From Chitinophagales bacterium (GTDB lineage: Bacteria > Bacteroidota > Bacteroidia > Chitinophagales > Saprospiraceae): a stretch of DNA of 64,000 nt. Numbering within the stretch: position 1 is the stretch's first letter; each line of letters begins with the position of its first letter. The translations under genes and the position numbers were made by a program. Below the pieces are notes generated by a model that had not been told where the DNA came from, did no database searches, and worked only from the letters and a program-made list of their open reading frames with translations. Below are positions 1 through 64,000 of this stretch, piece after piece. The stretch spans positions 1-64,000 of the forward strand of contig JAAFIM010000004.1 in NCBI GenBank assembly GCA_013297745.1. Direction: 5' to 3'.

Positions 1-12
1 AGATGTTTCACC

Positions 13-35
13 GCGTGGGGTATAAAACCCCACGC
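13..35. repeat. Perfect GC-rich hairpin in gene-free left edge
   Basis: A 9-bp perfect inverted repeat (GCGTGGGGT / ACCCCACGC) with a 5-nt loop. The CCCCACGCT core recurs near 20333-20345 and, inverted, near 42719-42728, always between genes. No run of T follows directly, so it looks like part of a dispersed element rather than a standard terminator. Confidence 0.5.
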
Positions 36-95
36 TCTCGCTTATTTTTATAACGAAAAACACATTATTTTTATAATTATAGTGCTTAATAGCTC

Positions 96-126
96 TTATT
101 ACACACTCACTTTTTAAATTCAGTAT
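96..126. repeat. End of a TIR-bounded dispersed element
   Basis: These 31 bases match the right terminal repeat of the element at 44158-44470 at 30 of 31 positions by eye. The copy ends 3 nt before the start codon of the gene at 130, so the window appears to open inside or at the edge of another copy. Its body does not resemble that of the 44-kb copy. Confidence 0.6.
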
Positions 127-129
127 TAT

Positions 130-561
130 ATGATAAAGCAAAGCAATTCGCATTTTAGTTTTACTATTTCTATCAATAATAACATTGAAAAGATTTGGGA
201 AACGCTTATTAATGTATCCACTTGGCATTTGTGGGATACAGAACTTATCGAAGCTCAACTTGAAAATAAGTTTCAAGCTGGGGCAAAAGGTACGATGATT
301 CCTAAAAAAGGGCCAAAACTCAAGTTTTATATTTCAGAAATGACACCCAACCAATCTTATACTATCAACACCATACTTCCAATAGGGGAGCTTGTCATCA
401 AAAGAAACTTAAAAATTGTAGGTGAAACTGTTGAATTTACCGATGATATACAATTTACAGGATTGCTAAAAACAATTCTTGGGTTTATATTAGGTAGACA
501 GTTTAGAAAAGTATTGCCTGAAGTTTTGCATAATTTTAAATTACTTGCAGAAAGCAAATGA
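130..561 (+). CDS. START-like (SRPBCC) domain protein
   Basis: A 143-residue soluble protein without signal peptide. The layout is that of the SRPBCC/polyketide-cyclase fold: an N-terminal strand (FSFTISINNNIEKIWETL), a helix with the family-typical tryptophans (W-x-LWD near residues 32-36), a strand-rich middle, and a long C-terminal helix (residues about 115-140). Such proteins bind hydrophobic ligands in a helix-grip cavity; the ligand cannot be told here. The stop codon overlaps the next start by 4 bases (ATGA), so it is translationally coupled to the secreted protein at 558. The start lies 3 nt from a dispersed repeat end, so its promoter may be repeat-derived. Confidence 0.75.
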   Translation: MIKQSNSHFSFTISINNNIEKIWETLINVSTWHLWDTELIEAQLENKFQAGAKGTMIPKKGPKLKFYISEMTPNQSYTINTILPIGELVIKRNLKIVGETVEFTDDIQFTGLLKTILGFILGRQFRKVLPEVLHNFKLLAESK

Positions 562-1004
562 AAATAATTCAATTATTTTTTTTATTAATAGCTTTGCAAA
601 TTAAAGCTCAAGTGAATGAACCTACACTAAACATCAGATTAAGTTTTCTAATTTTTCCCTCGTTTAGTCCTTTATTAACCTTAGAAACAAAAACATTTCA
701 AAACCTAACCGTTCAATTAGAAACCAATTTTAAAAATACTCACGGGGTTAATTTAAAATACTTTGTCAACGAACGAATGAATAAACATTATCTATTTTTA
801 GGCAATGCATTTATTAAAAGTGATTATTTGAGACAAGACCGCAAAATAACTTTTTTACCTTATGTAGGTTATGGCTACGCACACCGATTTGGCAGAACAA
901 AGGCTTGGATTTTTGATAGCAGAATAGGAATTGGATGTACTGCCAATGCGGACAATAATATAATTTTGCCAGTTATTAAAACAGGCATAGGAAAAACTTT
1001 TTAA
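558..1004 (+). CDS. Small secreted protein, possible outer-membrane beta-barrel
   Basis: 148 residues starting with a clear signal peptide (MKIIQLFFLLIALQIKAQ, likely cleaved after KAQ). The rest is rich in alternating hydrophobic and aromatic residues in short strands and ends in Phe (GIGKTF), as many outer-membrane barrels do. The length would fit only a small barrel. No family is recognised. It overlaps the START-like gene by 4 bases and is 9 bases from the following membrane protein, so the three genes form one transcription unit. Confidence 0.6.
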   Translation: MKIIQLFFLLIALQIKAQVNEPTLNIRLSFLIFPSFSPLLTLETKTFQNLTVQLETNFKNTHGVNLKYFVNERMNKHYLFLGNAFIKSDYLRQDRKITFLPYVGYGYAHRFGRTKAWIFDSRIGIGCTANADNNIILPVIKTGIGKTF

Positions 1005-1013
1005 AATCTAAAA

Positions 1014-1385
1014 ATGACCGCATTAAAAATTATTTATATAGCCAACATCATTGTAGCTGGCTGGATTAGTATTACATCTATGTCATCACCCTCTAAAGCC
1101 GCAAATACTGTTTTTCAAAACGTTTATCAAAGCACCGAACTGATGAAATTAGTAGGTTGTTTATGGTTTGCTATTGCTTTTTTATCCGTATTAGGACTTT
1201 GGCGGCCGATTTCATTTTCACCTATATTGTTAGTTCAACTTATTTACAAAAGCGCTTGGCTTTTAATTGTTGCATATCCAGCGATAAAAAACAACCAACC
1301 GTATCCAACCGGAATGGCTTTATTTTTTTTAATTTGGGTAATAATTTTACCTTTTATTATTCCGTGGAACAACTGGACTAAATAA
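1014..1385 (+). CDS. Small four-helix integral membrane protein
   Basis: 123 residues with four hydrophobic segments (about 4-22, 44-63, 69-88 and 99-117) and little else. Size and topology recall DoxX-like small membrane proteins, but no diagnostic motif is visible. It is the last gene of the 130-1385 unit and is followed by a bidirectional terminator at 1465-1490. No function is proposed. Confidence 0.6.
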   Translation: MTALKIIYIANIIVAGWISITSMSSPSKAANTVFQNVYQSTELMKLVGCLWFAIAFLSVLGLWRPISFSPILLVQLIYKSAWLLIVAYPAIKNNQPYPTGMALFFLIWVIILPFIIPWNNWTK

Positions 1386-1464
1386 ATAGTATTGGTTTTA
1401 AATTTATCTTTTTTTGTAAAAAAATTTGCTAACAGTTCAAAAATTATCCCATATAATAAAAAAA

Positions 1465-1490
1465 AGCTCCTGTTGATACAAACAGGGGCT
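1465..1490. terminator. Bidirectional Rho-independent terminator
   Basis: A 10-bp stem (AGCTCCTGTT / AACAGGGGCT, one G-T pair) with a 6-nt loop, A-tract on the left and T-tract on the right. It sits between the convergent genes ending at 1385 (+) and 1504 (-). Confidence 0.85.
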
Positions 1491-1503
1491 TTTTTTGTGG
1501 GTA

Positions 1504-2229
1504 TTATTTAGGCAGTTGGTTAAAAATAATCTCAAAATGTTGCGGCGCAAAAAAATTGCTCATACGGGTAACATCTATGCCCATTTTTTGCGCTCGGTCT
1601 GGCAATACATCTTTTTTTAATATGTTTTGGATTACGTGCCGCGACATTTCCGCGCAATACATTTCCGTGCTTTCGTGGTCGTTAAATCCCATATCAAAAC
1701 GCATATCTGCCGCTTTCAACTTATAAATTTCATTCAAAACCGCCTCTCTATTCGCCTGACTAGTTTTCAACCGAACAGCGGCTAAACTATGCTCTTGGGA
1801 GTGGCCAACGTAAGTTTTCAAACTTTCTGTTCTGACCCCGTTGCTATCTAAATCGCTAATAATGTGCAAAATATAAATTTCATCATTAGGATAACGCAAC
1901 ACAAACCCGCAATGCGTTACAGGGTAAGTTTCTTCCAAAAAATCTGCAATAAAATCGCTTACCGCCCCATATCCGCGCCTCAATAAAATATCCCCGTGTT
2001 GTAATTGGGCAATTTCCGTTTCGTTTATAGAGGCAATCGCAGCTTTTCTAAACGTTTTGGCTCCGCCCAAATTCTGCACGTGTTCAAACAATTGTCTATT
2101 TTTTGCATCGTTGCTGTCTATTTTTTCAGCAGAATTAACTTGCAGATTAGAAGCGGTATTTGTGCAGCTAAAAAAGGTTAAATTTATAAAAATAAGGGCG
2201 ATAAAAGCTAAAAAAAGTTTTTCCATCAA
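1504..2229 (-). CDS. YiiX-like papain-fold (permuted NlpC/P60) lipoprotein
   Basis: 241 residues. The N-terminus is a lipoprotein signal ending at FFSC (Cys22), so the enzyme is membrane-anchored outside the cytoplasm. Family signatures of the permuted NlpC/P60 or YiiX/YebB class are visible: GDILLRRG, a catalytic-type His in THCGF, and a catalytic-type Cys in MYCAE near the C-terminus. The permuted order (His before Cys) is typical. Members are thought to be amidases or hydrolases of peptides or lipids; the substrate here is unknown. It lies 17 nt downstream of the family-X gene at 2247 and is probably co-transcribed with it. Confidence 0.8.
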   Translation of the reverse strand: MMEKLFLAFIALIFINLTFFSCTNTASNLQVNSAEKIDSNDAKNRQLFEHVQNLGGAKTFRKAAIASINETEIAQLQHGDILLRRGYGAVSDFIADFLEETYPVTHCGFVLRYPNDEIYILHIISDLDSNGVRTESLKTYVGHSQEHSLAAVRLKTSQANREAVLNEIYKLKAADMRFDMGFNDHESTEMYCAEMSRHVIQNILKKDVLPDRAQKMGIDVTRMSNFFAPQHFEIIFNQLPK

Positions 2230-2246
2230 AAAAAATTAAAAAAAAA

Positions 2247-3017
2247 TTAAAAATTTTCTCGCAAAAAGCCAAAAGAACGTCTCGCTTTTACAAAATTTTT
2301 GCCATAAAACGCCCCTTTGACCGAGGTTAAAAAACGTCTTAATAAAAAATCAATTTCTACGTTCAAATCGCCCGCTGTTTGGCTTAATTCTGATTTATTT
2401 TGTTTTAAATCTTGACTGTCGTCCCAAGCTATAGCGTGCGCGTCCCGCAAATTTTGCCAATATGCTAAACCCCGTTTTCTGCCCGCAAAAGGATTATTAG
2501 GCTCACTCAACTTGTCAACCAGTTTGTTTAAACCTTGCAAACGCAATACATTTTTGCCCGAAAATTGATAAGAACCGTTGCTCATTTTTATCAACCCATA
2601 TTTTTGATAATAATCAGAAAGGTCGCTTAATTCGGAGTATTCATCCTGTATGTATTTGCGCAAGAATTTTGCCGAATTGTTAATCTCTTTGTTGATAGTT
2701 TCCAAAGAAATTGTGTTTGTTTTTTTGTCGTCCGTAACCGCCAAATTTTCTTCTGCCGCTTGCAAAAGTTGATTGCCCAAAGACAACATTTGATTATAAT
2801 CAATATAATCAACCGAAAAATTGGGGTGCTTATCGCGCCAAGATTCGGCTACCCGCACACAAAGTTCTGCCAATTCTACATTGCTTTTTGGCACGTTGGG
2901 CGCACGTTTGGTTTTTTTCTCTAAATTTTCCCCTTTTTTATTCTCGTTGGGCAAAAAATTAGCAGTAGGTACAACCAATTCAGATTGTATTTTTTTGTTT
3001 TCTTCGGGATTTTCCAT
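2247..3017 (-). CDS. Family-X uncharacterised protein, paralogue of 26913-27578
   Basis: About 256 residues from the chosen ATG at 3017. An in-frame ATG 15 codons upstream exists, but its extra residues are low-complexity and the ATG at 3017 has an A-rich leader like the paralogue. The N-terminus is Lys/Glu/Pro-rich and probably disordered; the rest is helical. It shares with the protein at 26913 the blocks NTISLETINKEIN, YYQKYGL, LSEPNNPFA, GLAYWQNL and RRSFGFLRE. No known domain is recognised and there is no signal peptide or membrane helix. A strong Bacteroidota promoter lies at 3091-3121, and a 41-bp tandem repeat lies about 250 nt upstream of the start. Confidence 0.7.
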   Translation of the reverse strand: MENPEENKKIQSELVVPTANFLPNENKKGENLEKKTKRAPNVPKSNVELAELCVRVAESWRDKHPNFSVDYIDYNQMLSLGNQLLQAAEENLAVTDDKKTNTISLETINKEINNSAKFLRKYIQDEYSELSDLSDYYQKYGLIKMSNGSYQFSGKNVLRLQGLNKLVDKLSEPNNPFAGRKRGLAYWQNLRDAHAIAWDDSQDLKQNKSELSQTAGDLNVEIDFLLRRFLTSVKGAFYGKNFVKARRSFGFLRENF

Positions 3018-3090
3018 TTTTAAAAAAATTTTTTGTGTGAAACGGTTAAAAAAATAAGCCAAAAAATGATAAGTTTATATTATCAATACG

Positions 3091-3121
3091 CAAAGATACG
3101 GTTTATTTTTTAATCTGCAAA
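3091..3121 (-). promoter_or_regulatory. Bacteroidota-type promoter of the family-X gene
   Basis: On the minus strand TTTG (3121-3118), 19 nt, then TATCTTTG (3098-3091), matching the -33/-7 arrangement known for Bacteroidota sigma-A. The transcript would begin roughly 65 nt before the ATG at 3017. Confidence 0.7.
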
Positions 3122-3268
3122 TTTATTTATCAAAAAAAATCATTTTTTTTACATTTTTATAAATTTTTATGCAAAAAGTAAATTCTATAGCAAATATCGT
3201 GCCAATTTTGTAAAAAAACAGCTTTTTAGATAGCTTTATTAAAAATAAAGTTGTAAAACTGTCCTCGC

Positions 3269-3387
3269 GGTTTGCAAAGTTAGTTTTTGAAATAAAAAAA
3301 CAGCTTATCGGTTTGCAAAGTTAGTTTTAAAAATAAAAAAACAGCTTATCGGTTTGCAGAATTAGTTTTAGAAATAAAAAATTATCC
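3269..3387. repeat. 41-bp tandem repeat, about 2.9 copies
   Basis: Units at 3269-3309, 3310-3350 and a diverged partial unit at 3351-3387. Each begins GGTTTGCA and contains an A-rich stretch; the first two also contain CAGCTTATC. The palindrome TTTGCAAA in the first two copies also occurs, as TTTGCAAA or TTTGCAAAT, in most units of the 42-bp array at 26318. The rest of the gene-free stretch 3063-3485 holds only the promoter and the hairpin at 3423-3468. Confidence 0.8.
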
Positions 3388-3422
3388 TTGCGTTTGGAAA
3401 AGGTAAAATTTGCAAAATAAAA

Positions 3423-3468
3423 AAAGTGCAAACGAAAGCGTATTTAATCAGCCAAACGTTTGCACTTT
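3423..3468 (-). terminator. Terminator-like hairpin of the Wzy-like gene
   Basis: A perfect 12-bp stem (AAAGTGCAAACG / CGTTTGCACTTT) with a 22-nt loop, followed on the minus strand by a T-rich run. It lies about 20 nt past the stop codon at 3486. The long loop makes it slightly atypical. Confidence 0.65.
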
Positions 3469-3485
3469 ATATTTTTATAAAAAGA

Positions 3486-4919
3486 TTATTTTTCCCAACG
3501 GTTAATAACCGCCAAAACAGCCATATTAAAAAAGAAAAAAGAACCCACTTTATCCGTTTCTATCATATCGTTCATCAATAAAAAGGCTAAAATCACCACA
3601 GTAGAAAGGGTGCAAGCCATCGCTATATCTTTGAGCCGAGCGGTAGAAAGGCTATGATAAACTTTTTCCCCCCATATCAACGTGAAGAAGTTTAATAATA
3701 CAAAAATAAACATACCCAAAAACCCCTGTTCGGACAGCAGCATTAAATAATAATTATGCACACCCGATTGTTCGGGATTATCAGAAACATAAGTTTGAAA
3801 CCGATTGAGGGTATAAAATTTATAATTGTGATAAAAACTACCGCCGCCAAAACCTGTATAAATATCTTGGTCAGCCATTCGGACGCTCGCTATCCATCTA
3901 TAATAACGCTCCATAGTGGAAACATCTTCCAACTTGTAAGTAGCGGCTACTATATCGTTCAAATCCGTATGCGCAATGGTTCTTTCGGTGGGGGCATAAT
4001 CCATAAATTTATTGCTTTGGTATAAATACCCAAAAACAGCGATTAGCAACACGGTAGCCAACATTAACACCCATTTGACCATCCGTATTTTTATCACAAA
4101 ATAAGCCCCAATTGCCAAAAATAAAGCGACATAAGCAGCCCTTGTATAAGCAAAAATTAAAGCGATAAAAAGGATGAAAATGGCAGCCCTGACCAAAAAC
4201 CAACGGGCAGAAAAGCGGGCGTACCAATTCCTAATAAAAAAAATAAGCGGTATGGTCAAAGCTATAATAGCGGCATAATTGACGTGGTTGCGAAAAAAGG
4301 GAGCGGTAGCCGCGTTAATTTCTTTGAAACCAAAACCTAATAAAGCGTGATGCGCGACCACTTTAAGCACCGCGAATATAAAAGGGATAAAAAACCAATG
4401 CAGTACTTGCTCAAAATGGCGGCTGTGGCGTAAAATATATGCGGTAACAAAGTAAAAAGTAGCAATATACCATATTTTGGCCAATAAAAACTTGGTAGAA
4501 ATCGTCAAATCAACGGCAAAAATGGTGCTAAATATATGCCAAGCGAGATGGGTTAATAATAAGACGGTGATTATATTGCCAAAAAAATGGGCTGGGATAG
4601 TATCAGGGCGGCTAATAATGATTAAAAAATAAATGCCCATAAGCCCTATAATAAGCGGTTCTACGGGCAAATCAGTACCTAATCCGTTGGGTAAGGTAAT
4701 TTCGGTGGAAATAGGTACAGCTGCCCAAAGAAAAAGGTATATTTTTTGAAAATCTACTATTGTTATAAAAATACCTAAGGGTATAATCGGCAAAAAAGCC
4801 AAAAACCATTGTTCCCACCACAGCGCAGCCGACAAAGAGGCTAATATAAAAAGGGCAAAAAGGTAGAATAGTTTGAGGGTTAAATTGGCATCGGGGGCTA
4901 AAAATGGCAGTGCGCGCAT
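3486..4919 (-). CDS. O-antigen ligase/polymerase-like membrane protein
   Basis: About 477 residues with ten or more hydrophobic helices. Near residue 400 is the Wzy/WaaL-family type segment GVHNYYLMLLSEQGFLG (a His in a loop, then an aromatic-rich helix), preceded by a large extracytoplasmic loop. Such proteins polymerise or ligate lipid-linked saccharides at the outer face of the inner membrane. ATG at 4919 is preferred: it is 5 nt after the stop of the upstream Wzz-like gene, whereas the longer reading begins with TTG at 4952 and overlaps that gene by 28 nt. It is co-transcribed with the chain-length protein. Polymerase and ligase cannot be separated by sequence alone. Confidence 0.8.
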   Translation of the reverse strand: MRALPFLAPDANLTLKLFYLFALFILASLSAALWWEQWFLAFLPIIPLGIFITIVDFQKIYLFLWAAVPISTEITLPNGLGTDLPVEPLIIGLMGIYFLIIISRPDTIPAHFFGNIITVLLLTHLAWHIFSTIFAVDLTISTKFLLAKIWYIATFYFVTAYILRHSRHFEQVLHWFFIPFIFAVLKVVAHHALLGFGFKEINAATAPFFRNHVNYAAIIALTIPLIFFIRNWYARFSARWFLVRAAIFILFIALIFAYTRAAYVALFLAIGAYFVIKIRMVKWVLMLATVLLIAVFGYLYQSNKFMDYAPTERTIAHTDLNDIVAATYKLEDVSTMERYYRWIASVRMADQDIYTGFGGGSFYHNYKFYTLNRFQTYVSDNPEQSGVHNYYLMLLSEQGFLGMFIFVLLNFFTLIWGEKVYHSLSTARLKDIAMACTLSTVVILAFLLMNDMIETDKVGSFFFFNMAVLAVINRWEK

Positions 4920-4924
4920 ATTAG

Positions 4925-6067
4925 TTAAGAAGGATTTACGTACTTTTGCCAATCGACGCGGCGATAAGTTTCTAATAAAATCAGCCCAGCCGCTCCCAAC
5001 ACAAAAGCTAAAAAAGCAGCACCAACTACGAGTAGCGAGCGGGTAGGATACGATTTTATTTTAGGGATTTGCACCCCTTCTACGACGATTAAAGATGAGG
5101 TTGGGCTATTGGCGGTAGAACGGAATTGTGCAAATTTGTTGGCTATTTCGGCCAATTCTTCGCTTATACTTTCCACTTGCGCTTCATAAAACAAGATAAT
5201 ATCCCGCCCTTTATTGAATTTGTTGAGGTTTATAGCCGTTTGCAAATCTGTATTTTCCGCCTGCAAAAGTGCCAATTTTTTGGAATAGCCGCTAATCCGC
5301 GCTTCCAAGTTGATGATAGAATCGCGTTCGCCCCCTTTTTGGGTATAAATTTGCAATTTGGCTTGCGACTCGGCTAAGGAAGATTCGGTTTGAACGATAA
5401 GCGAAGCCAACAACAAACTCTGTTGTTCTACATTATAAATCCCATATTGTTGGCGCAAAATCATTAAAGTATCCATAATTTGGCGCAATTCTTGTTTTTT
5501 ATCATTTAGGGTATTTTCATAAGTATTGATAATCATTTTTTTGTTGTCTGCGGTAGCATTTTTATACAACATATCCAATTTTTGTATCAAAGTATCCAAC
5601 ATTTGAGCCGCAAACAGAGGTTCTACATCTTCTATAGAAATTTCTACCCCGCTATATTCATTTTTTTTGACGTGATATAATTTTCGGAAACGCTTATTTA
5701 CTTTATCTTCACCTTTGGGGCTGCTGTTATCGATTTCGTACCGTTCGGCAAGGTTAAATTTTTTAATCATAAAATCTATCAAAATAGGAGATTGAGCAAA
5801 TATCAAAGCTCTATCGACCTCATCTTCGTCCCCATAAAGGCTATTATTTTCTCCATTTTCTGTATCAAAAAGTTGTTTATCTTCATTGGCAGGGATAAAA
5901 GTGGCAGAAGCGGTATAATAATTGGGGATAAAAAGGCTTAGTACGGCTGTGAGCAAAGTAGCAGCCACTACGAGAATAGATAAGGCTTTTCGCCAACGGA
6001 CTAAAGTGCCGATGATATGCAGCAGCGAAAAATCCAATTCGGGGCTGTTGGGCGGGTTGTTATTCAT
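4925..6067 (-). CDS. Wzz-like polysaccharide chain-length/export protein
   Basis: 380 residues. An N-terminal transmembrane helix (about 31-51) follows a short cytoplasmic tail, then a long periplasmic, largely helical and coiled-coil region (about 155-330). A Pro-rich segment (KIKSYPTRSLLVVGAAFLAF) leads into the second transmembrane helix. This is the polysaccharide co-polymerase (Wzz) architecture. There is no C-terminal Walker kinase, so it is not a BY-kinase fusion. Such proteins set glycan length together with a Wzy polymerase, which is encoded immediately downstream. Confidence 0.82.
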   Translation of the reverse strand: MNNNPPNSPELDFSLLHIIGTLVRWRKALSILVVAATLLTAVLSLFIPNYYTASATFIPANEDKQLFDTENGENNSLYGDEDEVDRALIFAQSPILIDFMIKKFNLAERYEIDNSSPKGEDKVNKRFRKLYHVKKNEYSGVEISIEDVEPLFAAQMLDTLIQKLDMLYKNATADNKKMIINTYENTLNDKKQELRQIMDTLMILRQQYGIYNVEQQSLLLASLIVQTESSLAESQAKLQIYTQKGGERDSIINLEARISGYSKKLALLQAENTDLQTAINLNKFNKGRDIILFYEAQVESISEELAEIANKFAQFRSTANSPTSSLIVVEGVQIPKIKSYPTRSLLVVGAAFLAFVLGAAGLILLETYRRVDWQKYVNPS

Positions 6068-6110
6068 CTTAAAAAATTAGAAAAAAAATAAATATATTTG
6101 AAAAAGCGCG

Positions 6111-6118
6111 CAAAGGTA
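6111..6118 (-). promoter_or_regulatory. -7 element of the Wzz-Wzy unit
   Basis: TACCTTTG on the minus strand, 44 nt before the ATG at 6067. No clear -33 TTTG is seen at the expected spacing. Confidence 0.5.
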
Positions 6119-6168
6119 GGTTTTATTTTATAAATATAAGGATATTCGGTTGATTTTTGAATAAAAAA

Positions 6169-6198
6169 AAAGAACTTTAGTAGGTACTAAAGTTCTTT
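6169..6198. terminator. Terminator after the first M61 gene
   Basis: A perfect 14-bp inverted repeat (AAAGAACTTTAGTA / TACTAAAGTTCTTT) around two bases, preceded on the plus strand by nine A residues that become a T-tract for the leftward gene ending at 6239. Confidence 0.85.
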
Positions 6199-6238
6199 TA
6201 TGAAGCTGACATTGATGGGTAAAACGGACACGGTTAGA

Positions 6239-8137
6239 TTAGTTGCCTCCGTCAAGCCAAATTTTGCGCAGGTTAAGTTGTGATTCGGTGGGTTTGTCTA
6301 TAAATTGAAACACGTGTTTTTTATCTACGGGCACTTTGGTAAGGGTGGCATTTAGCGTTTTGGGTTCTAATTCGCCTTTGGCATTTTTGCGCAAAACTTT
6401 AATTTCCAATTTATCCCCTTCTTTGGCATTATCCAAAAAAGTCAGCAATAAGCCCGAAACTGCTTTGACGGTGAAAGCTTTACCGTTCCAATCGGTGATA
6501 ATATCATCTTGTTTGAATCCTATACCATTTTTTCCAAAATCATCCATTTTTTCGGCTTTGGCTATATAAAAACGGCTTAAGCTATCATTTTTGAGCACGC
6601 CATTTTCTATCCCGCCAAGGGGTGAAATTTCCTCAATTTTGGCTTGTTCTGCATAAGTGATACCAAAGGGGCGCATAAATTCGTCATAGGGCAAGCGTTC
6701 TGAACCTTTAATATATTTTTGTATAAAATTTTTGATAGGGCTAACATCAGCAAAAAAGCCACTTTCTGAGATTAATTGGTAAATTTTATCAAAAAGTTCA
6801 TCATCTTTGAACGGATTGTCTTTGCCATAAAAGCCTGAAAGGTCTTTCATCATATCTTGAAGCCCATATTTGCCGTTGGAGAGCGATAATAATTGTACCT
6901 CCAAACAAGCTGCGGTCATAGCCCCTTTGTAATAGATATTGTTGTAGGCTTTGCTATAAGGTTCTACCAAGCAGTTGGCGCTCATTTCTGTGAGAGAAAA
7001 ACCATCTTTGAATTTGTAAGAGGTGCGAACTTTGTCCCCCAATATCTCTAAAAATTTATCATTAGAAATTAGGTCGAATTTAGCCTGCACGTGCTGCGAC
7101 ATATATTCTACGACCCCCTCATAAAGCCAAAGATGTTGGGACATTTTGGGGTTCATAAAATTGAAATTCTGGATTTCTTCGGAATGTATAAATAAAGGGG
7201 TTACGATATGAAAAAACTCGTGAGCTGCTATATCTGACACTTGTTTGGCTATTTTTTCGGCGGCTTCTTCTACCAAACAAAACATAGACGAGCGCGAATG
7301 TTCGAGTGCGCCAATTTGTCCTGTACCATAACCTTCAGATGAAAGATAAAGTATAAATAAATATCGGTCGACGGGTAATATACTGCCTAGATATTGATTT
7401 TGGGCTTCTACTACAGGGCGGATTTTCTTGCCTAATTCTTTGGCGGTTACTTTTTTGTTGGGAGAGAATACAACCACTTCTATTTCAGAATAACCCATTT
7501 TAAACTTCATAGTGTCGGCAACACAATACATAATAGGTTGGTCTATAAGTTCTCCATAGGATTCTGCTTGAAACACGTCGGTATCAAAATCTCCAATATC
7601 AAGACGCTCCAGCGAAGTTGCGCCATAGAAAGTGGAAGGGCGGTCAAATTTTAAGACAAAGGGCAAATTTTCTTTATTTTTGAAAAAACCAAAGCAACCG
7701 CTGTGATTGAGTACAAAAGCTTTACCCACTTCAAAGCTAGTGCCTGCTGGTTCGAATACTGGATTTTTGAGTTTGGCATCCCAAGTATCTTCTATTCTGT
7801 AGGTGATTTTATGCAGTTTTCGTTCTGCTTTGATTTTCCAAGTGTTTTGGTCTGTGCGCTCTACTTTGAGCTCTTTGCCTTTTTTGTCAAAGGCTTTCAA
7901 ATCTTGTACAAATCGCCCAAAATCTAAAATTTCATAAGTACCAGGTACGGTAGCGGGAAAATGATAAATTAGGTCTAACCCGGTAACGCTTAGGGGCGCT
8001 ATCATTTCTACCTCCAGCATATCGTTATCAACTTTACCCAAATTGATATAATATTGATAGGCTTCTGTTTCTTCTTGAGCAAACAGGGCGCCACTATACA
8101 AAGCAACGCAAATAAAACTATATAACCATTGACGCAT
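6239..8137 (-). CDS. Secreted M61 family metallopeptidase with PDZ domain
   Basis: 632 residues. A signal peptide (cleaved near ALFAQ) precedes an N-terminal beta domain. The gluzincin zinc motif is HEFFH at residues 306-310, with the third ligand in WLYEGVVEY (Glu340), as in M61 glycyl-aminopeptidase-type enzymes. A PDZ-like domain follows (about 510-610; PLGGIENGVL and GIGFKQDDIITDWNG). All catalytic residues are present. It is predicted to act in the periplasm or at the surface; the substrate is unknown. It is a close paralogue of the protein at 9924-11816, with the gene for a secreted WD40 protein between them. A terminator follows at 6169-6198. Confidence 0.9.
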   Translation of the reverse strand: MRQWLYSFICVALYSGALFAQEETEAYQYYINLGKVDNDMLEVEMIAPLSVTGLDLIYHFPATVPGTYEILDFGRFVQDLKAFDKKGKELKVERTDQNTWKIKAERKLHKITYRIEDTWDAKLKNPVFEPAGTSFEVGKAFVLNHSGCFGFFKNKENLPFVLKFDRPSTFYGATSLERLDIGDFDTDVFQAESYGELIDQPIMYCVADTMKFKMGYSEIEVVVFSPNKKVTAKELGKKIRPVVEAQNQYLGSILPVDRYLFILYLSSEGYGTGQIGALEHSRSSMFCLVEEAAEKIAKQVSDIAAHEFFHIVTPLFIHSEEIQNFNFMNPKMSQHLWLYEGVVEYMSQHVQAKFDLISNDKFLEILGDKVRTSYKFKDGFSLTEMSANCLVEPYSKAYNNIYYKGAMTAACLEVQLLSLSNGKYGLQDMMKDLSGFYGKDNPFKDDELFDKIYQLISESGFFADVSPIKNFIQKYIKGSERLPYDEFMRPFGITYAEQAKIEEISPLGGIENGVLKNDSLSRFYIAKAEKMDDFGKNGIGFKQDDIITDWNGKAFTVKAVSGLLLTFLDNAKEGDKLEIKVLRKNAKGELEPKTLNATLTKVPVDKKHVFQFIDKPTESQLNLRKIWLDGGN

Positions 8138-8202
8138 GGGAGTAAAAAAATTGGAGTGTTTATAAAAAATTTTAAATTTTATTCATAGATTGCGAAACCT
8201 AA

Positions 8203-8210
8203 CAAAAATA
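8203..8210 (-). promoter_or_regulatory. Possible -7 element of the first M61 gene
   Basis: TATTTTTG on the minus strand, 66 nt before the ATG at 8137. A second identical match lies at 8256-8263. Neither has a clear -33 element, so this is tentative. Confidence 0.35.
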
Positions 8211-8337
8211 ATACCAACTGGGGATTAATTTGTTCAGTATTTTTCTTGTGCGGGGCAAAAATAAGCCTTTTTTTTGAAAATATGCGGATTTTGGATAAAA
8301 AAGATAAAGATTTTGCTAATTCAGCCTTCGATGACTA

Positions 8338-9894
8338 TCAATCAATAGTAGGTTTTCCCTCTCCGCAAGTGTTGAAAGGGTTGCGTTTTTCCTGTTTTAG
8401 CACGCGGGAAAAAATATCGTACTTCTTTGATACCTCCTCTATGTTAGCACCTATATATTTTCCCCAAACCTTATCGCTCAAATTTTTACCCACTAAATCG
8501 CAAATTTGGGTGGCATAGATTGCCATATTCGTTTCAAAAATTTGCACTTCTCCGTTTTGATTACCCGCAAACAAACGCTTGTTGTCGTGGCTAAACGCCA
8601 ATGAACTACTTACACTCAGTAAATTCTTAAACCGAATGGGAGCGTAGCGGTAATCTTTATACGGGTTGGATTCGAAGCTATCACCATATCCGCGAAATAC
8701 TTTGGCTCTTACACTGGTGTCAATTTGCCAAAGGCTTATCAAGCTATCCCCACTAGCAGCAGCCAACTGTTGGCTATTATTGCTAAAAACTAAATCGTTT
8801 ATTTTCTGCTGTTGGAATAATAACAGTTCGGGTTTGTTTTCAAAGATATTATAGTCTAGCAAGTTCCAAATGCGTATAGCGCCGTTAGAGTAGCCAATAG
8901 CAAGGTACACATCGTTTGGACTATGTGCCAATGCGGTTATTTTTATACTATCACCATCAATCGCTGAAGTGGAAAAAGCATCGTTTAAACTTTCTACTTC
9001 TGTTGCATTATCTTCTAGGTTTATCAAATGTAGCTGGTTGGTGTGGGCGGACACACAGAGCAGATATTTCCCGTCGGAGGTTATACCCATATCCAATAAG
9101 CCATTTTTAAACCTTAATTCTGCTAAAAAGCTACTTGTATAGTCATAGATAGAAGTAGAGAATAATTTGCCATCGGTTCCTATACTAATTATGAATTTTT
9201 CCCTAACAACCATATTTGTAATAGTCGTTCCATTATGGGTTTTGATTATAGTATCTAAGCTCAGTTGGTTGGCGCGTAGGCTAAAAATTTCAATCTCACC
9301 ATTTACAGTTGCGCGGGCAAGCGTGTTATCTTTGATAATGAGCATATTAGAAATGGATTCTTTTGAGCTTTGGTAAGCTATTTGGGGAGTTTGTGGGGGG
9401 TATTTATTCTCCCAGCAGAGTATATTCCGCCCGTTGCAACTGTAAAGATACTTATTGTTTGGTGTGCTTAATAGCGCATTTGTGGGTGATTTGGCTAATG
9501 CTCTCAGATTTTTCAACACTTCCAAAGGGTTCATATTTTGTGCTTCTGTAGGATTTGTTATCAGATTGAAGTTGGGTTTTAGTCCAGCTACAGCCGCATA
9601 GAGAGCTTCACCAATATAACTATCGTAAAAATTTCCCTCCGCAGCTTGGTTCAAATCGTATGCTTCTTTTGCCAATAACGCGCGTACTTCTGCGTTTTCT
9701 ACCCCGTGGGATTTGTGCGCTATAGTTTGAGAGAAAGATATCAGCCCAATAATAGCATTTTCTTTCTCCGATTCAATTCGCTGCAAACTGTCGTATCTTG
9801 CTTTCTGTAGACGATTGTGTGGTCTGTATTGAGCAAAAATAGAGTTATAGCAAGCAAAAAATAGGATAGAATTGACTACAAATTTTAGAAACAT
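8338..9894 (-). CDS. Secreted WD40-repeat protein, paralogue of the STAND propeller
   Basis: 518 residues: a signal peptide (about 1-21, ending IFAQ), a helical stretch, then WD40 blades (for example DVYLAIGYSNGAIRIWNL, QQLAAASGDSLISLWQI and RLFAGNQNGEVQIFE). It aligns along its length with the C-terminal part of the STAND protein at 12869: LLAKEAYDLN, EALYAA, LKPNFN, the blade series and the tail NLSDKVWGKYIGA...FNTCG. It therefore looks like a freed, exported copy of that propeller module. It starts 29 nt after the second M61 gene and is likely co-transcribed with it. Role inferred: extracytoplasmic binding scaffold. Confidence 0.82.
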   Translation of the reverse strand: MFLKFVVNSILFFACYNSIFAQYRPHNRLQKARYDSLQRIESEKENAIIGLISFSQTIAHKSHGVENAEVRALLAKEAYDLNQAAEGNFYDSYIGEALYAAVAGLKPNFNLITNPTEAQNMNPLEVLKNLRALAKSPTNALLSTPNNKYLYSCNGRNILCWENKYPPQTPQIAYQSSKESISNMLIIKDNTLARATVNGEIEIFSLRANQLSLDTIIKTHNGTTITNMVVREKFIISIGTDGKLFSTSIYDYTSSFLAELRFKNGLLDMGITSDGKYLLCVSAHTNQLHLINLEDNATEVESLNDAFSTSAIDGDSIKITALAHSPNDVYLAIGYSNGAIRIWNLLDYNIFENKPELLLFQQQKINDLVFSNNSQQLAAASGDSLISLWQIDTSVRAKVFRGYGDSFESNPYKDYRYAPIRFKNLLSVSSSLAFSHDNKRLFAGNQNGEVQIFETNMAIYATQICDLVGKNLSDKVWGKYIGANIEEVSKKYDIFSRVLKQEKRNPFNTCGEGKPTID

Positions 9895-9923
9895 AACAAA
9901 CGATAGTTTAAGGGTTAGAAAAA

Positions 9924-11816
9924 TTATTTACCCAGCCAAATTTTCAGCATTTCTTTTTGTTCAGGGCTAGGCTGTTCTACAAACTTGAACTGATTGCGGC
10001 GTTTGGAAGATATTTTTTTGATGGTATTGGAAAGGGTTTGAGGTTCAAAGTCACCTTGGGCATTTTTGCGCAAAATTTTTACATTCACTAAATCATTTTC
10101 TTTGGTGGATTCTTTATAAGAGATTAGGAAGCTATAAACTGTTTTGGTGTTAAAAACTGCCTCATTCCAGTTTAAAATAATATCATCTTGGATAAAGCCT
10201 AATAAGCGTCCGAAATCATCCAATTTTTCGGGTTTGGCTATATAATAACGTCCCAAACTATCAGACTTGAGCACGCCATTATCCAAGCCCCCCAAAGGAG
10301 AAATTTCTTCAACGGTAAGTTCGCTAAAAAATTTTATCCCAAAAGGTTCAAAATAATCGTTAAAGTTTATTTTTTCTATCCCTGCGATATGCTTCTCCAC
10401 AAATTTTTTTAGCGGGTCTATATCTTTGATATTTCCATTTTGCAGCACAATATCATATATTTTATCAAATAATTCTTTGTCTTTAAATGCTTTGTCTTGC
10501 CCATAATAACCTGACAAATCGACGATGAGGTTAGGCAAACTATATTTGCCTTGTGATTGGCGCAATAGCAATAAGTCCATGCAAGTCACAGCCATAAAAC
10601 CGCGGCTAAATACTGCATTGTAGGATTGTCGGTAAGGTTCTATCAAGCAATTTTCGCTCATTTTGGTCAAAGGAAAGGTGTCATTATATTTGCCCAGCGC
10701 AAGTTTGGCTTTGTCATTAAATACAGTGAGTAGTTTGTCGTGGGTGATGAGCCCATATTTGGCTTGTACGTGTTGCGACATATATTCTACCACCCCTTCA
10801 TAAAGCCAAAGGTGTTGGGACATTTTGGGTTTTATAAAATCAAAATTGTGTATTTCTTCTGAATGTATGTACATAGGCACTATAATATGAAAAAACTCGT
10901 GGGCGGCTTGATTAATTACCTGTTTGGCTATTTTTTCGGCGCTATCTTCCAATAGACAAAATACCGCACATTGGGCATGTTCTAATGCACCCACTTGTTC
11001 GGTCAAATAACCTGTAGGGGATAGATGAAGCATAAAAATATACCTGTTGGTGGGCAAAATACCTCCCAAGTATTGGGTTTGCGCTTCTATTAGCGGGCGG
11101 ATTTTTTTGCTGATTTCTTTAGCGGTTACTTTTTGATTGGGCGAATAAACCACGACTTCTATAGTCGAATAACCTGCTGGAAAACTTGCTGTATCTGCTG
11201 GGCAATACATAACGGGAGCATCCACCAACTCGCGATAAGATTCAGCGCTATATACATCTGTATCATAATCGCTATATGTTTTATTTAAGCTGCTGTTTGC
11301 GTATAGGGTAGAGTGGTGGTCGATGCTGATGACAAAAGGGAGATTTTCTTTATCTTTGAAAAAACCAAAGCAAGCGCCATGATTCAATAAGAAAAATTTA
11401 TTGCTTTCAAACCCTGTGCCTGCGGCTTCAAACACAGGATTGGGTTGGCGACTATCCCAAGTATCTTCTATGTCATAACTAATTTTGTACAATCGTTTTT
11501 CCGCTTTTATGCGCCAAGTGTTTTGGTCCAACCTTTCAGCCGCTAGTTCTTTGCCTTTTCTATCAAAAGCTTTTAAATTTTGCACAAATCGCCCAAAGTC
11601 AAAAAGTTGATAGGTGTTGGGGATAGAAGCTGGGAAATGATAAAATACCTCTTCTGCTTGCACGCTTGTAGGGCATATCAACTCTACAGCGAGTATATCA
11701 TTTTTGATAGCGGTCAAATTGACCTGATATTGATAGCTGTTGTTGGCTTCTTGGGCTGTGTGGTTGGATATAAAAAAGAGATAAAAAAAGATAGAAGCAA
11801 GTATTGTTTTTGTCAT
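9924..11816 (-). CDS. Secreted M61 family metallopeptidase with PDZ domain (second paralogue)
   Basis: About 630 residues from ATG 11816, chosen because it gives a normal signal peptide (MTKTILASIFFYLFFISNHTAQ). The longer frame from 11888 runs back through the terminator of the preceding gene. It has the zinc motif HEFFH (in NQAAHEFFHIIVP), WLYEGVVEY for the third ligand, and a C-terminal PDZ-like region (PLGGLDNGVL). It is alignable end to end with the protein at 6239-8137, so the two came from a duplication. The following secreted WD40 gene is 29 nt away. Confidence 0.9.
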   Translation of the reverse strand: MTKTILASIFFYLFFISNHTAQEANNSYQYQVNLTAIKNDILAVELICPTSVQAEEVFYHFPASIPNTYQLFDFGRFVQNLKAFDRKGKELAAERLDQNTWRIKAEKRLYKISYDIEDTWDSRQPNPVFEAAGTGFESNKFFLLNHGACFGFFKDKENLPFVISIDHHSTLYANSSLNKTYSDYDTDVYSAESYRELVDAPVMYCPADTASFPAGYSTIEVVVYSPNQKVTAKEISKKIRPLIEAQTQYLGGILPTNRYIFMLHLSPTGYLTEQVGALEHAQCAVFCLLEDSAEKIAKQVINQAAHEFFHIIVPMYIHSEEIHNFDFIKPKMSQHLWLYEGVVEYMSQHVQAKYGLITHDKLLTVFNDKAKLALGKYNDTFPLTKMSENCLIEPYRQSYNAVFSRGFMAVTCMDLLLLRQSQGKYSLPNLIVDLSGYYGQDKAFKDKELFDKIYDIVLQNGNIKDIDPLKKFVEKHIAGIEKINFNDYFEPFGIKFFSELTVEEISPLGGLDNGVLKSDSLGRYYIAKPEKLDDFGRLLGFIQDDIILNWNEAVFNTKTVYSFLISYKESTKENDLVNVKILRKNAQGDFEPQTLSNTIKKISSKRRNQFKFVEQPSPEQKEMLKIWLGK

Positions 11817-11862
11817 TTTAATATATGTTTGGCAAGTAAAGAGATTAAAATAAATAAAAAAA

Positions 11863-11884
11863 GCCACTTTCGGGCAAAAGTGGC
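11863..11884 (-). terminator. Terminator of the STAS-DUF2452 unit
   Basis: An 8-bp stem GCCACTTT / AAAGTGGC with a 6-nt loop; the minus strand continues into a run of T. It ends the leftward unit 12792-11932. Confidence 0.8.
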
Positions 11885-11885
11885 G

Positions 11886-11893
11886 CAAAGATA
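11886..11893 (-). promoter_or_regulatory. -7 element of the second M61 gene, abutting a terminator
   Basis: TATCTTTG on the minus strand, one base upstream of the terminator stem. A transcript starting here would begin at or inside the first arm of that hairpin, so the new mRNA could escape the terminator that stops upstream transcription. The -33 element is not clear. Confidence 0.4.
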
Positions 11894-11931
11894 GCAGTTT
11901 GTTGGCTATTTAATATATTATTTGATAAAAT

Positions 11932-12369
11932 TTAGGGTTTGCCGTACTCGATAATCTCCCAAGTATGGTCAGCGAGTAGTTTGACTGTGGCTTCAAACGC
12001 TTCAAAGGGCATCCCTTTTCTTCCCCATTCGCTGGGGGCTATCATTGAGAGTACGTTTTGCCCCGTTTCTCGCCGATAAAGGTGATAGATTTGTGATATT
12101 AGCGGTTTAAAGCTCATATCTGCGGTATAAATTCGCTCTGAAATTTCTACCCGACGCTGCAACTGTTGGGCTTGTTCAGCCAATAATTCCATCTGGCGGC
12201 GAATTTGGTTGAGTTGCATAGTGGTTTGCTCGCGCATAGCTTCTACAGCCAAGCCTTTGGTGCGTCCTTTATCTATTGGTTTGATTACTGCGCTGCCTAC
12301 GGTGTGGGCATAAGGCAATAAATGTGGATTTTCGGCTATTTTTGTTTTGTCTATTGGATTATGCTCCAT
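11932..12369 (-). CDS. DUF2452 family protein
   Basis: 145 residues, soluble. It matches the DUF2452 pattern as remembered: an N-terminal NPHLLPYAHTVGSAVIKP block, a heptad-rich helix (MREQTTMQLNQIRRQMELLAEQAQQLQRRV), ISERIY, then a C-terminal block with LSMIAPSEWG and KLLADHTWE. The family is conserved in several phyla and has no assigned function. It follows the STAS gene by 66 nt, and a terminator comes after it, so it is probably the second gene of that transcript. Confidence 0.85.
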   Translation of the reverse strand: MEHNPIDKTKIAENPHLLPYAHTVGSAVIKPIDKGRTKGLAVEAMREQTTMQLNQIRRQMELLAEQAQQLQRRVEISERIYTADMSFKPLISQIYHLYRRETGQNVLSMIAPSEWGRKGMPFEAFEATVKLLADHTWEIIEYGKP

Positions 12370-12435
12370 ATTATTTGGGCTGATTTTGATATAATTTAAT
12401 ACCCCATAACAATTTTAAAATTGCTTAGTTTATAT

Positions 12436-12792
12436 TTAAACTATATTTTCCTCATTTTTTTTGAAAATAGCCAGCGCGGCTTCTGTAGTGTCTTTGATAA
12501 CAAAAAAAGTTTGTAGGCGTGTGAGTACCAAAACCTGTTGTATATTGGGAGAAATGCCCACGAGGATAATCTCACCCGATTTGGCGCGCACTTTGGCAAG
12601 TGCAGCAATAAGCAAATTTAAACCTGTGCTATTGATGTAACTTAATGCGGCTAAATCTATAATCCATAGTTTATTATCTTTTTGCAATTCCAAATCTATA
12701 ACTTTTAAAATAGCTTTATTGTCTTCAGGATTTTCTAAAGCCAGCAACTGTAAATATGCGGTTGTTGTTATCAGTTCAAATTTGTACGACAT
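12436..12792 (-). CDS. STAS-domain protein (anti-sigma factor antagonist type)
   Basis: 118 residues, one STAS domain. The phosphorylatable-serine loop is visible in ALSYINSTGLNLLIAAL, as in SpoIIAA/RsbV, where an anti-sigma or switch kinase phosphorylates the Ser. No kinase or phosphatase gene is adjacent, so the partner is elsewhere. It sits between the STAND NTPase gene (separated by a terminator) and DUF2452. It may report on partner switching in envelope or stress signalling; this is inference from family only. Confidence 0.85.
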   Translation of the reverse strand: MSYKFELITTTAYLQLLALENPEDNKAILKVIDLELQKDNKLWIIDLAALSYINSTGLNLLIAALAKVRAKSGEIILVGISPNIQQVLVLTRLQTFFVIKDTTEAALAIFKKNEENIV

Positions 12793-12817
12793 ATCAAATG
12801 GATAAAAGATATAAAAA

Positions 12818-12841
12818 AAGGGAGAACTTTCGCTCTCCCTT
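12818..12841 (-). terminator. Terminator of the STAND gene
   Basis: An 8-bp stem AAGGGAGA / TCTCCCTT with an 8-nt loop, followed on the minus strand by TTTTTTT. It separates the STAND gene from the STAS gene. Confidence 0.8.
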
Positions 12842-12868
12842 AGTAATTATATGATATTAATAAAAAAG

Positions 12869-15800
12869 TTATTCAGCATCTATGAGTTGGTCTTTATCGC
12901 CACCGCAGGTTGAGAACGGCGCGCGGCGTTTGAGGTCAGGGGTCAAGATGTATAATTTTTGTTTAATTTCATCTGTTTCAGGGTCGTCAGTACCCACATA
13001 TTTACGCCAAGCTTTATCGCTAAGATTTTTATCCACTTTGGGGCAAATTTCTTCTGCATAAACCATCATATCTGTTTCCCACATTTTGATTTGTCCGTTT
13101 TGAGTACCTGTAAATACGCGGCTGTTGTCCCGCGAGAAGGCTACTGACATAACCCAATCATTGTGGTCTTTTAGTTTGATAGGTACGAAATTAGCTTCTT
13201 TGTACGGATACATACTAGCGTTTTCGCGCGGCGATTTTAGTTTGATTTGCCAAAGAGTGGCAGAATTGTCCATACTAGCGGCTACTAGTTGGCGGCTATC
13301 GTTACTAAAGGCCAAGTCTGTAATTTTTTGGCTGTGGTAGTGCATAGGTTCTGGTTTGAGGATTAATGCGTCTGGAGCAGTCAAATCCCAAATACGCACC
13401 ACACCGTCAGAATATCCTAATGCCAAATAACGCCCATCAGGGCTTTGCGCTACACTACTAACTTTAATCTCACTTTCGCCATCGAGAGGCACGGTAGAGA
13501 AAGCTTCGATTAAGGCTTCTTCTGGTTGGGCATTTTCTTCAAGATTAAGTACTATCATTTTTGAACCATTTTGAGGTATACCAAAAAGATATTTGCCGTC
13601 AGGTGAAATAGCCATATCCACGAATCCTCTTTCGTCACCATCTAAATCCAAGCTAGCCAATTGAGATGTACGCCCGTCTTTGATAGTGGTGTAGAATAAA
13701 TTGTCATCTTTGCCTGAAGTAATAACCCCTTTGTCCCCCAACAATACCATAGAAGTGATGGCTGCGCCGCTGTGACTGCGGATTACGCGGGGAGCTTCTT
13801 TGTCCTTGAGCGCGTTGAAAATTTCGATTTCGCCCTTGTCGTTGGCGCGAATGATGTTTTTATAATCATTGGTCACCACCATAGTACGATAAACTTCAGC
13901 TTTGTGAGCCAATACAGCAGGCAAGCGGTCTTTTTGGCGGTGTTCGGAGGCTTTTTCAAATGGACGATTTACCCATTTTAGTAAATAGCCCTCGCTACCT
14001 GTGCTGAATAAGTGTTCGCCATCTTTGCTAGGAACGATAGAACGCACTGTACCAATTCTTTTTACCCCTTCTGGTGCATCTTCAAGGCTGTTGAAGCTAG
14101 GATTTAATTTGTCCAAAGCTGCATAAAGTGCCTCATAGACATAAGCATCATGGGGGCTACCTTCGCTGACCGTATTCAAATCATAAGCTTCTTTTGCCAA
14201 CAAAGCCTCCACTTTTTCATCCTCTACACTCATAGATTTTACGGCAAGAGACTGAGCCAATGACCAAGCTTTTATCCGCAAAGCTTCGCGGGTAGCAGCT
14301 TCAGCTTTTTGTTGAGCATCAAGAGCCTTTCTTTCAGATTCTATCGCTTGTGCTGTTCTTATTTGAGCCAATCTTTGCGCTTCCAATGCTTCTTTCTCTT
14401 TTAGTTTGGCTCTGGCTTCTGATGATAAAGCTTCTTGGCGACTTTTTTCAGCAGCTATAGCTGCATCCAAAGCTGTACGGGTGGCATTATTAGCTTTTGC
14501 GCTCTCTGCAGCAGCTAAGGCTTCGCTAATTTTGGCTTGAGCTTCAGAATATTTTGCAATTTCTTTGGATCGCTCAGCAATTTGTAAGTCGCGCTCTGAT
14601 TTTTTAGATGACATATAAGCCTCTTTAGCAGCTCTTCGGGCTTTTTCGCCAGCTACTACAGCTACCCCCAATAATAGGATACAAATCAACGCAAATAAAG
14701 CAGAAAAAGCAGCGATTAAAGTTGCCCTGCGCATACGGGTGTCTTGGTCGTGGGCTATAGCCGCTAAGTTAGCTTTGTGTTTGGCTTCACTATCTTCCAA
14801 AAATTTGATAGTTTCCACAAACATAGTATTATACCGAATAGACCAAGGTTCTGTGGGCGGCAATCTATTGGGATTTTCTGTATCATATTCCAACGGTTTA
14901 GCCCATTTTAGCCCTACTGTAAGCTCAGGGTCTTGCCACAAACTGCCTTTACCGCTGTAGTAACGCGAGGCTGCTTCTGATAAGCGGTCGTATGTTTCTG
15001 CTGAAGCGTGTTCATCTTCTACCCAGTTGCGTAAGCGTGTCCATTTTTCCAATAAACATTCATGGGATATATTTATGGTGGAGTCTTCATCTATATCCGA
15101 CATAGGGGGCGCGCTGATAAATTCGCAACCTTTTTGACTGAATATATTGATAACAAAACTTACTTCTTTGAGAGAGGATTGGGTAGCGCGCATAATCTCG
15201 CGTACGGTAGAAGCGCGACGCATAGGACGTCCATCTGCGCCTTTTTCCGAAAGTAGCTTAAACATACGTTCAGCCAATTCTAATCTTTCCGTGTTGCCAT
15301 CTAAATCGGAATAGGCTTGTTCTGCGTGTTTCTCTAATGCGCTTTTTATCCCCCCAACTTCGTCATAGTGTCTAATGCCAATTGGTGTTTTAGCTTCGTT
15401 GGCATCAAGAGATACTCCATCGAGCCAATAATTCCAAGTGCGCATAAGTGCGTGCTGCAACACAGCCAAATCATCAAAATCTTCGCCTGTTTCGTCTAAA
15501 ATTTTATTTACTAGCTCAGGCGCCATTGAAATATCCATATCGCATATACTAGCAGCAGCAGCAACAGGCGCAAATATAGCTTTTTTCAACTCTTCCATTT
15601 TCATACGAGGTATCAAAAATTGCCCGTCGTTGATAGCTTCTGGAAGTGTGCGGAAATCAGTAGCGCGACCAAATGAACTGGAGCGCATAGTGAATACCAC
15701 ATAAATAGCTTGTTCTTTTTGGCGGCTGGCTGTGAGCAACAAACTTACCAGTTGGGCTGCTTCTTGCGCTTGTTCTTCGCCTTTTTTGGCATAGGAGAAT

Positions 15801-16264
15801 ATATCGTCGAACTGGTCAACGACAATCATTAAATTTTCCTTTTTAATATTGGCTTGTTTGAACGCTTCTACTATACCCATATTGCCGCGACGAAGCAAAG
15901 CCTCTACTGTAGCGGGATAGTTGGGTTCCATAGTAGCGTCGCTACACAATACACCTTTTTGAGCCAATTGCTTGGTTAGATTTTTAATTGGGGTATCGCC
16001 AATTGTGCAAACTGCTACCCGCCATTGGGAGCCTGCCTGCCCAGCAAATCCGTCCCGCAGACGCGGTACAAGGCTAGCTTTAGCTAGTGATGATTTGCCT
16101 GAACCTGATATAGCTAAAAAGCGATTGGAACGCAACTTGCGCAAAAGTTCGTCTAATTGACGCTCGCGTCCAAAGAAAAAATTGCGTTCATGGGTTTCAA
16201 AAGACCGCAGCCCAGGGTAGGGTTGTATGTCTTCTTTGAGAATGTCTATAGCTTCTTTTATCAT
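12869..16264 (-). CDS. Membrane-spanning STAND NTPase (nSTAND1 type) with WD40 propeller
   Basis: 1131 residues in four parts. Residues 1-410: nSTAND1 NTPase, recognised by PYPGLRSFE, FFFGRERQLDELL, P-loop AISGSGKS (51-58), Walker B VVDQFDD (148-154), NDGQFLIPRM, and the winged-helix block ISHECLLEKWTRLRNW. About 513-538: one transmembrane helix preceded by RMRR. About 540-700: an Ala/Glu/Lys-rich coiled coil. About 730-1100: a WD40 propeller. STAND proteins are ligand-gated switches that oligomerise with ATP. Basic residues flank the helix on both sides, so topology is not certain; the NTPase is taken as cytoplasmic. The P-loop is two residues shorter than the usual family form. It has its own promoter (16359-16388) and terminator. 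Confidence 0.9.
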   Translation of the reverse strand: MIKEAIDILKEDIQPYPGLRSFETHERNFFFGRERQLDELLRKLRSNRFLAISGSGKSSLAKASLVPRLRDGFAGQAGSQWRVAVCTIGDTPIKNLTKQLAQKGVLCSDATMEPNYPATVEALLRRGNMGIVEAFKQANIKKENLMIVVDQFDDIFSYAKKGEEQAQEAAQLVSLLLTASRQKEQAIYVVFTMRSSSFGRATDFRTLPEAINDGQFLIPRMKMEELKKAIFAPVAAAASICDMDISMAPELVNKILDETGEDFDDLAVLQHALMRTWNYWLDGVSLDANEAKTPIGIRHYDEVGGIKSALEKHAEQAYSDLDGNTERLELAERMFKLLSEKGADGRPMRRASTVREIMRATQSSLKEVSFVINIFSQKGCEFISAPPMSDIDEDSTINISHECLLEKWTRLRNWVEDEHASAETYDRLSEAASRYYSGKGSLWQDPELTVGLKWAKPLEYDTENPNRLPPTEPWSIRYNTMFVETIKFLEDSEAKHKANLAAIAHDQDTRMRRATLIAAFSALFALICILLLGVAVVAGEKARRAAKEAYMSSKKSERDLQIAERSKEIAKYSEAQAKISEALAAAESAKANNATRTALDAAIAAEKSRQEALSSEARAKLKEKEALEAQRLAQIRTAQAIESERKALDAQQKAEAATREALRIKAWSLAQSLAVKSMSVEDEKVEALLAKEAYDLNTVSEGSPHDAYVYEALYAALDKLNPSFNSLEDAPEGVKRIGTVRSIVPSKDGEHLFSTGSEGYLLKWVNRPFEKASEHRQKDRLPAVLAHKAEVYRTMVVTNDYKNIIRANDKGEIEIFNALKDKEAPRVIRSHSGAAITSMVLLGDKGVITSGKDDNLFYTTIKDGRTSQLASLDLDGDERGFVDMAISPDGKYLFGIPQNGSKMIVLNLEENAQPEEALIEAFSTVPLDGESEIKVSSVAQSPDGRYLALGYSDGVVRIWDLTAPDALILKPEPMHYHSQKITDLAFSNDSRQLVAASMDNSATLWQIKLKSPRENASMYPYKEANFVPIKLKDHNDWVMSVAFSRDNSRVFTGTQNGQIKMWETDMMVYAEEICPKVDKNLSDKAWRKYVGTDDPETDEIKQKLYILTPDLKRRAPFSTCGGDKDQLIDAE

Positions 16265-16358
16265 ACCAGCATACTTTTGTTTTTAAGATTTGGATAAATG
16301 ATGGGATAAATTGGGGTGGTGGTGAAATCAATATAGTATTGATTATTGTTTCAGCGCG

Positions 16359-16388
16359 CAAAATACGACGGTTTTTTATATCTGCAAA
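16359..16388 (-). promoter_or_regulatory. Promoter of the STAND gene
   Basis: Minus strand TTTG (16388-16385), 19 nt, TATTTTG (16365-16359). The -7 box is one base shorter than TAnnTTTG. The leader would be about 90 nt. Confidence 0.5.
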
Positions 16389-16447
16389 CTTTTTTTCAAA
16401 AAAAAGTGCTTTTTTTTTATTTTTTTTGCAAAAGTCCTACTTTAGTC

Positions 16448-17770
16448 CTACTGTTTTATCCGTTTGATATTTGCTCCCAAAGCGTTCAATCGTTCATCTA
16501 TACGCTCATAACCTCTATCAATTTGGTTGATTTGGTGTATAACGCTTCTTCCTTTTGCTGATAAAGCCGCTATTAATAGCGAAACTCCAGCGCGAATGTC
16601 AGGTGAGGTCATCTCAATCCCCCGCAAAGGATAATTTCTATCCAAACCAATAACTGTAGCTCTGTGTGGGTCGCATAAAATAATCTGCGCGCCCATATCT
16701 ATCAATTTATCCACAAAAAATAGGCGACTTTCAAACATTTTTTGGTGGATTAATACACTCCCGCGCGCCTGTGTGGCTATTACCAGCAGTATAGACATCA
16801 AATCGGGGGTAAATCCTGGCCACGGCGAATCATAAACGGTCATAATCGAACCATCTATAAAATTTTGGATTTCATAACGTTCTTGCGCGGGTACGATAAT
16901 ATCATCGTTTTGTATCTCCATTTGTATCCCAAAGCGGGCAAAAGTGGGCAATATGTTCCCCAAAGCATCCACCCGCGCGTTTTTAATCGTAATCGCCGAT
17001 TGGGTCATAGCTGCCAAGCCGATAAAGCTGCCTATTTCTATCATATCGGGCAGTAATCTGTGCGCAGTGCCAAATAATTGGCTTACACCCTCAACCACCA
17101 ATTTGTTGGTGCCTATGCCTGTAATCCGCGCGCCCATACTGTTGAGCATTTTGCACAGTTGTTGTACATAAGGCTCGCAAGCAGCGTTGTAAATGGTGGT
17201 CATTCCGTTCGCCATAGTAGCAGCCATTAGGGTGTTGGCGGTAGCCGTTACGGATATTTCGTCCATCAGAATATAAGCCCCTTTCAGCTCTTTGCTATGT
17301 ATGCTGTACATACTTTTTTCGGCATCGTAGTCAAAAATTGCCCCCAATTTTTCCAAGCCCAATAAGTGCGTATCCAATCTTCTTCTGCCAATTTTGTCCC
17401 CGCCAGGTTTGGGCAAAACTGCCTTACCAAATCTTGCCAACAAAACCCCCAACAACATCACCGAACCGCGTATTTTGGCTGCTTTGCTGATATAAGCGTC
17501 TGTGTATAAATAATCTATATCTATATTATCGGATTGAAAAGTGTAGATATTTTCTCCTGTTTTTTCCACTATCACCCCCAAGCCCTGCAACAGTTCTATC
17601 AAAAGTTGCACATCTTTTATATTGGGGACATTGGATAAAGTGACCTTTTCGGAAGTGAGTAGCACCGCACAAACCACCTGTAAGGCTTCGTTTTTTGCGC
17701 CTTGAGGGCTAATTTCGCCTGACAAGCGTGCGCCCCCTTCTACAAGGAAAGATTCATTATTTCCGCTCAT
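16448..17770 (-). CDS. murA: UDP-N-acetylglucosamine 1-carboxyvinyltransferase with Asp at the fosfomycin site
   Basis: 440 residues, full length for MurA, which transfers enolpyruvate from PEP to UDP-GlcNAc in the first committed step of peptidoglycan synthesis in the cytoplasm. Visible signatures are GAKNEAL (Lys26/Asn27 substrate loop) and the active-site loop PGGDKIGRRRLDTH. The position that is Cys115 in E. coli is Asp125 here. The same natural replacement in mycobacterial and chlamydial MurA leaves the enzyme active but insensitive to fosfomycin. It is transcribed leftward from a promoter region shared with the divergent gene at 17879. Confidence 0.95.
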   Translation of the reverse strand: MSGNNESFLVEGGARLSGEISPQGAKNEALQVVCAVLLTSEKVTLSNVPNIKDVQLLIELLQGLGVIVEKTGENIYTFQSDNIDIDYLYTDAYISKAAKIRGSVMLLGVLLARFGKAVLPKPGGDKIGRRRLDTHLLGLEKLGAIFDYDAEKSMYSIHSKELKGAYILMDEISVTATANTLMAATMANGMTTIYNAACEPYVQQLCKMLNSMGARITGIGTNKLVVEGVSQLFGTAHRLLPDMIEIGSFIGLAAMTQSAITIKNARVDALGNILPTFARFGIQMEIQNDDIIVPAQERYEIQNFIDGSIMTVYDSPWPGFTPDLMSILLVIATQARGSVLIHQKMFESRLFFVDKLIDMGAQIILCDPHRATVIGLDRNYPLRGIEMTSPDIRAGVSLLIAALSAKGRSVIHQINQIDRGYERIDERLNALGANIKRIKQ

Positions 17771-17831
17771 TTGATTATTTTGTTTTAAATAGTTTTGCGT
17801 GTTTTTATTATTTTTTTGTATTAAAATGCTG

Positions 17832-17856
17832 CAAAGGTATAAATTTTGTACTTTTG
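17832..17856. promoter_or_regulatory. Divergent promoter pair between murA and the lipoprotein gene
   Basis: TACCTTTG on the minus strand (17839-17832), 62 nt before murA, and TACTTTTG on the plus strand (17849-17856), 23 nt before the ATG at 17879. The two -7 boxes are 9 nt apart, so polymerase binding at one probably hinders the other. Confidence 0.55.
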
Positions 17857-17878
17857 CGCCCTCAATATATTTTTTATT

Positions 17879-18718
17879 ATGATAAATTTCATCAAAAATA
17901 CTTTCTTTTTATTTTTTATACTCGTTTTAGGAGCTTGCGGAGGCGGTGCAGATACGCAAAAAAAGATAATAGCCAAAGTAGGTTTTGCTTATTTGTACGC
18001 TGAAGATTTGCAGGGCATAGACAAAGGTTTTTCGCGTGAAGATAGCTTGGCTAGAACGCAGTTTTTTATCCAACGCTGGGTCGAAGACGAATTGCTTTGG
18101 CAAGTGGCTCAATCTGCTGTATCTGAAACTGAATTGATGCGCGCACAGGTAGAACGATACCGCCGCACGTTGATTTTGCAGGCATATAACGAAAATTTAA
18201 TCAAAGATGAGCTGGATACTACTTTTAGCAACCAACAAATAGCGGATTATTATCAACAAAATAAAAGCGATTATGCCAATGCAGAAGCCTTAGTGCGCTG
18301 CCATTTTATCAAAATTGCCATCAATAGCCCAGAGGCTGACAAGGTCAAAGGTTGGTTTGAAGAAGATAGTAAGTTGTATTTCAAACAAATACAAACCGCT
18401 TGTGTGGATAAAGCAACAGCTATAGCTTTGAGCGAAAATACTTGGTTGCCACTCAATAATATATTACAGCATATACCCAACAAACTACAACCTGATAGTC
18501 CAGAAAAAGGATTATCTTTGTCGGAGGCAGATGCTAATTTTTATTATTTATTTAGAATTTTTGAATACGAACCCGCTGGTGGCTATCGTCCTTTGGTTAC
18601 GGTCAAGGAAGAAATTAAAACAATTTTATTATTCCAACGCCAAAAAGAACTGTTAGACCAAAAAAGAACACAAATTTATATCAATGCAGAAAATGAACAA
18701 CGTTTTGAATTATACTAA
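17879..18718 (+). CDS. Lipoprotein resembling SurA/PrsA-type periplasmic foldases
   Basis: About 279 residues. ATG 17879 is chosen because the -7 box lies downstream of the longer start (17846) and because it yields a lipoprotein signal (LVLGAC, Cys20). The body has the helical SurA-N-like pattern (FIQRWVEDELLWQVAQ, then QIADYYQQNKSDY), but no recognisable rotamase signature, so it may be a chaperone without isomerase activity. The start of surA follows 22 nt later; the pair is probably one operon for outer-membrane protein folding. Confidence 0.7.
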   Translation: MINFIKNTFFLFFILVLGACGGGADTQKKIIAKVGFAYLYAEDLQGIDKGFSREDSLARTQFFIQRWVEDELLWQVAQSAVSETELMRAQVERYRRTLILQAYNENLIKDELDTTFSNQQIADYYQQNKSDYANAEALVRCHFIKIAINSPEADKVKGWFEEDSKLYFKQIQTACVDKATAIALSENTWLPLNNILQHIPNKLQPDSPEKGLSLSEADANFYYLFRIFEYEPAGGYRPLVTVKEEIKTILLFQRQKELLDQKRTQIYINAENEQRFELY

Positions 18719-18740
18719 ACTACTCAAACTCTCTTTTTTT

Positions 18741-20111
18741 ATGTTCCGAAATTATCTTTGGATTGCTTTTTTAACCTTCTGTATACCTTTAAAAGCTCAA
18801 TTTTTGTCCGCTGACCAAGTCATAGCTACAGTAGGCAATGAAATTATTTTACTTTCTGATATAGAATCTCAGTATATGATGATGGCTGAAAAAATGCCTT
18901 CTGATATGCCCCCCAATGCGCGCGCTGCTATTTTGGATAAATTACTCTCCAATGCGCTGATATTGGCACAAGCCGAACGCGATTCTGTAATTGCTTCGGA
19001 AGATGATGTAGAGCAGCAATTGGATAGCCGCATAGACGAAATTTTGGCTTATATGGGCAATAATCAAGAGCAGTTTTACAACTATTACAGTATGACCCCT
19101 GCTGATATGAAGCTGAAAATGTACGAAGATATGCGCAAACAAATCATTGTGCAAAAAATGCAGGGCAAAATAACAGAAAAGGCTACCATAACCCCAAGAG
19201 AAGTGAGCGAGTTTTTGGCGCGGATACCCAAAGATAGCCTGCCTTATTTTGGTAGTGAGGTAGAATTGGGCGAAATTATCGTCAAACCCAAAATTTCTGC
19301 CGCTGAAGATGAAAAAGCGCGCAAAACTGCCGAAACTGTGCGCACGATGTTGTTGGAAGATACCAGCCGTTTTGCCGAAATCGCTTACGAGTATTCCAAC
19401 GATAGGGGTTCAGCCGAACAGGGCGGTATGATTGGTTTTACCCCGCGTGGCAATCTTGTGCCCGAATACGAAGCTACTGCTTATGCTTTGTCCAAAGGGG
19501 AAATTTCTGAAGTGGTAAAATCTGAATATGGTTATCACGTGATACAATTATTGGCTCGTCTAGGCAATAATATCAACACCCGTCATGTGCTTATTCGTCC
19601 TCTTATCAATACAGAAGATGAAGCCTTAGCCGCCAAATACTTGGATAGTATCCGCAATCTTATCCTTCGCGATACCTTTACTTTCGACCAAGCTATACAG
19701 CGGTTTAGTGAGGACAAAACCTCTCGCACTCGCAATGGGGATATTATCAACCCCAACACGGGACAGCCTTTTTTCGAAACAGGCGACTTAGAACCCAACG
19801 TGTTTTTTGCTATAGAAAAATTGAAAGTGGGCGAAATGAGCCAAGTGCTGGAAGCAGCTAGCCCCACAGGAGAGCGTTATTATAGAATTATTCGCTTGCG
19901 CAATCGCACTTTGCCCCACGTAGCCAATCTTAGAGATGATTATTATCGGATTTATTCGGCTGCATTGGAAGAGAAAAAGAATAAAGCTCTAGACGCTTGG
20001 GTGAATAAATACATTTCTCGCCATCCAGTTGAATTGTCTTTAGACCCCAATCTGAAAGCTAAAATGGGCGATATTAGCATTTTGGAGCGTTGGAATAAGC
20101 CTAAACCTTAG
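18741..20111 (+). CDS. surA: Periplasmic peptidyl-prolyl isomerase/chaperone SurA
   Basis: About 456 residues from ATG 18741, which gives a normal signal peptide (MFRNYLWIAFLTFCIPLKAQ); upstream in-frame starts overlap the previous gene and add residues before the signal. Order: SurA_N helical domain (residues about 20-160, with VIATVGNEIILLSDIE), then two parvulin-type PpiC domains (first with SRFAEIAYEYSNDRGSAEQGGMIGF and YGYHVIQLL; second beginning NTRHVLIRP with FDQAIQRFSEDKTSRTRNGDI), then a C-terminal helical tail. It carries unfolded outer-membrane proteins across the periplasm. Confidence 0.92.
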   Translation: MFRNYLWIAFLTFCIPLKAQFLSADQVIATVGNEIILLSDIESQYMMMAEKMPSDMPPNARAAILDKLLSNALILAQAERDSVIASEDDVEQQLDSRIDEILAYMGNNQEQFYNYYSMTPADMKLKMYEDMRKQIIVQKMQGKITEKATITPREVSEFLARIPKDSLPYFGSEVELGEIIVKPKISAAEDEKARKTAETVRTMLLEDTSRFAEIAYEYSNDRGSAEQGGMIGFTPRGNLVPEYEATAYALSKGEISEVVKSEYGYHVIQLLARLGNNINTRHVLIRPLINTEDEALAAKYLDSIRNLILRDTFTFDQAIQRFSEDKTSRTRNGDIINPNTGQPFFETGDLEPNVFFAIEKLKVGEMSQVLEAASPTGERYYRIIRLRNRTLPHVANLRDDYYRIYSAALEEKKNKALDAWVNKYISRHPVELSLDPNLKAKMGDISILERWNKPKP

Positions 20112-20194
20112 AAAAAATTAAGTTAAAAATTAATGAATATACAGCGGCTATTGACTTTTATGCTGATAATTTAGATACTGTGTGGGATAAGTAA
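20105..20194 (+). pseudogene. Possible 3' remnant of a lost gene
   Basis: From 20105 to a TAA at 20192-20194, one frame reads 29 codons with coding-like composition (ending INEYTAAIDFYADNLDTVWDK) but has no start codon, and a stop precedes it at 20102-20104. It begins inside the last codons of surA in another frame. It could be the tail of a deleted gene. The evidence is only composition. Confidence 0.2.
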
Positions 20195-20219
20195 ATATTT
20201 CTATTGTAATAAAAAAAAC

Positions 20220-20240
20220 CAACTCCCGCGCTGGAAGTTG
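20220..20240. repeat. Degenerate terminator-like hairpin after surA
   Basis: The core CCAACTCCCGCGCTGGAAGT is identical to the terminator at 21100-21130, but the 3' arm here lacks its final GG and T-tract. It may be a decayed copy or a weak terminator of surA. Confidence 0.4.
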
Positions 20241-20437
20241 CTGGCTATCAAATAAGGTTGCGAAAGTATGGGTTTTTGTAAAAACTACGAAAAAAATATG
20301 TTTTCCTCTGCGGATTTATCCCCGCGAAGCGAAACCCCACGCTATTAAGCGAATAGTGCTGCTCGTACACCAAGAAATTTTGAATAAGTAACTGAACAAA
20401 ATGGAAGTAATTTTTACACTTCAGTAAAAACTTGGGT

Positions 20438-20665
20438 TTTGGAAATTTTCTTAACGACTTACGCCTAAAAAATTTTTTTCGGGGAGGGCTTCGCCGTTCT
20501 TCGTACTTTTTGCAGGCGCAAAAAGTACCAAAAACGCCTTGTTTTTATAAACTTGTTCGCTCCGCTGCGCTCCGTCTCACTTCCTACGGGAGGGCTTCGC
20601 CGTTCAGGCAGTATAAAAACTCAACGGATTAGTGCAGTTACGCGCTTCGCGCGATTATTCACTTT
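20438..20665. repeat. Dispersed GTAC-hairpin repeat, copy A
   Basis: It shares long blocks with 44231-44465 (ACTTACGCC or GGCTTACGCC, a GTACTTTTTGC / GCAAAAAGTAC hairpin here at 20503-20528, AAAAACGCCTTGTTT, AGGGCTTCGCCGTTC, ACTCAACGGATTAGTG, ACGCGCTTCGCGC) and with the inverted copy at 23060-23320. The rest of the gene-free stretch 20112-20691 holds the remnant at 20105, the hairpin at 20220 and a CCCCACGCT motif near 20333. Confidence 0.75.
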
Positions 20666-20691
20666 GTTTTTGTCTACTTACTTAATACACT

Positions 20692-21036
20692 ATGAAATAT
20701 CTTTTTTATTCCATTCTTTTATTCTCGAGCGGTTGTGTGGACTGTGTTTGCCCCGCCAAGTACTCTCGTGAACGTTGGCATTCTATTAGGATAGGAATGG
20801 ATAGTCAAACGGTTAAAAACATATTGGGAGAGCCTAACGTACGTTTAGAAGCGATAGATACGTTGGGTATAAGATTACCCGTTTCTTGGCGTTATTGGCG
20901 AGATTCAGTAAGAAAGATTAGTGCTTTTTGTCCGCCTTGCTATAGTGATAAATTGATAAGTTGGGATGAAAATGGGCAAGCGCAAAATGTGGAAGAAGCC
21001 AATACTAATGAAAGTTATGCCCCTGCAAAAGACTAA
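20692..21036 (+). CDS. Small lipoprotein with BamE/SmpA-like motif
   Basis: 114 residues. The N-terminal signal ends in a lipobox (LLFSSGC, Cys15). The segment IRIGMDSQTVKNILGEPNVR matches the helix-turn of BamE/SmpA-type domains (GM-x3-V-x3-LGxP). In other bacteria BamE is a lipoprotein of the outer-membrane barrel-assembly machine; whether this one joins BAM is inference. Six Cys residues, two as CPxxC-like pairs (CVDCVCP and CPPC), are unusual for BamE. It is followed by a bidirectional terminator. Confidence 0.6.
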   Translation: MKYLFYSILLFSSGCVDCVCPAKYSRERWHSIRIGMDSQTVKNILGEPNVRLEAIDTLGIRLPVSWRYWRDSVRKISAFCPPCYSDKLISWDENGQAQNVEEANTNESYAPAKD

Positions 21037-21099
21037 CTAAATTTATCTATTCTGCGCACAATAGCAACCAATGCAAAGAAATGAGAACTAAACCAAAAA

Positions 21100-21130
21100 A
21101 AAACCAACTCCCGCGCTGGAAGTTGGTTTT
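21100..21130. terminator. Bidirectional terminator between convergent genes
   Basis: A 10-bp stem AAAACCAACT / AGTTGGTTTT with an internal GC-rich loop and A/T tracts on both sides. It serves the gene ending at 21036 (+) and mlaE ending at 21153 (-). Confidence 0.85.
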
Positions 21131-21152
21131 TTTTTGAAACAAATATTGTTTT

Positions 21153-21890
21153 TTATGTTAATAGTAGAGCGATTACATAATCGGCTAACAAAATCATAAT
21201 GTTGCTCATCACCACCGCTGCTGTGCTGGCTTTGCCCAATTCTATACTTCCACCCGTTACGAAAAATCCTTGATAAGCAGAGATAGAAGTAAGCAAATAG
21301 GCAAAAACGACTGATTTTATCATCATCATCACCACATTGTAAGGGATAAAAAATGAGCGTAAGCCTTGCATAAATTCAGAATCCGAAACCAACCCGCCAA
21401 GAGAACAGGCAAAATAACCACCTCCCATACCCAAAAAAGCAGAAAAAATAACCAGCATAGGAATTACCACCATAGCCGCCAATATCTTGGGGAAAATCAA
21501 ATAAGCGGGCGTATCCACCCCCATAACCTCCAATGCGTCAATTTGTTCTTTTTGTCGCATACCGCCAATTTCAGCAGCGATATTAGAGCCTACTTTTCCC
21601 GCCAAAGCCAAACAGGTAAAAGTTGGGGCTAATTCTATAATCATAATATCACGCACAATATATCCAATATAGTATTTGGGGATGGTGGTTTCCCCCAATT
21701 GATAAGCAAATTGCACAGCAGTAACCGCGCCGATAAACACAGATACTAAGCCCACAATAACCAAAGAACCTACCCCAATGTCATTCATTTGACGGGCTGT
21801 TTCTTTCCAATACATAGAGAATTTTTCGGGGCGCGCAAACATACTTCTCATTAGCATAAGATATCGCCCAAAATGATAAAAAGGTTGCAC
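21153..21890 (-). CDS. mlaE: MlaE/YrbE family ABC transporter permease
   Basis: 245 residues with about five hydrophobic helices. It shows the family's conserved stretches: SVFIGAVTAVQFAYQL near residue 65, GKVGSNIAAEIGGMRQKEQIDALEVMGVDTPAYLIFPKILAA (the coupling region) in the middle, and TGGSIELGKASTAAVV near the C-terminus. MlaE is the inner-membrane permease of the MCE lipid transporter that moves phospholipids between membranes. The usual neighbours (the ATPase MlaF and an MCE-domain protein) are not adjacent in this window. The -7 element is at 21938-21945. Confidence 0.9.
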   Translation of the reverse strand: MQPFYHFGRYLMLMRSMFARPEKFSMYWKETARQMNDIGVGSLVIVGLVSVFIGAVTAVQFAYQLGETTIPKYYIGYIVRDIMIIELAPTFTCLALAGKVGSNIAAEIGGMRQKEQIDALEVMGVDTPAYLIFPKILAAMVVIPMLVIFSAFLGMGGGYFACSLGGLVSDSEFMQGLRSFFIPYNVVMMMIKSVVFAYLLTSISAYQGFFVTGGSIELGKASTAAVVMSNIMILLADYVIALLLT

Positions 21891-21937
21891 AGTTATTTTT
21901 TTTTTAGTTTCTGAATATATTTTTTATTAAATCGGCG

Positions 21938-21965
21938 CAAATATAGTTATTTTGATATAGTTTTG
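21938..21965. promoter_or_regulatory. Divergent -7 elements for mlaE and the 22010 gene
   Basis: TATATTTG on the minus strand (21945-21938) and TAGTTTTG on the plus strand (21958-21965), 12 nt apart, placed 45-48 nt from their start codons. Confidence 0.5.
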
Positions 21966-22009
21966 CCCCGAAAATTATTTTTTTTATATATTTGAACCCT
22001 TTTTTAGGT

Positions 22010-22957
22010 ATGAAAAAGCATTTTTTGGGCTTTTGGGGGCTAATTATAGCTCTTGCGGCTTGCAAGCCTACACAAAAAACAACCGTTAGTTTTAGTGCTT
22101 CTACATTAGAGAAACCCAGTTTTGCTGAAGCTTATCAATCCCGCCGCAATATGGAATTGGTAGAAAAATTGGGCGAACCCAACAATCGCATCACTTTCAA
22201 AACCACCAGCGAAAAAACCAGCTCTTCTGCTGAAATTGATGCTTGGTTTAAAGATAATGAATTGCGCTTGCCTAGTTTTCCTTACCACGATGGTGCAGCC
22301 CTCAATCCACTCAAAAAAATGAAAGTGGCTAATTATGATAAATATCGTACAGCTACAGTCAATAAAAAAACAGCTTATTTGGCGCAAGTGATAGAACAAG
22401 AAGACCTCGTTTTTCTAATCTATGGCAATCCACCCAACGAAATGCACGTAATTACAGATACTTGGGCTATAGTAGGACGAGACAAAAAGTCAGGTGCAGA
22501 AAAGTTTGCTTTTGATATGACCGCTTTTGGTATGGCGCCAGATTATATACATCGGGACAAAAATTTTGTATTTCAGGATATACTTTGGGCGCAACACGAA
22601 GACGGAATTTTATATATACAACACGCGCATTGGACTTATGCTGAATCTAGCAAAAATATGAATGCTTATATCACCGCTATAGATTCCAAACGGGGCGAAA
22701 TCCTTTGGCGTAGCCAACCTTTGGTAGCCAATGCAGGCAACTTTGCTATTGTAGGCAATTATTTGATTACTGCTTATGCTTTTACTTTAGAAAATGCTAT
22801 GCTTTACGCACTTCACAAACCCAACGGAAAAATAGCTGGTCAGTTGGAATTACAAGCCAAAAATGATAAGAAAAAATTTATTGACTTTATCATCCCCAAA
22901 GGTAGCCAATTGTTTATCCACGCTTACGACCGCCAATATATCGTAAATATGAATTAA
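22010..22957 (+). CDS. Lipoprotein with probable beta-propeller (PQQ/BamB-like) C-terminus
   Basis: About 315 residues from ATG 22010; the longer frame starts with TTG. The lipobox is LIIALAAC. The N-terminal third is polar. The C-terminal half has strand pairs that look like propeller blades (YITAIDSKRGEILWRSQ, NFAIVGNYLITAYAF and YALHKPNGKIAGQLEL), of the PQQ/BamB type. The first part includes MELVEKLGEPNNRITFK. Function is not assigned. It is transcribed divergently from mlaE. Confidence 0.6.
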   Translation: MKKHFLGFWGLIIALAACKPTQKTTVSFSASTLEKPSFAEAYQSRRNMELVEKLGEPNNRITFKTTSEKTSSSAEIDAWFKDNELRLPSFPYHDGAALNPLKKMKVANYDKYRTATVNKKTAYLAQVIEQEDLVFLIYGNPPNEMHVITDTWAIVGRDKKSGAEKFAFDMTAFGMAPDYIHRDKNFVFQDILWAQHEDGILYIQHAHWTYAESSKNMNAYITAIDSKRGEILWRSQPLVANAGNFAIVGNYLITAYAFTLENAMLYALHKPNGKIAGQLELQAKNDKKKFIDFIIPKGSQLFIHAYDRQYIVNMN

Positions 22958-23059
22958 CAAAACCCCCAACACGCCCTCACTCCCTACTTCACCACTAATA
23001 ACTAACTTGAGCTATTTTGTGATAAAAGTCAAATTGAAAAGCTAAATTTTCGCCGTGCG

Positions 23060-23320
23060 ACGCCAAAACCAGCGTATGTCGCGGAAAGACGACCAACCGA
23101 GCGTAGCGAGGGCAGTAGCTTTTTTGCAACGCAAAAAACGTCGGCTTGTAGCGATGGTTTTGCGCTTTTTGCGTAATAAAATGAAGCAAAATAAGCAAAA
23201 ACGCCTTTTTGGCGTTGGCTTTTTTGGTACTTTTTTGCCACCAAAAAAGTACGGAAAATAAATTTTTTAGGCGTAAGCCGTTAAAAAAAATTTCTACTCG
23301 ATTTAATGTGATAGCTACCT
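23060..23320. repeat. Dispersed GTAC-hairpin repeat, copy B (inverted)
   Basis: Read on the minus strand it matches copies A and C: AACGGCTTACGCCTAAAAAA, then a GTAC hairpin. Here the stem is GTACTTTTTTG (23227-23237) / CAAAAAAGTAC (23242-23252), so both arms changed together relative to the other copies. The left half carries other inverted segments (GCAACGCAAAAAACG and similar). It fills most of the gene-free stretch 22958-23492, and nothing else is evident there. Confidence 0.65.
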
Positions 23321-23492
23321 TGTACGAAAATTAAACCTCAAGCGTAACTCCAGTAACTAACAACTAATCACTATAAATCTGCCATTTTGTCACCTTATTC
23401 TTTTTGGCATACTTTTTTAACCATATCTGCCCATATATTACCACAACCATTATCAGGCGCAAGCCTATATCTCTCAATCCATCTTTATAATT

Positions 23493-24191
23493 ATGAGTTT
23501 TGAAAAAAATGAGTTTCGCAAATACGCGACCAAACACTTGGGTATTCCTTCCCAAACCTTACACGACTACGCCAAATACGCGGCCAAACACCAAAGCCCC
23601 AATATCACAGGGCTAACTCCAGCAGTTATTGAGGAAAGACAACTCAATATCATAGAAATAGATGTGTTTTCTCGCTTGATGATGGATAGAATTATATTTT
23701 TGGGGGTGGGTATCAACGATTATGTAGCCAATATCATCCAAGCGCAATTGTTATTCTTAGAAAGTGCTGACCCCAAACGCGATGTGCAAATTTTTATCAA
23801 CTCCCCTGGTGGTTCTGTTATCGCAGGATTGGGGATTTATGATACTATGCAATATATCAACCCCGATGTAGCCACAGTTTGTACAGGTTTGGCTGCTTCT
23901 ATGGGTTCTATACTATTGACTGCGGGCAAAAAAGGTAAACGCTCTATCCTCCCTCACAGTCGGGTGATGATACACCAACCTTCTGGTGGTATGCAAGGAC
24001 AATTTTCTGATATGGAAATATCTTATAAATTGATTAAAGAATTGCAAAAAGAATTATATGATATTTATGTCGTTCATACTGGACAAGAGTACGACAAAAT
24101 CGCTCAAGATTGCGACCGCGACAATTGGTTGGTAGCTCAACAAGCCAAAGACTATGGTTTAGTGGATGAAATTCTAACCCGCAAAAAATAA
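23493..24191 (+). CDS. clpP: ATP-dependent Clp protease proteolytic subunit (first copy)
   Basis: 232 residues; ClpP serine peptidase. The catalytic triad is Ser136 (in LAASMGS), His161 (RVMIHQP) and Asp210 (DCDRDNW). The oligomer-interface and substrate-strand signatures are present (FINSPGGSV; DPKRDVQIFINSPGG). About 30 extra residues precede the core; they may be a propeptide or an N-terminal extension. The second clpP begins 10 nt downstream and clpX follows, so this is a complete ClpXP locus. The gene degrades unfolded or tagged proteins in the cytoplasm together with ClpX. Confidence 0.95.
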   Translation: MSFEKNEFRKYATKHLGIPSQTLHDYAKYAAKHQSPNITGLTPAVIEERQLNIIEIDVFSRLMMDRIIFLGVGINDYVANIIQAQLLFLESADPKRDVQIFINSPGGSVIAGLGIYDTMQYINPDVATVCTGLAASMGSILLTAGKKGKRSILPHSRVMIHQPSGGMQGQFSDMEISYKLIKELQKELYDIYVVHTGQEYDKIAQDCDRDNWLVAQQAKDYGLVDEILTRKK

Positions 24192-24201
24192 TCATTAGCT
24201 T

Positions 24202-24900
24202 ATGCATAACGAATTTTTTAATTACGCCACCCGCCATTTAGGACTAAACCCCATTACGCTAGAAGATTATGCGCGCCGCTCTACAGCTTTTGCCGCGCCC
24301 ACAGCAGCAGGAGGGGTCAATCCTATGGTGATAGAAGAGCGGCAACTCAACGTGCGCGGCATCAACGTATTCAATCGCTTGATGATGGATAGAATTATCT
24401 TTTTGGGTACAGCTATAGACGAGGAAGTTTCCAACATTATCCAAGCTCAACTCTTATTCTTAGAGAGTGCTGACCCCAAACGCGATGTGCAGATTTTTAT
24501 CAACTCGCCCGGTGGTTCTATCATTGATGGCTTGGGTATTTACGACACGATGCAATATATCAATCCCGATGTGGCTACGATTTGTACGGGTATGGCTGCC
24601 TCTATGGGGGCTGTTTTGCTCGCCGCTGGACAAAAAGGCAAGCGTTCTGCCCTCCCTCACAGCCGCGTGATGATACACCAACCTATGGCTGGTATGCGTG
24701 GGCAAGTTTCTGATATGGATATTGAATATAATTTGGTCAAACAAATGCAAGAGCAATTATATACTATCTTGGCCAATACCACAGGACAATCTTATGATAC
24801 CATTCACGCAGATTGCGACCGCGATAATTGGTTCAAAGCCGATAAAGCCAAACAATACGGACTTATAGATGAAGTCTTAACCCGCAAAAAAACTGTCTAA
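24202..24900 (+). CDS. clpP: ATP-dependent Clp protease proteolytic subunit (second copy)
   Basis: 232 residues, the same length as the upstream copy and clearly paralogous throughout (IEERQLNVRGINVFNRLMMD versus IEERQLNIIEIDVFSRLMMD). The triad is Ser134 (MAASMGA), His159 (RVMIHQP) and Asp208 (in DCDRDNW), so both subunits should be active. The two copies differ most at the N-terminus and in the helix after the catalytic His, regions that shape ring contacts and axial loops. A mixed ClpP1P2 barrel is possible. A terminator at 24913-24941 separates it from clpX. Confidence 0.95.
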   Translation: MHNEFFNYATRHLGLNPITLEDYARRSTAFAAPTAAGGVNPMVIEERQLNVRGINVFNRLMMDRIIFLGTAIDEEVSNIIQAQLLFLESADPKRDVQIFINSPGGSIIDGLGIYDTMQYINPDVATICTGMAASMGAVLLAAGQKGKRSALPHSRVMIHQPMAGMRGQVSDMDIEYNLVKQMQEQLYTILANTTGQSYDTIHADCDRDNWFKADKAKQYGLIDEVLTRKKTV

Positions 24901-24912
24901 CTCTTATTCTCC

Positions 24913-24941
24913 AAAGCAGAATTTAACCAAAATTCTGCTTT
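24913..24941 (+). terminator. Terminator between clpP and clpX
   Basis: A perfect 12-bp stem AAAGCAGAATTT / AAATTCTGCTTT, 5-nt loop, then TTTT. clpX must then depend on read-through or on its own promoter within 24942-24964, where none is evident. Confidence 0.85.
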
Positions 24942-24964
24942 TTTATATTTATTATTAATTCATA

Positions 24965-26227
24965 ATGGCAAAAAAAACAGAACCCAAATGCTCTTTTTGC
25001 GGCCGCCCCAAAAGTGAAACCCTCGCTTTAATCGCTGGCTTAGATGGGCATATTTGCGACTCTTGCATATTTCAAGCACATACTATATTAAATGAAGATT
25101 TTGGACTATCCCAAAATTACGAAGAACCCAAAAACAAAAAGTCTGCTAAGTCCAAACCTCAACTCAAGGTCTTATTGCCACAAGCGATTAAAAATCATTT
25201 AGACCAGTACGTCATAGGTCAAGATGCTACCAAAAAAACCTTAGCCGTTGCCGTTTATAATCATTACAAACGCATCAATCAACCCCCTGCTACAGACGAA
25301 ATAGAGATAGAAAAATCTAATATCGTTATGGTTGGCCCCACTGGTACGGGCAAAACGCTACTCGCCCGCTCCGTCGCCAAGCTGCTTAATGTGCCTTTCA
25401 CTATAGTTGATGCTACCGTATTCACTCAAGCTGGATATGTGGGCGAAGATGTGGAAAGTATGCTCACCCGTTTATTACAGGCCTGCGATTACGATACCCC
25501 TGCCGCCGAAATGGGGATTGTCTATATTGATGAAATTGATAAAATAGCCCGCAAGGGTGAAAACGCCTCTATTACCCGCGATGTGTCTGGCGAAGGGGTA
25601 CAACAAAGTTTGTTGAAAATGTTGGAAGGCACGGACGTTTTAGTACCTCCTCAAGGCGGACGCAAACACCCCGACCAGCCAATGATAAGGGTTAATACGC
25701 GCAATATCTTATTTATCTGTAGCGGGGCTTTTGACGGCATCGAACGCTTTATCGCCAAACGGGTAAATACAGGCTCCATAGGTTATCAAACCTCCGACCA
25801 GCAGTTGGTAGAACGGGATAACCTGATACAATACGTTACCCACCAAGACCTTAAACTGTTCGGTATTATTCCCGAACTGTTGGGACGCTTGCCTGTGCTG
25901 ACTTACTTAGAACATTTGGATGCTATCGCGCTCAAACGCATACTTACCGAACCCAAAAACGCTTTAATCCGCCAATATCAAAGGTTGTTTCAGTTGGAAA
26001 ACATAGAATTGATAGTGCAAGACGATGCTTTAGATTTTATCGTGTCCAAAGCTTTAGATTATAAACTCGGTGCGCGAGGTCTCCGCTCTCTTTGCGAGGC
26101 GATTATGACCGATGCTATGTTTGAAATGCCCACCCAAAAACCCCAAGACGGCAAATTTATAGTAGATGCCAATTATGTCAATCAAAAATTAGCAAAGATA
26201 AAAATGAGCGTCTTTGCTCACCAATAA
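24965..26227 (+). CDS. clpX: ATP-dependent Clp protease ATP-binding subunit ClpX
   Basis: 420 residues. An N-terminal C4 zinc-binding domain (CSFCGR...CDSC) is followed by an AAA+ core: Walker A GPTGTGKT, pore loop 1 AGYVGED, Walker [40 protein letters not shown], and a C-terminal small AAA+ domain with GARGLRS. The ClpP-docking loop has IGY (in TGSIGYQTS) where E. coli has IGF. It unfolds tagged proteins and feeds them to ClpP. It lies just downstream of two clpP genes. Confidence 0.95.
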
Positions 26228-26258
26228 AACACAAGTTTTACATAGCTTTAAATTTCTA

Positions 26259-26288
26259 AACTCTTTACGCTGAACAGTATAAAGGGTT
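26259..26288 (+). terminator. Terminator of clpX
   Basis: A 9-bp stem AACTCTTTA / TAAAGGGTT with one G-T pair and a 12-nt loop, followed by a run of T. Confidence 0.7.
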
Positions 26289-26317
26289 TTTTTATTTTAT
26301 TAATTTTCCATTATATT

Positions 26318-26671
26318 ACAAAAAACAAGAAAATATATAGGTTTGAAAATTCCAAGTATACAAAAAACAAGGAAATATATAGGTTTGCAAATTCCAAACA
26401 TACAAAAAACAAAGAAATATATAGGTTTGCAAATTCCAAACATACAAAAAACAAGGAAATATATAGGTTTGAAAATTCCAAGTATACAAAAAACAAGGAA
26501 ATATATAGGTTTGCAAATTCCAAACATACAAAAAACAAGGAAATATATAGGTTTGCAAATTCCAAACATACAAAAAACAAAGAAATATATAGGTTTGCAA
26601 ATTCCAAACACACAAAAAACAAGGAAATATATAGGTTTGCAAATTCCCAACACACAAAAAACAAAGAAAAT
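26318..26671. repeat. 42-bp tandem array, eight full copies plus a partial
   Basis: Units start at 26318, 26360, 26402, 26444, 26486, 26528, 26570 and 26612, with a partial ninth at 26654. All are exactly 42 bp with only a few base changes. Each holds an A6 tract, ATATATAGGTTTG and AATTCC; copies 1 and 4 share a variant (GAAAATTCCAAGTA). Because 42 is a multiple of three, several frames on both strands stay open, but no gene is implied. The stretch 26672-26912 is very AT-rich with no other feature seen. Confidence 0.95.
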
Positions 26672-26912
26672 GTAAAGATTTTTATTTTTATTAAATATCT
26701 GTAAAAAATAAATTATTTAAAAAATTTCCCCCGTTTTAAGTGTCAATAATTTTAAAACGCATATTTTTGCCAAAAAATAAAAAAATATTATAATTTTAAT
26801 CCTTTTTTTCAACTTTGAATGTAACATTTTTACAATTTATAACGTTATACCACTAAACAAATAATTTTTTCACCTTAAATTATCTTTTTTTTAAAAGTAA
26901 AAAAACAAAAAA

Positions 26913-27578
26913 ATGAAAAAAACATCCAATATCTCTACCACTTATCAAAATGTGTTGTCGCAAACTAAAACTATATTGCGTCAATGGATAAACAATAATC
27001 CACAATTTGATTGTCCGTTAGTATCTTACAATACTTTGCAGGACGAAGCTGCTAAATTTGAAACATTATTAAGAACCCGTACTGACCAAAATTCGGATAA
27101 AAGAGGCAATACTAACAGCCTTACAACCGTAAATAAGCAGATTAACGAAGCCGTAAGTGTTTTTCGCCGTTATCTCAAGGCAGAATATCCTACCCTAAAA
27201 GACTTTGCGCAACAATACCAGTATTATGGTTTTACCGTAAATGAAAAAGGAACTTATATCTTTTCAAAAGATAATGACCAACGTTCCAACGCTTTAGAAG
27301 TTATAGTTTCTCGTTTTAGCGAACCTAATAACACATTTGCTAACCGTGAGTTTGGTTTAGCACATTGGGCGCAATTAAAACAAAATCATAATCAATTATG
27401 GAACAAAAGCGATGATTTGCGTGCTTCTCGCGCCAATAGTGTTAGCGAAGCATCCAAACAGTATCAATTGTTAAAAAATTATCTGCAAGACTTACACGAT
27501 TATATAAAATTATTTTATCGTCGTCAAGATTTTAAAGCTGCTTTGCGCTCTTTTGGTTTTCTAAAAGAATCGGTATAA
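26913..27578 (+). CDS. Family-X uncharacterised protein, paralogue of 2247-3017
   Basis: 221 residues, soluble and mostly helical, without signal peptide. It shares with the 2247 protein the blocks NTNSLTTVNKQINEA, YPTLKDFAQQYQYYGF, FSEPNNTFANREFGLAHW and the C-terminal LRSFGFLKES, and lacks that protein's Lys/Pro-rich N-terminus. No domain is recognised. It stands alone between clpX and a leftward gene. The 42-bp array ends about 240 nt before its start, and a strong terminator follows it. The A-rich leader (AAAAAACAAAAAAATG) is like that of its paralogue. Confidence 0.75.
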   Translation: MKKTSNISTTYQNVLSQTKTILRQWINNNPQFDCPLVSYNTLQDEAAKFETLLRTRTDQNSDKRGNTNSLTTVNKQINEAVSVFRRYLKAEYPTLKDFAQQYQYYGFTVNEKGTYIFSKDNDQRSNALEVIVSRFSEPNNTFANREFGLAHWAQLKQNHNQLWNKSDDLRASRANSVSEASKQYQLLKNYLQDLHDYIKLFYRRQDFKAALRSFGFLKESV

Positions 27579-27590
27579 TCAAAAAATAAA

Positions 27591-27626
27591 AAAACCTTTC
27601 TACTTCACCACAAGTAGAAAGGTTTT
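27591..27626. terminator. Terminator of the family-X gene
   Basis: A perfect 15-bp stem (AAAACCTTTCTACTT and its complement) with a 6-nt loop and A/T tracts on both sides, so it can also serve the convergent gene ending at 27628. Confidence 0.9.
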
Positions 27627-27627
27627 T

Positions 27628-28167
27628 TTATGAGTTAAATTTAACCCGTATCAGTTGAGACAACAGTTCTTTAATAGCCATATCTAAATTATCGGTAGAA
27701 GTTTGCACGATAAAATCCAAACTGTTTAATTTTTCCGCATCGTAAAACCCAGCCCTAAGTTGCGCGGCTGAAGTAGCCAATAAATAATCAAGGGCGGGTA
27801 TTTTCCCATTATATAAAGCGAGCAAAATATCGGGTTGTTGTTGCATAAAGTTTTGTATCAATTCCCCTTGCGGCACATTCGTAAAAGATAAGTTTTTGCG
27901 GTTAAAAATAGGATATTGAGTAGGCGCATTATTCAAGTCAGCCGCATCCCAATAACCCAAGGCTTGTACATTTTTGCCCTCGCTTATCAACAAACGGATA
28001 TGTTGAAACACGGCAGGTAAATTGGCGGCATCGCTAGCATTGAATAAAATTGCTATTGTTTTACAATTTTCCCAACAGATAGGGGAGCGTCGCCCTGCCA
28101 ATTGTTGGCTTTGGCGGTTTTGTTGTCGGTTGAAAAAGGAATTTTTTATCTTATCGAGCCATTGCAT
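27628..28167 (-). CDS. DUF6913-like conserved protein
   Basis: 179 residues, soluble. A basic N-terminus is followed by an alternating alpha/beta pattern: KTIAILFNASDAANLPAVFQHIRLLISEGKNVQALGYWD, then FNRKNLSFTNVP, then a segment like DILLALYNGKIPALDYLLATSAAQLRAGFYD. This fits, from memory, the DUF6913 family common in Bacteroidota, whose function is unknown. It is separated from the helicase operon by a terminator. Confidence 0.6.
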   Translation of the reverse strand: MQWLDKIKNSFFNRQQNRQSQQLAGRRSPICWENCKTIAILFNASDAANLPAVFQHIRLLISEGKNVQALGYWDAADLNNAPTQYPIFNRKNLSFTNVPQGELIQNFMQQQPDILLALYNGKIPALDYLLATSAAQLRAGFYDAEKLNSLDFIVQTSTDNLDMAIKELLSQLIRVKFNS

Positions 28168-28233
28168 AGGTGGGGATATATTTATGTGAAGAGAGGGGTG
28201 AAAGGGTTAAAATAACCAAAAATAGCCAAAAAA

Positions 28234-28264
28234 AAATGTGTAGAAGGTTGAGTTCTACACATTT
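28234..28264 (-). terminator. Terminator of the accA-helicase operon
   Basis: A perfect 12-bp stem AAATGTGTAGAA / TTCTACACATTT with a 7-nt loop; the minus strand continues into a T-tract. Confidence 0.85.
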
Positions 28265-28283
28265 GATATAAGCGGGCTAACAG

Positions 28284-30311
28284 TTAGCGAGATTTTTTAT
28301 TGAATGATTTATCCATTTTGAAATCGCCTAAATCTGCATCGTCTTCATACTCGCTAAATTTGGGGGCTGCAAAGCTGGGTTTTTTATCAAACTTGCTATA
28401 TTTGTCGCCTCCTGATTTGCGTTCAGAATAATCTTTTTTGAAATCAGAACCACTAGAGCGGCGGTCAGAAGAATAATCTTTTTTGAAGTCAGAACCACCA
28501 GACCTGTTGTCGTTAGATTTGCGGTTGAGTGCTGCTGCAAAATCAACGCGAAGTCCGCGCCCTTTGAGTTCTACGCCATTTTGTTTGAAAGATTGATAAA
28601 TTTGCTCTGCGCTTTGAGGGTCAGTTTCAAAGAAAGCATAAGTATCTTTCATTTCTATTTCGCGAATTTTTTTGCCATTCACGCCAGTGTTTTTGTAGAA
28701 AAACTCGCGCATTTCGTCATAGCGAATTTTATCCACCGAACCTATATTGACAAACATACGGCGAGATTCACCTTCACTGCGGCGGCTGTAGCTGCTGCTT
28801 TCACGAGAGTTTTCGCGGCTACCTTCGCGGTTATTTTCACGGCTACCTTCTGACGAGCGAGAATAAGTAGTAGCGCTGTAAGATTCTCTTTCAGAGCCGC
28901 GTGTTTTGCTGCGGCGGTCATCAGTGGGTATGCCATTTCTGAACGCGTTGAGGTCTGGGCTTTGTAGATAGTCTTTGGAAAAGCGGCGCAATTCAAGAGA
29001 AAGTATTTTGAGAATAAGTTCTCTTTTGTCCAATTTTTCCAACTCTTCGACCCCATTGAGAACGATTTTATCTTGAGCGGCGTGTTCGTCAATTTCAGCC
29101 AAAGCTATAGTATTGGCGAAGTGAGCGAGTTTGCGTTCTTGTACTTCGTGTGCTAGAGGTATAGCCAAGTATTCAAATTTTGCTTGAAGTTGTTTTTCCA
29201 AGCGTTGAATTTTTTGGTGGTCGCGAGGTAAAATAATAGCTAAAGAGATACCTTGTTTGCCAGCGCGGGCTGTACGGCCGCTTCTGTGGGTATAACTTTC
29301 TGTATCCATCGGCAACTGATAATGCAAGACGTGGGTAAGATTATTGACATCAATACCGCGAGCTGCTACGTCAGTAGCGAGAAGAATTTTTATCGCTTTA
29401 TGGCGGAAATGGTTCATTACTTTATCCCTTTGGGGTTGGCTCAAATCGCCGTGCAAACAATCTGCTGGATAACCATCGCGAACCAAAAGGTCAGAGATTT
29501 CTTGAGTTTGAATTTTTGTGGCACAGAATATAATCCCATAAAAATCGGTATAATAGTCCAATAATCTTTTGAGGGCATCATATTTTTTTTCCAAGTGTAC
29601 TACGGAAAATTTATGCTCTATATTACTTTGAGCAGAATTTTTGCGTCCAACTGATATTTCGGTAGGGTTGTGGAGGTAAGCATTGGCTATGTGGCGTATT
29701 TCTGCGGGCATAGTAGCGGAGAAAAGCCCAACAAATTTTTCTTTTGGACAAAAGCTAAGTATGTGTTTTACATCTTCTTCAAAACCCATATTAAGCATTT
29801 CGTCTGCTTCGTCCAAAATTAGGTATTGAATTTCGGATAAATTGACGGCTTTGCGTTCAATCATATCCATCAAGCGGCCGGGAGTAGCAACGATAATTTG
29901 TGCACCATCGCGGATTTCGCGGATTTGAGTTACTATATTTGCGCCCCCATAAACTGTAGCAATGCTTAAATTGGGGATAAATTTAGCAAAATTTTTGAGG
30001 TCATTGGCAATCTGCACGCACAACTCGCGAGTAGGGCTAAGTACCAAAGCTTGTGGAAGCTGGTTTTTGGGGTTTACGTGTTGGATAAGTGGAAGACCAA
30101 AAGCGGCTGTTTTGCCTGTGCCTGTTTGAGCGAGAGCGAGAATATCATTCTGTTTGGCTAAGAAGAACGGAATGGTTTGCTCTTGTACAGGAGTGGGCGC
30201 TTCAAATCCCAGTTCTTCTATAGCTTGTAGAAGTGGCTGCGCCAAGCCCAACTGGGAGAATGTTAGTTGTGTTGTCAAAATAATAATATAATTAAAATAT
30301 AAAAAAAACAA
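28284..30311 (-). CDS. DEAD-box RNA helicase with DbpA-type RNA-binding domain
   Basis: 675 residues. The helicase core (about 20-390) shows Q motif PTPVQEQTIP, motif I AQTGTGKT, DEAD in ILDEADEM, SAT in LFSATMP, and motif VI HRSGRTARAG. A Ser/Arg-rich linker leads to a DbpA/CsdA-like RNA-binding domain (FVNIGSVDKIRYDEMREFF...GRGLRVDF), then a basic, Ser/Arg/Asp/Lys-rich tail with SGGSDFKKDYS-type repeats. It likely remodels structured RNA in ribosome assembly or cold adaptation. The first 11 residues are AT-derived and hydrophobic; a TTG at 30278 could be the true start. It lies 8 nt after the unknown gene at 30320. Confidence 0.92.
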   Translation of the reverse strand: MFFLYFNYIIILTTQLTFSQLGLAQPLLQAIEELGFEAPTPVQEQTIPFFLAKQNDILALAQTGTGKTAAFGLPLIQHVNPKNQLPQALVLSPTRELCVQIANDLKNFAKFIPNLSIATVYGGANIVTQIREIRDGAQIIVATPGRLMDMIERKAVNLSEIQYLILDEADEMLNMGFEEDVKHILSFCPKEKFVGLFSATMPAEIRHIANAYLHNPTEISVGRKNSAQSNIEHKFSVVHLEKKYDALKRLLDYYTDFYGIIFCATKIQTQEISDLLVRDGYPADCLHGDLSQPQRDKVMNHFRHKAIKILLATDVAARGIDVNNLTHVLHYQLPMDTESYTHRSGRTARAGKQGISLAIILPRDHQKIQRLEKQLQAKFEYLAIPLAHEVQERKLAHFANTIALAEIDEHAAQDKIVLNGVEELEKLDKRELILKILSLELRRFSKDYLQSPDLNAFRNGIPTDDRRSKTRGSERESYSATTYSRSSEGSRENNREGSRENSRESSSYSRRSEGESRRMFVNIGSVDKIRYDEMREFFYKNTGVNGKKIREIEMKDTYAFFETDPQSAEQIYQSFKQNGVELKGRGLRVDFAAALNRKSNDNRSGGSDFKKDYSSDRRSSGSDFKKDYSERKSGGDKYSKFDKKPSFAAPKFSEYEDDADLGDFKMDKSFNKKSR

Positions 30312-30319
30312 GTGAGGGT

Positions 30320-31162
30320 TTAAGCTATTCGCTTAAATAAATTAGGTTGTGGTAAATCATTGATAAAATTACCAAATTTGATTACCTTATTATTGTCAAG
30401 TTCTAGTTTGATGACTTCTAATTTTTCAGAAATAGTTGGAATTGTACTCGGCATATTTTCAATAGAAGTGTTTAATAAAATTTCCCAAATTTCTTTCGCT
30501 AATTCTTGTGTAGAAACTAAAAGCGTTTTTATAAAATCATAAAAACGGCCTCTAACTTTTTTTCTTTCATTGCTAAAAAACACTTTGATTGTAGTGGTTA
30601 CCTCAAATATCGCCAAAACGTTTTCAAGTTGTTTTTCTATCTTTTGGATAGCAGCTACGGATAAAGATTTATTTATCAAATGGTTGATTCTGATTTGATA
30701 TTTTATAAACGTGTTTAGAAGTTTAGCTAATTCTATCACAAACAATTTTACAGGTAATTCTATGGATTGAACGGGTTCCTGTGGAGCTTTCCCTTGCTGA
30801 TAATCCCAATCTTCAACGTCTTGGGTCAGGTTTATTTGTAAAAACTGTTCTTTGTTTTTGAAACGAGAATTTAATGTTATAGTTTGATAAGTGTTGATTT
30901 CTAAACTAAAAACGTATGGTATGGATTCAGAAATCACAATTAAACCCCTCAATAATTTAGAAAAAAATGTCCATAATTCTTCATAAATTTTAAAAGTTTG
31001 TCCTTCAAAATCTACTTGGAATGTTCCTGTATCATTGCTGTATAAGAAAGCTTTTTTAGGAAATTTTTGAAAAAAATCGTCTTTTAGCAAAACTTCCAAA
31101 CGAAACTCTTCTCCAAGTTCAGGGACAAAATCTCCTAAAAACATCAAACAATTTAAGTTCAT
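30320..31162 (-). CDS. Uncharacterised protein, partner of the EndoU-like gene
   Basis: 280 residues, soluble and acidic, without signal peptide or membrane helix. The N-terminal half looks beta-rich (FQVDFEGQTFKIYEELW) and the C-terminal half helical (an LNTFIKYQIRINHLINKSLSVAAIQKIEKQL stretch broken here only for naming). No family is recognised. It is spaced 8 nt from the EndoU-like gene upstream and 8 nt from the helicase downstream. It could be the immunity partner of the EndoU-like protein, but it is longer than most such proteins; this is only a hypothesis. Confidence 0.6.
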   Translation of the reverse strand: MNLNCLMFLGDFVPELGEEFRLEVLLKDDFFQKFPKKAFLYSNDTGTFQVDFEGQTFKIYEELWTFFSKLLRGLIVISESIPYVFSLEINTYQTITLNSRFKNKEQFLQINLTQDVEDWDYQQGKAPQEPVQSIELPVKLFVIELAKLLNTFIKYQIRINHLINKSLSVAAIQKIEKQLENVLAIFEVTTTIKVFFSNERKKVRGRFYDFIKTLLVSTQELAKEIWEILLNTSIENMPSTIPTISEKLEVIKLELDNNKVIKFGNFINDLPQPNLFKRIA

Positions 31163-31170
31163 ATTTTTTT

Positions 31171-31782
31171 TTAGTTTTGGGTGAATAATTCGCGTAAAGC
31201 GAGCAATTTATTGTAAGAAACTCGTGGTATATATTCACTTTTGCGTGGATAAAATTGTCCTAACAATGTTTGGTTAGTTTCAATTTTAGAACCAACAATA
31301 AAACTATATTGTTCAATTGTTACGATTTCTGATTTATCTGTTTTGGGAATAAAGTTTATATTTTTATTTTGGTTAAGTTGTTCAATAGCTTGTCTTATCC
31401 AATCTAAAACTTGTTGCTGGGTTGTGCCTACTGGAAAAAAATCTATGTCATGTGTTTGATACGCCAAGTAGGTTTTGTCAAAATTGAAATGTGCTAGTGA
31501 ATGTTTTCCCAAAATATGTTCGATGTTGATAGCATCAAAACCATAAGCCGATAAATCCACAGTTAAACTTGTATCCACGTTTAAAGGGGGTTGTGGGCTA
31601 AATAAAGGTAAGATATTATCTACAATATTTGTAAAATTGTTGAAATCTCCGTTTATTTTTGCTAAAAACTTATCTATTTTAGTAGAATTATTTTGGGCAG
31701 CGAGAATTACTTTATCCAACCTGTTGCTATCGTTTTTTACTGCTGCATTTTTTAGCCACTCCGCTTTTTTATCTTCCCCCAT
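31171..31782 (-). CDS. EndoU-like RNase-domain protein (tentative)
   Basis: 203 residues. The N-terminal half is helical with a Pro/Leu hinge. The C-terminal half follows the EndoU/BECR nuclease layout: IEHILGKHSLAHF (His89, His94, His98), DFFPVGTTQQQVLDWIRQAI, a strand (YSFIVGSKI), and GQFYPR before the C-terminus, where EndoU toxins have an (I/T)xxYP-type motif. Such domains cut RNA in contact-dependent or polymorphic toxins. There is no signal peptide or trafficking domain. It starts only 2 nt after the accA stop, an unusual place for a toxin-type gene. Family assignment is by pattern only. Confidence 0.4.
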   Translation of the reverse strand: MGEDKKAEWLKNAAVKNDSNRLDKVILAAQNNSTKIDKFLAKINGDFNNFTNIVDNILPLFSPQPPLNVDTSLTVDLSAYGFDAINIEHILGKHSLAHFNFDKTYLAYQTHDIDFFPVGTTQQQVLDWIRQAIEQLNQNKNINFIPKTDKSEIVTIEQYSFIVGSKIETNQTLLGQFYPRKSEYIPRVSYNKLLALRELFTQN

Positions 31783-31784
31783 TT

Positions 31785-32744
31785 TTAGGCTTCTTTATAA
31801 TCAAATTGTCCCATAGCTTCGTATTTGGCTATGCGTTGACTAACTAGTTCGGTGGTAGAAAGCGGTTTTAGTTGGGCGAGTTGTGCCAAAATTTCTGTTT
31901 TTAGTAAAGTTGCGGCTGTGCTTGGGTCGCTGTGTGCGCCGCCGAGTGGTTCGGGGATGATTTTATCAATAATACCCAAATTTAAGGCATCGTTGGCGGT
32001 GAGTTTTAACGCTTCGGCAGCTTTGACCTTGTGTTCTGAGCTGCGCCAAAGTATAGCCGCGCAAGCTTCAGGGCTGATGACTGTGTACCAAGTATTTTCT
32101 AACATCAATACGCGATTGCCTACGCCTATACCCAATGCCCCACCAGATGCGCCCTCGCCGATAATTACGGAGATGATAGGAACTTGCAGTTTGGCCATTT
32201 CAAACAGGTTTTGGGCTATAGCTTGCGACTGCCCGCGCTCTTCAGCTTCTATGCCTGGGTATGCACCAGGGGTGTCTATCAAGCAAACTATAGGCATATT
32301 GAAACGCTCTGCCATTTTCATCAAACGGAGTGCTTTGCGATAACCTTCAGGATTGGGCATACCAAAATTGCGGAATTGACGCGCTTTGATATTTTCTCCT
32401 TTTTGGTGTCCAATTACCATTACCGTTTGCCCGTCTATAATTCCCAAGCCTCCAATAATTGCTTTGTCATCGCGGAAATTGCGGTCGCCGTGTAATTCGG
32501 TAAACTGTTCGCAAATTTGGCTGATGTAATACAAACTATAGGGACGTTCTGGGTGGCGTGCAACTTGTACTTTTTGCCAAGGGCTTAAATTTTGATAAAT
32601 TTTTTCCTGTTTGGTTTTATATTGTTGGCCTAACAGTTGCAAACTTTCGGCTTTGGATATATCGTCTATGGATTCATTTTTTTGAATATCGGAGATAAGT
32701 TTTTGCAACTCTTCCAAAGGTTGCTCAAAGTCTAAAAAGTGCAT
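31785..32744 (-). CDS. accA: Acetyl-CoA carboxylase carboxyltransferase subunit alpha
   Basis: 319 residues, the normal size. Together with AccD (37656-38507) it transfers carboxyl from biotin to acetyl-CoA, the first step of fatty-acid synthesis. Signatures: an N-terminal helical segment (LEELQKLISDIQ), HPERPYSLYYI, FTELHGDRNFRDDKAIIGGLG, GHQKGENIKARQFRNFGMPNPEGYRKALR, VCLIDTPGAYPGIEAEERGQS, IGEGASGGALGIGVG. It is the first gene of a tight leftward unit with the EndoU-like, unknown and helicase genes (gaps 2, 8 and 8 nt). It is preceded by a good promoter. Confidence 0.95.
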   Translation of the reverse strand: MHFLDFEQPLEELQKLISDIQKNESIDDISKAESLQLLGQQYKTKQEKIYQNLSPWQKVQVARHPERPYSLYYISQICEQFTELHGDRNFRDDKAIIGGLGIIDGQTVMVIGHQKGENIKARQFRNFGMPNPEGYRKALRLMKMAERFNMPIVCLIDTPGAYPGIEAEERGQSQAIAQNLFEMAKLQVPIISVIIGEGASGGALGIGVGNRVLMLENTWYTVISPEACAAILWRSSEHKVKAAEALKLTANDALNLGIIDKIIPEPLGGAHSDPSTAATLLKTEILAQLAQLKPLSTTELVSQRIAKYEAMGQFDYKEA

Positions 32745-32774
32745 AACAGTGTAGTATGGTTTGAAATCGGGTGC

Positions 32775-32804
32775 AAAGGTATAACTATTTTTTGTAATAA
32801 CAAC
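32775..32804 (-). promoter_or_regulatory. Promoter of the accA operon
   Basis: Minus strand TTG (32804-32802), 19 nt, TACCTTTG (32782-32775), 31 nt before the accA start. It would drive accA, the EndoU-like gene, the unknown gene and the helicase. Confidence 0.65.
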
Positions 32805-32846
32805 TTTTTTTTAAAATTAAAAGGTGTTTTTTTTCAAAAAAAATAA

Positions 32847-32882
32847 AAAAAACCAAATTAGTCGTTGCTAATCTGGTTTTTT
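32847..32882 (-). terminator. Terminator of the OmpA-like gene
   Basis: A 15-bp stem with one mismatch (AACCAAATTAG / CTAATCTGGTT core), 6-nt loop; A/T tracts on both sides. It lies directly past the stop at 32886. Confidence 0.85.
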
Positions 32883-32885
32883 ACA

Positions 32886-34016
32886 TTATTTATTGCAATT
32901 GATTAAAATTTCTACTCGGCGGTTTTGAGGGCTGCCTTCGGGAAAGAGTGGTTTAGTTGTGCCAAACCATTCAGCTGCTACGCGGCGTTGGGGTATGCCT
33001 TTTTCGGCGAACCAGCGTTGAATTTTAAGGGCGCGTTTGCGAGACAGTTCCATATTTTTGGCTTTATCCCCAAATATATCCGTGTGTCCATAAACGGTAA
33101 GGGTAGCAGTGGGGTTGTCGTGTAGGTATTCCAACAAGGCTATCAATGTGCGTTGGATGTTGGCAGTACCCAAAAATTCGGTGGAATTGTCTTGGAATTT
33201 CAACTCGTCGGCTACCATTAATTCGCCACAACGGATGTCTTTTTTCTCGCGTACTGTGGGGGGAACTTTTTTAGGTTCTTCTTTTTTGGGCTCCTCTTTT
33301 TTGGGTTCTTCTTTTTTAGGCTCCTCTTTTTTAGGTTCTTCCTTTTTGGGTTCCTCTTTTTTAGGTTCTTCCTTTTTGGGTTCCTCTTTTTTAGGTTTTT
33401 CCTTTTTAGGTTCTTTCACCCCATAGCGGTCGTTGAAACGTTTGATATTTTCATCGCTATCTTTTTCATCCCCAAGTTCTTTGCTATCCCAAGTTTTGAG
33501 TTTGACATTAAAGCAGTTGAAGTGGCGTTCGTCATTTTCTTTGCCTCTACCTTCTACCAAATCCGCAAATTGTAAATCATTGGGTAAGCGTTCAAAATGC
33601 ACTTCGCAGGTAAAAACGGTGTTGATGTCCATAAAAGCGGGCGAGCGAAATTCAGCATCAACTACTTTTTTCTCCATTTTGCCATTGCGGCGCACGTTGC
33701 GAATTTCTACCAGATTGAAATCTTTGCGCACATTTTTACCTTTCAAATACCAAGCCAAATTGTGTCCTGGAGGATAAAAAACAGCTTCTGTGCCGCCTCC
33801 AAAAGCAGCAGCTACAGGGTCAGCCTCACACACGAAGCGAAAATACATAATCGTGCGGGTTTTGGTGTATTCAATCTTATCCAAAATATAACTATTCTGC
33901 CAAGGGCGATATTGGGGCTTGTGGTCAGTAAATTCCTTATTAATGACAGCATCTTTTTGCGCCCAAGCTGAAGCGTAAAAGAATAAAAATGCGAATAGAA
34001 ATGTGAGTTGTTTCAT
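32886..34016 (-). CDS. OmpA-family protein with Lys/Glu/Pro linker
   Basis: 376 residues. A signal peptide (cleaved after ASAWA) precedes an N-terminal beta domain (about 25-185) and a linker of ten EPKKE-type pentads (about 205-255). The C-terminal OmpA-like domain binds peptidoglycan: TVYGHTDIFGDKAKNMELSRKRA and NRRVEI carry the usual Asp and Arg. The highly charged linker could span the periplasm. The gene is monocistronic and ends at a strong terminator. Confidence 0.85.
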   Translation of the reverse strand: MKQLTFLFAFLFFYASAWAQKDAVINKEFTDHKPQYRPWQNSYILDKIEYTKTRTIMYFRFVCEADPVAAAFGGGTEAVFYPPGHNLAWYLKGKNVRKDFNLVEIRNVRRNGKMEKKVVDAEFRSPAFMDINTVFTCEVHFERLPNDLQFADLVEGRGKENDERHFNCFNVKLKTWDSKELGDEKDSDENIKRFNDRYGVKEPKKEKPKKEEPKKEEPKKEEPKKEEPKKEEPKKEEPKKEEPKKEEPKKVPPTVREKKDIRCGELMVADELKFQDNSTEFLGTANIQRTLIALLEYLHDNPTATLTVYGHTDIFGDKAKNMELSRKRALKIQRWFAEKGIPQRRVAAEWFGTTKPLFPEGSPQNRRVEILINCNK

Positions 34017-34089
34017 GTTTAGTTTTTTTGTTTGATTTGAGATATTGTGCTGGGAGACTATAGCAAAAACTGTGCTAATTTTTTATAAA

Positions 34090-34120
34090 AAAACCCAACT
34101 CTAGGCAAGAATTGAGTTTT
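34090..34120 (-). terminator. Terminator of the lipoprotein gene at 34230
   Basis: A 12- to 13-bp stem with wobble pairs (AAAACCCAACTC with GAATTGAGTTTT), followed on the minus strand by a T-rich run. Confidence 0.6.
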
Positions 34121-34229
34121 CTATACATTTAAATGCTTTTTTTTGCGAAAAAGTTGGGCGGTGGCGTTTTTTTTATAAAAAATATTATAAATATAGCTGT
34201 AGTAAGAATATATTACGATGCTGAATAAC

Positions 34230-35030
34230 TTAATCATATTGCGATAAAATACGCATTAAAGCCGTATCTTTGACGGTAGCAGTTTTGCCAAGATAATACA
34301 AATAAGGAAAAAGTTTTTTCTCTAAAATTGTATCGTTTGCGCTGTAACAGACGTAGTATTCTTTATTTACCCAAGCGTGAATAGACCAAAAAGAATAATT
34401 ATCTTGCTTTTTACTTTGGTCGGACAGACTAATCCTATGAGGTAAAAATATGCTGTCATTGATAAAATTGTAAAAACTATCTATGTATGTTTTATTCAGA
34501 TTTAATTGCAAACAAGGCGAAGGTATAAAATAAACACTGTCGCCCCAACTTTTATTGAGTTTGGCTTGCATTTTTTTGGAAACTTTGTCCCCCATATCAA
34601 AACCATCCATACGATAATCGTTAGGGGCGTCGAATTTTTTATCAAAAAATTTAACGCTGTCGTATGCTGTCTGATGAAATAACTGCCATTGTTGTTTGTT
34701 GTTGGCGCGTACCAATAGAAAAGTTTCGGAATAAGAATAGCTATCCCAACCGAACGGTTTAATTCCTACCGCAATTTCACAATAATCAGCCAAAGTATCT
34801 TTTGCTGTTTGAGTCTCAAAATTACAATATTCGCGTGCTATGAAATTTTTATTTTTACGACTGAATATCCATTGGTTTTTATCGCGAAACCACCACTTTT
34901 CCATATGTATTTCTATCTCCAAAAGGCTATCTCGTGTTTTTTTATCTTGCCGTTTTTGCTCAACTGTTTGATTTTGGCAACTGATGATAAAAATACAGGC
35001 AAATAGTATTATTGTGGTTTTACTTCCCAT
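34230..35030 (-). CDS. Uncharacterised lipoprotein
   Basis: 266 residues. The N-terminus is a lipoprotein signal (IFIISC, Cys18). The mature part is polar and aromatic, with short strands and no repeats. Recognisable family features are absent. It lies alone between the OmpA-like gene and lspA, on the same strand, with about 130 nt to the lspA stop. Its only clear property is envelope anchoring. Confidence 0.6.
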   Translation of the reverse strand: MGSKTTIILFACIFIISCQNQTVEQKRQDKKTRDSLLEIEIHMEKWWFRDKNQWIFSRKNKNFIAREYCNFETQTAKDTLADYCEIAVGIKPFGWDSYSYSETFLLVRANNKQQWQLFHQTAYDSVKFFDKKFDAPNDYRMDGFDMGDKVSKKMQAKLNKSWGDSVYFIPSPCLQLNLNKTYIDSFYNFINDSIFLPHRISLSDQSKKQDNYSFWSIHAWVNKEYYVCYSANDTILEKKLFPYLYYLGKTATVKDTALMRILSQYD

Positions 35031-35157
35031 TTCAAATTTAATTTACTCTAATAGGGATACGAAAGCATAAAATGTGTTTCGCTATATGTTATCGATAAAT
35101 ATTCAGCGAAAAATATATTTTTTTAATAGTTTTTAGAAAAAAACTACTTTCGTAACC

Positions 35158-35835
35158 CTAATTTAGATTCTCCACGTTTGGGTTGGTTTGTGTTTCTGTG
35201 CTTTGTGGTGTTTTATTCTCTTCTTCGGTTTGGGGGAAGAAGCTTTTATAAAAAATAATCAACAAAGCCACGCCCACGCTAATCGCTGCATCGGCTATAT
35301 TGAAAATAAATCTAAAAAATTGTAATTGCTCACCACCCACAAAAGGCATCCAACTGGGATATTTGGTATCTACCATCGGAAAATGGAGCATATCTACCAC
35401 CCGCCCGTGCAGGAAAGATTCATAACCTTCCCCCATTGGCACAAAAGTAGCGGGGTTGTGAAAACCACTTTCGGAAAAAATTAACCCGTAAAACATACTG
35501 TCGATGATATTGCCCACAGCACCAGCCAAAATTAGCGCGATGCTGGCGATAAGCCCTTTGTTGGCTTCTTTTTTGACCAAACCGTACAGATAATAGCCGA
35601 TAAAAAAGACCGCTACGATGCGAAAAAGGCTCAAAATGATTTTGCCATAGCTACCGCCCAATTCCATACCAAAGGCCATACCTTTATTCTCGGTAAAATA
35701 AATCTGCGCCCAAGATTGACCCAAAAGGTTGAAGTGTTCGCCAAGTGCCATATTGAGTTTCACCCAAATTTTTAGCCATTGGTCGAGGAATAAAACCAAA
35801 AAAATTATCAAAAATACTAAAATTGAACGTTTCAC
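35158..35835 (-). CDS. lspA: Signal peptidase II (lipoprotein signal peptidase)
   Basis: 225 residues with four transmembrane helices. The catalytic aspartates are Asp112 (AGAVGNIIDSM) and Asp182 (FNIADAAISVG). The loop between them is longer than in E. coli, as is usual in Bacteroidota. The polar C-terminal tail is about 30 residues. It cleaves the signal peptide of diacylglyceryl-modified lipoproteins, of which this window alone encodes about ten. Confidence 0.95.
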   Translation of the reverse strand: MKRSILVFLIIFLVLFLDQWLKIWVKLNMALGEHFNLLGQSWAQIYFTENKGMAFGMELGGSYGKIILSLFRIVAVFFIGYYLYGLVKKEANKGLIASIALILAGAVGNIIDSMFYGLIFSESGFHNPATFVPMGEGYESFLHGRVVDMLHFPMVDTKYPSWMPFVGGEQLQFFRFIFNIADAAISVGVALLIIFYKSFFPQTEEENKTPQSTETQTNPNVENLN

Positions 35836-35880
35836 CGCTTTTAATTTATCTTTAAAGGATTGTGTCTATAAAATAGGGCG

Positions 35881-35888
35881 CAAAGGTA
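35881..35888 (-). promoter_or_regulatory. -7 element of lspA
   Basis: TACCTTTG on the minus strand, 46 nt before the lspA start; no clear -33 element. Confidence 0.45.
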
Positions 35889-35931
35889 GTGTTTTTTCTG
35901 ATTGGAATGTGTATAAAATTAGTTTTTTTTT

Positions 35932-37488
35932 CTAACCTGCCCAATTTTCCCTATCCAAACTTCTAAAATGTATAGCCTCTGCTATATGCTCGTTCAAAAT
36001 CTGTGGGCTTGCCGCCAAATCGGCTATAGTGCGCGCTACTTTCAAAATTCTATCGTAGGCGCGGGCGGATAATTGCAATCTTTCCATAGCCCGTTTCAGC
36101 AAAATTTGCCCTGCTGTGTCCAATTGGCAAACTTCGCGAATTTGTCCGCTTTCCATTTGTGCGTTGCAGTGTATTCCGTTTTGTCCCGCGAAGCGTTGGG
36201 CTTGGATTTCGCGCGCTTTTATCACCTCGGCGAGTATTTTTTCGCTATTTTCGTCCGATTGTTCATTTTCAGACAATTTTTCATAACTCACGGGGGCAAC
36301 TTCTATATGCAAATCTATCCTATCTAACAAAGGACCCGAAATTTTATTCATATATTTCTGCACAGCGACGGGCGCGCAAGAGCAGCTTTTTTCTGGGTGG
36401 CCGTGATAACCGCAAGGGCAGGGGTTCATAGCCGCCACGAGCATAAAACTGGCTGGATATTCTACCGAAAAGCGGCTGCGGGATATATTCATTTGGCGAG
36501 ATTCTAGCGGTTGGCGCAAAACCTCCAACACAGAGCGTTGAAATTCGGGCAATTCGTCCAAAAATAAAACCCCGTTATGTGCCAACGAAATTTCGCCAGG
36601 CTTGGGGATATTTCCCCCGCCGACCAAAGCCACATCACTAATCGTATGGTGGGGGTTTCTAAACGGTCTTTGGGCTATCAACGCCGAGTTTTTGGCCAAA
36701 ACGCCAGCTACCGAGTGAATTTTGGTAGTTTCCAACGCCTCAAGTAAACTCAACGGGGGCAAAATGGTAGGCAAACGCTTGGCCAGCATCGTTTTGCCAC
36801 TACCAGGCGCGCCTATCAAGATGATGTTATGACCGCCCGCCGCCGCTATGGTCAGGGCGCGTTTTACGTTCTCTTGCCCGCGCACATCGGCAAAATCTAT
36901 GCTAAAAAACTGCTGATTATCGGCAAACTCTTCGCGGGTGTTGACTACTGTAGGTTCTAACTCTTTTTTACCCTCAAAAAACTGTATCACTTCGTCTATA
37001 TTTTCCACTCCATAAACGGGCAAATTGTTGACTATAGCCGCTTCGCGGGCGTTTTCTTTTGGCAAAATAAACCCTTTAAACCCCTCTTTGCGCGCTTGTA
37101 TGGCTATGGGCAACGCGCCTTTTATCGGGCGCAAAGTGCCGTCCAAAGATAATTCGCCCATAATGATATAATTTGCTACTTCTGTGGCGGGTATGCTGTG
37201 CGTGGCAGCCAAAATACCTATAGCTAAAGGCAAATCGTAATAAGAACCCTCTTTGCGCACATCGGCAGGGGCTAAATTTATCACGATGCGTATGCGGGGA
37301 ATTTTATAACCTACAGCCTTGAGCGCGGATTCTATCCTAAAATAACCCTCTTTTACCGCATTATCGGGTAAGCCCACCAGATTATAACCTGGTTTGCCTT
37401 GAGTTACAGCCCCGCCAGCATCCACTTCTAAAGTAATGGTTAGCGCATCCACTCCATATACAGCACTTCCGTAGGTTTTGACCAACAT
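35932..37488 (-). CDS. comM: YifB/ComM-type AAA+ ATPase (Mg-chelatase-like)
   Basis: 518 residues, full length. An N-terminal LonC-like domain (GAVYGVDALTITLEVD, LPLAIGILAA, GELSLDGTLRPIKG) is followed by a ChlI-type AAA+ module: Walker A GAPGSGKT, GEISLAHNGVLFLDELPEF, NPCPCGYHG, and a C-terminal helical domain (SARAYDRILKVARTIADL). ComM is a helicase that extends branch migration during natural transformation; in non-competent bacteria the role is unclear. The -7 element is at 37536-37543. Confidence 0.93.
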   Translation of the reverse strand: MLVKTYGSAVYGVDALTITLEVDAGGAVTQGKPGYNLVGLPDNAVKEGYFRIESALKAVGYKIPRIRIVINLAPADVRKEGSYYDLPLAIGILAATHSIPATEVANYIIMGELSLDGTLRPIKGALPIAIQARKEGFKGFILPKENAREAAIVNNLPVYGVENIDEVIQFFEGKKELEPTVVNTREEFADNQQFFSIDFADVRGQENVKRALTIAAAGGHNIILIGAPGSGKTMLAKRLPTILPPLSLLEALETTKIHSVAGVLAKNSALIAQRPFRNPHHTISDVALVGGGNIPKPGEISLAHNGVLFLDELPEFQRSVLEVLRQPLESRQMNISRSRFSVEYPASFMLVAAMNPCPCGYHGHPEKSCSCAPVAVQKYMNKISGPLLDRIDLHIEVAPVSYEKLSENEQSDENSEKILAEVIKAREIQAQRFAGQNGIHCNAQMESGQIREVCQLDTAGQILLKRAMERLQLSARAYDRILKVARTIADLAASPQILNEHIAEAIHFRSLDRENWAG

Positions 37489-37535
37489 AATAATAAATTT
37501 TTTGATTGTTAATTTTAAATAATGAACTTCAAGCG

Positions 37536-37543
37536 CAAAGTTA
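37536..37543 (-). promoter_or_regulatory. -7 element of comM/yifB
   Basis: TAACTTTG on the minus strand, 48 nt before the start codon; the -33 position has no TTTG. Confidence 0.4.
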
Positions 37544-37596
37544 CGCTAAAAAGATAAAATAAGTTGCTTTTGTTTAGAAAAAGTTTAAAATAAAAA

Positions 37597-37626
37597 AAAT
37601 CTTATCCGTGTTGACGAATAAGATTT
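37597..37626 (-). terminator. Terminator of accD
   Basis: A 9-bp stem AAATCTTAT / ATAAGATTT with a 12-nt loop and an A-tract on the left that is a T-tract for the leftward accD transcript. Confidence 0.75.
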
Positions 37627-37655
37627 CGAGTTGAGTATATTTTCAATATACAGAA

Positions 37656-38507
37656 TTAGAGATGTTGCCAATAGCGCAAAAGTTCGGCAAGCTGACAACG
37701 TAATTTTTTTCTATCCACTATCATATCCACGAAGCCATTTTCGAGGTTAGATTCTGCCGATTGGAAATTTTCGGGCAATTCTTTAACCCGAATCGTTTCT
37801 TTTATCACCCGCGCACCAGCAAAACCAACTAAGGCTTTGGGTTCAGCCATATTAATATCGCCCAACATCGCAAAAGAAGCGGAAACGCCCCCTGTAGTGG
37901 GATTGGTCAATAGAGAAAAATAGGGCAATTTGGCTGCTGCCAATTGGGTGAGTTTGGCTGATACTTTGGCCATTTGCATCAAAGAAAGGGAAGATTCCAT
38001 CATACGCGCGCCACCAGATTGGGAAATTATCATAAAAGCGCAACGGTGTTGGATAGCATAATCTATAGCTTTAGCCATTTTTTCGCCCATAACCGAACCC
38101 ATAGAACCGCCGATAAAGTCAAAATCCATAGCAGATATAACCAAATCCATCCCTTCTATTTTGCCGTGTGCTACGGCGGTGGCTTCGTCCAAACCCGTTT
38201 TTTTGCGGGTGTTTTCCAACCTTTCTATATAGGGTTTGGTGTCCACAAAGTTTAGAAAATCGCGCGATTTTAGGTTGGTGATTAAGGGCGTATATTCTTT
38301 GTTGTCAAAAAGCAACTCAAAATACTCTTTTGAACCTATGCGCTCGTGGTGTCCGCAGCTGTGGCAGGTGTATTTGTCTTGGATAAAATCTTTGACCAAA
38401 GTTACCGTTCTACAACTTTCGCATTGATGCCAAATACCTTCAGGTATTTCTCTTTTTTCGTTGTTGGTGGTGGTGATATTTTGTTTATTGCGTTCGTACC
38501 AAGCCAT
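37656..38507 (-). CDS. accD: Acetyl-CoA carboxylase carboxyltransferase subunit beta
   Basis: 283 residues. An N-terminal C4 zinc ribbon (CESC...CHSC, about 28-50) is followed by the crotonase-like core: FIGGSMGSVMGEKMAKAID, SQSGGARMMES, TNPTTGGVSASFAMLGDINMAEPKALVGFAGARVI. It forms the carboxyltransferase with AccA; the two genes are about 5 kb apart here, on the same strand. A repeat-rich stretch precedes the start, and no clear promoter box is seen. Confidence 0.95.
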   Translation of the reverse strand: MAWYERNKQNITTTNNEKREIPEGIWHQCESCRTVTLVKDFIQDKYTCHSCGHHERIGSKEYFELLFDNKEYTPLITNLKSRDFLNFVDTKPYIERLENTRKKTGLDEATAVAHGKIEGMDLVISAMDFDFIGGSMGSVMGEKMAKAIDYAIQHRCAFMIISQSGGARMMESSLSLMQMAKVSAKLTQLAAAKLPYFSLLTNPTTGGVSASFAMLGDINMAEPKALVGFAGARVIKETIRVKELPENFQSAESNLENGFVDMIVDRKKLRCQLAELLRYWQHL

Positions 38508-38551
38508 ATTAGTTATTAGTGGTTAGTGGTTAGTGAATGTTGTAATGGTTT

Positions 38552-38636
38552 TGTAGCAGGATTGTAGCAGGATTATTTGTATCAAGACCAATAATCGTCA
38601 TACTTACTACAAATAATCTTGTTACTGCGTTACAAT
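38552..38636. repeat. GTAGCAAGAT-type inverted repeat next to rimO
   Basis: It contains GTAGCAGGATT twice, then TTTGTATCAAG, then AATAATCTTGTTACTGC in inverse orientation. It is similar in order to the larger element at 40950-41107. The right end runs into the last codons of rimO. Just left, at 38516-38537, GTTAGTG/GGTTAGTG-type short direct repeats occur. Confidence 0.55.
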
Positions 38637-39941
38637 ATCCCCAAATAAATCGTAATCGGTAGCGTCGGTTATCAACACGTGGGCAAAATCGCCGATGCGG
38701 GCAAAATTGCGGTCTGCTTTTACCAAAATTTCGTTATCTACTTCTGGCGAATCGTATTGGCTGCGCCCTATAAAGTAACCGCCTTCTTTTCTATCAAAAA
38801 TAGCTTTCACCGTTTTGCCAATTTTTTGCTGGTTGAGTTGGAAAGATATTTCCTGTTGGGTTTCCATCAATATATTGGCGCGGCGTTGTTTGGTTTTAGC
38901 GGAAACATTATCTACCAAATCATAAGCGCGGGTGTTTTCTTCGTGCGAGTATTGGAACACGCCCACCCGCTCAAATTTGTTCAAATTGACAAAATCCACC
39001 AATTCTTGAAACTCTTCTTCTGTTTCGGAAGGAAAACCCACCAAAAAAGTAGTACGCAGGGCTATATTCGGCACAATTTCGCGGGCGGCGTGTATCAACT
39101 CTTGAGTTTCTTGGCGGCTGATTTGGCGGCGCATTTGGGTCAAAATTCTATCATTGACGTGCTGCAAGGGCATATCCAAGTATTTGCAGACTTTGGGCAG
39201 GTCGCGCATCGTTTCCAATATATCCAAAGGGAACTTGCTGGGGTAAGCGTAATGCAAACGTATCCATTCTATCCCTTCTACAGCTTGGAGTTTGTGCAAT
39301 AGTTCAGACAAAGCGCGCTTTTTGTAAATATCCAAACCGTAATAAGTCAGTTCTTGGGCGATGAGCATAATCTCTTTTACCCCATTTCTAGCCAAATTTT
39401 TGGCTTCTTGTACAATGTCTTCTATACTTTTGGAGACGTGGCCGCCGCGCATCAAAGGAATGGCGCAAAACGAGCAGGTGCGGTTGCAACCTTCGCTAAT
39501 TTTGAGATAGGCGTAATGCTCAGGGGTTAATAAAATCCGCTCGCCGATAAGCTCGTGTTTGTAGTCTGCCCCCAATTTTTCTAATAAAGCGGGTAGTTCG
39601 AGCGTGCCAAAATAAGCATCAACTTCGGGAATTTCTGTTTCCAAATTGTCTTTGTAACGTTGTGATAAACAGCCAGTTACGTACAATTTTTCTATTTGTC
39701 CCTGTTCTTTGGCTTTGGCATAATCCAAAATGGTATTAATGGATTCGGCTTTGGCGCGGTCTATAAACCCGCAGGTATTGACGATGATGATATTGGCATC
39801 TTGAGCAGTAGCTTGGTCGCCAACTACATCAAATTGGTTGGCGTGTAGCTGATGCATCAATACTTCACTATCTACCATATTTTTGGAACAGCCCAAGGTG
39901 ATGACTTGTACCTTGTCGCGTTGTAATTTTTTCGTGCGCAT
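38622..39941 (-). CDS. rimO: Ribosomal protein S12 methylthiotransferase RimO
   Basis: 439 residues. Order: UPF0004 N-terminal domain (ITLGCSKNMVDSE, with cluster cysteines also in NTCGF and TGCLSQRY), radical SAM domain (SEGCNRTCSFCAIPLMRG, CxxxCxxC), and C-terminal TRAM domain (about 375-439). The GCSKN form of the first motif favours RimO over MiaB. It methylthiolates an Asp of ribosomal protein S12. The last codons overlap a dispersed repeat. Confidence 0.93.
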   Translation of the reverse strand: MRTKKLQRDKVQVITLGCSKNMVDSEVLMHQLHANQFDVVGDQATAQDANIIIVNTCGFIDRAKAESINTILDYAKAKEQGQIEKLYVTGCLSQRYKDNLETEIPEVDAYFGTLELPALLEKLGADYKHELIGERILLTPEHYAYLKISEGCNRTCSFCAIPLMRGGHVSKSIEDIVQEAKNLARNGVKEIMLIAQELTYYGLDIYKKRALSELLHKLQAVEGIEWIRLHYAYPSKFPLDILETMRDLPKVCKYLDMPLQHVNDRILTQMRRQISRQETQELIHAAREIVPNIALRTTFLVGFPSETEEEFQELVDFVNLNKFERVGVFQYSHEENTRAYDLVDNVSAKTKQRRANILMETQQEISFQLNQQKIGKTVKAIFDRKEGGYFIGRSQYDSPEVDNEILVKADRNFARIGDFAHVLITDATDYDLFGDIVTQ

Positions 39942-39967
39942 AAATTTTATAATATGAAAATTGGGGG

Positions 39968-39975
39968 CAAAATTA
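39968..39975 (-). promoter_or_regulatory. -7 element of rimO
   Basis: TAATTTTG on the minus strand, 27 nt before the rimO start; -33 not clear. Confidence 0.4.
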
Positions 39976-40064
39976 GCTATTTTTATATTATTTTTAACTA
40001 CATACTAACTTTTTTTATCATTTTTGCGTTTTATCTTTACAATCCTTCTCTAAATTTTTGACTA

Positions 40065-40934
40065 ATGAATCAGTTTTTTACCTTTTCTTTACCATTTCGT
40101 GTATTATTTGTTGCTTATTTTGTTTGTTTTTTGTCTGCTTGTGCTGATGAAAATACAGATGAAAACCAATCCGAATTTTTGAGCCGCCCCGCTATCCAAT
40201 TTTCTATGCAAGGCGATACAGCTGCTTTTCAAGATACGATAATTGCGCTATCTGAAAAAACAAAGAATAAAAAAGATACAGCACAAGTTACTAAAATTGA
40301 GTTTTCTTTTCCTCAAATAAAGAATTTTTATAAAAAAAATATAAAAGATAGTTTAAATACAGCTATTTTACAAATGATGCTGTTAAATGAGTTTGGGGAA
40401 ATCGCCTACAGTTCTTTGGCTGAACGCCAAGCCAATTTTATAGAAGAGTACGAAACCAACAAAGCCGATATGGCAGCTTTTGGGGGGGATTTTGATATGA
40501 AATGGTTTTGCGAGGTCAAAATAGAGGTGTTGTTGAATACGCCCAATTTGCTCTCGTTGCGCTTTTTTGAGGCTAATTTTACTGGAGGGGCGCACGCCAA
40601 TATGTGCACGCGTTATGTCAATTTTGATATGAAAACTGGGCAAAAGATAGAAATTAAACAGATTTTTGTTGAAAATTTGAGTTTTGAGCAAAAAATTTCA
40701 CCTATAGCTGAAGCAAAATTTAAAAAATTATTGCTCGAAAAGGAACTTTCTATAGACGAATTTCAGTTTGACGCGGGTACGTTCCCTGTTACTCAAAATA
40801 TAGCCATAGGACAAAAAGGGTTAATTTTATCTTATGACCCTTATGAGTTAGGCGCGTTTTCGCTGGGCAGTATTGAGTTGGAAATTCCCTATGAAGAGAT
40901 TTATCCGATTTTGAATAAAAAGCTGCTTCGTTAA
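40065..40934 (+). CDS. Lipoprotein with DUF3298/RsiV-like domain
   Basis: 289 residues. The signal ends in a lipobox (FLSAC, Cys26). The C-terminal half shows the DUF3298 pattern: FTGGAHANMCTRYVNFDMKTGQKIEIKQIF, then LSYDPYELGAFSLGSIELEIPYEEI. In RsiV and PdaC this domain binds or sits near cell-wall substrates; here its role is not known. It is followed by the inverted repeat upstream of rtcB. Confidence 0.75.
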   Translation: MNQFFTFSLPFRVLFVAYFVCFLSACADENTDENQSEFLSRPAIQFSMQGDTAAFQDTIIALSEKTKNKKDTAQVTKIEFSFPQIKNFYKKNIKDSLNTAILQMMLLNEFGEIAYSSLAERQANFIEEYETNKADMAAFGGDFDMKWFCEVKIEVLLNTPNLLSLRFFEANFTGGAHANMCTRYVNFDMKTGQKIEIKQIFVENLSFEQKISPIAEAKFKKLLLEKELSIDEFQFDAGTFPVTQNIAIGQKGLILSYDPYELGAFSLGSIELEIPYEEIYPILNKKLLR

Positions 40935-40949
40935 ATTTTTTTGTGGTAG

Positions 40950-41055
40950 GTAGCAAGATATTTCGTAGCAAGTAACAAGATGTTTTGTAGTAAGATTGTT
41001 TGTATCAAGTATTACGATTATTTATCTTGTTACTTGCTACGAAATATCTTGCTAC
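40950..41055. repeat. Perfect 32-bp inverted repeat in the rtcB leader region
   Basis: Arms 40950-40981 and 41024-41055 are exact reverse complements, each starting or ending with GTAGCAAGAT or its complement, with a 42-nt loop. Outside and inside the arms are further copies of AATCTTACTAC (41060-41107) and its inverse (40986-40996), so several alternative hairpins are possible. The 3' end is about 75 nt from the rtcB start. Confidence 0.9.
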
Positions 41056-41132
41056 AAAAAATCTTACTACAAAAAATCTTACTACTTACTACAAAAAATC
41101 TTACTACCTTCTTCACAACCAAACTAAAAAAA

Positions 41133-42554
41133 ATGTCAAAAAAAGACAAACTACGCGGTAAAGACCTTTCCGATATGGGTTACAACAACCACGAAATCAT
41201 CAGCTTGGCTATGCAAATCGTGGGAAAAGGTTATAAACACAGCAGCGTTGAGCAACAATTGTTGATTTTGCGCCAGTTGATTGACAACCCCCAACAGTAT
41301 GTTACCGATACGATTTTAAGCCCTATAGCTAATAAATTGATAAACGACCAAGTTAGCGCTATCCCAGAATATGAATTTAGAAAGAAAAATTTTGCTATTT
41401 ACGGCGCTGACGGTATAGACCAAAACACTATAGAGCAGATGCAAAACGCTATGTCTTTGCCCATTACGGTGGCGGGCGCGTTGATGCCAGATGCGCATTA
41501 TGGCTACGGTTTGCCGATTGGGGGCGTTTTGGCTACTGAAGGGGCGGTTATTCCTTACGGGGTGGGGATGGATATCGCTTGTAGAATGTGTTTATCCGTC
41601 TTTGATATGCCCGCTACTGTTTTGGATAATCCCAAAGAAAAAGAGCAACTGAAGAAAATTATGCAACAAAATACCCGCTTCGGTTTGGAGATTTTCACCG
41701 ACCAAGAGCGCGAGGATGAGTTGTTGGAAAAGCCCATTTTTAGAGAAATTCCTTTATTGCGCTCTTTGCACCAAAAGGCAGCTGACCAAATCGGTTCTTC
41801 AGGCGGCGGCAACCATTTTGTGGATATTGGGGTGGTTGATATTCAACATTTTCCCAACGAGTTTAACCTGCCTGTGGGTAAATATGTGGCGGTTTTATCC
41901 CATTCTGGTTCTCGAGGCACGGGCGCGGCTATTGCCCAACATTATACCAAAATTGCTATGCAAAAGCGGCAATTGCCCAAAGAGGTGGCGCATTTGGCTT
42001 GGTTGGGTTTGGACGAAGCTGAAGGGCAAGAGTATTGGGCGGCTATGGAACTGGCGGGCGAGTACGCTTCAGCCAATCATCACCACATACACCGCCGTAT
42101 AGCCAAAGCGTTGAAAATTCAACCCGCAGCTATGATAGAAAATCACCATAATTTTGCTTGGAAAGAAACCCACTTTGGTAAAGAACTTATCGTCCACCGC
42201 AAGGGAGCGACTCCAGCTGGTTTGGGCGAATTGGGTATAATCCCAGGTTCTATGACCACGCCCGCTTATATCATCAAGGGTAAAGGTAATCCGCTTTCGC
42301 TACAATCGGCTTCTCACGGCGCGGGGCGATTAATGTCTCGCCGCAAAGCGTTGGAAACCTTCACGGGAAAAATGATGCGCGATGAGCTAAAACTCAAAAA
42401 TGTGGAATTGTTGGGCGGTGGTTTGGACGAAGCGCCTTTTGTTTATAAAGATATTAACGCGGTTATGCAAGCCCAAAGCGAATTGGTGGATATTTTGGCC
42501 GCTTTCCAACCCCGTTTGGTGCGTATGGCGCAAGATAGCGACGATGGAGATTAG
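41133..42554 (+). CDS. rtcB: RtcB family tRNA-splicing/RNA-repair ligase
   Basis: 473 residues from ATG 41133, chosen because upstream codons come from the repeat region and the conserved protein begins near here. RtcB signatures: LMPDAHYGYGLPIGGVLA, GVGMDIACRMC (metal Cys), SSGGGNHFVDIG, HSGSRGTG, ENHHNFAW, HRKGATPA, GSMTTPAYI, and ASHGAGR (catalytic-type His for GMP). It joins 2',3'-cyclic phosphate and 5'-OH RNA ends using GTP and Mn. No archease or rtcA lies nearby. A terminator follows. Confidence 0.93.
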   Translation: MSKKDKLRGKDLSDMGYNNHEIISLAMQIVGKGYKHSSVEQQLLILRQLIDNPQQYVTDTILSPIANKLINDQVSAIPEYEFRKKNFAIYGADGIDQNTIEQMQNAMSLPITVAGALMPDAHYGYGLPIGGVLATEGAVIPYGVGMDIACRMCLSVFDMPATVLDNPKEKEQLKKIMQQNTRFGLEIFTDQEREDELLEKPIFREIPLLRSLHQKAADQIGSSGGGNHFVDIGVVDIQHFPNEFNLPVGKYVAVLSHSGSRGTGAAIAQHYTKIAMQKRQLPKEVAHLAWLGLDEAEGQEYWAAMELAGEYASANHHHIHRRIAKALKIQPAAMIENHHNFAWKETHFGKELIVHRKGATPAGLGELGIIPGSMTTPAYIIKGKGNPLSLQSASHGAGRLMSRRKALETFTGKMMRDELKLKNVELLGGGLDEAPFVYKDINAVMQAQSELVDILAAFQPRLVRMAQDSDDGD

Positions 42555-42610
42555 ACAATAAATATAGTTATGGAAAAAATATAGCTGTAAAAATAAAAAA
42601 AATTAGTTAA

Positions 42611-42648
42611 AAAACCCCAACTTAGCAATTAAGCCGAGTTGGGGTTTT
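42611..42648 (+). terminator. Terminator of rtcB
   Basis: A perfect 12-bp stem AAAACCCCAACT / AGTTGGGGTTTT with a 14-nt loop, A/T tracts on both sides. Confidence 0.85.
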
Positions 42649-42738
42649 GATATGAATAGAGAATGAAGTTGTTTAGTAATTAAAATTGCCTAGAAAAAAA
42701 TTATGTGCGCGCTCAATAGCGTGGGGTTTTTAACCCGT

Positions 42739-44091
42739 TTACTTTTTCTTTTGAACCAAGCCTACAGGCATATTTTTATCATAATCGCCAAAAATGTTAG
42801 GATTTTGATATTTGAAGGTGAAATTTTGCACCTGCGAGCTGATGTAATTGTGCAATTCGCTGACCGTTACGATACCATTTTCGTTTTCGTCCGCATTACC
42901 ACGCATCCCTTGTATGAAAAAGTAGCTAAAAACGCCCTGTTTGAGTTTGGTCGCTTCCAACGAAACTTCTTCCGCCGCTGAAGACATCATCACCGCCAAG
43001 CCGCCTTTTACGTTGGCAAAACTGCTATAAAATTCTTTGATTCGGTTTCTAGAATCTACACCTGACCTGCTGGCAGCCTCGCCCATTTTATAACCATTAC
43101 TTTTATAGTCGTTATAAGAAATTGAATAACTTCCAGAATGGCAAGCGTCAGCTATACAAAATTTAAACTTGGCAGGGCTATCAGACAATAAACTGTTGAC
43201 GACTGCGTGTGATAATAAATTCTCTTTTTTGCCGTCAGAGTCATAAGGTACAAACGCACCCTCAACCCCGTGCCCTGCATAATAAAAAATTATCAAATCG
43301 TTGCTATCTGCCTGTTCAAATAAATTACCCATTTCCAACACTATATTGTCAGCCGTCGCTTCTTTGTTGAGTAGCAGTTTAATCTGATTGTCAGGCACAG
43401 CCCCGCCGTCAGGCGAGCGGAAAAAAGCATAAATTTTTTTGGCGTCTTCTGTGGTATAAGTAAGCGGCGAAAATTTGGGATACTCAGCCACACCCACCAC
43501 TAAAGCCCAAACGCGAATTTTTCCCCCTTTGAGTTTGCCCTGTTCCCACTCGCCTGTGTCTGTGTGCCCGTTTTGGTAGAAATAAGAGCCGCCTCCGTTG
43601 GGCAAACCTCTAACAAACATACCTTTGAAAATATCGCCGTTGGGATAGGTCAAAATTCCGTAACCCTCGTAGGCGTTATTTTTGAACTGGCCTCTGTATA
43701 CGCGCCCTTTGGCATCGCGAGAGCTACCTTCTCCGTTTTTACAATCGCCTGACAAACACTCCATTACCGTGCGAATGCCTGTGTCGGGTTTGGTCAGTTT
43801 GCCATTTTCCCAAGTGCCGCCTTCAGCTTTCCCGTTGGCGAAAAAGCGAATACCATAACCATTTTGTAGCCCATTTCGCCAATTTCCCTCGTATTTGTCC
43901 CCGTTGGTAAATCGCAAAGTGCCTTTGCCGTGTTTTTGGTTGTTGAGGAAGTGTCCTTCATATACGCGCCCTTTATCGTCGCGATGTTTGCCCCAACCAT
44001 TGTCGCAATTGCCAGAAATACATTGGGCTTGTGCATTTACTGATAGAAACATAAGGGCTAAACCAGCGATAACATTTAGTTTTTTTAACAT
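42739..44091 (-). CDS. Secreted MORN-repeat caspase-like (C14) protease
   Basis: About 450 residues from ATG 44091, which gives a normal signal peptide (ending NAQAQ); the longer frame adds 20 polar residues. Residues about 34-185 hold MORN repeats (GRVYEGHFLNNQKHGKGTL, GDKYEGNWRNGLQNGYG, GRVYRGQFKNNAYEGYG, GDIFKGMF). Residues about 193-440 are a caspase-like domain with the dyad His274 (YYAGHG) and Cys317 (IADACHSGS). Both residues are intact, so it should be an active cysteine protease. Many bacterial caspase-like proteins are cytoplasmic; this one is exported. Confidence 0.88.
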   Translation of the reverse strand: MLKKLNVIAGLALMFLSVNAQAQCISGNCDNGWGKHRDDKGRVYEGHFLNNQKHGKGTLRFTNGDKYEGNWRNGLQNGYGIRFFANGKAEGGTWENGKLTKPDTGIRTVMECLSGDCKNGEGSSRDAKGRVYRGQFKNNAYEGYGILTYPNGDIFKGMFVRGLPNGGGSYFYQNGHTDTGEWEQGKLKGGKIRVWALVVGVAEYPKFSPLTYTTEDAKKIYAFFRSPDGGAVPDNQIKLLLNKEATADNIVLEMGNLFEQADSNDLIIFYYAGHGVEGAFVPYDSDGKKENLLSHAVVNSLLSDSPAKFKFCIADACHSGSYSISYNDYKSNGYKMGEAASRSGVDSRNRIKEFYSSFANVKGGLAVMMSSAAEEVSLEATKLKQGVFSYFFIQGMRGNADENENGIVTVSELHNYISSQVQNFTFKYQNPNIFGDYDKNMPVGLVQKKK

Positions 44092-44157
44092 ATTTTTTTT
44101 ATTTGAGTTGAGAGAAGAGTGGGTTGTGGTAGCACAATCTTTTAGTAGCAAGTAGTA

Positions 44158-44470
44158 ATACTAATTTGAAAAAGTAAGTGTGCAATAATAGCGTAAATTA
44201 TTAAAGAGATTAGTTATAAAAACTTGTGTTTTGAAATTTTTTCTAACGGCTTACGCCTAAAAAATTTTTTATTCGTACTTTTTGCAGGCGCAAAAAGTAC
44301 CAAAAACGCCTTGTTTCAGGGAGGGCTTCGCCGTTCTACAAACTTGTTCGCTCCGCTTGCTAAAGCTGCGCTCCGTCTCACTTCAAACAGTGTAGAAACT
44401 CAACGGATTAGTGTAGTTACGCGCTTCGCGCTACACATTTTATTACACACTCACTTTTTAAATTCTGTAT
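44158..44470. mobile_element. MITE-like element with 31-bp terminal inverted repeats
   Basis: Ends 44158-44188 and 44440-44470 are inverted repeats that match at 25 of 31 positions (outer ATAC, inner AAAAAGTnAGTGTGnAATAA). The 313-bp body contains no credible gene. It carries GTAC-hairpin copy C (44231-44465, stem 44275-44285 / 44290-44300). No clear target-site duplication was found. A nearly identical right end occurs at 96-126. It fills most of the gene-free stretch 44092-44645, flanked by GTAGCAAG/TAGCAAATAGCAAGATT-type short repeats. Confidence 0.65.
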
Positions 44471-44560
44471 AAGATTTTTTGGAATAAGATTTTTTATTGT
44501 AGCAAATAGCAAGATTTTGAGTGTAAAAAATTGGGGTTGTATAAACTACCGAACACAAAA

Positions 44561-44598
44561 AAAGCAATTATCTGCACAAAAGTACAAATAATTGCTTT
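44561..44598 (-). terminator. Terminator of the DAHP synthase gene
   Basis: An 11-bp perfect stem AAAGCAATTAT / ATAATTGCTTT with a 16-nt loop, A-tract at left. Confidence 0.8.
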
Positions 44599-44645
44599 AA
44601 AACGTATATCTTTGTGACAAAATTGCCTTAATAAGTAGAAAAAAA

Positions 44646-45764
44646 TTATTTAGGGGTCAAAATTCCCGATAAATCTTTATTTTGGGCTAAAATGGCGCTT
44701 TGTTGTTGTATGGATTCTTTATGAATAGCATTCCAAACTTCAGCCACAAATTCGCCGGATACGCGCAAAGATGCAGCTTCTCGGCGGCGACTTTTATAAA
44801 TTGAGTTCCAGCGTTCCATCTGCAAAATGGCTACATTATGCGCTTGTTTGAACTCACCTATTTGGCGAGCAATTTCCATCCTTTTGGCTAATAAAGCTAA
44901 AATTTGAAAATCAAACTCATCAATCTCAGCCCGCAATTGTTCCAGATTTAGGGTGAAATCGTGATTTTGGCTAATGGATTCGCGGTTGTGCAAACTATTG
45001 ATAAGCAACTGTAGCTCGTCAGGGCGGATTTGTTGTTTGGCATCACTCCAAGCTTGGCTTGGGTTGGGGTGAGATTCCAACATTAAACCATCAAAGCCCA
45101 TATCCAAAGCAATTTGGGCTATTTCTTGCAAGTAATCACTATGCCCAGCTATATGGCTAGGGTCGTTGATAATGGTCATTTGGGGCAAGCGACGACGCAG
45201 TTCTATAGCGATTTCCCATAAAGGTTCGTTTCTATATTTGGTTTTATTATAAATAGAAAATCCCCTGTGTATAGCCCCAATACGGCGCAAACCAGCATTG
45301 TACAGCCTTTCTATAGCCCCCAACCATAATTCTAAATCGGGATTAACTGGGTTTTTGACCAAAACGGGCGTATCTGTTCCTGCCAAACAATCGGCTATAT
45401 CCTGCACCGCAAAAGGATTAACTGAAGTGCGCGCGCCTATCCAAAGCACATCTACACCCGCTTTCAATGCGGCTTCTGCGTGTTGGGGGGTGGCTATTTC
45501 TGTGCAAGTGGGCAGTTGGGCTAATTGTCCTGCTTCTATGAGCCAAGGCAAAGCGGATTCTCCCAATCCTTCAAATGAATTGGGGCGGGTGCGGGGTTTC
45601 CAAATACCTGCTCGGAATAGTTGAGCGCCAGCTTTTTTTACCCCCAAAGCGGTTGTTTGCAGTTGTGTTGGAGTCTCGGCAGCACAATTGCCTGCTATCA
45701 AAAAGGGGCGAATGGAAGCCTGAAATCCCATATTCCATTCAAATATATTTTTAATGTCTTTCAT
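44646..45764 (-). CDS. Bifunctional DAHP synthase / chorismate mutase
   Basis: 372 residues from ATG 45764. Residues about 10-265 are a DAHP synthase of the KDO8P-synthase-like type: FLIAGNCAAETPTQLQ, RAGIWKPRTRPNSFEG, LWIGARTSVNPFAVQ, LVKNPVNPDLELW, INDPSHIAGHSDYL. Residues about 280-350 are an AroQ-type chorismate mutase (LRAEIDEFDFQILALLAKRMEIARQIGEFKQ). It makes the first shikimate-pathway intermediate and rearranges chorismate toward phenylalanine and tyrosine; the mutase domain often also senses prephenate. This fusion order is common in Bacteroidota. Confidence 0.93.
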   Translation of the reverse strand: MKDIKNIFEWNMGFQASIRPFLIAGNCAAETPTQLQTTALGVKKAGAQLFRAGIWKPRTRPNSFEGLGESALPWLIEAGQLAQLPTCTEIATPQHAEAALKAGVDVLWIGARTSVNPFAVQDIADCLAGTDTPVLVKNPVNPDLELWLGAIERLYNAGLRRIGAIHRGFSIYNKTKYRNEPLWEIAIELRRRLPQMTIINDPSHIAGHSDYLQEIAQIALDMGFDGLMLESHPNPSQAWSDAKQQIRPDELQLLINSLHNRESISQNHDFTLNLEQLRAEIDEFDFQILALLAKRMEIARQIGEFKQAHNVAILQMERWNSIYKSRRREAASLRVSGEFVAEVWNAIHKESIQQQSAILAQNKDLSGILTPK

Positions 45765-45821
45765 AATAATCGCGCTTTGTAAAAGTGTACCAATATAAAC
45801 GCAAAACACTTTGTTTTGTTT

Positions 45822-47168
45822 TCATTTCTTACTGAAAGTTTTGAAATTTTTGTCAAAATCTGAATATTGATACAATAAAATTAGCATAGCAGCAAAATAG
45901 AAAGGCAAACAAGGTATTTTGTAACGGGCTAATGAGCCAAAATTGAGGGTGCTAAAACCAACCGCAAAAGCGAATATCACCGCAAAAATTAAACAAAATA
46001 ATACCACAGGGTCTGAAAATATCGTTTTTATCGTTTTCCAAAATCCTACTTTTCTAAACACAAATAATGTTAGCAAAAGGGTGAAAAAAGATTCGGCTGC
46101 CGAAGGCAAAACTATAGGTTTGCGCGCTTCCCAAAGATAAGGACGGAATAAACTAACATTGACTGCGGCAGGAAATACCCGCAATAATCCTATAGGCGTG
46201 GGGCTAAAATCGCCCAAAGTATAACCCATTCCCCCGTCTCGCTCGCTGCTGACGGTTAGCCACCATTGGGTTTTTTTGGCTTGCACCATTATATTATCAA
46301 AAGAATAAGCCGAAAATGCAGCGCCAATGCGTTGCAAAGCCAATAAGCCTCCCACTACGCCCAACAATAAAAATACAGGAGTGGCTATTTTTCTCAAAAA
46401 TGCAATTTTTATCCGCTCTTTGTACATCAAAAATACCCAAACTACCATAGCTGGGGCTAATGCTAAAATGATATATACTTTTATAAATGCCATTAGATAA
46501 GCACCCACGATTAAATATAGACCAGCACGGAATAATTTTTGCCTTTTTATGAATAAATAATAAGCTCCATATACCATAAAACCTAAACCGCCCAAAGTGA
46601 GCGAATCTTTCATTAATCCTGTTCCCCAAAAACAACTAGAGGGTAGGAATAAAATCGCCCAAGCCAAAGGACGATGCAGTTGGGGATATAAGTCATAAAA
46701 AACCCTATACAATAACCAACAGCCCACAAAAGCGAAAGCGGTCATATAAAATGAAATCCCTATAAAAGTACCCAAAGCCAAAGGGCTAAAAAATCCGCCA
46801 ATACGCATCACCAAACCAGTGCTTGGCTCACTATACAAACGGTGTATGCCTATGGCTCTTAAGGCTTCTGGGGACAAATCTTCATAAGGCACAAAACACA
46901 TTTCTATAGCTGTAGCCCAATCTTGCCCCCACATATCAAATATATCTGTTACGCCATAATAATAGTAAAAAGTGTCCCCAAATCCGTAATAAAATTGATA
47001 CATTAGGGCGGTCAAAAATGCGCCCAATATCCTAAACATTAGCGCTGGGATAAAATATTTGGCTATTATTTGCCCTTTATATTTCTTATCGCGTATTCGC
47101 TTGAATATAAAATATAATAATAAGGCGAAAATTGGCATTAAAAGCCAATCTGTAAGGTATAAAATCAT
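45822..47168 (-). CDS. Polytopic membrane protein, probable glycan pathway
   Basis: 448 residues with about ten transmembrane helices separated by short loops; the largest extracytoplasmic loop (about 70-120) includes YYGFGDTFYYYYGVTDIFDMWG. No catalytic motif is recognised. The overall look resembles polymerase or glycosyltransferase-C membrane proteins. It is 57 nt from the divergent glycosyltransferase gene at 47225, which suggests surface glycan synthesis, but this is inference. Confidence 0.6.
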   Translation of the reverse strand: MILYLTDWLLMPIFALLLYFIFKRIRDKKYKGQIIAKYFIPALMFRILGAFLTALMYQFYYGFGDTFYYYYGVTDIFDMWGQDWATAIEMCFVPYEDLSPEALRAIGIHRLYSEPSTGLVMRIGGFFSPLALGTFIGISFYMTAFAFVGCWLLYRVFYDLYPQLHRPLAWAILFLPSSCFWGTGLMKDSLTLGGLGFMVYGAYYLFIKRQKLFRAGLYLIVGAYLMAFIKVYIILALAPAMVVWVFLMYKERIKIAFLRKIATPVFLLLGVVGGLLALQRIGAAFSAYSFDNIMVQAKKTQWWLTVSSERDGGMGYTLGDFSPTPIGLLRVFPAAVNVSLFRPYLWEARKPIVLPSAAESFFTLLLTLFVFRKVGFWKTIKTIFSDPVVLFCLIFAVIFAFAVGFSTLNFGSLARYKIPCLPFYFAAMLILLYQYSDFDKNFKTFSKK

Positions 47169-47224
47169 TTGTTCGGAACCATTTTTAGCAATCTCTGTAA
47201 TTTTTTATAAAAAATATATTTTTT

Positions 47225-48367
47225 GTGCAAAATCATCCCATTCGTGTGGCTATAGTGGCCAATATAGGTTGGAATATCTACAATTTTCGCCTGCCATTGA
47301 TTGATATATTATTAAAGTCAGGTTATAAGGTCGTTTTGGTCGCTCAAGAGGATGAATATGCCGACCGTTTGCGAGCTTTGGGTTGTCGTTTTGTGCCACT
47401 TTTACATTTGCAGCGCAAAGGTACAAACCCTTGGGCAGATTTGCAGCTATTTTGGGAGTTGCGGGGTATTTTTGTCCGCGAACAGATTGCAGCAGCTTTT
47501 TTATTCACCATAAAACCCAATATCTATGGGGCTATGGCTGCCAAATGGGTGAAAATTCCTGTTATAGCTACGGTGACTGGGTTGGGATATACATTTTTAC
47601 ACCAAAATTTTACCGCCAAAGTAGCCCGTTTTTTATATAAATGGGCTTTTAAAAATCTCAATCGGGTAGTTTTTCAGAATGAAGAGGATAGAAATTTATT
47701 TATAGGTGAAAATTTGGTTCAATCCACACAAACAGCGTTGATACGCGGGTCGGGGGTCAATTGCCGATATTTTGTACCCAAACCAAACTTTGACTTTGCT
47801 CATCGTCCTTTTGTTTTTTTATTTGTGGGGCGTTTGTTGTATGACAAAGGTATTCGCGAATTTCTGAAAGCTGCGCGTGTTCTGCGGGCTGAATTGGGCA
47901 AAATGGTTGAATTTCGTATTTTAGGGGCTTTGGATAATGAAAACCCAGCCGCTATATCGGGCTCGGAGTTGCAAATTTATACCCATAATGCGGAGGTGTC
48001 TTATATTGGCAAAACCGACGATGTGTTGCCTTATATACAAACTGCCCACGTTGTTGTATTGCCTTCTTATCGCGAAGGTCTGCCTAGAGTGCTGTTGGAG
48101 GCTGCCGCTGCCGCCAAACCTATCATTACTACAGATACAGCAGGCTGCAAAGATATGATTTTTGAACAAAAAAATGGAATTTTAATCCCTGTACAGGATA
48201 CAGCCGCTTTAATAACCGCTTGTAGGGAATTATATTACCAAAATACTGAACAATTATTGGCTATGGGATTGGAGGGGCGTAATTTTGTAATTCAAAATTT
48301 TTCTGATGTGATTATTTCCCAACAGTTTTTGGACTTATTGCTTACAGAATTGGACAAAAATGGCTAA
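47225..48367 (+). CDS. Family 4 type glycosyltransferase
   Basis: 380 residues starting at GTG 47225; no in-frame ATG lies close. It has the GT-B fold of GT4/CapM- or PglA-like enzymes: N-terminal VAIVANIGWNIYNFRLPLI, ATVTGLGYTF, then FLFVGRLLYDKGIREFLKAA and the donor-binding segment VLPSYREGLPRVLLEAAAAAKPIITTDTAGCKD with the E-x7-E pattern. It probably transfers a sugar to a lipid-linked glycan on the cytoplasmic face. It is 42 nt from the next glycosyltransferase and likely co-transcribed. Confidence 0.88.
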   Translation: MQNHPIRVAIVANIGWNIYNFRLPLIDILLKSGYKVVLVAQEDEYADRLRALGCRFVPLLHLQRKGTNPWADLQLFWELRGIFVREQIAAAFLFTIKPNIYGAMAAKWVKIPVIATVTGLGYTFLHQNFTAKVARFLYKWAFKNLNRVVFQNEEDRNLFIGENLVQSTQTALIRGSGVNCRYFVPKPNFDFAHRPFVFLFVGRLLYDKGIREFLKAARVLRAELGKMVEFRILGALDNENPAAISGSELQIYTHNAEVSYIGKTDDVLPYIQTAHVVVLPSYREGLPRVLLEAAAAAKPIITTDTAGCKDMIFEQKNGILIPVQDTAALITACRELYYQNTEQLLAMGLEGRNFVIQNFSDVIISQQFLDLLLTELDKNG

Positions 48368-48409
48368 CTTCTATCAAAAATATACAAAATTTTCCCCGTT
48401 TTTTTCACG

Positions 48410-49489
48410 ATGACCAAATTATTATTTCAAGCCTTACACCGCCCTGACCGTTCCCCCTCGCAAAGGTATCGTTTTGACCAGTTTTTACCCTATCTCAATG
48501 CTGCTGGAGTGGGGGTAGAATATAGTTATCTAATCAGCGAACAAGCGGATAAATACTTCTATTCATCAGGGTTTTATCTCAAAAAAATGGGTTTATTGGC
48601 TAAAAGTATGCTCACCCGATTGAATGAATGGCGCAGGGCGAAAAACTATGATGTTTGTTTGATACAAAGGGAGAGTTTTATGTTGGGCACAAGCATTTTT
48701 GAGCGGGCTATGGGTAGAAATACGCGCACTATTTTTGATTTTGACGATGCGATTTGGCAAACTGTAGTTTCTGAAGGGAATAAAGCCCTTTCTTTTCTCA
48801 AAAATGGGAAAAAAACTGAAGAAATTATCCGCGCTTCGGGTGAAATTTGGGCTGGCAACGAATATCTGGCTGATTATGCCCGTCAATTTAACCCCAATAC
48901 GCAGATTATACCCACTGTAGTGGATACAAATTTTTATAAAGCGGTAGCTAAAAGTTATGAAAAAGCACAAATTTGCATAGGCTGGAGTGGAAGTTTTTCT
49001 ACGGTAGCCCATTTTGAGCATATTTTGCCCGCTTTGCTCGCTTTAAAACAAAAATACGGGGACAGAATTTGTTTTAAATTGATTGGGGATGCCAATTATA
49101 GACAAACTGAATTATCATTGCAGGGTATAGCTTGGCAAAAAAATACCGAAATTGAGGAATTAGCTGGCATTGATATAGGCATTATGCCTTTGCCTGATGA
49201 TGAATGGACACGGGGAAAATGTGGATTGAAGTCTTTGGTTTATATGTCGTCTTTTATCCCGACTGTGGTGTCGCCTGTAGGGGTAAATGCTCGCATCGTG
49301 CAAGATAATGAAAATGGATTTTGGGCAACGACAAAGGAAGAATGGGTGGAAAAAATTTCTATTTTGGTAGAAAATCCCCAAATCCGCACCCGTTTGGCGC
49401 AAGCGGCTAGACAAACCGTTGAACAGATGTATTCGGTAGAGGCTTGGCAAGAAACTGTTTTGCAGCGTATTTTGGGTACAAAAAATTAA
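48410..49489 (+). CDS. Glycosyltransferase, GT4-like
   Basis: 359 residues. It resembles GT-B enzymes: an N-terminal domain with FQALHRPDRSPSQRYRFDQFLPYLN, a central FDFDDAIWQ motif, then IGWSGSFSTVAHFEHILPAL and a C-terminal part with GIMPLPDDEWTRGKCGLKSLVYMSSFIPTVVSPVGVNARIV. The donor-site glutamate pattern is less canonical than in the upstream enzyme. It forms a pair with that gene. Substrate unknown. Confidence 0.82.
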   Translation: MTKLLFQALHRPDRSPSQRYRFDQFLPYLNAAGVGVEYSYLISEQADKYFYSSGFYLKKMGLLAKSMLTRLNEWRRAKNYDVCLIQRESFMLGTSIFERAMGRNTRTIFDFDDAIWQTVVSEGNKALSFLKNGKKTEEIIRASGEIWAGNEYLADYARQFNPNTQIIPTVVDTNFYKAVAKSYEKAQICIGWSGSFSTVAHFEHILPALLALKQKYGDRICFKLIGDANYRQTELSLQGIAWQKNTEIEELAGIDIGIMPLPDDEWTRGKCGLKSLVYMSSFIPTVVSPVGVNARIVQDNENGFWATTKEEWVEKISILVENPQIRTRLAQAARQTVEQMYSVEAWQETVLQRILGTKN

Positions 49490-49903
49490 AATATCTTTTT
49501 AATCTAAGAGGTATTGAGTAGCTGGAGTTGCGCTTAACATTTAATTTTTAGAGGTAAAAACAGGCAATTCTGTATAACTTCCGTAAAACAATAAAAGCTG
49601 AAACGACTTATGTCCTTTCAGCTTTTATTTTTAAAACTTAATTAAATATATACGGATAAAGTGCAGTTTAGAATAAAAACATAAAAATTGAAGCAGCTTA
49701 AATGGGCATCTAAACTGCTCTTTAACTAAATTTTTATCTTTAAAACCTACTTTATTATGAAACCAAGATTGCGAATAAATTTTCGTAGTACAAAAATAGG
49801 AGATGGTTTTGATAAATGCAAATTTTTTTTAGAAAAAAGTTATCTTATGCAACCACATTGCATTTTCATACAAAATTCATTTAACTTTAATTGACCCCAA
49901 AAT
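49490..49903. other. Gene-free stretch with two inverted repeats
   Basis: It holds the glycosyltransferase terminator at 49593-49626 and a second inverted repeat (GCAGTTTAGA 49663-49672 / TCTAAACTGC 49709-49718, 36-nt loop). Nothing else is seen. No tRNA or open frame is evident. Confidence 0.6.
49593..49626. terminator. Terminator after the glycosyltransferase pair
   Basis: A perfect 11-bp stem AAAAGCTGAAA / TTTCAGCTTTT, 12-nt loop, followed by ATTTTT. It is about 100 nt past the stop at 49489. Confidence 0.75.
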
Positions 49904-51301
49904 TTATTTTCCCCAATTAGCATTGGCAGTATTAGGGAAAAAATAAGTAGTTTCGGGTATTTGCAAAACCAGCTTATTTGCCCATTCTACCCCTTGCATA
50001 AGGCTGTGGTCTTGATTAGAAACTTCATATTTCCAACCGCCAAAACGTCCTCTTGAATAAATATCTTTGCTTTGCAGATAGGGTATTACTTTTTGCAATA
50101 TCGTATCGCGTTCTACAGAAGGGGTGGGATAACCATATTCAGCCCTAAAAGACCAAGTGCTAACAATATCGTTGCGGTCGGTTATCAGTTGAGTATTGAG
50201 AAGCCCCTGAATGGTATTTTCTACTATATCTTGGGTATCAACAGGTTTGTGTGGGGATTCGCTGGTTTCTGTCATCAACGACCAATATCTATTGATGTCG
50301 GGTACATTATTGGGGCTATAGTTGGAAAAAACTGTAGTGCGGTAAAAAGGGCAATCTGATTCGGGAAAATACAACCAACATTTGCTAGCCAAATCGGGTT
50401 TGGGTTTGCCTTTTAAGCCAATTCCTACTATATTGGTAGAAGAATGTTTTAAGTTTTGAGCGGTTTGGCGTATGTTTTCGTCACAATCCGATAGTATTTG
50501 GGTAAAAATATCTAAAGGTAGGGTAGAAAGCAGGTGTTCATAAGTCAAAACATCCCCATTAGCCAATTCAACCGTTTTTTGCGCTGCGGAAATACGAACT
50601 ACTTTGCTATTGAGTTGGATATGTTGGCGGCCTATCATATCAGCGACGGCATTCCATATAGCACCTGTGCCCCCATTTTTGGGAAATTGGAAGGTGTTGT
50701 TTGGCCCCCAAGACAAATCGTCCTGTTCTAAATATATATTTTTGAGCAAACGGTTGACATCAACTGTGGCCACCCGCTCTCCAATCCAATTATAAGCCAT
50801 TTCTTCCAAAGGAAAAGCCCAAACCTTGAAATTGTAAGGGCGCATAAATATATCGCAAAGCCCTTCACCAAAAGATTGGCTCGCCCATTCGGCAAAATTT
50901 TGCGCTTTTTTGTGGCTAGGATTTTGTAATAAAGTGATAAGCCCTTGCAAACAAGCCAATTGTTGAGGTTTGGGCAAATAACGCAAATTGTTTTGGAATG
51001 GATAAGGTACAAATCTATTCAATAACCAAACCCAACTTTCCCGTTGATGGAATAGCCAACCTTCTGTGCCTAAGGCTTTAATCATCAATTGGTCAAAATA
51101 AGCGTAGTGCGAAAACTGCACGTGGCCGCCTATATCCCAGAGAAATCCTTTTTCGTCCGTGAAAGTATTGGCCAATCCACCAGCATAAGCCTGTTGTTCT
51201 ATAATTAAAAAATCATTTTGCCCAAGTTCTTTGAGCCTATAAGCAGCCCCCAACCCAGTAGGGCCTGCGCCAAGAATTAGATATTTGATATGAGAAGACA
51301 T
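49904..51301 (-). CDS. FAD-dependent oxidoreductase (amine-oxidase-like fold)
   Basis: 465 residues. The N-terminal dinucleotide-binding motif LILGAGPTGLGAAYRLKE, followed by GGLANTFTDEKGFLWDIGGHVQF, is typical of flavin amine-oxidase/protoporphyrinogen-oxidase-like and UDP-galactopyranose-mutase-like proteins. Several Trp-rich segments follow (WVWLLNRFVPYPFQNN). In glycan clusters related proteins act on nucleotide sugars. The gene lies 68 nt after a GT2 gene on the same strand, so a surface-glycan role is plausible but the substrate is not determined. Confidence 0.78.
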   Translation of the reverse strand: MSSHIKYLILGAGPTGLGAAYRLKELGQNDFLIIEQQAYAGGLANTFTDEKGFLWDIGGHVQFSHYAYFDQLMIKALGTEGWLFHQRESWVWLLNRFVPYPFQNNLRYLPKPQQLACLQGLITLLQNPSHKKAQNFAEWASQSFGEGLCDIFMRPYNFKVWAFPLEEMAYNWIGERVATVDVNRLLKNIYLEQDDLSWGPNNTFQFPKNGGTGAIWNAVADMIGRQHIQLNSKVVRISAAQKTVELANGDVLTYEHLLSTLPLDIFTQILSDCDENIRQTAQNLKHSSTNIVGIGLKGKPKPDLASKCWLYFPESDCPFYRTTVFSNYSPNNVPDINRYWSLMTETSESPHKPVDTQDIVENTIQGLLNTQLITDRNDIVSTWSFRAEYGYPTPSVERDTILQKVIPYLQSKDIYSRGRFGGWKYEVSNQDHSLMQGVEWANKLVLQIPETTYFFPNTANANWGK

Positions 51302-51369
51302 AATAAGGATAAGATTGAAAAGCTAATAAAAACTGAACGATAGCAACCCAATAGTGCAAAGTCCAATAT

Positions 51370-52086
51370 CTATCCAAACCATAAAGCCCAACGAAACTGA
51401 ACCAATTGCCGCGCACACAAAAAACATACTTTTACCAGCTTCCATCTCAAAATAGATACTGTGCCTGTTGCGCGTTCTTTGTGTTGAACAGGAATAGATA
51501 ATAAATTTGCGCCATTTTTGCTCGCCAGTATAGACAAAAATATATTGGGGATAAAAGGAATAAAGCGCATTTTTTGCAGCAATTTATCCAAAAAACTAGC
51601 TTTCATCAATCTATAAGGTATGTTGGCGTCCGCTATGTATTTGCCAAACAAGCATAAATTTAACAAAATGACCAAGCGGGTGATGATAAGTCTCACAAAA
51701 GCATCATTACGCACTTTGCGCTGTCCCAAAATAAAATCGGATTTATCTCTTTGTTGCCACAACAATTCAAAATCTGCAGCTACAAACTGGTCATCGCTAT
51801 CGGTCTGAAATACATACTCGCAATTTAGCTCTAAGGCGCGTTTGTAGCCGTTATAAACCGCATTTCCGTGTCCTCCATTGGGCTGGTGGAAAGGCAGCAA
51901 GCAAGGCAATTCTTTAGCCAAGTCATCCAAAATCTGACCCGTTTTGTCTTTTGAGCCATCATTGACCACCAAGAGCCGAAATTCGTCAGGTTGAAAATAT
52001 TTGCTAAATTCTGCCGCCCAGTCTTTGACCACTTGCCCTATGCACTCCTCTTCGTTGTACACAGGCATTACAAGGCATAATTTCAT
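51370..52086 (-). CDS. Family 2 glycosyltransferase (DPM1/DPG synthase-like)
   Basis: 238 residues, GT-A fold: MPVYNEEECIGQVVKDW, LLVVNDGSKDKTGQILD, the DxD-type TDSDDQF and GQRKVRNDAFVRLIITRLV. There are no clear C-terminal membrane helices, although the final 25 residues are hydrophobic. Similar enzymes transfer a sugar to a polyprenyl phosphate. It precedes the FAD oxidoreductase gene. The -7 element is at 52128-52135. Confidence 0.87.
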   Translation of the reverse strand: MKLCLVMPVYNEEECIGQVVKDWAAEFSKYFQPDEFRLLVVNDGSKDKTGQILDDLAKELPCLLPFHQPNGGHGNAVYNGYKRALELNCEYVFQTDSDDQFVAADFELLWQQRDKSDFILGQRKVRNDAFVRLIITRLVILLNLCLFGKYIADANIPYRLMKASFLDKLLQKMRFIPFIPNIFLSILASKNGANLLSIPVQHKERATGTVSILRWKLVKVCFLCARQLVQFRWALWFG

Positions 52087-52127
52087 AAAATTATTTTGTT
52101 TTTAATTTATTTTGTTTAAAATTAGCG

Positions 52128-52135
52128 CAAAATTA
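52128..52135 (-). promoter_or_regulatory. -7 element of the GT2 gene
   Basis: TAATTTTG on the minus strand, 42 nt before the start codon; -33 not clear. Confidence 0.4.
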
Positions 52136-52326
52136 GCCTTTTTTGATTTTAAATGTTAGTTTTTTTAAAAAAACTTGGCTTTATAAATGTTTTTAATCGT
52201 TTTTTTGCCAAAAATTCTAATAAATAGCTTTTTTTTGCCTTTGGTTTTGCCCATTGGCATAAAATTTGCAAAATCTCTGTTATTCCATCTCTTTTTAAAT
52301 TTCACAACAGTATAAAAACTATCGAA

Positions 52327-53043
52327 ATGTATAAAAAAATGCTTCTTTCCGTGGCTGCTTCTGCCACTTTATTGGCTGGCTGCGATGTACTACAATCTGC
52401 TTTAAGTTCGGCTGCTACTTCTTCTAGCGCACTTTCCAACACACAAATTATACAAGGGCTTAAAGAAGCTTTAAACCAAGGGGTTACCAAAGGGGTGAGC
52501 GCGCTCAATGTTACTGATGGCTTTTTTGGCAATGCTGCGCTCAAAATTTTATTCCCACCCCAAGCACAAAAAGTGGAAAAAACTTTGCGCGATGTGGGTT
52601 TGGGTAGATTTGCAGATGACGCTGTGCTCAAGATGAACCGCGCTGCCGAAGATGCTGCTGGGGGGGCAAAAGATATTTTTATCACCGCTATCACTGGTAT
52701 GACCGTCAATGACGCTATGAGTATTTTGATGGGCGAAAAAAATGCCTGTACTCAATATCTCAAAAATACCTGTTCGGCAGCTTTGTACCAAAAAATGCAA
52801 CCTGTGATTAAAACTTCTTTGGATAAAGTGGGGGCGGCTCGGGCTTGGACTGAAGTGGTTACCCAATACAATAAAATTCCTTTGGTTCAAAAACAAAATC
52901 CAAGTTTGGATGACCACGTTACGAACAAAGCTACAGACGGGATTTTCTCTATGGTAGAAAAAGAAGAGGCAAATATCCGCGTTAATCCTTTGCAACGGGG
53001 TACAGAATTGATGAAAAAAGTATTTGCTAAACAAGACAAATAG
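52327..53043 (+). CDS. DUF4197 lipoprotein
   Basis: 238 residues. The lipobox is TLLAGC (Cys19). The mature part matches DUF4197 throughout: ALSNTQIIQGLKEALNQGVTKGVSAL, AALKILFPPQAQKVEKTLRDVGLG, MNRAAEDAAGGAKDIFITAITGMTVNDAMSIL, YLKNTCSAALYQKMQPVIKTSLDKVGAARAW, and DGIFSMVEKEEANIRVNP. Function is unknown; exported helical protein. A terminator follows the stop. Confidence 0.9.
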   Translation: MYKKMLLSVAASATLLAGCDVLQSALSSAATSSSALSNTQIIQGLKEALNQGVTKGVSALNVTDGFFGNAALKILFPPQAQKVEKTLRDVGLGRFADDAVLKMNRAAEDAAGGAKDIFITAITGMTVNDAMSILMGEKNACTQYLKNTCSAALYQKMQPVIKTSLDKVGAARAWTEVVTQYNKIPLVQKQNPSLDDHVTNKATDGIFSMVEKEEANIRVNPLQRGTELMKKVFAKQDK

Positions 53044-53054
53044 TTGTCTAGGTC

Positions 53055-53091
53055 AAAAAAGGAACTTTCCAAGCGCGGAAGTTCCTTTTTT
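53055..53091. terminator. Terminator of the DUF4197 gene
   Basis: A 15- to 16-bp stem with one bulge (AAAAAAGGAACTT / AAGTTCCTTTTTT), 6-nt loop. It lies between convergent genes. Confidence 0.85.
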
Positions 53092-54141
53092 TTATTGGCA
53101 ACGGTCATAAAAATAATTTCTATATTCTATACACAAACTATCTGGGAATTTTATAAACTCAACCTGTGCTTTGTAGGCTTCTTTCAATTTTTGGGCAGTG
53201 TGGTATAATTCTAGTTCATTGTTGGCGGTTTTAAACTCTTTCATTTTTTGCAGCAAGCTATCTATATTTGTATTAATGGCGTGGTCTTTATCTTTAGTCA
53301 ATTTTTTTAGCTCTTTATTGACCGAAGAGGGGGCTATAAATAAAAAACCGCCTAAACCGACTAAAATTATCACCAATCCGATAGCTCTTTTGACAAAATA
53401 TAAGGCTACCACTATACCTATACACATTACTATAGCTGATATACTAGCCACTATTTTTCTCACATTGGGGCTAAATCCTTTGTTGGGGGCTAATTGACCG
53501 TTGTTGGCTGTTGGTGGTGGCTCAAATAAACTGCCGATGACGGGAATTTTGCGCAAGTTTTCTATGCCAACTTCAGCGGTAACAAATGTTTCTCCAGCTT
53601 TTTTGTGGCGGGTGACCACCAACGAACCTATGATAAGCGGAAGCAGCATCCAACGCAACCAGCCCACTTTGATAGAACGCAGCCAAACAAAACTTAGGGG
53701 CAAAAATACCCAGATTAAACGCACCACAGCGTCAGGCGAATAGTTGGCTATTTCGCCCTGCACGGCATCAGCACCTATAGCGCATTGGATGAGCCACCAA
53801 TAAGAAGAAAAGGTTAGCCCAATCCATTTGCCAAAAAATATAATGTTGATAGCACCCAAACCATTGACTATGGCGAATATGTTGATGAGTATAAAAAGTG
53901 CTAAGGGCAGTACAAAAAACCACATAAACACACTAACCCCACTTCGGGCTATGCTTTCCGCCCTTTTTGTACCGCTAACCTCTAACTTGTTACTCCAGCG
54001 GGATAAAATTAGCACCATAACCAACATTACCACCAACCAAACCACCCCAACGCCTGACAATAGCCCTAAAAGTGCCTTGCCCCAACTGGGGGCTTCTACC
54101 ATAGTCGCAGCTGGAGGCGTTTGCAAAAATAAAATATCCAT
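53092..54141 (-). CDS. Uncharacterised multi-pass membrane protein
   Basis: About 349 residues from ATG 54141 (a TTG two codons upstream is less likely). There are about seven hydrophobic helices, in an N-terminal group (about 25-200) and a C-terminal pair (about 235-285). A polar region with a Pro-rich patch (EPPPTANNGQLAPN) sits between them, and a Lys/Glu-rich helical tail (about 285-349) follows. No family is recognised. It is convergent with the DUF4197 gene. Confidence 0.6.
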   Translation of the reverse strand: MDILFLQTPPAATMVEAPSWGKALLGLLSGVGVVWLVVMLVMVLILSRWSNKLEVSGTKRAESIARSGVSVFMWFFVLPLALFILINIFAIVNGLGAINIIFFGKWIGLTFSSYWWLIQCAIGADAVQGEIANYSPDAVVRLIWVFLPLSFVWLRSIKVGWLRWMLLPLIIGSLVVTRHKKAGETFVTAEVGIENLRKIPVIGSLFEPPPTANNGQLAPNKGFSPNVRKIVASISAIVMCIGIVVALYFVKRAIGLVIILVGLGGFLFIAPSSVNKELKKLTKDKDHAINTNIDSLLQKMKEFKTANNELELYHTAQKLKEAYKAQVEFIKFPDSLCIEYRNYFYDRCQ

Positions 54142-54196
54142 AAGCAAAAATAATAAAATCTATACTACAACATAAAAATTGGCTAAATAATTGGCA

Positions 54197-54228
54197 CAAA
54201 ATTATATCATTTTTTAATTTTTTGCAAA
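54197..54228 (-). promoter_or_regulatory. Promoter of the 53092-54141 gene
   Basis: Minus strand TTTG (54228-54225), 20 nt, TAATTTTG (54204-54197), 56 nt before the ATG at 54141. It overlaps the T-tract of the preceding msrA terminator. Confidence 0.55.
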
Positions 54229-54231
54229 AAA

Positions 54232-54262
54232 AAAGCAGCTTTGCCAAAAGGTAAGCCGCTTT
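54232..54262 (-). terminator. Terminator of msrA
   Basis: An imperfect stem AAAGCAGCTTTGCC / GGTAAGCCGCTTT with AAAA loop, followed on the minus strand by a long T-run. Confidence 0.65.
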
Positions 54263-54307
54263 GTATTCAAAAAGTATAGTTTTTAATCGTCTAATAGCGG
54301 GGATGCG

Positions 54308-54979
54308 CTATTTTTTGAGTTCGTCTTTTAACAAAGGTTTGAACTGTTTTCTAAATTTTTGCACTTTGGGCACAATTACCGCCGAGCAGTATGGGTTTTT
54401 ATCCGCGTTTAGATTAAAATAATTTTGGTGATAATCTTCAGCTGGATAGTAATCAGGCAAAGGGCTAATTTCGGTAACTATAGTATTTTCCCACAATTGC
54501 GCCGCATTCTTTTTGGCTGTTTCTGCTGCTTCGCGTTGGGCTTCGTTGTGATAAAAAATTACCGAACGGTATTGAGTGCCCACATCGCCACCTTGTCTAT
54601 TGAGCGTGGTTGGGTCGTGAGTTTGGAAAAAAACTTCCAATAACTGCGCAAAGCTGATTTTATTGGGGTCAAATATAACCCGAGCTACTTCAGCGTGGCC
54701 TGTTGTACCCTCGCAAATTTGTTTGTAGGTTGGATTTTTTGTATCTCCGCCCGCATATCCAGATTCTACTTTTTCTACCCCTTCCAAATCTTGGAACACA
54801 GCTTCCACACACCAAAAGCAGCCCGCACCGAGCGTGGCCATCTCCATTTTGTCCATATTTTTTATAATTTCAGGATTATTAACAACATTTTGAGCATTTG
54901 AGTACGAGTTGCGGGGTTGGCAGGCCAATAAACCGCACACAAAGCTGAATACAGCCAACATTTTAGTTTTAAAACTCAT
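54308..54979 (-). CDS. msrA: Peptide methionine sulfoxide reductase MsrA, lipoprotein form
   Basis: 223 residues from ATG 54979, chosen because it gives a lipoprotein signal (VCGLLAC, Cys20). The catalytic motif is GCFWC (Cys54), followed by VEAVFQDLEGVEKVESGYAGG and HAEVARVIFDP, FFQTHDPTTLNRQGGDVGTQYRS, and PLPDYYPAEDYHQNYF. It reduces methionine-S-sulfoxide in proteins; the export signal places it outside the cytoplasm. No MsrB domain is fused. It is divergent from an exported superoxide dismutase gene. Confidence 0.93.
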   Translation of the reverse strand: MSFKTKMLAVFSFVCGLLACQPRNSYSNAQNVVNNPEIIKNMDKMEMATLGAGCFWCVEAVFQDLEGVEKVESGYAGGDTKNPTYKQICEGTTGHAEVARVIFDPNKISFAQLLEVFFQTHDPTTLNRQGGDVGTQYRSVIFYHNEAQREAAETAKKNAAQLWENTIVTEISPLPDYYPAEDYHQNYFNLNADKNPYCSAVIVPKVQKFRKQFKPLLKDELKK

Positions 54980-55098
54980 TTTGCTAAGAGGGGGATTTTT
55001 TGTGGTATAAAACTTAATTTTAGTCTTAATGCAAAACAAAAAAATGATAAATCTGTTTATATGATTTACGAGTTTCAACCAATTTTTAACAAAAAATT

Positions 55099-55887
55099 AT
55101 GAAAAGGAAAGATTTTATCAAAAATACAGCCTTATTGGCTGGTTCTATAGTTGTCGGGGCTGGTGCTACAGGTTGCCGCCCAAGCCAACAGGCGGTAAAA
55201 AAAGATAATTTAAACGCTAATGTATCAAAAGTTGAAGATAAACCTAAACCAGCTTTTGTATTGCCTGCGTTGGAGTACCCTGTGGATGCTTTAGTGCCTT
55301 ATATCGACAAGCAAACTATGGAAATTCACCACGGAAAGCATCACGCGGCTTATGTGGCCAATCTCAACAAGGCTTTGGAAGCTAATGCGGGGTTGCTGGG
55401 TAAAAATTTGACCGATTTGTGTGCTGCTGTGGGCGCGGGGGCAGACCAATCCGCAATTAGGAATAATGGGGGAGGACATTATAACCACAGCCTTTTTTGG
55501 ACCATTTTGGCTAATCCCAATACCATTGAGCAAAAGATACCAACTGGCAAATTATTGTCAGCTATCAACGAAGCTTTTTCATCGGTTGAAAATCTACAAA
55601 AACTGCTAAAAGATGCTGCTTTATCCCAATTTGGTTCTGGTTGGGCTTGGTTGTCTGTGGATAAAAACAAAAAATTATTTGTAAGTGCTACAGCCAATCA
55701 AGATAATCCGCTGATGAAAAATATAATAGCAGCTGATAAACAGGGAACGCCAATTTTGGGTATAGATGTTTGGGAACATGCTTATTATCTCAATTATCAA
55801 AATAAACGCAAAGATTATTTGGAGGCCATTTTTAACCTAATCAAATGGGAGCAAGTCGACAAATTGTTTGCAGCAGCTATTGGGTAA
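55099..55887 (+). CDS. Exported Fe/Mn superoxide dismutase, lipoprotein-like
   Basis: 262 residues. The N-terminus MKRKDFIKNTALLAG looks like a Tat-type signal (KRKDFIK instead of RR), and a lipobox-like GATGC (Cys26) follows. The catalytic domain from about residue 54 has the metal ligands His77 (EIHHGKHH), His130 (HYNHSLFW), Asp223 and His227 (DVWEHAYY). The choice between Fe and Mn cannot be made from sequence. It removes superoxide in the periplasm or at the membrane. The 3' end overlaps folA, on the opposite strand, by 11 bp. Confidence 0.9.
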   Translation: MKRKDFIKNTALLAGSIVVGAGATGCRPSQQAVKKDNLNANVSKVEDKPKPAFVLPALEYPVDALVPYIDKQTMEIHHGKHHAAYVANLNKALEANAGLLGKNLTDLCAAVGAGADQSAIRNNGGGHYNHSLFWTILANPNTIEQKIPTGKLLSAINEAFSSVENLQKLLKDAALSQFGSGWAWLSVDKNKKLFVSATANQDNPLMKNIIAADKQGTPILGIDVWEHAYYLNYQNKRKDYLEAIFNLIKWEQVDKLFAAAIG

Positions 55888-56392
55888 GGAGCAAATTTTT
55901 GTACAGTTGAAAATCTATATCGTATAAATTATGCTCATCCGCTGTTCTGTGTTGCTGCGCTTGCAGCTCAAAATGCTTGGGAATAGCGGGGAAAAAAACA
56001 TCTGCATTTTCTACCGTAGTATTGATTCTTGATAGGTGCAAATAATGGCAAAAATCTAGTAGCTGTTCGTATATCTGCGCACCGCCTATAATCCATAATT
56101 CTTTAATTTTGTTGGCTTCGCAGTGGGTTAAAACATCTGTCCAATTGTTTAGAAAACATAAATCTGTAGTAGCTAAAGGTAAAGTAGATAATTTTTTGCG
56201 GGTAAGTATTAAATAATGCCGCTTTGCCAATCGTTTGGGTAAAGATAAAAAGGTTTGATAACCCATTAAAATATGCTGATTTAAAGTTTTTTGTTTAAAA
56301 AAAGCCAAATCTGCTGGACTATGCCAAGGTATTGTGTTTGCTTTGCCTATAGCCATTTGGCTATCTACAGCGGCTATTGCGGATATTATCAT
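55877..56392 (-). CDS. folA: Dihydrofolate reductase
   Basis: 171 residues, the usual length. Signatures: ISAIAAVDSQMAIGKANTIPWHSPADLAFFK (with the active-site Asp in ADLAFF), ILMGYQTF, and WIIGGAQIYEQ. It reduces dihydrofolate with NADPH. The motif MGYQTF (common form MGRxTxxS/F) has Tyr-Gln in place of Arg-Lys, a small deviation. The stop codon is inside the 3' end of the convergent superoxide dismutase gene (11-bp overlap). It is downstream of nqrF on the same strand but is separated by a terminator. Confidence 0.9.
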   Translation of the reverse strand: MIISAIAAVDSQMAIGKANTIPWHSPADLAFFKQKTLNQHILMGYQTFLSLPKRLAKRHYLILTRKKLSTLPLATTDLCFLNNWTDVLTHCEANKIKELWIIGGAQIYEQLLDFCHYLHLSRINTTVENADVFFPAIPKHFELQAQQHRTADEHNLYDIDFQLYKNLLLTQ

Positions 56393-56443
56393 ATTAATTT
56401 TATTAGGATTTAAACAATGCCTTTCTAAGACTTATCAAAAAAT

Positions 56444-56471
56444 AAAAGCAGCCTCGTGAGAAGCTGCTTTT
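56444..56471 (-). terminator. Terminator of the nqr operon
   Basis: A 9-bp stem AAAAGCAGC / GCTGCTTTT, 10-nt loop, with A-rich left flank that becomes a T-tract on the minus strand. Confidence 0.85.
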
Positions 56472-56482
56472 TTAATTTAGGA

Positions 56483-57850
56483 TTATCCACCAAAATCGTC
56501 AAATGCTATATTTTCAGCGGGAACGCCCAATGAGTCTAAGGTATCAATTACAGACTTATTCATCATAGGAGGTCCGCAGAAATAGTATTCTACATCTTCA
56601 GGTTCGGGGTGAGTTTTCAGATATTGATTGAACAACACAGGCATAATAAAGCCTTTAAAACCATCACCTTCAGCATCAATACTAGCTTTTTCTTTCCAAT
56701 TGTCTTCTGGCAGAGGATTGTCCAAAGCTACATAAAAACGGAAGTTGGGGTATTCGCGCTCTATTTCTCTAAATTCTTCTACATAGAATAACTCGCGTTT
56801 GGTACGTCCACCATACCAGAAAGATACTTTGCGGTCTTTGTTCTTCAAGGTTTGGAATATATGGAAAAGGTGTGAGCGCAAAGGTGCCATACCTGCACCA
56901 CCACCAATATAAACCATCTCTTTTTTGGTAGGTTTGATGTGGAATTCGCCATAAGGGCCTGATATATACACATTTTTAGCCGCTTCTGTACCAGGTTTTA
57001 AAGAGAATATATAAGAAGAGCAAATACCAGGGTTGATGTCTTGATAACCAACAAATAAACGTTTAGTTTTTCCATCAGCTCCTTTTTCTTCTTGAAACTT
57101 GGGCGGTGGGGTTGCTATACGGATATTCAATTTAATAATATCGCCTTCAGCGGGGTGGTTAGCCATAGAGTAAGCTCTAAACACAGGCTCTTTATTCACC
57201 ATAGTCAATCCCCACATTTTGAAGTTATCCCATTCTGACTGGAATTTTTTGGGGTCATCGTGATAACTAGGATGCGCCGTAATATCCATATCTTTGAATG
57301 GGGTTGTGATTTCTGGAACATCAATTTGTATGTATCCACCCGGTTCGAAGTGCAAAGACTCGCCAGCAGGCAATTTTACCACAAATTCTTTGATGAAAGA
57401 TGCCACGTTATAGTTGGATATAACCTCACATTTCCATTTTTTAATCCCGAAAATTTCAGCAGGAATGCTAACGTCCATACTAGTGCGTACTTTTACTTGG
57501 CAAGATAAACGCCAATTGTCAGCTGCTGCTTTACGGGATATGTGATTGAGTTCGGTTGGTAATATATCGCCGCCACCTGCGGGTACTTGGCATTTGCACA
57601 TAGCACAGGTACCACCACCACCACAAGCAGAAGGCAAAAATATACCTTCGTTGCTTAGCGCGCCCAACAGTGTGCCACCAGGTTTGAGATTGATGGTTTT
57701 TCCACCTGCTTCGTCGCCTCCGTTGATTTTGAGTTGAATATCGCCTTGTGGTACTAATTGTTCCCTAGCTTTGAGTAGGCCATACGAAATGGCTAATACA
57801 GCAAGGGTAAGTACAGCCATAGCCAAGCCGATAGATAATATGAAATCCAT
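56483..57850 (-). CDS. nqrF: Na+-translocating NADH:quinone reductase subunit F
   Basis: 455 residues. One N-terminal membrane helix, then a [2Fe-2S] ferredoxin domain (Cys76, Cys82, Cys85 in [12 protein letters not shown], plus a fourth Cys in RLSCQVKV), then FAD- and NADH-binding domains ([29 protein letters not shown]). The C-terminus ends IAFDDFGG as in the family. It is the entry point for electrons from NADH and the last gene of the nqr operon. Longer than the Vibrio protein (about 407), mostly in the FAD region. Confidence 0.95.
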
Positions 57851-57895
57851 ATTTTTGCTAAAGTTAAAATGGTTTAAGATAAATTTTGGTTGGTA

Positions 57896-58504
57896 TTAAC
57901 CAAAATAAGTGCCAGGGTTAAGTCCCAATAGGCTCATAAATGCTATACCCATAAGCCCTGTAATGATGAAAGCTATACCTAAGCCTTGCAAAGGTGCTGG
58001 TACGTTGGCAGTGCGCAATTTTTCGCGGATAGCAGCTAAAGCTACAATAGCCAACATCCAACCCACACCAGAACCGATACCAAAAGCAGTAGCTTCTACA
58101 AAGTTGTACTCACGCGCTACAATAAATAGCGTTGCGCCCAAAATTGCACAATTTACCGTGATAAGGGGTAAAAATATACCTAAGGCACTATATAAAGAAG
58201 GAGATACTTTTTCTATAAACATTTCCAAAAATTGCACTAAACCAGCAATAACAGAAATATAAATAATCAAGCCCAAGAAATCAAAGCTAATCCCCTCAAT
58301 TATAGCCCCTTCAGCTAATATCTTATTAGTTACAATCCAATTGACAGGAGCGGTAAAAGCTAACACAAACACCACAGCTACACCTAAACCTAAGGCTGTT
58401 TTTACACTTTTGGAAACGGCAAGGTAAGAACACATTCCCAAAAAGTAAGCCAAAATCATATTATCTATGAAAGCAGCTTTTATAAATATATTTAAAGCGT
58501 CCAT
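57896..58504 (-). CDS. nqrE: Na+-translocating NADH:quinone reductase subunit E
   Basis: 202 residues, six transmembrane helices. Conserved: [27 protein letters not shown] and [11 protein letters not shown], which carry the Cys pair that binds a Fe-S centre in the membrane. Symmetric partner of NqrD. 45 nt from nqrF and 33 nt from nqrD. Confidence 0.95.
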
Positions 58505-58537
58505 TGTAGGAATAAATAAGTTTTTGAAGTGGTGAAG

Positions 58538-59197
58538 TTAGGATTTACCAATTAATTTGGTGTTGAATCCTCTTTGTATCCAGATGATAACACCCATTAA
58601 GAATAGTGAAGCGCAGGGCAATAACATTAGGTTGTTGGGTACATACCAAGATTCTGTGGATAAAATGGTGATGCCAAACCAAGTCCCTTTGCCTAAAATC
58701 TCGCGTATAGTAGCCATGAGTAGTAGAATAACCCCATATCCAAGCCCGTTGCCTATACCATCTATAAAAGATTGCCAAGGGCGGTTTGCCATAGCAAAGG
58801 CTTCTAAGCGACCCATTACTATACAGTTGGTGATAATTAAACCAATGAATACCGAAAGTTCTGCGTAGACGTCATATATGAAGGCTTGCAATACATCAGA
58901 AACCATTTGTACCAAAGCAGCCACCACTAATAGTTGAACTATCATACGAATAGCTGAAGGGATGGAGTTGCGCATCATAGAAATTACTAAGTTTGACATA
59001 GCAGTAACTATAGTAAGGCCTAACGCCATAATTAAAGCAGGTTTGACCTGTGAAGTAACAGCCAACGCTGAGCAAACGCCCAATATTTGTACGGTTACGG
59101 GATTGTCATCGTTAAGTGGGTCTACAAGCAGTTTTCGCTCCTTGGCTCCAAATAAAGAAGTACTTTCTGTTTGAGGAGCAATTTGTGTTTCAGCCAT
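58538..59197 (-). CDS. nqrD: Na+-translocating NADH:quinone reductase subunit D
   Basis: 219 residues, six transmembrane helices. Conserved: QILGVCSALAVTSQVKPALIMALGLT and IITNCIVMGRLEAFA, with the Fe-S cysteines. It pairs with NqrE to form the membrane channel core. Position and order are canonical. Confidence 0.95.
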   Translation of the reverse strand: MAETQIAPQTESTSLFGAKERKLLVDPLNDDNPVTVQILGVCSALAVTSQVKPALIMALGLTIVTAMSNLVISMMRNSIPSAIRMIVQLLVVAALVQMVSDVLQAFIYDVYAELSVFIGLIITNCIVMGRLEAFAMANRPWQSFIDGIGNGLGYGVILLLMATIREILGKGTWFGITILSTESWYVPNNLMLLPCASLFLMGVIIWIQRGFNTKLIGKS

Positions 59198-59247
59198 AAC
59201 AAATATATTGTTTGATTATGAAATAATGATTTGATGTTATATTTGGT

Positions 59248-59991
59248 TTATTTGCTAGATTTTACTTTGTCAAAATAAGCCAAATAATTTTTAATTCCTC
59301 TGTCCATCATTTCTGACACACCATCGGAAGTTACAGTTGCGCCAGATATGGTAGCTATTTCGTGGCTTTTGTCTTTAATTTTCTTTTTGACAAGCACCGA
59401 TACATATTTGCCTTCTTTATAAATTTGCTTTTTTATAAATTTATCTTTGAAGGTTTTGCTATCTTTAATCTCGGCACCCAAGCCTGGAGTTTCGCCCTTG
59501 TGTCCAAAGTAAATACCAGCTATAGTATTCAAATCATTTTCTAACGCGATATAACCCCAAATTTTGTCCCAAAGTCCATTACCGCGCACAGCCACCACGT
59601 AGAAGTTTTGCCCTGTGTTGCCTTTATACTGATAAACGGGATAGATGCGTTTTTCCAAAGCTACTTTGTCCTCCAAAGCCAAATCAATATCCGCCATTTC
59701 TTTATATACGACTGGTAAGCGGTCTGCTGTATTGATAGATTCTAATTTGTCCAAAATTGTACCATCAGCTTTTACCGCCAAAACGGTAATTCTATCTTTG
59801 AAAACTTCATTTGCATTTTCTACCTTACCCAATTCAGGGATAGAGCTTAGAATATCTGCTTTTTTAGCCTTTTTTTTGTTGTCTGCGTGTATATCTTTGA
59901 GCGAGTTGTAGAATAGCGATAAACCTGCGCCAGATATAACGGTGAGAACTAACACATATAAATACAGTTTTGCATTAGACGGTTGCGACAT
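59248..59991 (-). CDS. nqrC: Na+-translocating NADH:quinone reductase subunit C
   Basis: 247 residues. One N-terminal membrane helix (about 10-28) and a periplasmic FMN domain. The flavin attachment motif is SGATVTSDG (ISGATVTS), where a Thr holds FMN covalently; the flavin transferase ApbE is not in this window. GHKGETPGLGAEI is the other family signature. The start overlaps nqrB by 17 bp. Confidence 0.94.
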   Translation of the reverse strand: MSQPSNAKLYLYVLVLTVISGAGLSLFYNSLKDIHADNKKKAKKADILSSIPELGKVENANEVFKDRITVLAVKADGTILDKLESINTADRLPVVYKEMADIDLALEDKVALEKRIYPVYQYKGNTGQNFYVVAVRGNGLWDKIWGYIALENDLNTIAGIYFGHKGETPGLGAEIKDSKTFKDKFIKKQIYKEGKYVSVLVKKKIKDKSHEIATISGATVTSDGVSEMMDRGIKNYLAYFDKVKSSK

Positions 59992-61267
59992 TTTGTTTGC
60001 GTTTTAGACGTTTAGAAATGTTGTTTTGAATTACATAATAATCAACTAGGGGCGCAAATACATTCATAAATAGAATAGCCAACATCCAGCCTTCTGCGTA
60101 AGCAGGGTTCATCACCCGAATGACTAGCCCTAAAAAGCCAATAGAGAAGCCATAAATCCATTTGCCTACGTTAGTACCAGAGGCTGTCACAGGGTCTGTA
60201 GCCATAAATACCAACGCAAATAGCAAACCACCCATATTAAAGTGTTGATACCAAGGCACTTCCATATAAGGATTGAAACCCCAAGCGTTGAATAGCATAC
60301 CCGTCAAGGCTACACCCAAAGCCATACTTATCATAATCCGCCAACTTGCTACTCCAGTAATCATCAAAAATATACCACCAAGTATAATTGCAGGTTTGCA
60401 AGTTTCAGCTATACATCCAGGAATACCACCTACAAACATTTGTACAGGCGAATAAGTGTTGGTAACGCCACCTATCAATTCCCCGTTTACATTATATTTA
60501 GCCCAACCTTCCAAGGGGGCAATACCAAGCGGGGTAGCACCACTCCAGCCTTGTACTATAGGTGCGCCTTCTGCAAAAGTAGACCAGCCAAATGAGCTGA
60601 ATATCGGGTTGAATAATGTATGTGTCCAGCTATAAGCAGCTACTCCTTTTTCCAAATCCAAACCAGCTACCCAAGGCAAATCGCCTGAAATTTCTGTAGG
60701 ATAAGCAAAAAATATAAAAGCGCGAGCCAATAAAGCTACATTGAGGATATTCATACCTGTACCGCCAAAACATTCTTTCCCCAAAACTACCGCGAAAATG
60801 ATAGAGAGGGCTAACATCCAAAGTGGCACATCGGGAGGCATAATGGCAGGTATTAGTGCGCCTGTCACCAGATAGCCTTCTTCTACAGCATGACCTTTTT
60901 TGGCTGCGAAGTAGAACTCAATCCCCAAACCAACAACGTTGGAAACGATAAAAATGGGTAGTATCTGCATAATACCAAATATCAGCTTGAGATGCAAGGC
61001 TTCTACCAAGCCTGTGTGTATGCCCAATGCGGTGAAGTGCTGTTGCCCGATATTATAAGCCCCAAACACAAAACACAATTGCATCGCCAAAACTACGTGT
61101 ACCATGGTGCGTTTCAAATCCATAGCATCGCGTATGTGAGTGCCTTTGCCTACAGTGGTGGCGTTGGGTTTGAAAAAGAAGGTAAAAAAAGCGTCATAAG
61201 CCGTGTGTAAGAAAGGTGATTTTTTCTTATCTGGCTCCAATTTTTGGAAAGTGTCTATGAATGCCAT
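59975..61267 (-). CDS. nqrB: Na+-translocating NADH:quinone reductase subunit B
   Basis: 430 residues, about ten transmembrane helices. The covalent FMN motif is SGATPLGI (in VQGWSGATPLGIAPL). Also conserved: GKECFGGTGMNILNVALLARAFIFFAYP, TDPVTASGTNVGKWIYG, NPAYAEGWMLAILFMNVFAPLVDYYV. It carries the main sodium path with NqrD/E. The 17-bp overlap with nqrC suggests coupled translation. Confidence 0.95.
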   Translation of the reverse strand: MAFIDTFQKLEPDKKKSPFLHTAYDAFFTFFFKPNATTVGKGTHIRDAMDLKRTMVHVVLAMQLCFVFGAYNIGQQHFTALGIHTGLVEALHLKLIFGIMQILPIFIVSNVVGLGIEFYFAAKKGHAVEEGYLVTGALIPAIMPPDVPLWMLALSIIFAVVLGKECFGGTGMNILNVALLARAFIFFAYPTEISGDLPWVAGLDLEKGVAAYSWTHTLFNPIFSSFGWSTFAEGAPIVQGWSGATPLGIAPLEGWAKYNVNGELIGGVTNTYSPVQMFVGGIPGCIAETCKPAIILGGIFLMITGVASWRIMISMALGVALTGMLFNAWGFNPYMEVPWYQHFNMGGLLFALVFMATDPVTASGTNVGKWIYGFSIGFLGLVIRVMNPAYAEGWMLAILFMNVFAPLVDYYVIQNNISKRLKRKQNVATV

Positions 61268-61311
61268 TTTTTATAAATGTTATTTTTGTGATTTTTATAA
61301 AAACCGTTTTA

Positions 61312-62865
61312 TTAAGCATTTTGTTTGCGCATTTCGTCCAAACCTGCACGTAATAACGCTTGTAGTGATTGTTTTGAGGTGCAAACGTATTCGCACAAAG
61401 CTACGTCTTCTTCGCTCAATTCTAATATACCCAAACCTTCCATTTGCTCTAAGTCGTTGCATTGTATAGCGCGGAAAAGGTGTTGGGGGAGTATATCCAT
61501 AGGTAGCACGCTTTCATATTGCCCAGACATTACAAAAGCTCTATGTTCGCCGTTGGTATTGGTGTCAGCTGTATATTTGGCATCAGGAAAAAATCCACCA
61601 GGGAAAGTGCGTGAAATGGTAGGGTGTCCTTTTTGAGGCAATAACCAACCAAATAATTCATAGTAATTTCCCTCTTGTATAGTGGTGATTTGGTCGTCAA
61701 AAAATCCTAGATAATCTTTTTCGCCAACTTTTTTGCCCGATAATGGGTCGCCTGATACCAAGCGGGTTTTGCCCCCGTTTTCGTGCAGACCTAATGATTC
61801 TAAACTTATACCTTGGTGAGCATAAATATATTTAGCTTCAGTTTCAGTGCCAACTATAGCCACTAATTTTTCTGTATCGTAAATTCCTTTATTGAATAGA
61901 TTACCAATAAGGATAACAGTTTGCACATCCAAATACCAAACCGCGTCGCCCATATTGATAGGGCTGATGTGGTGAATGTGTACGCCCACGTTGCCTGCTG
62001 GGTGTTGTCCTTTGAACCAGTGTTTTTGCACATTGGCTACATTGAATTGCGCAAAACCTGTTTTTTCTTCGCTGTTGGCATTGAGCCCTAAATGAACAGT
62101 TGCTAATTTAGCCAAAACTTCCAAACCTGTTTTGAACGCGGCTTCTTTGCCTTTTAGTGCAATTTCTAGATTGGGTGCCAAAGGAGCTGTGTCAAAAGTG
62201 GATATAAAAATTCCTTTGGGTTGGGCTGTGAAGTCTGCTACCGTGTCATAAGGACGTTGGCGGATAGAAGCCCAAGCGCCACTTTCTAATAGAAAGTCTA
62301 TAAGCTCTTGGCGGCTAGCTGTGGTAACGTTGGGTGCATTAAATTGCTTGTATTGCACTTCTTCGCGGTCTGCCAAAATGGTTATGCCCAAAATAGCGCG
62401 CTTTTCGCCTCTTATGATTTCAATAATCTCACCACTTATAGGGGCAACATACTGCACCGCTGGGTTGACTTTGTCATAAAATAAGACGTCGCCTGCTTTG
62501 ACATGGGTTTCTACCTCTACCACTACTTTTGGGATTGGGCTCATCGCTAGGAAGTCTCCCGTTTTGATGGCATAAGTGGTACCACGCATTTTGTGTATCG
62601 CTACATTCTCATTGGCTTCACCCAACAAGCTGATGTTAAACCCTCTGCTAAGGCTTACAAAATGCTCATTTTGAGGCACATAATTGGGTCTGTTGCGGCT
62701 GCTACCCAACAAAGCTGTTTGATTATCAGGTAATACCGAATAATCGTCTGGATTTGCGCCCATAGCGGTAGCTGTTGATTTGAGTGCGCTGTTTTCTTGG
62801 GTAAGAAACAAGAGCACCAACAGCACTACTATAACTAGCGCGATGATAATTCCCCAACTAAACAT
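61312..62865 (-). CDS. nqrA: Na+-translocating NADH:quinone reductase subunit A with N-terminal membrane anchor
   Basis: 517 residues. Residues 4-21 are one hydrophobic helix (GIIIALVIVVLLVLLF) and about 22-69 a linker. The conserved NqrA protein then runs from about residue 70 (SLSRGFNISLLGEANENVAI, then AGDVLFYDKVNPAVQYVAPISGEIIEIIRGEKRAILGI) to the end. Known NqrA proteins, about 445 residues, begin at that point and have no transmembrane helix. Met35 could be an alternative start but would still leave an extension. First gene of the operon, 45 nt from nqrB, with a good promoter. Confidence 0.92.
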   Translation of the reverse strand: MFSWGIIIALVIVVLLVLLFLTQENSALKSTATAMGANPDDYSVLPDNQTALLGSSRNRPNYVPQNEHFVSLSRGFNISLLGEANENVAIHKMRGTTYAIKTGDFLAMSPIPKVVVEVETHVKAGDVLFYDKVNPAVQYVAPISGEIIEIIRGEKRAILGITILADREEVQYKQFNAPNVTTASRQELIDFLLESGAWASIRQRPYDTVADFTAQPKGIFISTFDTAPLAPNLEIALKGKEAAFKTGLEVLAKLATVHLGLNANSEEKTGFAQFNVANVQKHWFKGQHPAGNVGVHIHHISPINMGDAVWYLDVQTVILIGNLFNKGIYDTEKLVAIVGTETEAKYIYAHQGISLESLGLHENGGKTRLVSGDPLSGKKVGEKDYLGFFDDQITTIQEGNYYELFGWLLPQKGHPTISRTFPGGFFPDAKYTADTNTNGEHRAFVMSGQYESVLPMDILPQHLFRAIQCNDLEQMEGLGILELSEEDVALCEYVCTSKQSLQALLRAGLDEMRKQNA

Positions 62866-62931
62866 ATTCTACTGGTCGGTTAGTTTGTTTATGATAATAT
62901 TTTTTTTGACTAAAATTTTACATTAGCGGCG

Positions 62932-62961
62932 CAAAAGTACAAACTACTTTGATAATGACAA
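62932..62961 (-). promoter_or_regulatory. Promoter of the nqr operon
   Basis: Minus strand TTG (62961-62959), 19 nt, TACTTTTG (62939-62932), 67 nt before the nqrA start. Spacing is the same as for accA. Confidence 0.65.
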
Positions 62962-63033
62962 CAAATTTGTTAAAATTTGTTTAATTTTATTTGTTTTTAT
63001 TGTTCAATTTAGAATAATTCTAAATAAAAAACG

Positions 63034-64000
63034 CTAATTATTTGATTTTGCTAGGTTTTTATCAATTATTTTAGCCTTTTTAGCTTTGATTAGCTTTTCT
63101 GGTTTGTCTACAATAAGTTGGGCATTTTTTTCTATAATCAGTTTTGCGCCTTGTTCTAATATCAACGTCCCTTTGATTTGTAAAATGCTATTTTCGCTTA
63201 TGCTCAAAATTCCCCCTTTTTTGATTTGCAAAATAGCATCTTCGTTGATGGTTAGGCTGCTTGGATTGCTAAACAAACCGTCCTCTGTGCGGCTGTGGCG
63301 GTCTGCTGTTTGGCTTCTCAACACATTTAATCTAACTTTGCGATGAATAATCAAGTCGGGCTTTTCGTCTTGGCTGATATTGGGCAAAATAATTTGCCCT
63401 GCCCAGTCTGCGTGGTCGCTTAATAGGGTTTGCTTGTATTTTACAACTATTTTTTTGCTAATATGTTTGCTGCCCGCTTCAAAATAAATGGATAAACCGT
63501 TCAAAATATAGGGTTCTGTGCTTTTGGCTTGTAGTTGGTATTTGGGGTAGTTCAGCGGCATAGGGTTGCTGTTGAGGGTCAAACTATCCCCTGGCTGAAA
63601 GGTTGGTATGCGGGCATAATCGCGGTTTTTTTCTTCATCATAAAACCCAAAACAGCCGTATAGGTTGACTAAACTATCCCTAATTTTTTCTTTTGCCAAA
63701 AAAATGTACTCGCCGCTGCCTTGATTGTAATTTTTGTTAAAATCAATCTTCCCGTCTTGGTTCAAATCTACAGCTTGATGAAAAAAGGCGTTTGTGCCGC
63801 TTATTGGATTGGGTTCGCCGCGTTCCCATTCGTACAAATCATTCCCCCACGCGTTTTTTTGCGGTTGAAAATTCAGTAATTCATAATCGTAATTCCCCCC
63901 TGCGTTGAGCAATTTGAGGCTGTTGGCGCGGTTGGAAAGTGGGAATATAATCTCGTTTCGGTCGTTGGATACATCTTCCACATATACATAAATGCCCGCT
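63034..64000 (-). CDS. Uncharacterised protein, 5' end cut by the window edge
   Basis: At least 322 residues; the reading frame is open to base 64000 (residues AGIYVYVEDVSNDRNEI at the edge), so the true start lies outside. The middle has a Ca-binding-like DLNQDGKIDFN segment. The C-terminal part is a run of short hydrophobic strands (ILQIKKGGILSISENSILQI, GTLILEQGAKLIIEKNAQLIV) that looks like a beta-solenoid or beta-helix. It ends in a Lys-rich tail. Probably secreted or surface-exposed; no family is named. Confidence 0.7.
   Translation of the reverse strand, partial: AGIYVYVEDVSNDRNEIIFPLSNRANSLKLLNAGGNYDYELLNFQPQKNAWGNDLYEWERGEPNPISGTNAFFHQAVDLNQDGKIDFNKNYNQGSGEYIFLAKEKIRDSLVNLYGCFGFYDEEKNRDYARIPTFQPGDSLTLNSNPMPLNYPKYQLQAKSTEPYILNGLSIYFEAGSKHISKKIVVKYKQTLLSDHADWAGQIILPNISQDEKPDLIIHRKVRLNVLRSQTADRHSRTEDGLFSNPSSLTINEDAILQIKKGGILSISENSILQIKGTLILEQGAKLIIEKNAQLIVDKPEKLIKAKKAKIIDKNLAKSNN

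Follow-up and report, generated by a model that had tools for sequence, protein, structure and literature searches.

A membrane-spanning STAND–WD40 protein of Bacteroidota as the putative inner-membrane half of a trans-envelope receptor

We analysed a 64,000-nucleotide stretch of DNA from a Chitinophagales bacterium (the window) and found that relatives of its STAND protein share a conserved genetic partner. In all 28 testable loci outside the window, spanning eleven genera, the STAND gene is followed on the same strand by a gene whose product has a TPR-like N-terminus and is either an outer-membrane barrel or a TonB-dependent receptor. Sequence comparison also shows a fixed predicted order in the STAND family: NTPase, one transmembrane helix, alanine-heptad stalk and WD40 propeller. 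We narrowly favour the view that STAND forms the inner-membrane half of a receptor spanning the envelope, for which we propose a putative coupling, signal and output below. The usual picture of STAND proteins is that of alarm switches in the cytosol. If our view is correct, a STAND switch would here extend through the entire Gram-negative envelope and link an outer-membrane receptor directly to an NTPase, with no anti-sigma or histidine-kinase step.

The window locus and its STAND protein

An earlier note on this DNA described six same-strand genes as an envelope signalling and proteolysis locus, an interpretation that is partly supported by the present results. Open reading frames and a Pfam profile scan of the window confirmed six genes of the families it stated at 6239-16264 on the minus strand, all above Pfam cut-offs. 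The features are as follows.

16448..17770, minus: MurA-like gene, 440 aa, upstream of STAND and its old neighbour (PF00275)
12869..16264, minus: STAND protein, 1131 aa; nSTAND1 NTPase, one transmembrane helix, alanine-heptad stalk, WD40 propeller, C-terminal tail with a Cys pair
14954..16222, minus: nSTAND1 NTPase domain, residues 15-437 (PF20703, 260.2 bits, cut-off 27.1)
16088..16123, minus: shortened Walker A region, residues 48-59, without GxxxxGK[ST] and three residues shorter than in relatives
14651..14707, minus: predicted single transmembrane helix, residues 520-538 (hydropathy only)
14264..14662, minus: stalk, predicted as a coiled coil over residues 535-667, with 18 of 19 heptad positions occupied by Ala
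13076..14047, minus: STAND WD40 propeller, about residues 740-1063 (PF00400; strands in the AlphaFold2 model)
12841-12818, minus: terminator-like hairpin 3' of STAND
12436..12792, minus: STAS protein, 118 aa, anti-sigma-antagonist-like (PF01740, 44.9 bits, cut-off 22.6)
11932..12369, minus: DUF2452 protein, 145 aa, probable bystander (PF10504)
11884-11863, minus: terminator-like hairpin 3' of DUF2452, ahead of M61 peptidase 1
9924..11816, minus: M61 peptidase 1, exported, 630 aa from ATG 11816, probable bystander (PF17899, PF05299; HEFFH and WLYEG motifs)
8338..9894, minus: free propeller, exported, 518 aa, by sequence a detached duplicate of the STAND C-terminus, no transmembrane helix or stalk
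6239..8137, minus: M61 peptidase 2, exported, 632 aa, probable bystander (Peptidase_M61_N and Peptidase_M61 Pfam matches)
6199-6168, minus: terminator-like hairpin 3' of M61 peptidase 2

Both terminators that the note had placed after the STAND and DUF2452 genes were found as hairpins, together with the third after the last M61 gene; counted on both strands, terminator-like sites numbered 20, against 10.8 in shuffles (sd 3.2). Because the DUF2452 hairpin overlaps a reading of M61 peptidase 1 from TTG 11888, ATG 11816 is the more likely start. The two peptidases, of the M61 glycyl aminopeptidase kind, are 56% identical, score 51.1 and 49.5 bits against PF05299 (cut-off 22) and contain HExxH with the downstream Glu, and WD40 (PF00400) matches the two propeller proteins at 90 and 53.7 bits (cut-off 27). 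The STAS protein matched TIGR00377 at 50 bits, slightly below the cut-off of 53.45, and profiles gave no HATPase_c_2 or SpoIIE label beside its gene among the first 25 window ORFs listed. PADLOC returned no match for five of the six proteins, STAND included, and for the free propeller nothing beyond a weak hit to HEAT-ARM_XIII (24.7 bits) that covers part of the propeller; a known defence system is thus unsupported by PADLOC.

The Walker A region of the window STAND reads RFLAISGSGKSS. The pattern GxxxxGK[ST] is present in all 26 relatives compared (L202-L204 were left out of both P-loop and stalk counts), so that the window protein is unique among the 27 in lacking it, as it is in having DQFD in place of DQFE. 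Since PF20703 matches but this Walker A pattern is absent, we filed the protein as a divergent nSTAND1-type protein with putative NTPase activity. A-I-S-G-S-G-K-S is still compatible with a looser [AG]x4GK[ST] pattern. Given the shortened P-loop and a partner gene that is unlinked in this genome (see below), the window copy may be impaired.

The membrane-spanning character attributed to the STAND protein was borne out by hydropathy, which gave one hydrophobic segment at about residues 520-538. The adjoining stalk had an alanine-heptad score of 16.5, against a shuffle maximum of 5. Indeed, 23 of the 26 relatives carry Ala at nearly each seventh residue over 17-22 heptads, or about 18-23 nm, with scores of 10.5-22 against shuffle maxima of 4-7. 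In the remaining three (L096, L145 and L182) the register is weak or absent, L096 being still coiled-coil-like; in versions with a split NTPase gene it is weak in L214, L215 and L219 and marginal in L229. Among low-scoring STANDs, the stalk was measured in the 16 rows of at least 700 aa. An AlphaFold2 model of the whole window STAND, of low confidence (pLDDT 59.5, pTM 0.38), contains a single long helix at residues 482-677, which we take as a hint only.

The outer-membrane partner and neighbouring output genes

The TPR-like partner gene lies directly next to STAND in 27 of the 28 loci; in L044 one gene, for a free propeller, separates the two. Gaps range from -65 to 635 bases and are at most 11 bases in 12 of the 27. 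The loci testable were drawn from 29 found outside the window, one of which lies at a contig end; STAND hits below 900 bits of the family profile were dropped, the lowest counted being 994, the next below it 707 (L207, a contig-end second copy in G503) and the remainder at most 607 and generic or conflict-type. Three loci were duplicates (L045 of L094, L085 of L047, L077 of L044), and G020:C310, G642:C135 and the fragment G626:C357 were left out, as were the barrel-only matches in G449, G511, G536 and G370:C81; L231 is a barrel fragment. ORF calling kept the longest of overlapping frames and so hid some genes, such as the TPR-like gene in L237. Outside this count, the stalked low-scoring STANDs L193 and L194 have no TPR-barrel partner next door, and L151 ends at a contig edge.

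Both barrel types have one common N-terminal TPR-like domain, which was found in no other protein of the neighbourhood gene set. The TPR label itself is weak: TPR_8 and TPR_2 each match 2 of 10 members, with E 0.0042 at best, and a TPR chain from the PDB matches at E 0.036. The STAND and TPR-barrel trees are congruent wherever they are resolved, also for two sets of paralogues present in three genomes, and their distances correlate at 0.977 over 21 pairs, a value that may include a share from the species tree. In loci with a stand-alone NTPase gene (L214, L215, L219, L221, L222, L223, L228 and L230), the TM-stalk-propeller protein is still encoded ahead of the TPR-barrel gene. The reciprocal test, from TPR-like domain to STAND, is weaker because the domain also occurs without STAND. 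Among further Saprospiraceae TPR-like loci, 14 of 18 testable have a linked propeller and 4 do not, the upstream DNA visible in L218 (609 bases) and L227 (981 bases) containing none; elsewhere, six of eight such loci lie near protein-kinase-like genes instead.

The window genome has one TPR-barrel match, on contig C64 and not adjoining STAND, where it stands together with two lipoprotein genes and a TerB-like gene; lipoprotein genes also lie 3' of the barrel gene in many relatives' loci. We infer that a break in the operon separated STAND from its partner in this genome. Strand and proximity were misleading in the window, the conserved partner being on a different contig. Among the literature matches listed, which covered open-licence papers, we found no description of a STAND protein paired with a TPR-like outer-membrane protein.

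The other neighbours of STAND vary by lineage, comprising partner-switching, CHAT, TIR/DUF4062-like or SIR2 proteins. Genes of STAS, HATPase_c_2 and SpoIIE type adjoin STAND or the propeller in L093, L146 and L232 (by Pfam for some, by our own profiles for the rest). A CHAT gene is upstream of the split NTPase in L214 by Pfam, with similar proteins by eye in L215, L219, L221, L228 and L230, and in L225 one protein combines nSTAND1 with a sub-threshold CHAT match (22.0 bits, cut-off 24). SIR2_2 is upstream of the L239 STAND, a TIR/DUF4062-like gene is upstream in L091, L096, L144 and L183, and a giant protein with Por_Secre_tail is encoded 3' of the barrel gene in L144. By our own profiles, with Pfam on part of the neighbours, no effector was found beside STAND in the window or in Saprospira/Aureispira-type loci.

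The six-gene block and the free propellers

The earlier note held that the genes were co-located beyond chance, and this was not confirmed. In a synteny panel of 15 hand-picked genomes with STAND hits, the window genome among them, 9 of the 14 other genomes contain M61 relatives, with none closer than about 175 kb on the STAND contig (nearest in G371), and no M61 gene was found in the fetched STAND neighbourhoods of relatives. DUF2452 is present as one copy each in 13 of the 14 (52-70% identical) and unlinked to STAND in all 13, the nearest on one contig being about 198 kb away (G203). The repeated neighbourhood looked for in relatives thus fails across the 14 genomes for M61 and DUF2452. STAS relatives occur in 12 of the 14, of which G246 alone has one close to STAND, at a distance of about 3 kb; beyond the panel, a STAS gene is immediately upstream of STAND in L146 and L148. 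The STAS–STAND link is therefore weakly supported by these three cases, its relatives being elsewhere in the other panel genomes, and STAS may be a genuine output component. With M61, DUF2452 and STAS mostly unlinked to STAND, we rejected the six-gene block as a unit. The murA-STAND order of the window is also found in nine g22 genomes and in G390, and we infer that M61 and DUF2452 are neighbours brought in by rearrangement.

The proposed paralogy of the two propellers held up well. The exported WD40 protein aligns with the STAND C-terminus over 509 aa (38% identity, E 1e-99), including the pre-propeller helical segment and the C-terminal tail, and own-genome reciprocal searches gave E 1.5e-92 and E 4.1e-91. 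Each finds only itself and the other in its genome at E ≤ 0.001, so the paralogy is specific. Judged by these alignments, the window free propeller is a detached copy of the STAND propeller. Its AlphaFold2 model is fair (pLDDT 73.2, pTM 0.75); among 50 matches listed, a PDB fold search with it returned generic WD40 proteins. In a separate search, the APAF-1 type structures 3sfz and 3shf matched over the propeller. A contig search with the exported propeller alone confirmed no related locus, and one with family alignment A1 gave four loci, three in Aureispira and one in Saprospiraceae. Free propellers arose at least three times, in six copies that all have export-signal-like N-termini by eye, a repeated origin that would amount to a natural experiment on the tuning of such a receptor. 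In the window, the copy lies 29 bases after the first M61 gene and 200 before the second, and these gaps contain no terminator-like site, three weak minus-strand matches all falling inside coding parts. The relatives' exported copies (L044, L078-L081) have no adjoining M61 gene, and M61 as a partner of the free propeller is unsupported outside the window.

Proposed mechanism and alternatives

Hydropathy would place the propeller in the periplasm because the NTPase is presumed to be cytoplasmic, and the periplasmic placement is supported by the exported appearance of free copies on each occasion. The stalk, of about 20 nm, would bring the propeller near the outer membrane, where it could dock on the partner's TPR-like domain. 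When the partner changes (through a ligand, damage or its assembly state), the effect would travel down the stalk and alter the nucleotide state or clustering of the NTPase, which would then drive a lineage-specific output through partner-switching regulators or CHAT, TIR/DUF4062-like or SIR2 effectors. The window free propeller could compete for, or bridge to, the TPR-like partner. The earlier idea of the propeller pair as an envelope sensor survives in this form, with the outer-membrane TPR-like barrel protein as partner in place of M61. As a tentative extension, somewhat doubtful at this breadth, Bacteroidota may have a general receptor class in which STAND reads the outer membrane directly, with the propeller on an alanine-zipper stalk of set length, the TPR-like domain on different barrels, exchangeable outputs in the cytoplasm that range from gene regulation to suicide effectors, and free exported propellers as decoys or tuners.

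Several other readings share part of this evidence. An immunity or cell-death receptor, whose outer-membrane partner senses attack (for example by phage) and whose STAND triggers a lethal effector, seems rather unlikely; the CHAT, SIR2_2 and TIR/DUF4062-like genes beside several family members favour it, as does the report of DUF4062 proteins as TIR-like NADases in antiphage defence in a preprint (PMC13174449), but STAND has no PADLOC match, the window and Saprospira/Aureispira-type loci gave no effector by our own profiles (neighbours part-scanned with Pfam), other lineages have partner-switching genes, and the conserved site beside murA is unlike a mobile defence island. We also think it unlikely that the window copy is a decaying relic whose free propeller has a role of its own. 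Its exceptional P-loop and DQFD motif and the location of its TPR-barrel partner on another contig would fit such decay, yet the 1131-codon frame is open, the stalk heptads and C-terminal motifs are retained, and the looser P-loop pattern is satisfied.

A role as structural tether or assembly scaffold linking the two membranes, serving for instance surface (T9SS) proteins in place of signalling, would accord with the lipoprotein genes after the barrel gene in many loci and with the Por_Secre_tail giant protein in L144; with an NTPase of signalling class, and regulators or effectors adjacent in several lineages, we consider it quite improbable. Very improbable, in our judgement, is the six-gene sensing and proteolysis system, in which M61 peptidases process envelope proteins scaffolded by both propellers: all six genes do share a strand and the free propeller sits between M61 genes with no terminator-like site in the gaps, but M61 is away from STAND in all 9 of the other panel genomes with M61 relatives, DUF2452 is unlinked in 13 of 13, and relatives' free propellers have no M61 neighbour.

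The favoured trans-envelope receptor resembles several known systems. In signalling of the FecA-FecR kind, a TonB-dependent receptor of the outer membrane uses its N-terminal domain in the periplasm to communicate with an inner-membrane protein that has a single span. The stalked family would have both elements, with the signalling domain and anti-sigma factor replaced by a TPR-like domain, a WD40 propeller and STAND. The nSTAND1-WD40 proteins (PF20703) of STAND conflict systems, as presented by Kaur et al. (2020; PMC7159879), are of the same NTPase class with a C-terminal propeller, and their TIR/DUF4062/EAD1-like neighbours also occur in some lineages of the stalked family. Unlike them, the stalked family would have a heptad stalk that carries the propeller to the far side of the membrane, and an outer-membrane protein as its partner; the terms 'outer membrane' and 'TonB' are absent from the main text of that paper. 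In APAF-1 type receptors, a sensor propeller controls a STAND NTPase (PMC13174449 and PMC7159879), but there the signal is cytosolic, with neither membrane nor stalk. Swarozyc DUF4062 NADases are described in PMC13174449, in whose main text the word 'membrane' is absent; DUF4062-like proteins adjoin some members of the stalked family, and none was seen among the window genes scanned. Finally, partner-switching modules consist of a SpoIIE phosphatase, HATPase_c_2 and STAS, and whereas only the STAS gene is near in the window, all three kinds are present in L146, L232 and, by profile, L093.

The six-gene block and its counterparts elsewhere

Contig C89, one of 154 in a genome of 4.28 Mb, carries the window. 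The six minus-strand genes of the block (6239-16264) were present as the earlier note had described, and hydropathy bore out its single transmembrane (TM) segment in the STAND protein. The paralogy proposed between STAND and the exported WD40 protein (the free propeller) also held, with 38% identity across 509 aa of the STAND C-terminus (E 1e-99), as did the separate transcription units, terminator-like hairpins splitting the block into STAND, STAS-DUF2452 and M61-propeller-M61. The block is followed a short way downstream (3486-6067) by genes of the O-antigen ligase-like (Wzy_C) and chain-length (Wzz) kinds.

The further proposal was that these genes form one envelope signalling and proteolysis system. 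In a panel of 15 hand-picked genomes with STAND hits, the window genome among them, M61 relatives occurred in nine of the 14 others, in none of these nine within ~175 kb of STAND on the same contig; nor were any found in the fetched STAND neighbourhoods. DUF2452 (window 11932-12369), well conserved and single-copy, was present in 13 of the 14 at 52-70% identity, and close to STAND in none of the 13. STAS, found in 12, was near STAND in one genome only, G246. A six-gene system is therefore unsupported, and the block is local to the window genome. The murA-STAND order is older: it was found in nine fetched genomes of the Aureispira-type group g22 and in G390, and was absent from the five loci of group g215 with a visible upstream side. 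G390 also carries, at another locus (L205), two adjacent M61 genes without a propeller between them. The earlier note was partly right: the system it proposed is unsupported, but following it up pointed to a conserved STAND arrangement that is probably trans-envelope.

STAND genes and their probable outer-membrane partners

We scanned 296 genomes from the phylum and 398 from the family with a two-row STAND profile; most neighbourhoods of the hits were fetched, and their genes labelled with profiles made from these neighbourhoods, Pfam being run on examples for the barrel and receptor labels. Counting loci above 900 bits gave 29 distinct loci outside the window (next lower score 707), one of which (L095) ends at a contig edge. 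In 27 of the 28 testable loci, the next gene on the same strand encoded a TPR-like domain with either an outer-membrane barrel or a TonB-dependent receptor; in the remaining one, L044, a free propeller intervenes between STAND and partner. The gaps ranged from -65 to 635 bases, with 12 of the 27 at 11 bases or fewer and larger ones (295-635) in several g22 genomes. These loci span eleven genera, many being closely related. Within a gene set chosen around STAND and M61 loci, the profile of the N-terminal TPR-like domain matched only the two partner types. In a literature survey that included PMC7159879, PMC10907252 and PMC13174449, none of the titles and abstract starts covered, which took in three lists in part, describes such an arrangement.

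The STAND and barrel trees agree wherever resolved, G390, the window genome (G000) and G503 being unplaced at the base of the barrel tree. This agreement includes two paralogous sets (x and y) in G106, G203 and G242, where each STAND pairs with its own barrel. STAND and barrel distances correlate at 0.977 (21 pairs), a figure partly explained by shared ancestry. The window genome has its barrel on another contig:

L139, contig C64, 8377-13787: TPR-barrel gene, two tandem lipoprotein genes (86% identical) and a TerB-like gene

These genes are still together; the old operon was cut between STAND and the barrel.

Stalk, propeller and NTPase

Directly after the TM helix of the window STAND, alanine occupies 18 of 19 heptads (score 16.5; shuffle maximum 5). 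Scores of 10.5-22 (shuffle maxima 4-7) were obtained for 23 of 26 measured relatives, the heptads being weak in L096, L145 and L182, and three of 16 low-scoring STAND rows (L151, L193 and L194) also show the stalk. With a helix rise of 0.148 nm per residue, 17-22 heptads would extend ~18-23 nm, comparable to the periplasm in width. Six loci (L214, L215, L219, L221, L228 and L230) carry CHAT-like, separate STAND NTPase, TM-stalk-propeller and TPR-barrel genes in a row, which is a split version of the putative stalked STAND receptor. Ten split versions have the TM segment; their heptads vary in strength, scoring 5-23, with L229 at the margin (5; shuffle maximum 4.5).

Exported stalkless propellers occur in the window and at L044, L078, L079, L080 and L081, and all six have signal-peptide-like N-terminal residues, as judged by eye. 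The propeller tree needs three changes of state, its starred branches forcing three. The window free propeller groups with the window STAND (support 100/99), on a long branch and with unusual composition; a seven-residue insertion common to both and missing from the five other rows agrees with this pairing.

The P-loop of the window STAND (16088-16123) is three residues short relative to all 26 compared relatives and lacks GxxxxGK[ST], while its Walker B motif is DQFD (Glu to Asp), against DQFE in 26 of 26 others. The short P-loop, seen in one genome, may be a true deletion or an assembly fault.

The TPR-like domain and possible output genes nearby

The barrel profile had matches in 15 of the 296 and 37 of the 398 genomes. 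The N-terminal domain occurred at 19 further Saprospiraceae loci, of which L216 was set aside at a contig edge. A propeller gene lay directly upstream in 14 of the 18 testable loci; none was seen in L213, L218, L226 or L227, the visible upstream sequence of L218 and L227 being only 609 and 981 bases. Of the eight found elsewhere, L232 and L239 sit next to a propeller or STAND; the other six (L233-L238) do not, and have protein-kinase-like genes nearby, identified by Pfam in L233 only and in the other five from a motif or from similar initial residues. This reciprocal test is less clean than that from STAND to partner. The domain is also found without a linked propeller or STAND, and its presence near kinase-like genes suggests that this TPR-like periplasmic domain is a wider adaptor rather than a private STAND partner.

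At L146, STAS, STAND and TonB receptor genes are followed, in this order, by genes for an unnamed protein, a transporter-like protein with HEAT repeats, a SpoIIE protein with Reg_prop and Y_Y_Y, and HATPase_c_2; profiles gave the labels, and Pfam those of SpoIIE, HATPase and the receptor. HATPase_c_2 and STAS (Pfam) are present at L093. L232 combines TM-stalk-propeller and TonB receptor genes with SpoIIE (Pfam), HATPase and STAS (profile); no NTPase gene was found in its visible neighbourhood, and a Mutator-type transposase lies upstream. Other loci have CHAT, SIR2 or TIR/DUF4062-like genes. STAS is the only such gene near the window STAND, and any tie between it and an output is a guess.
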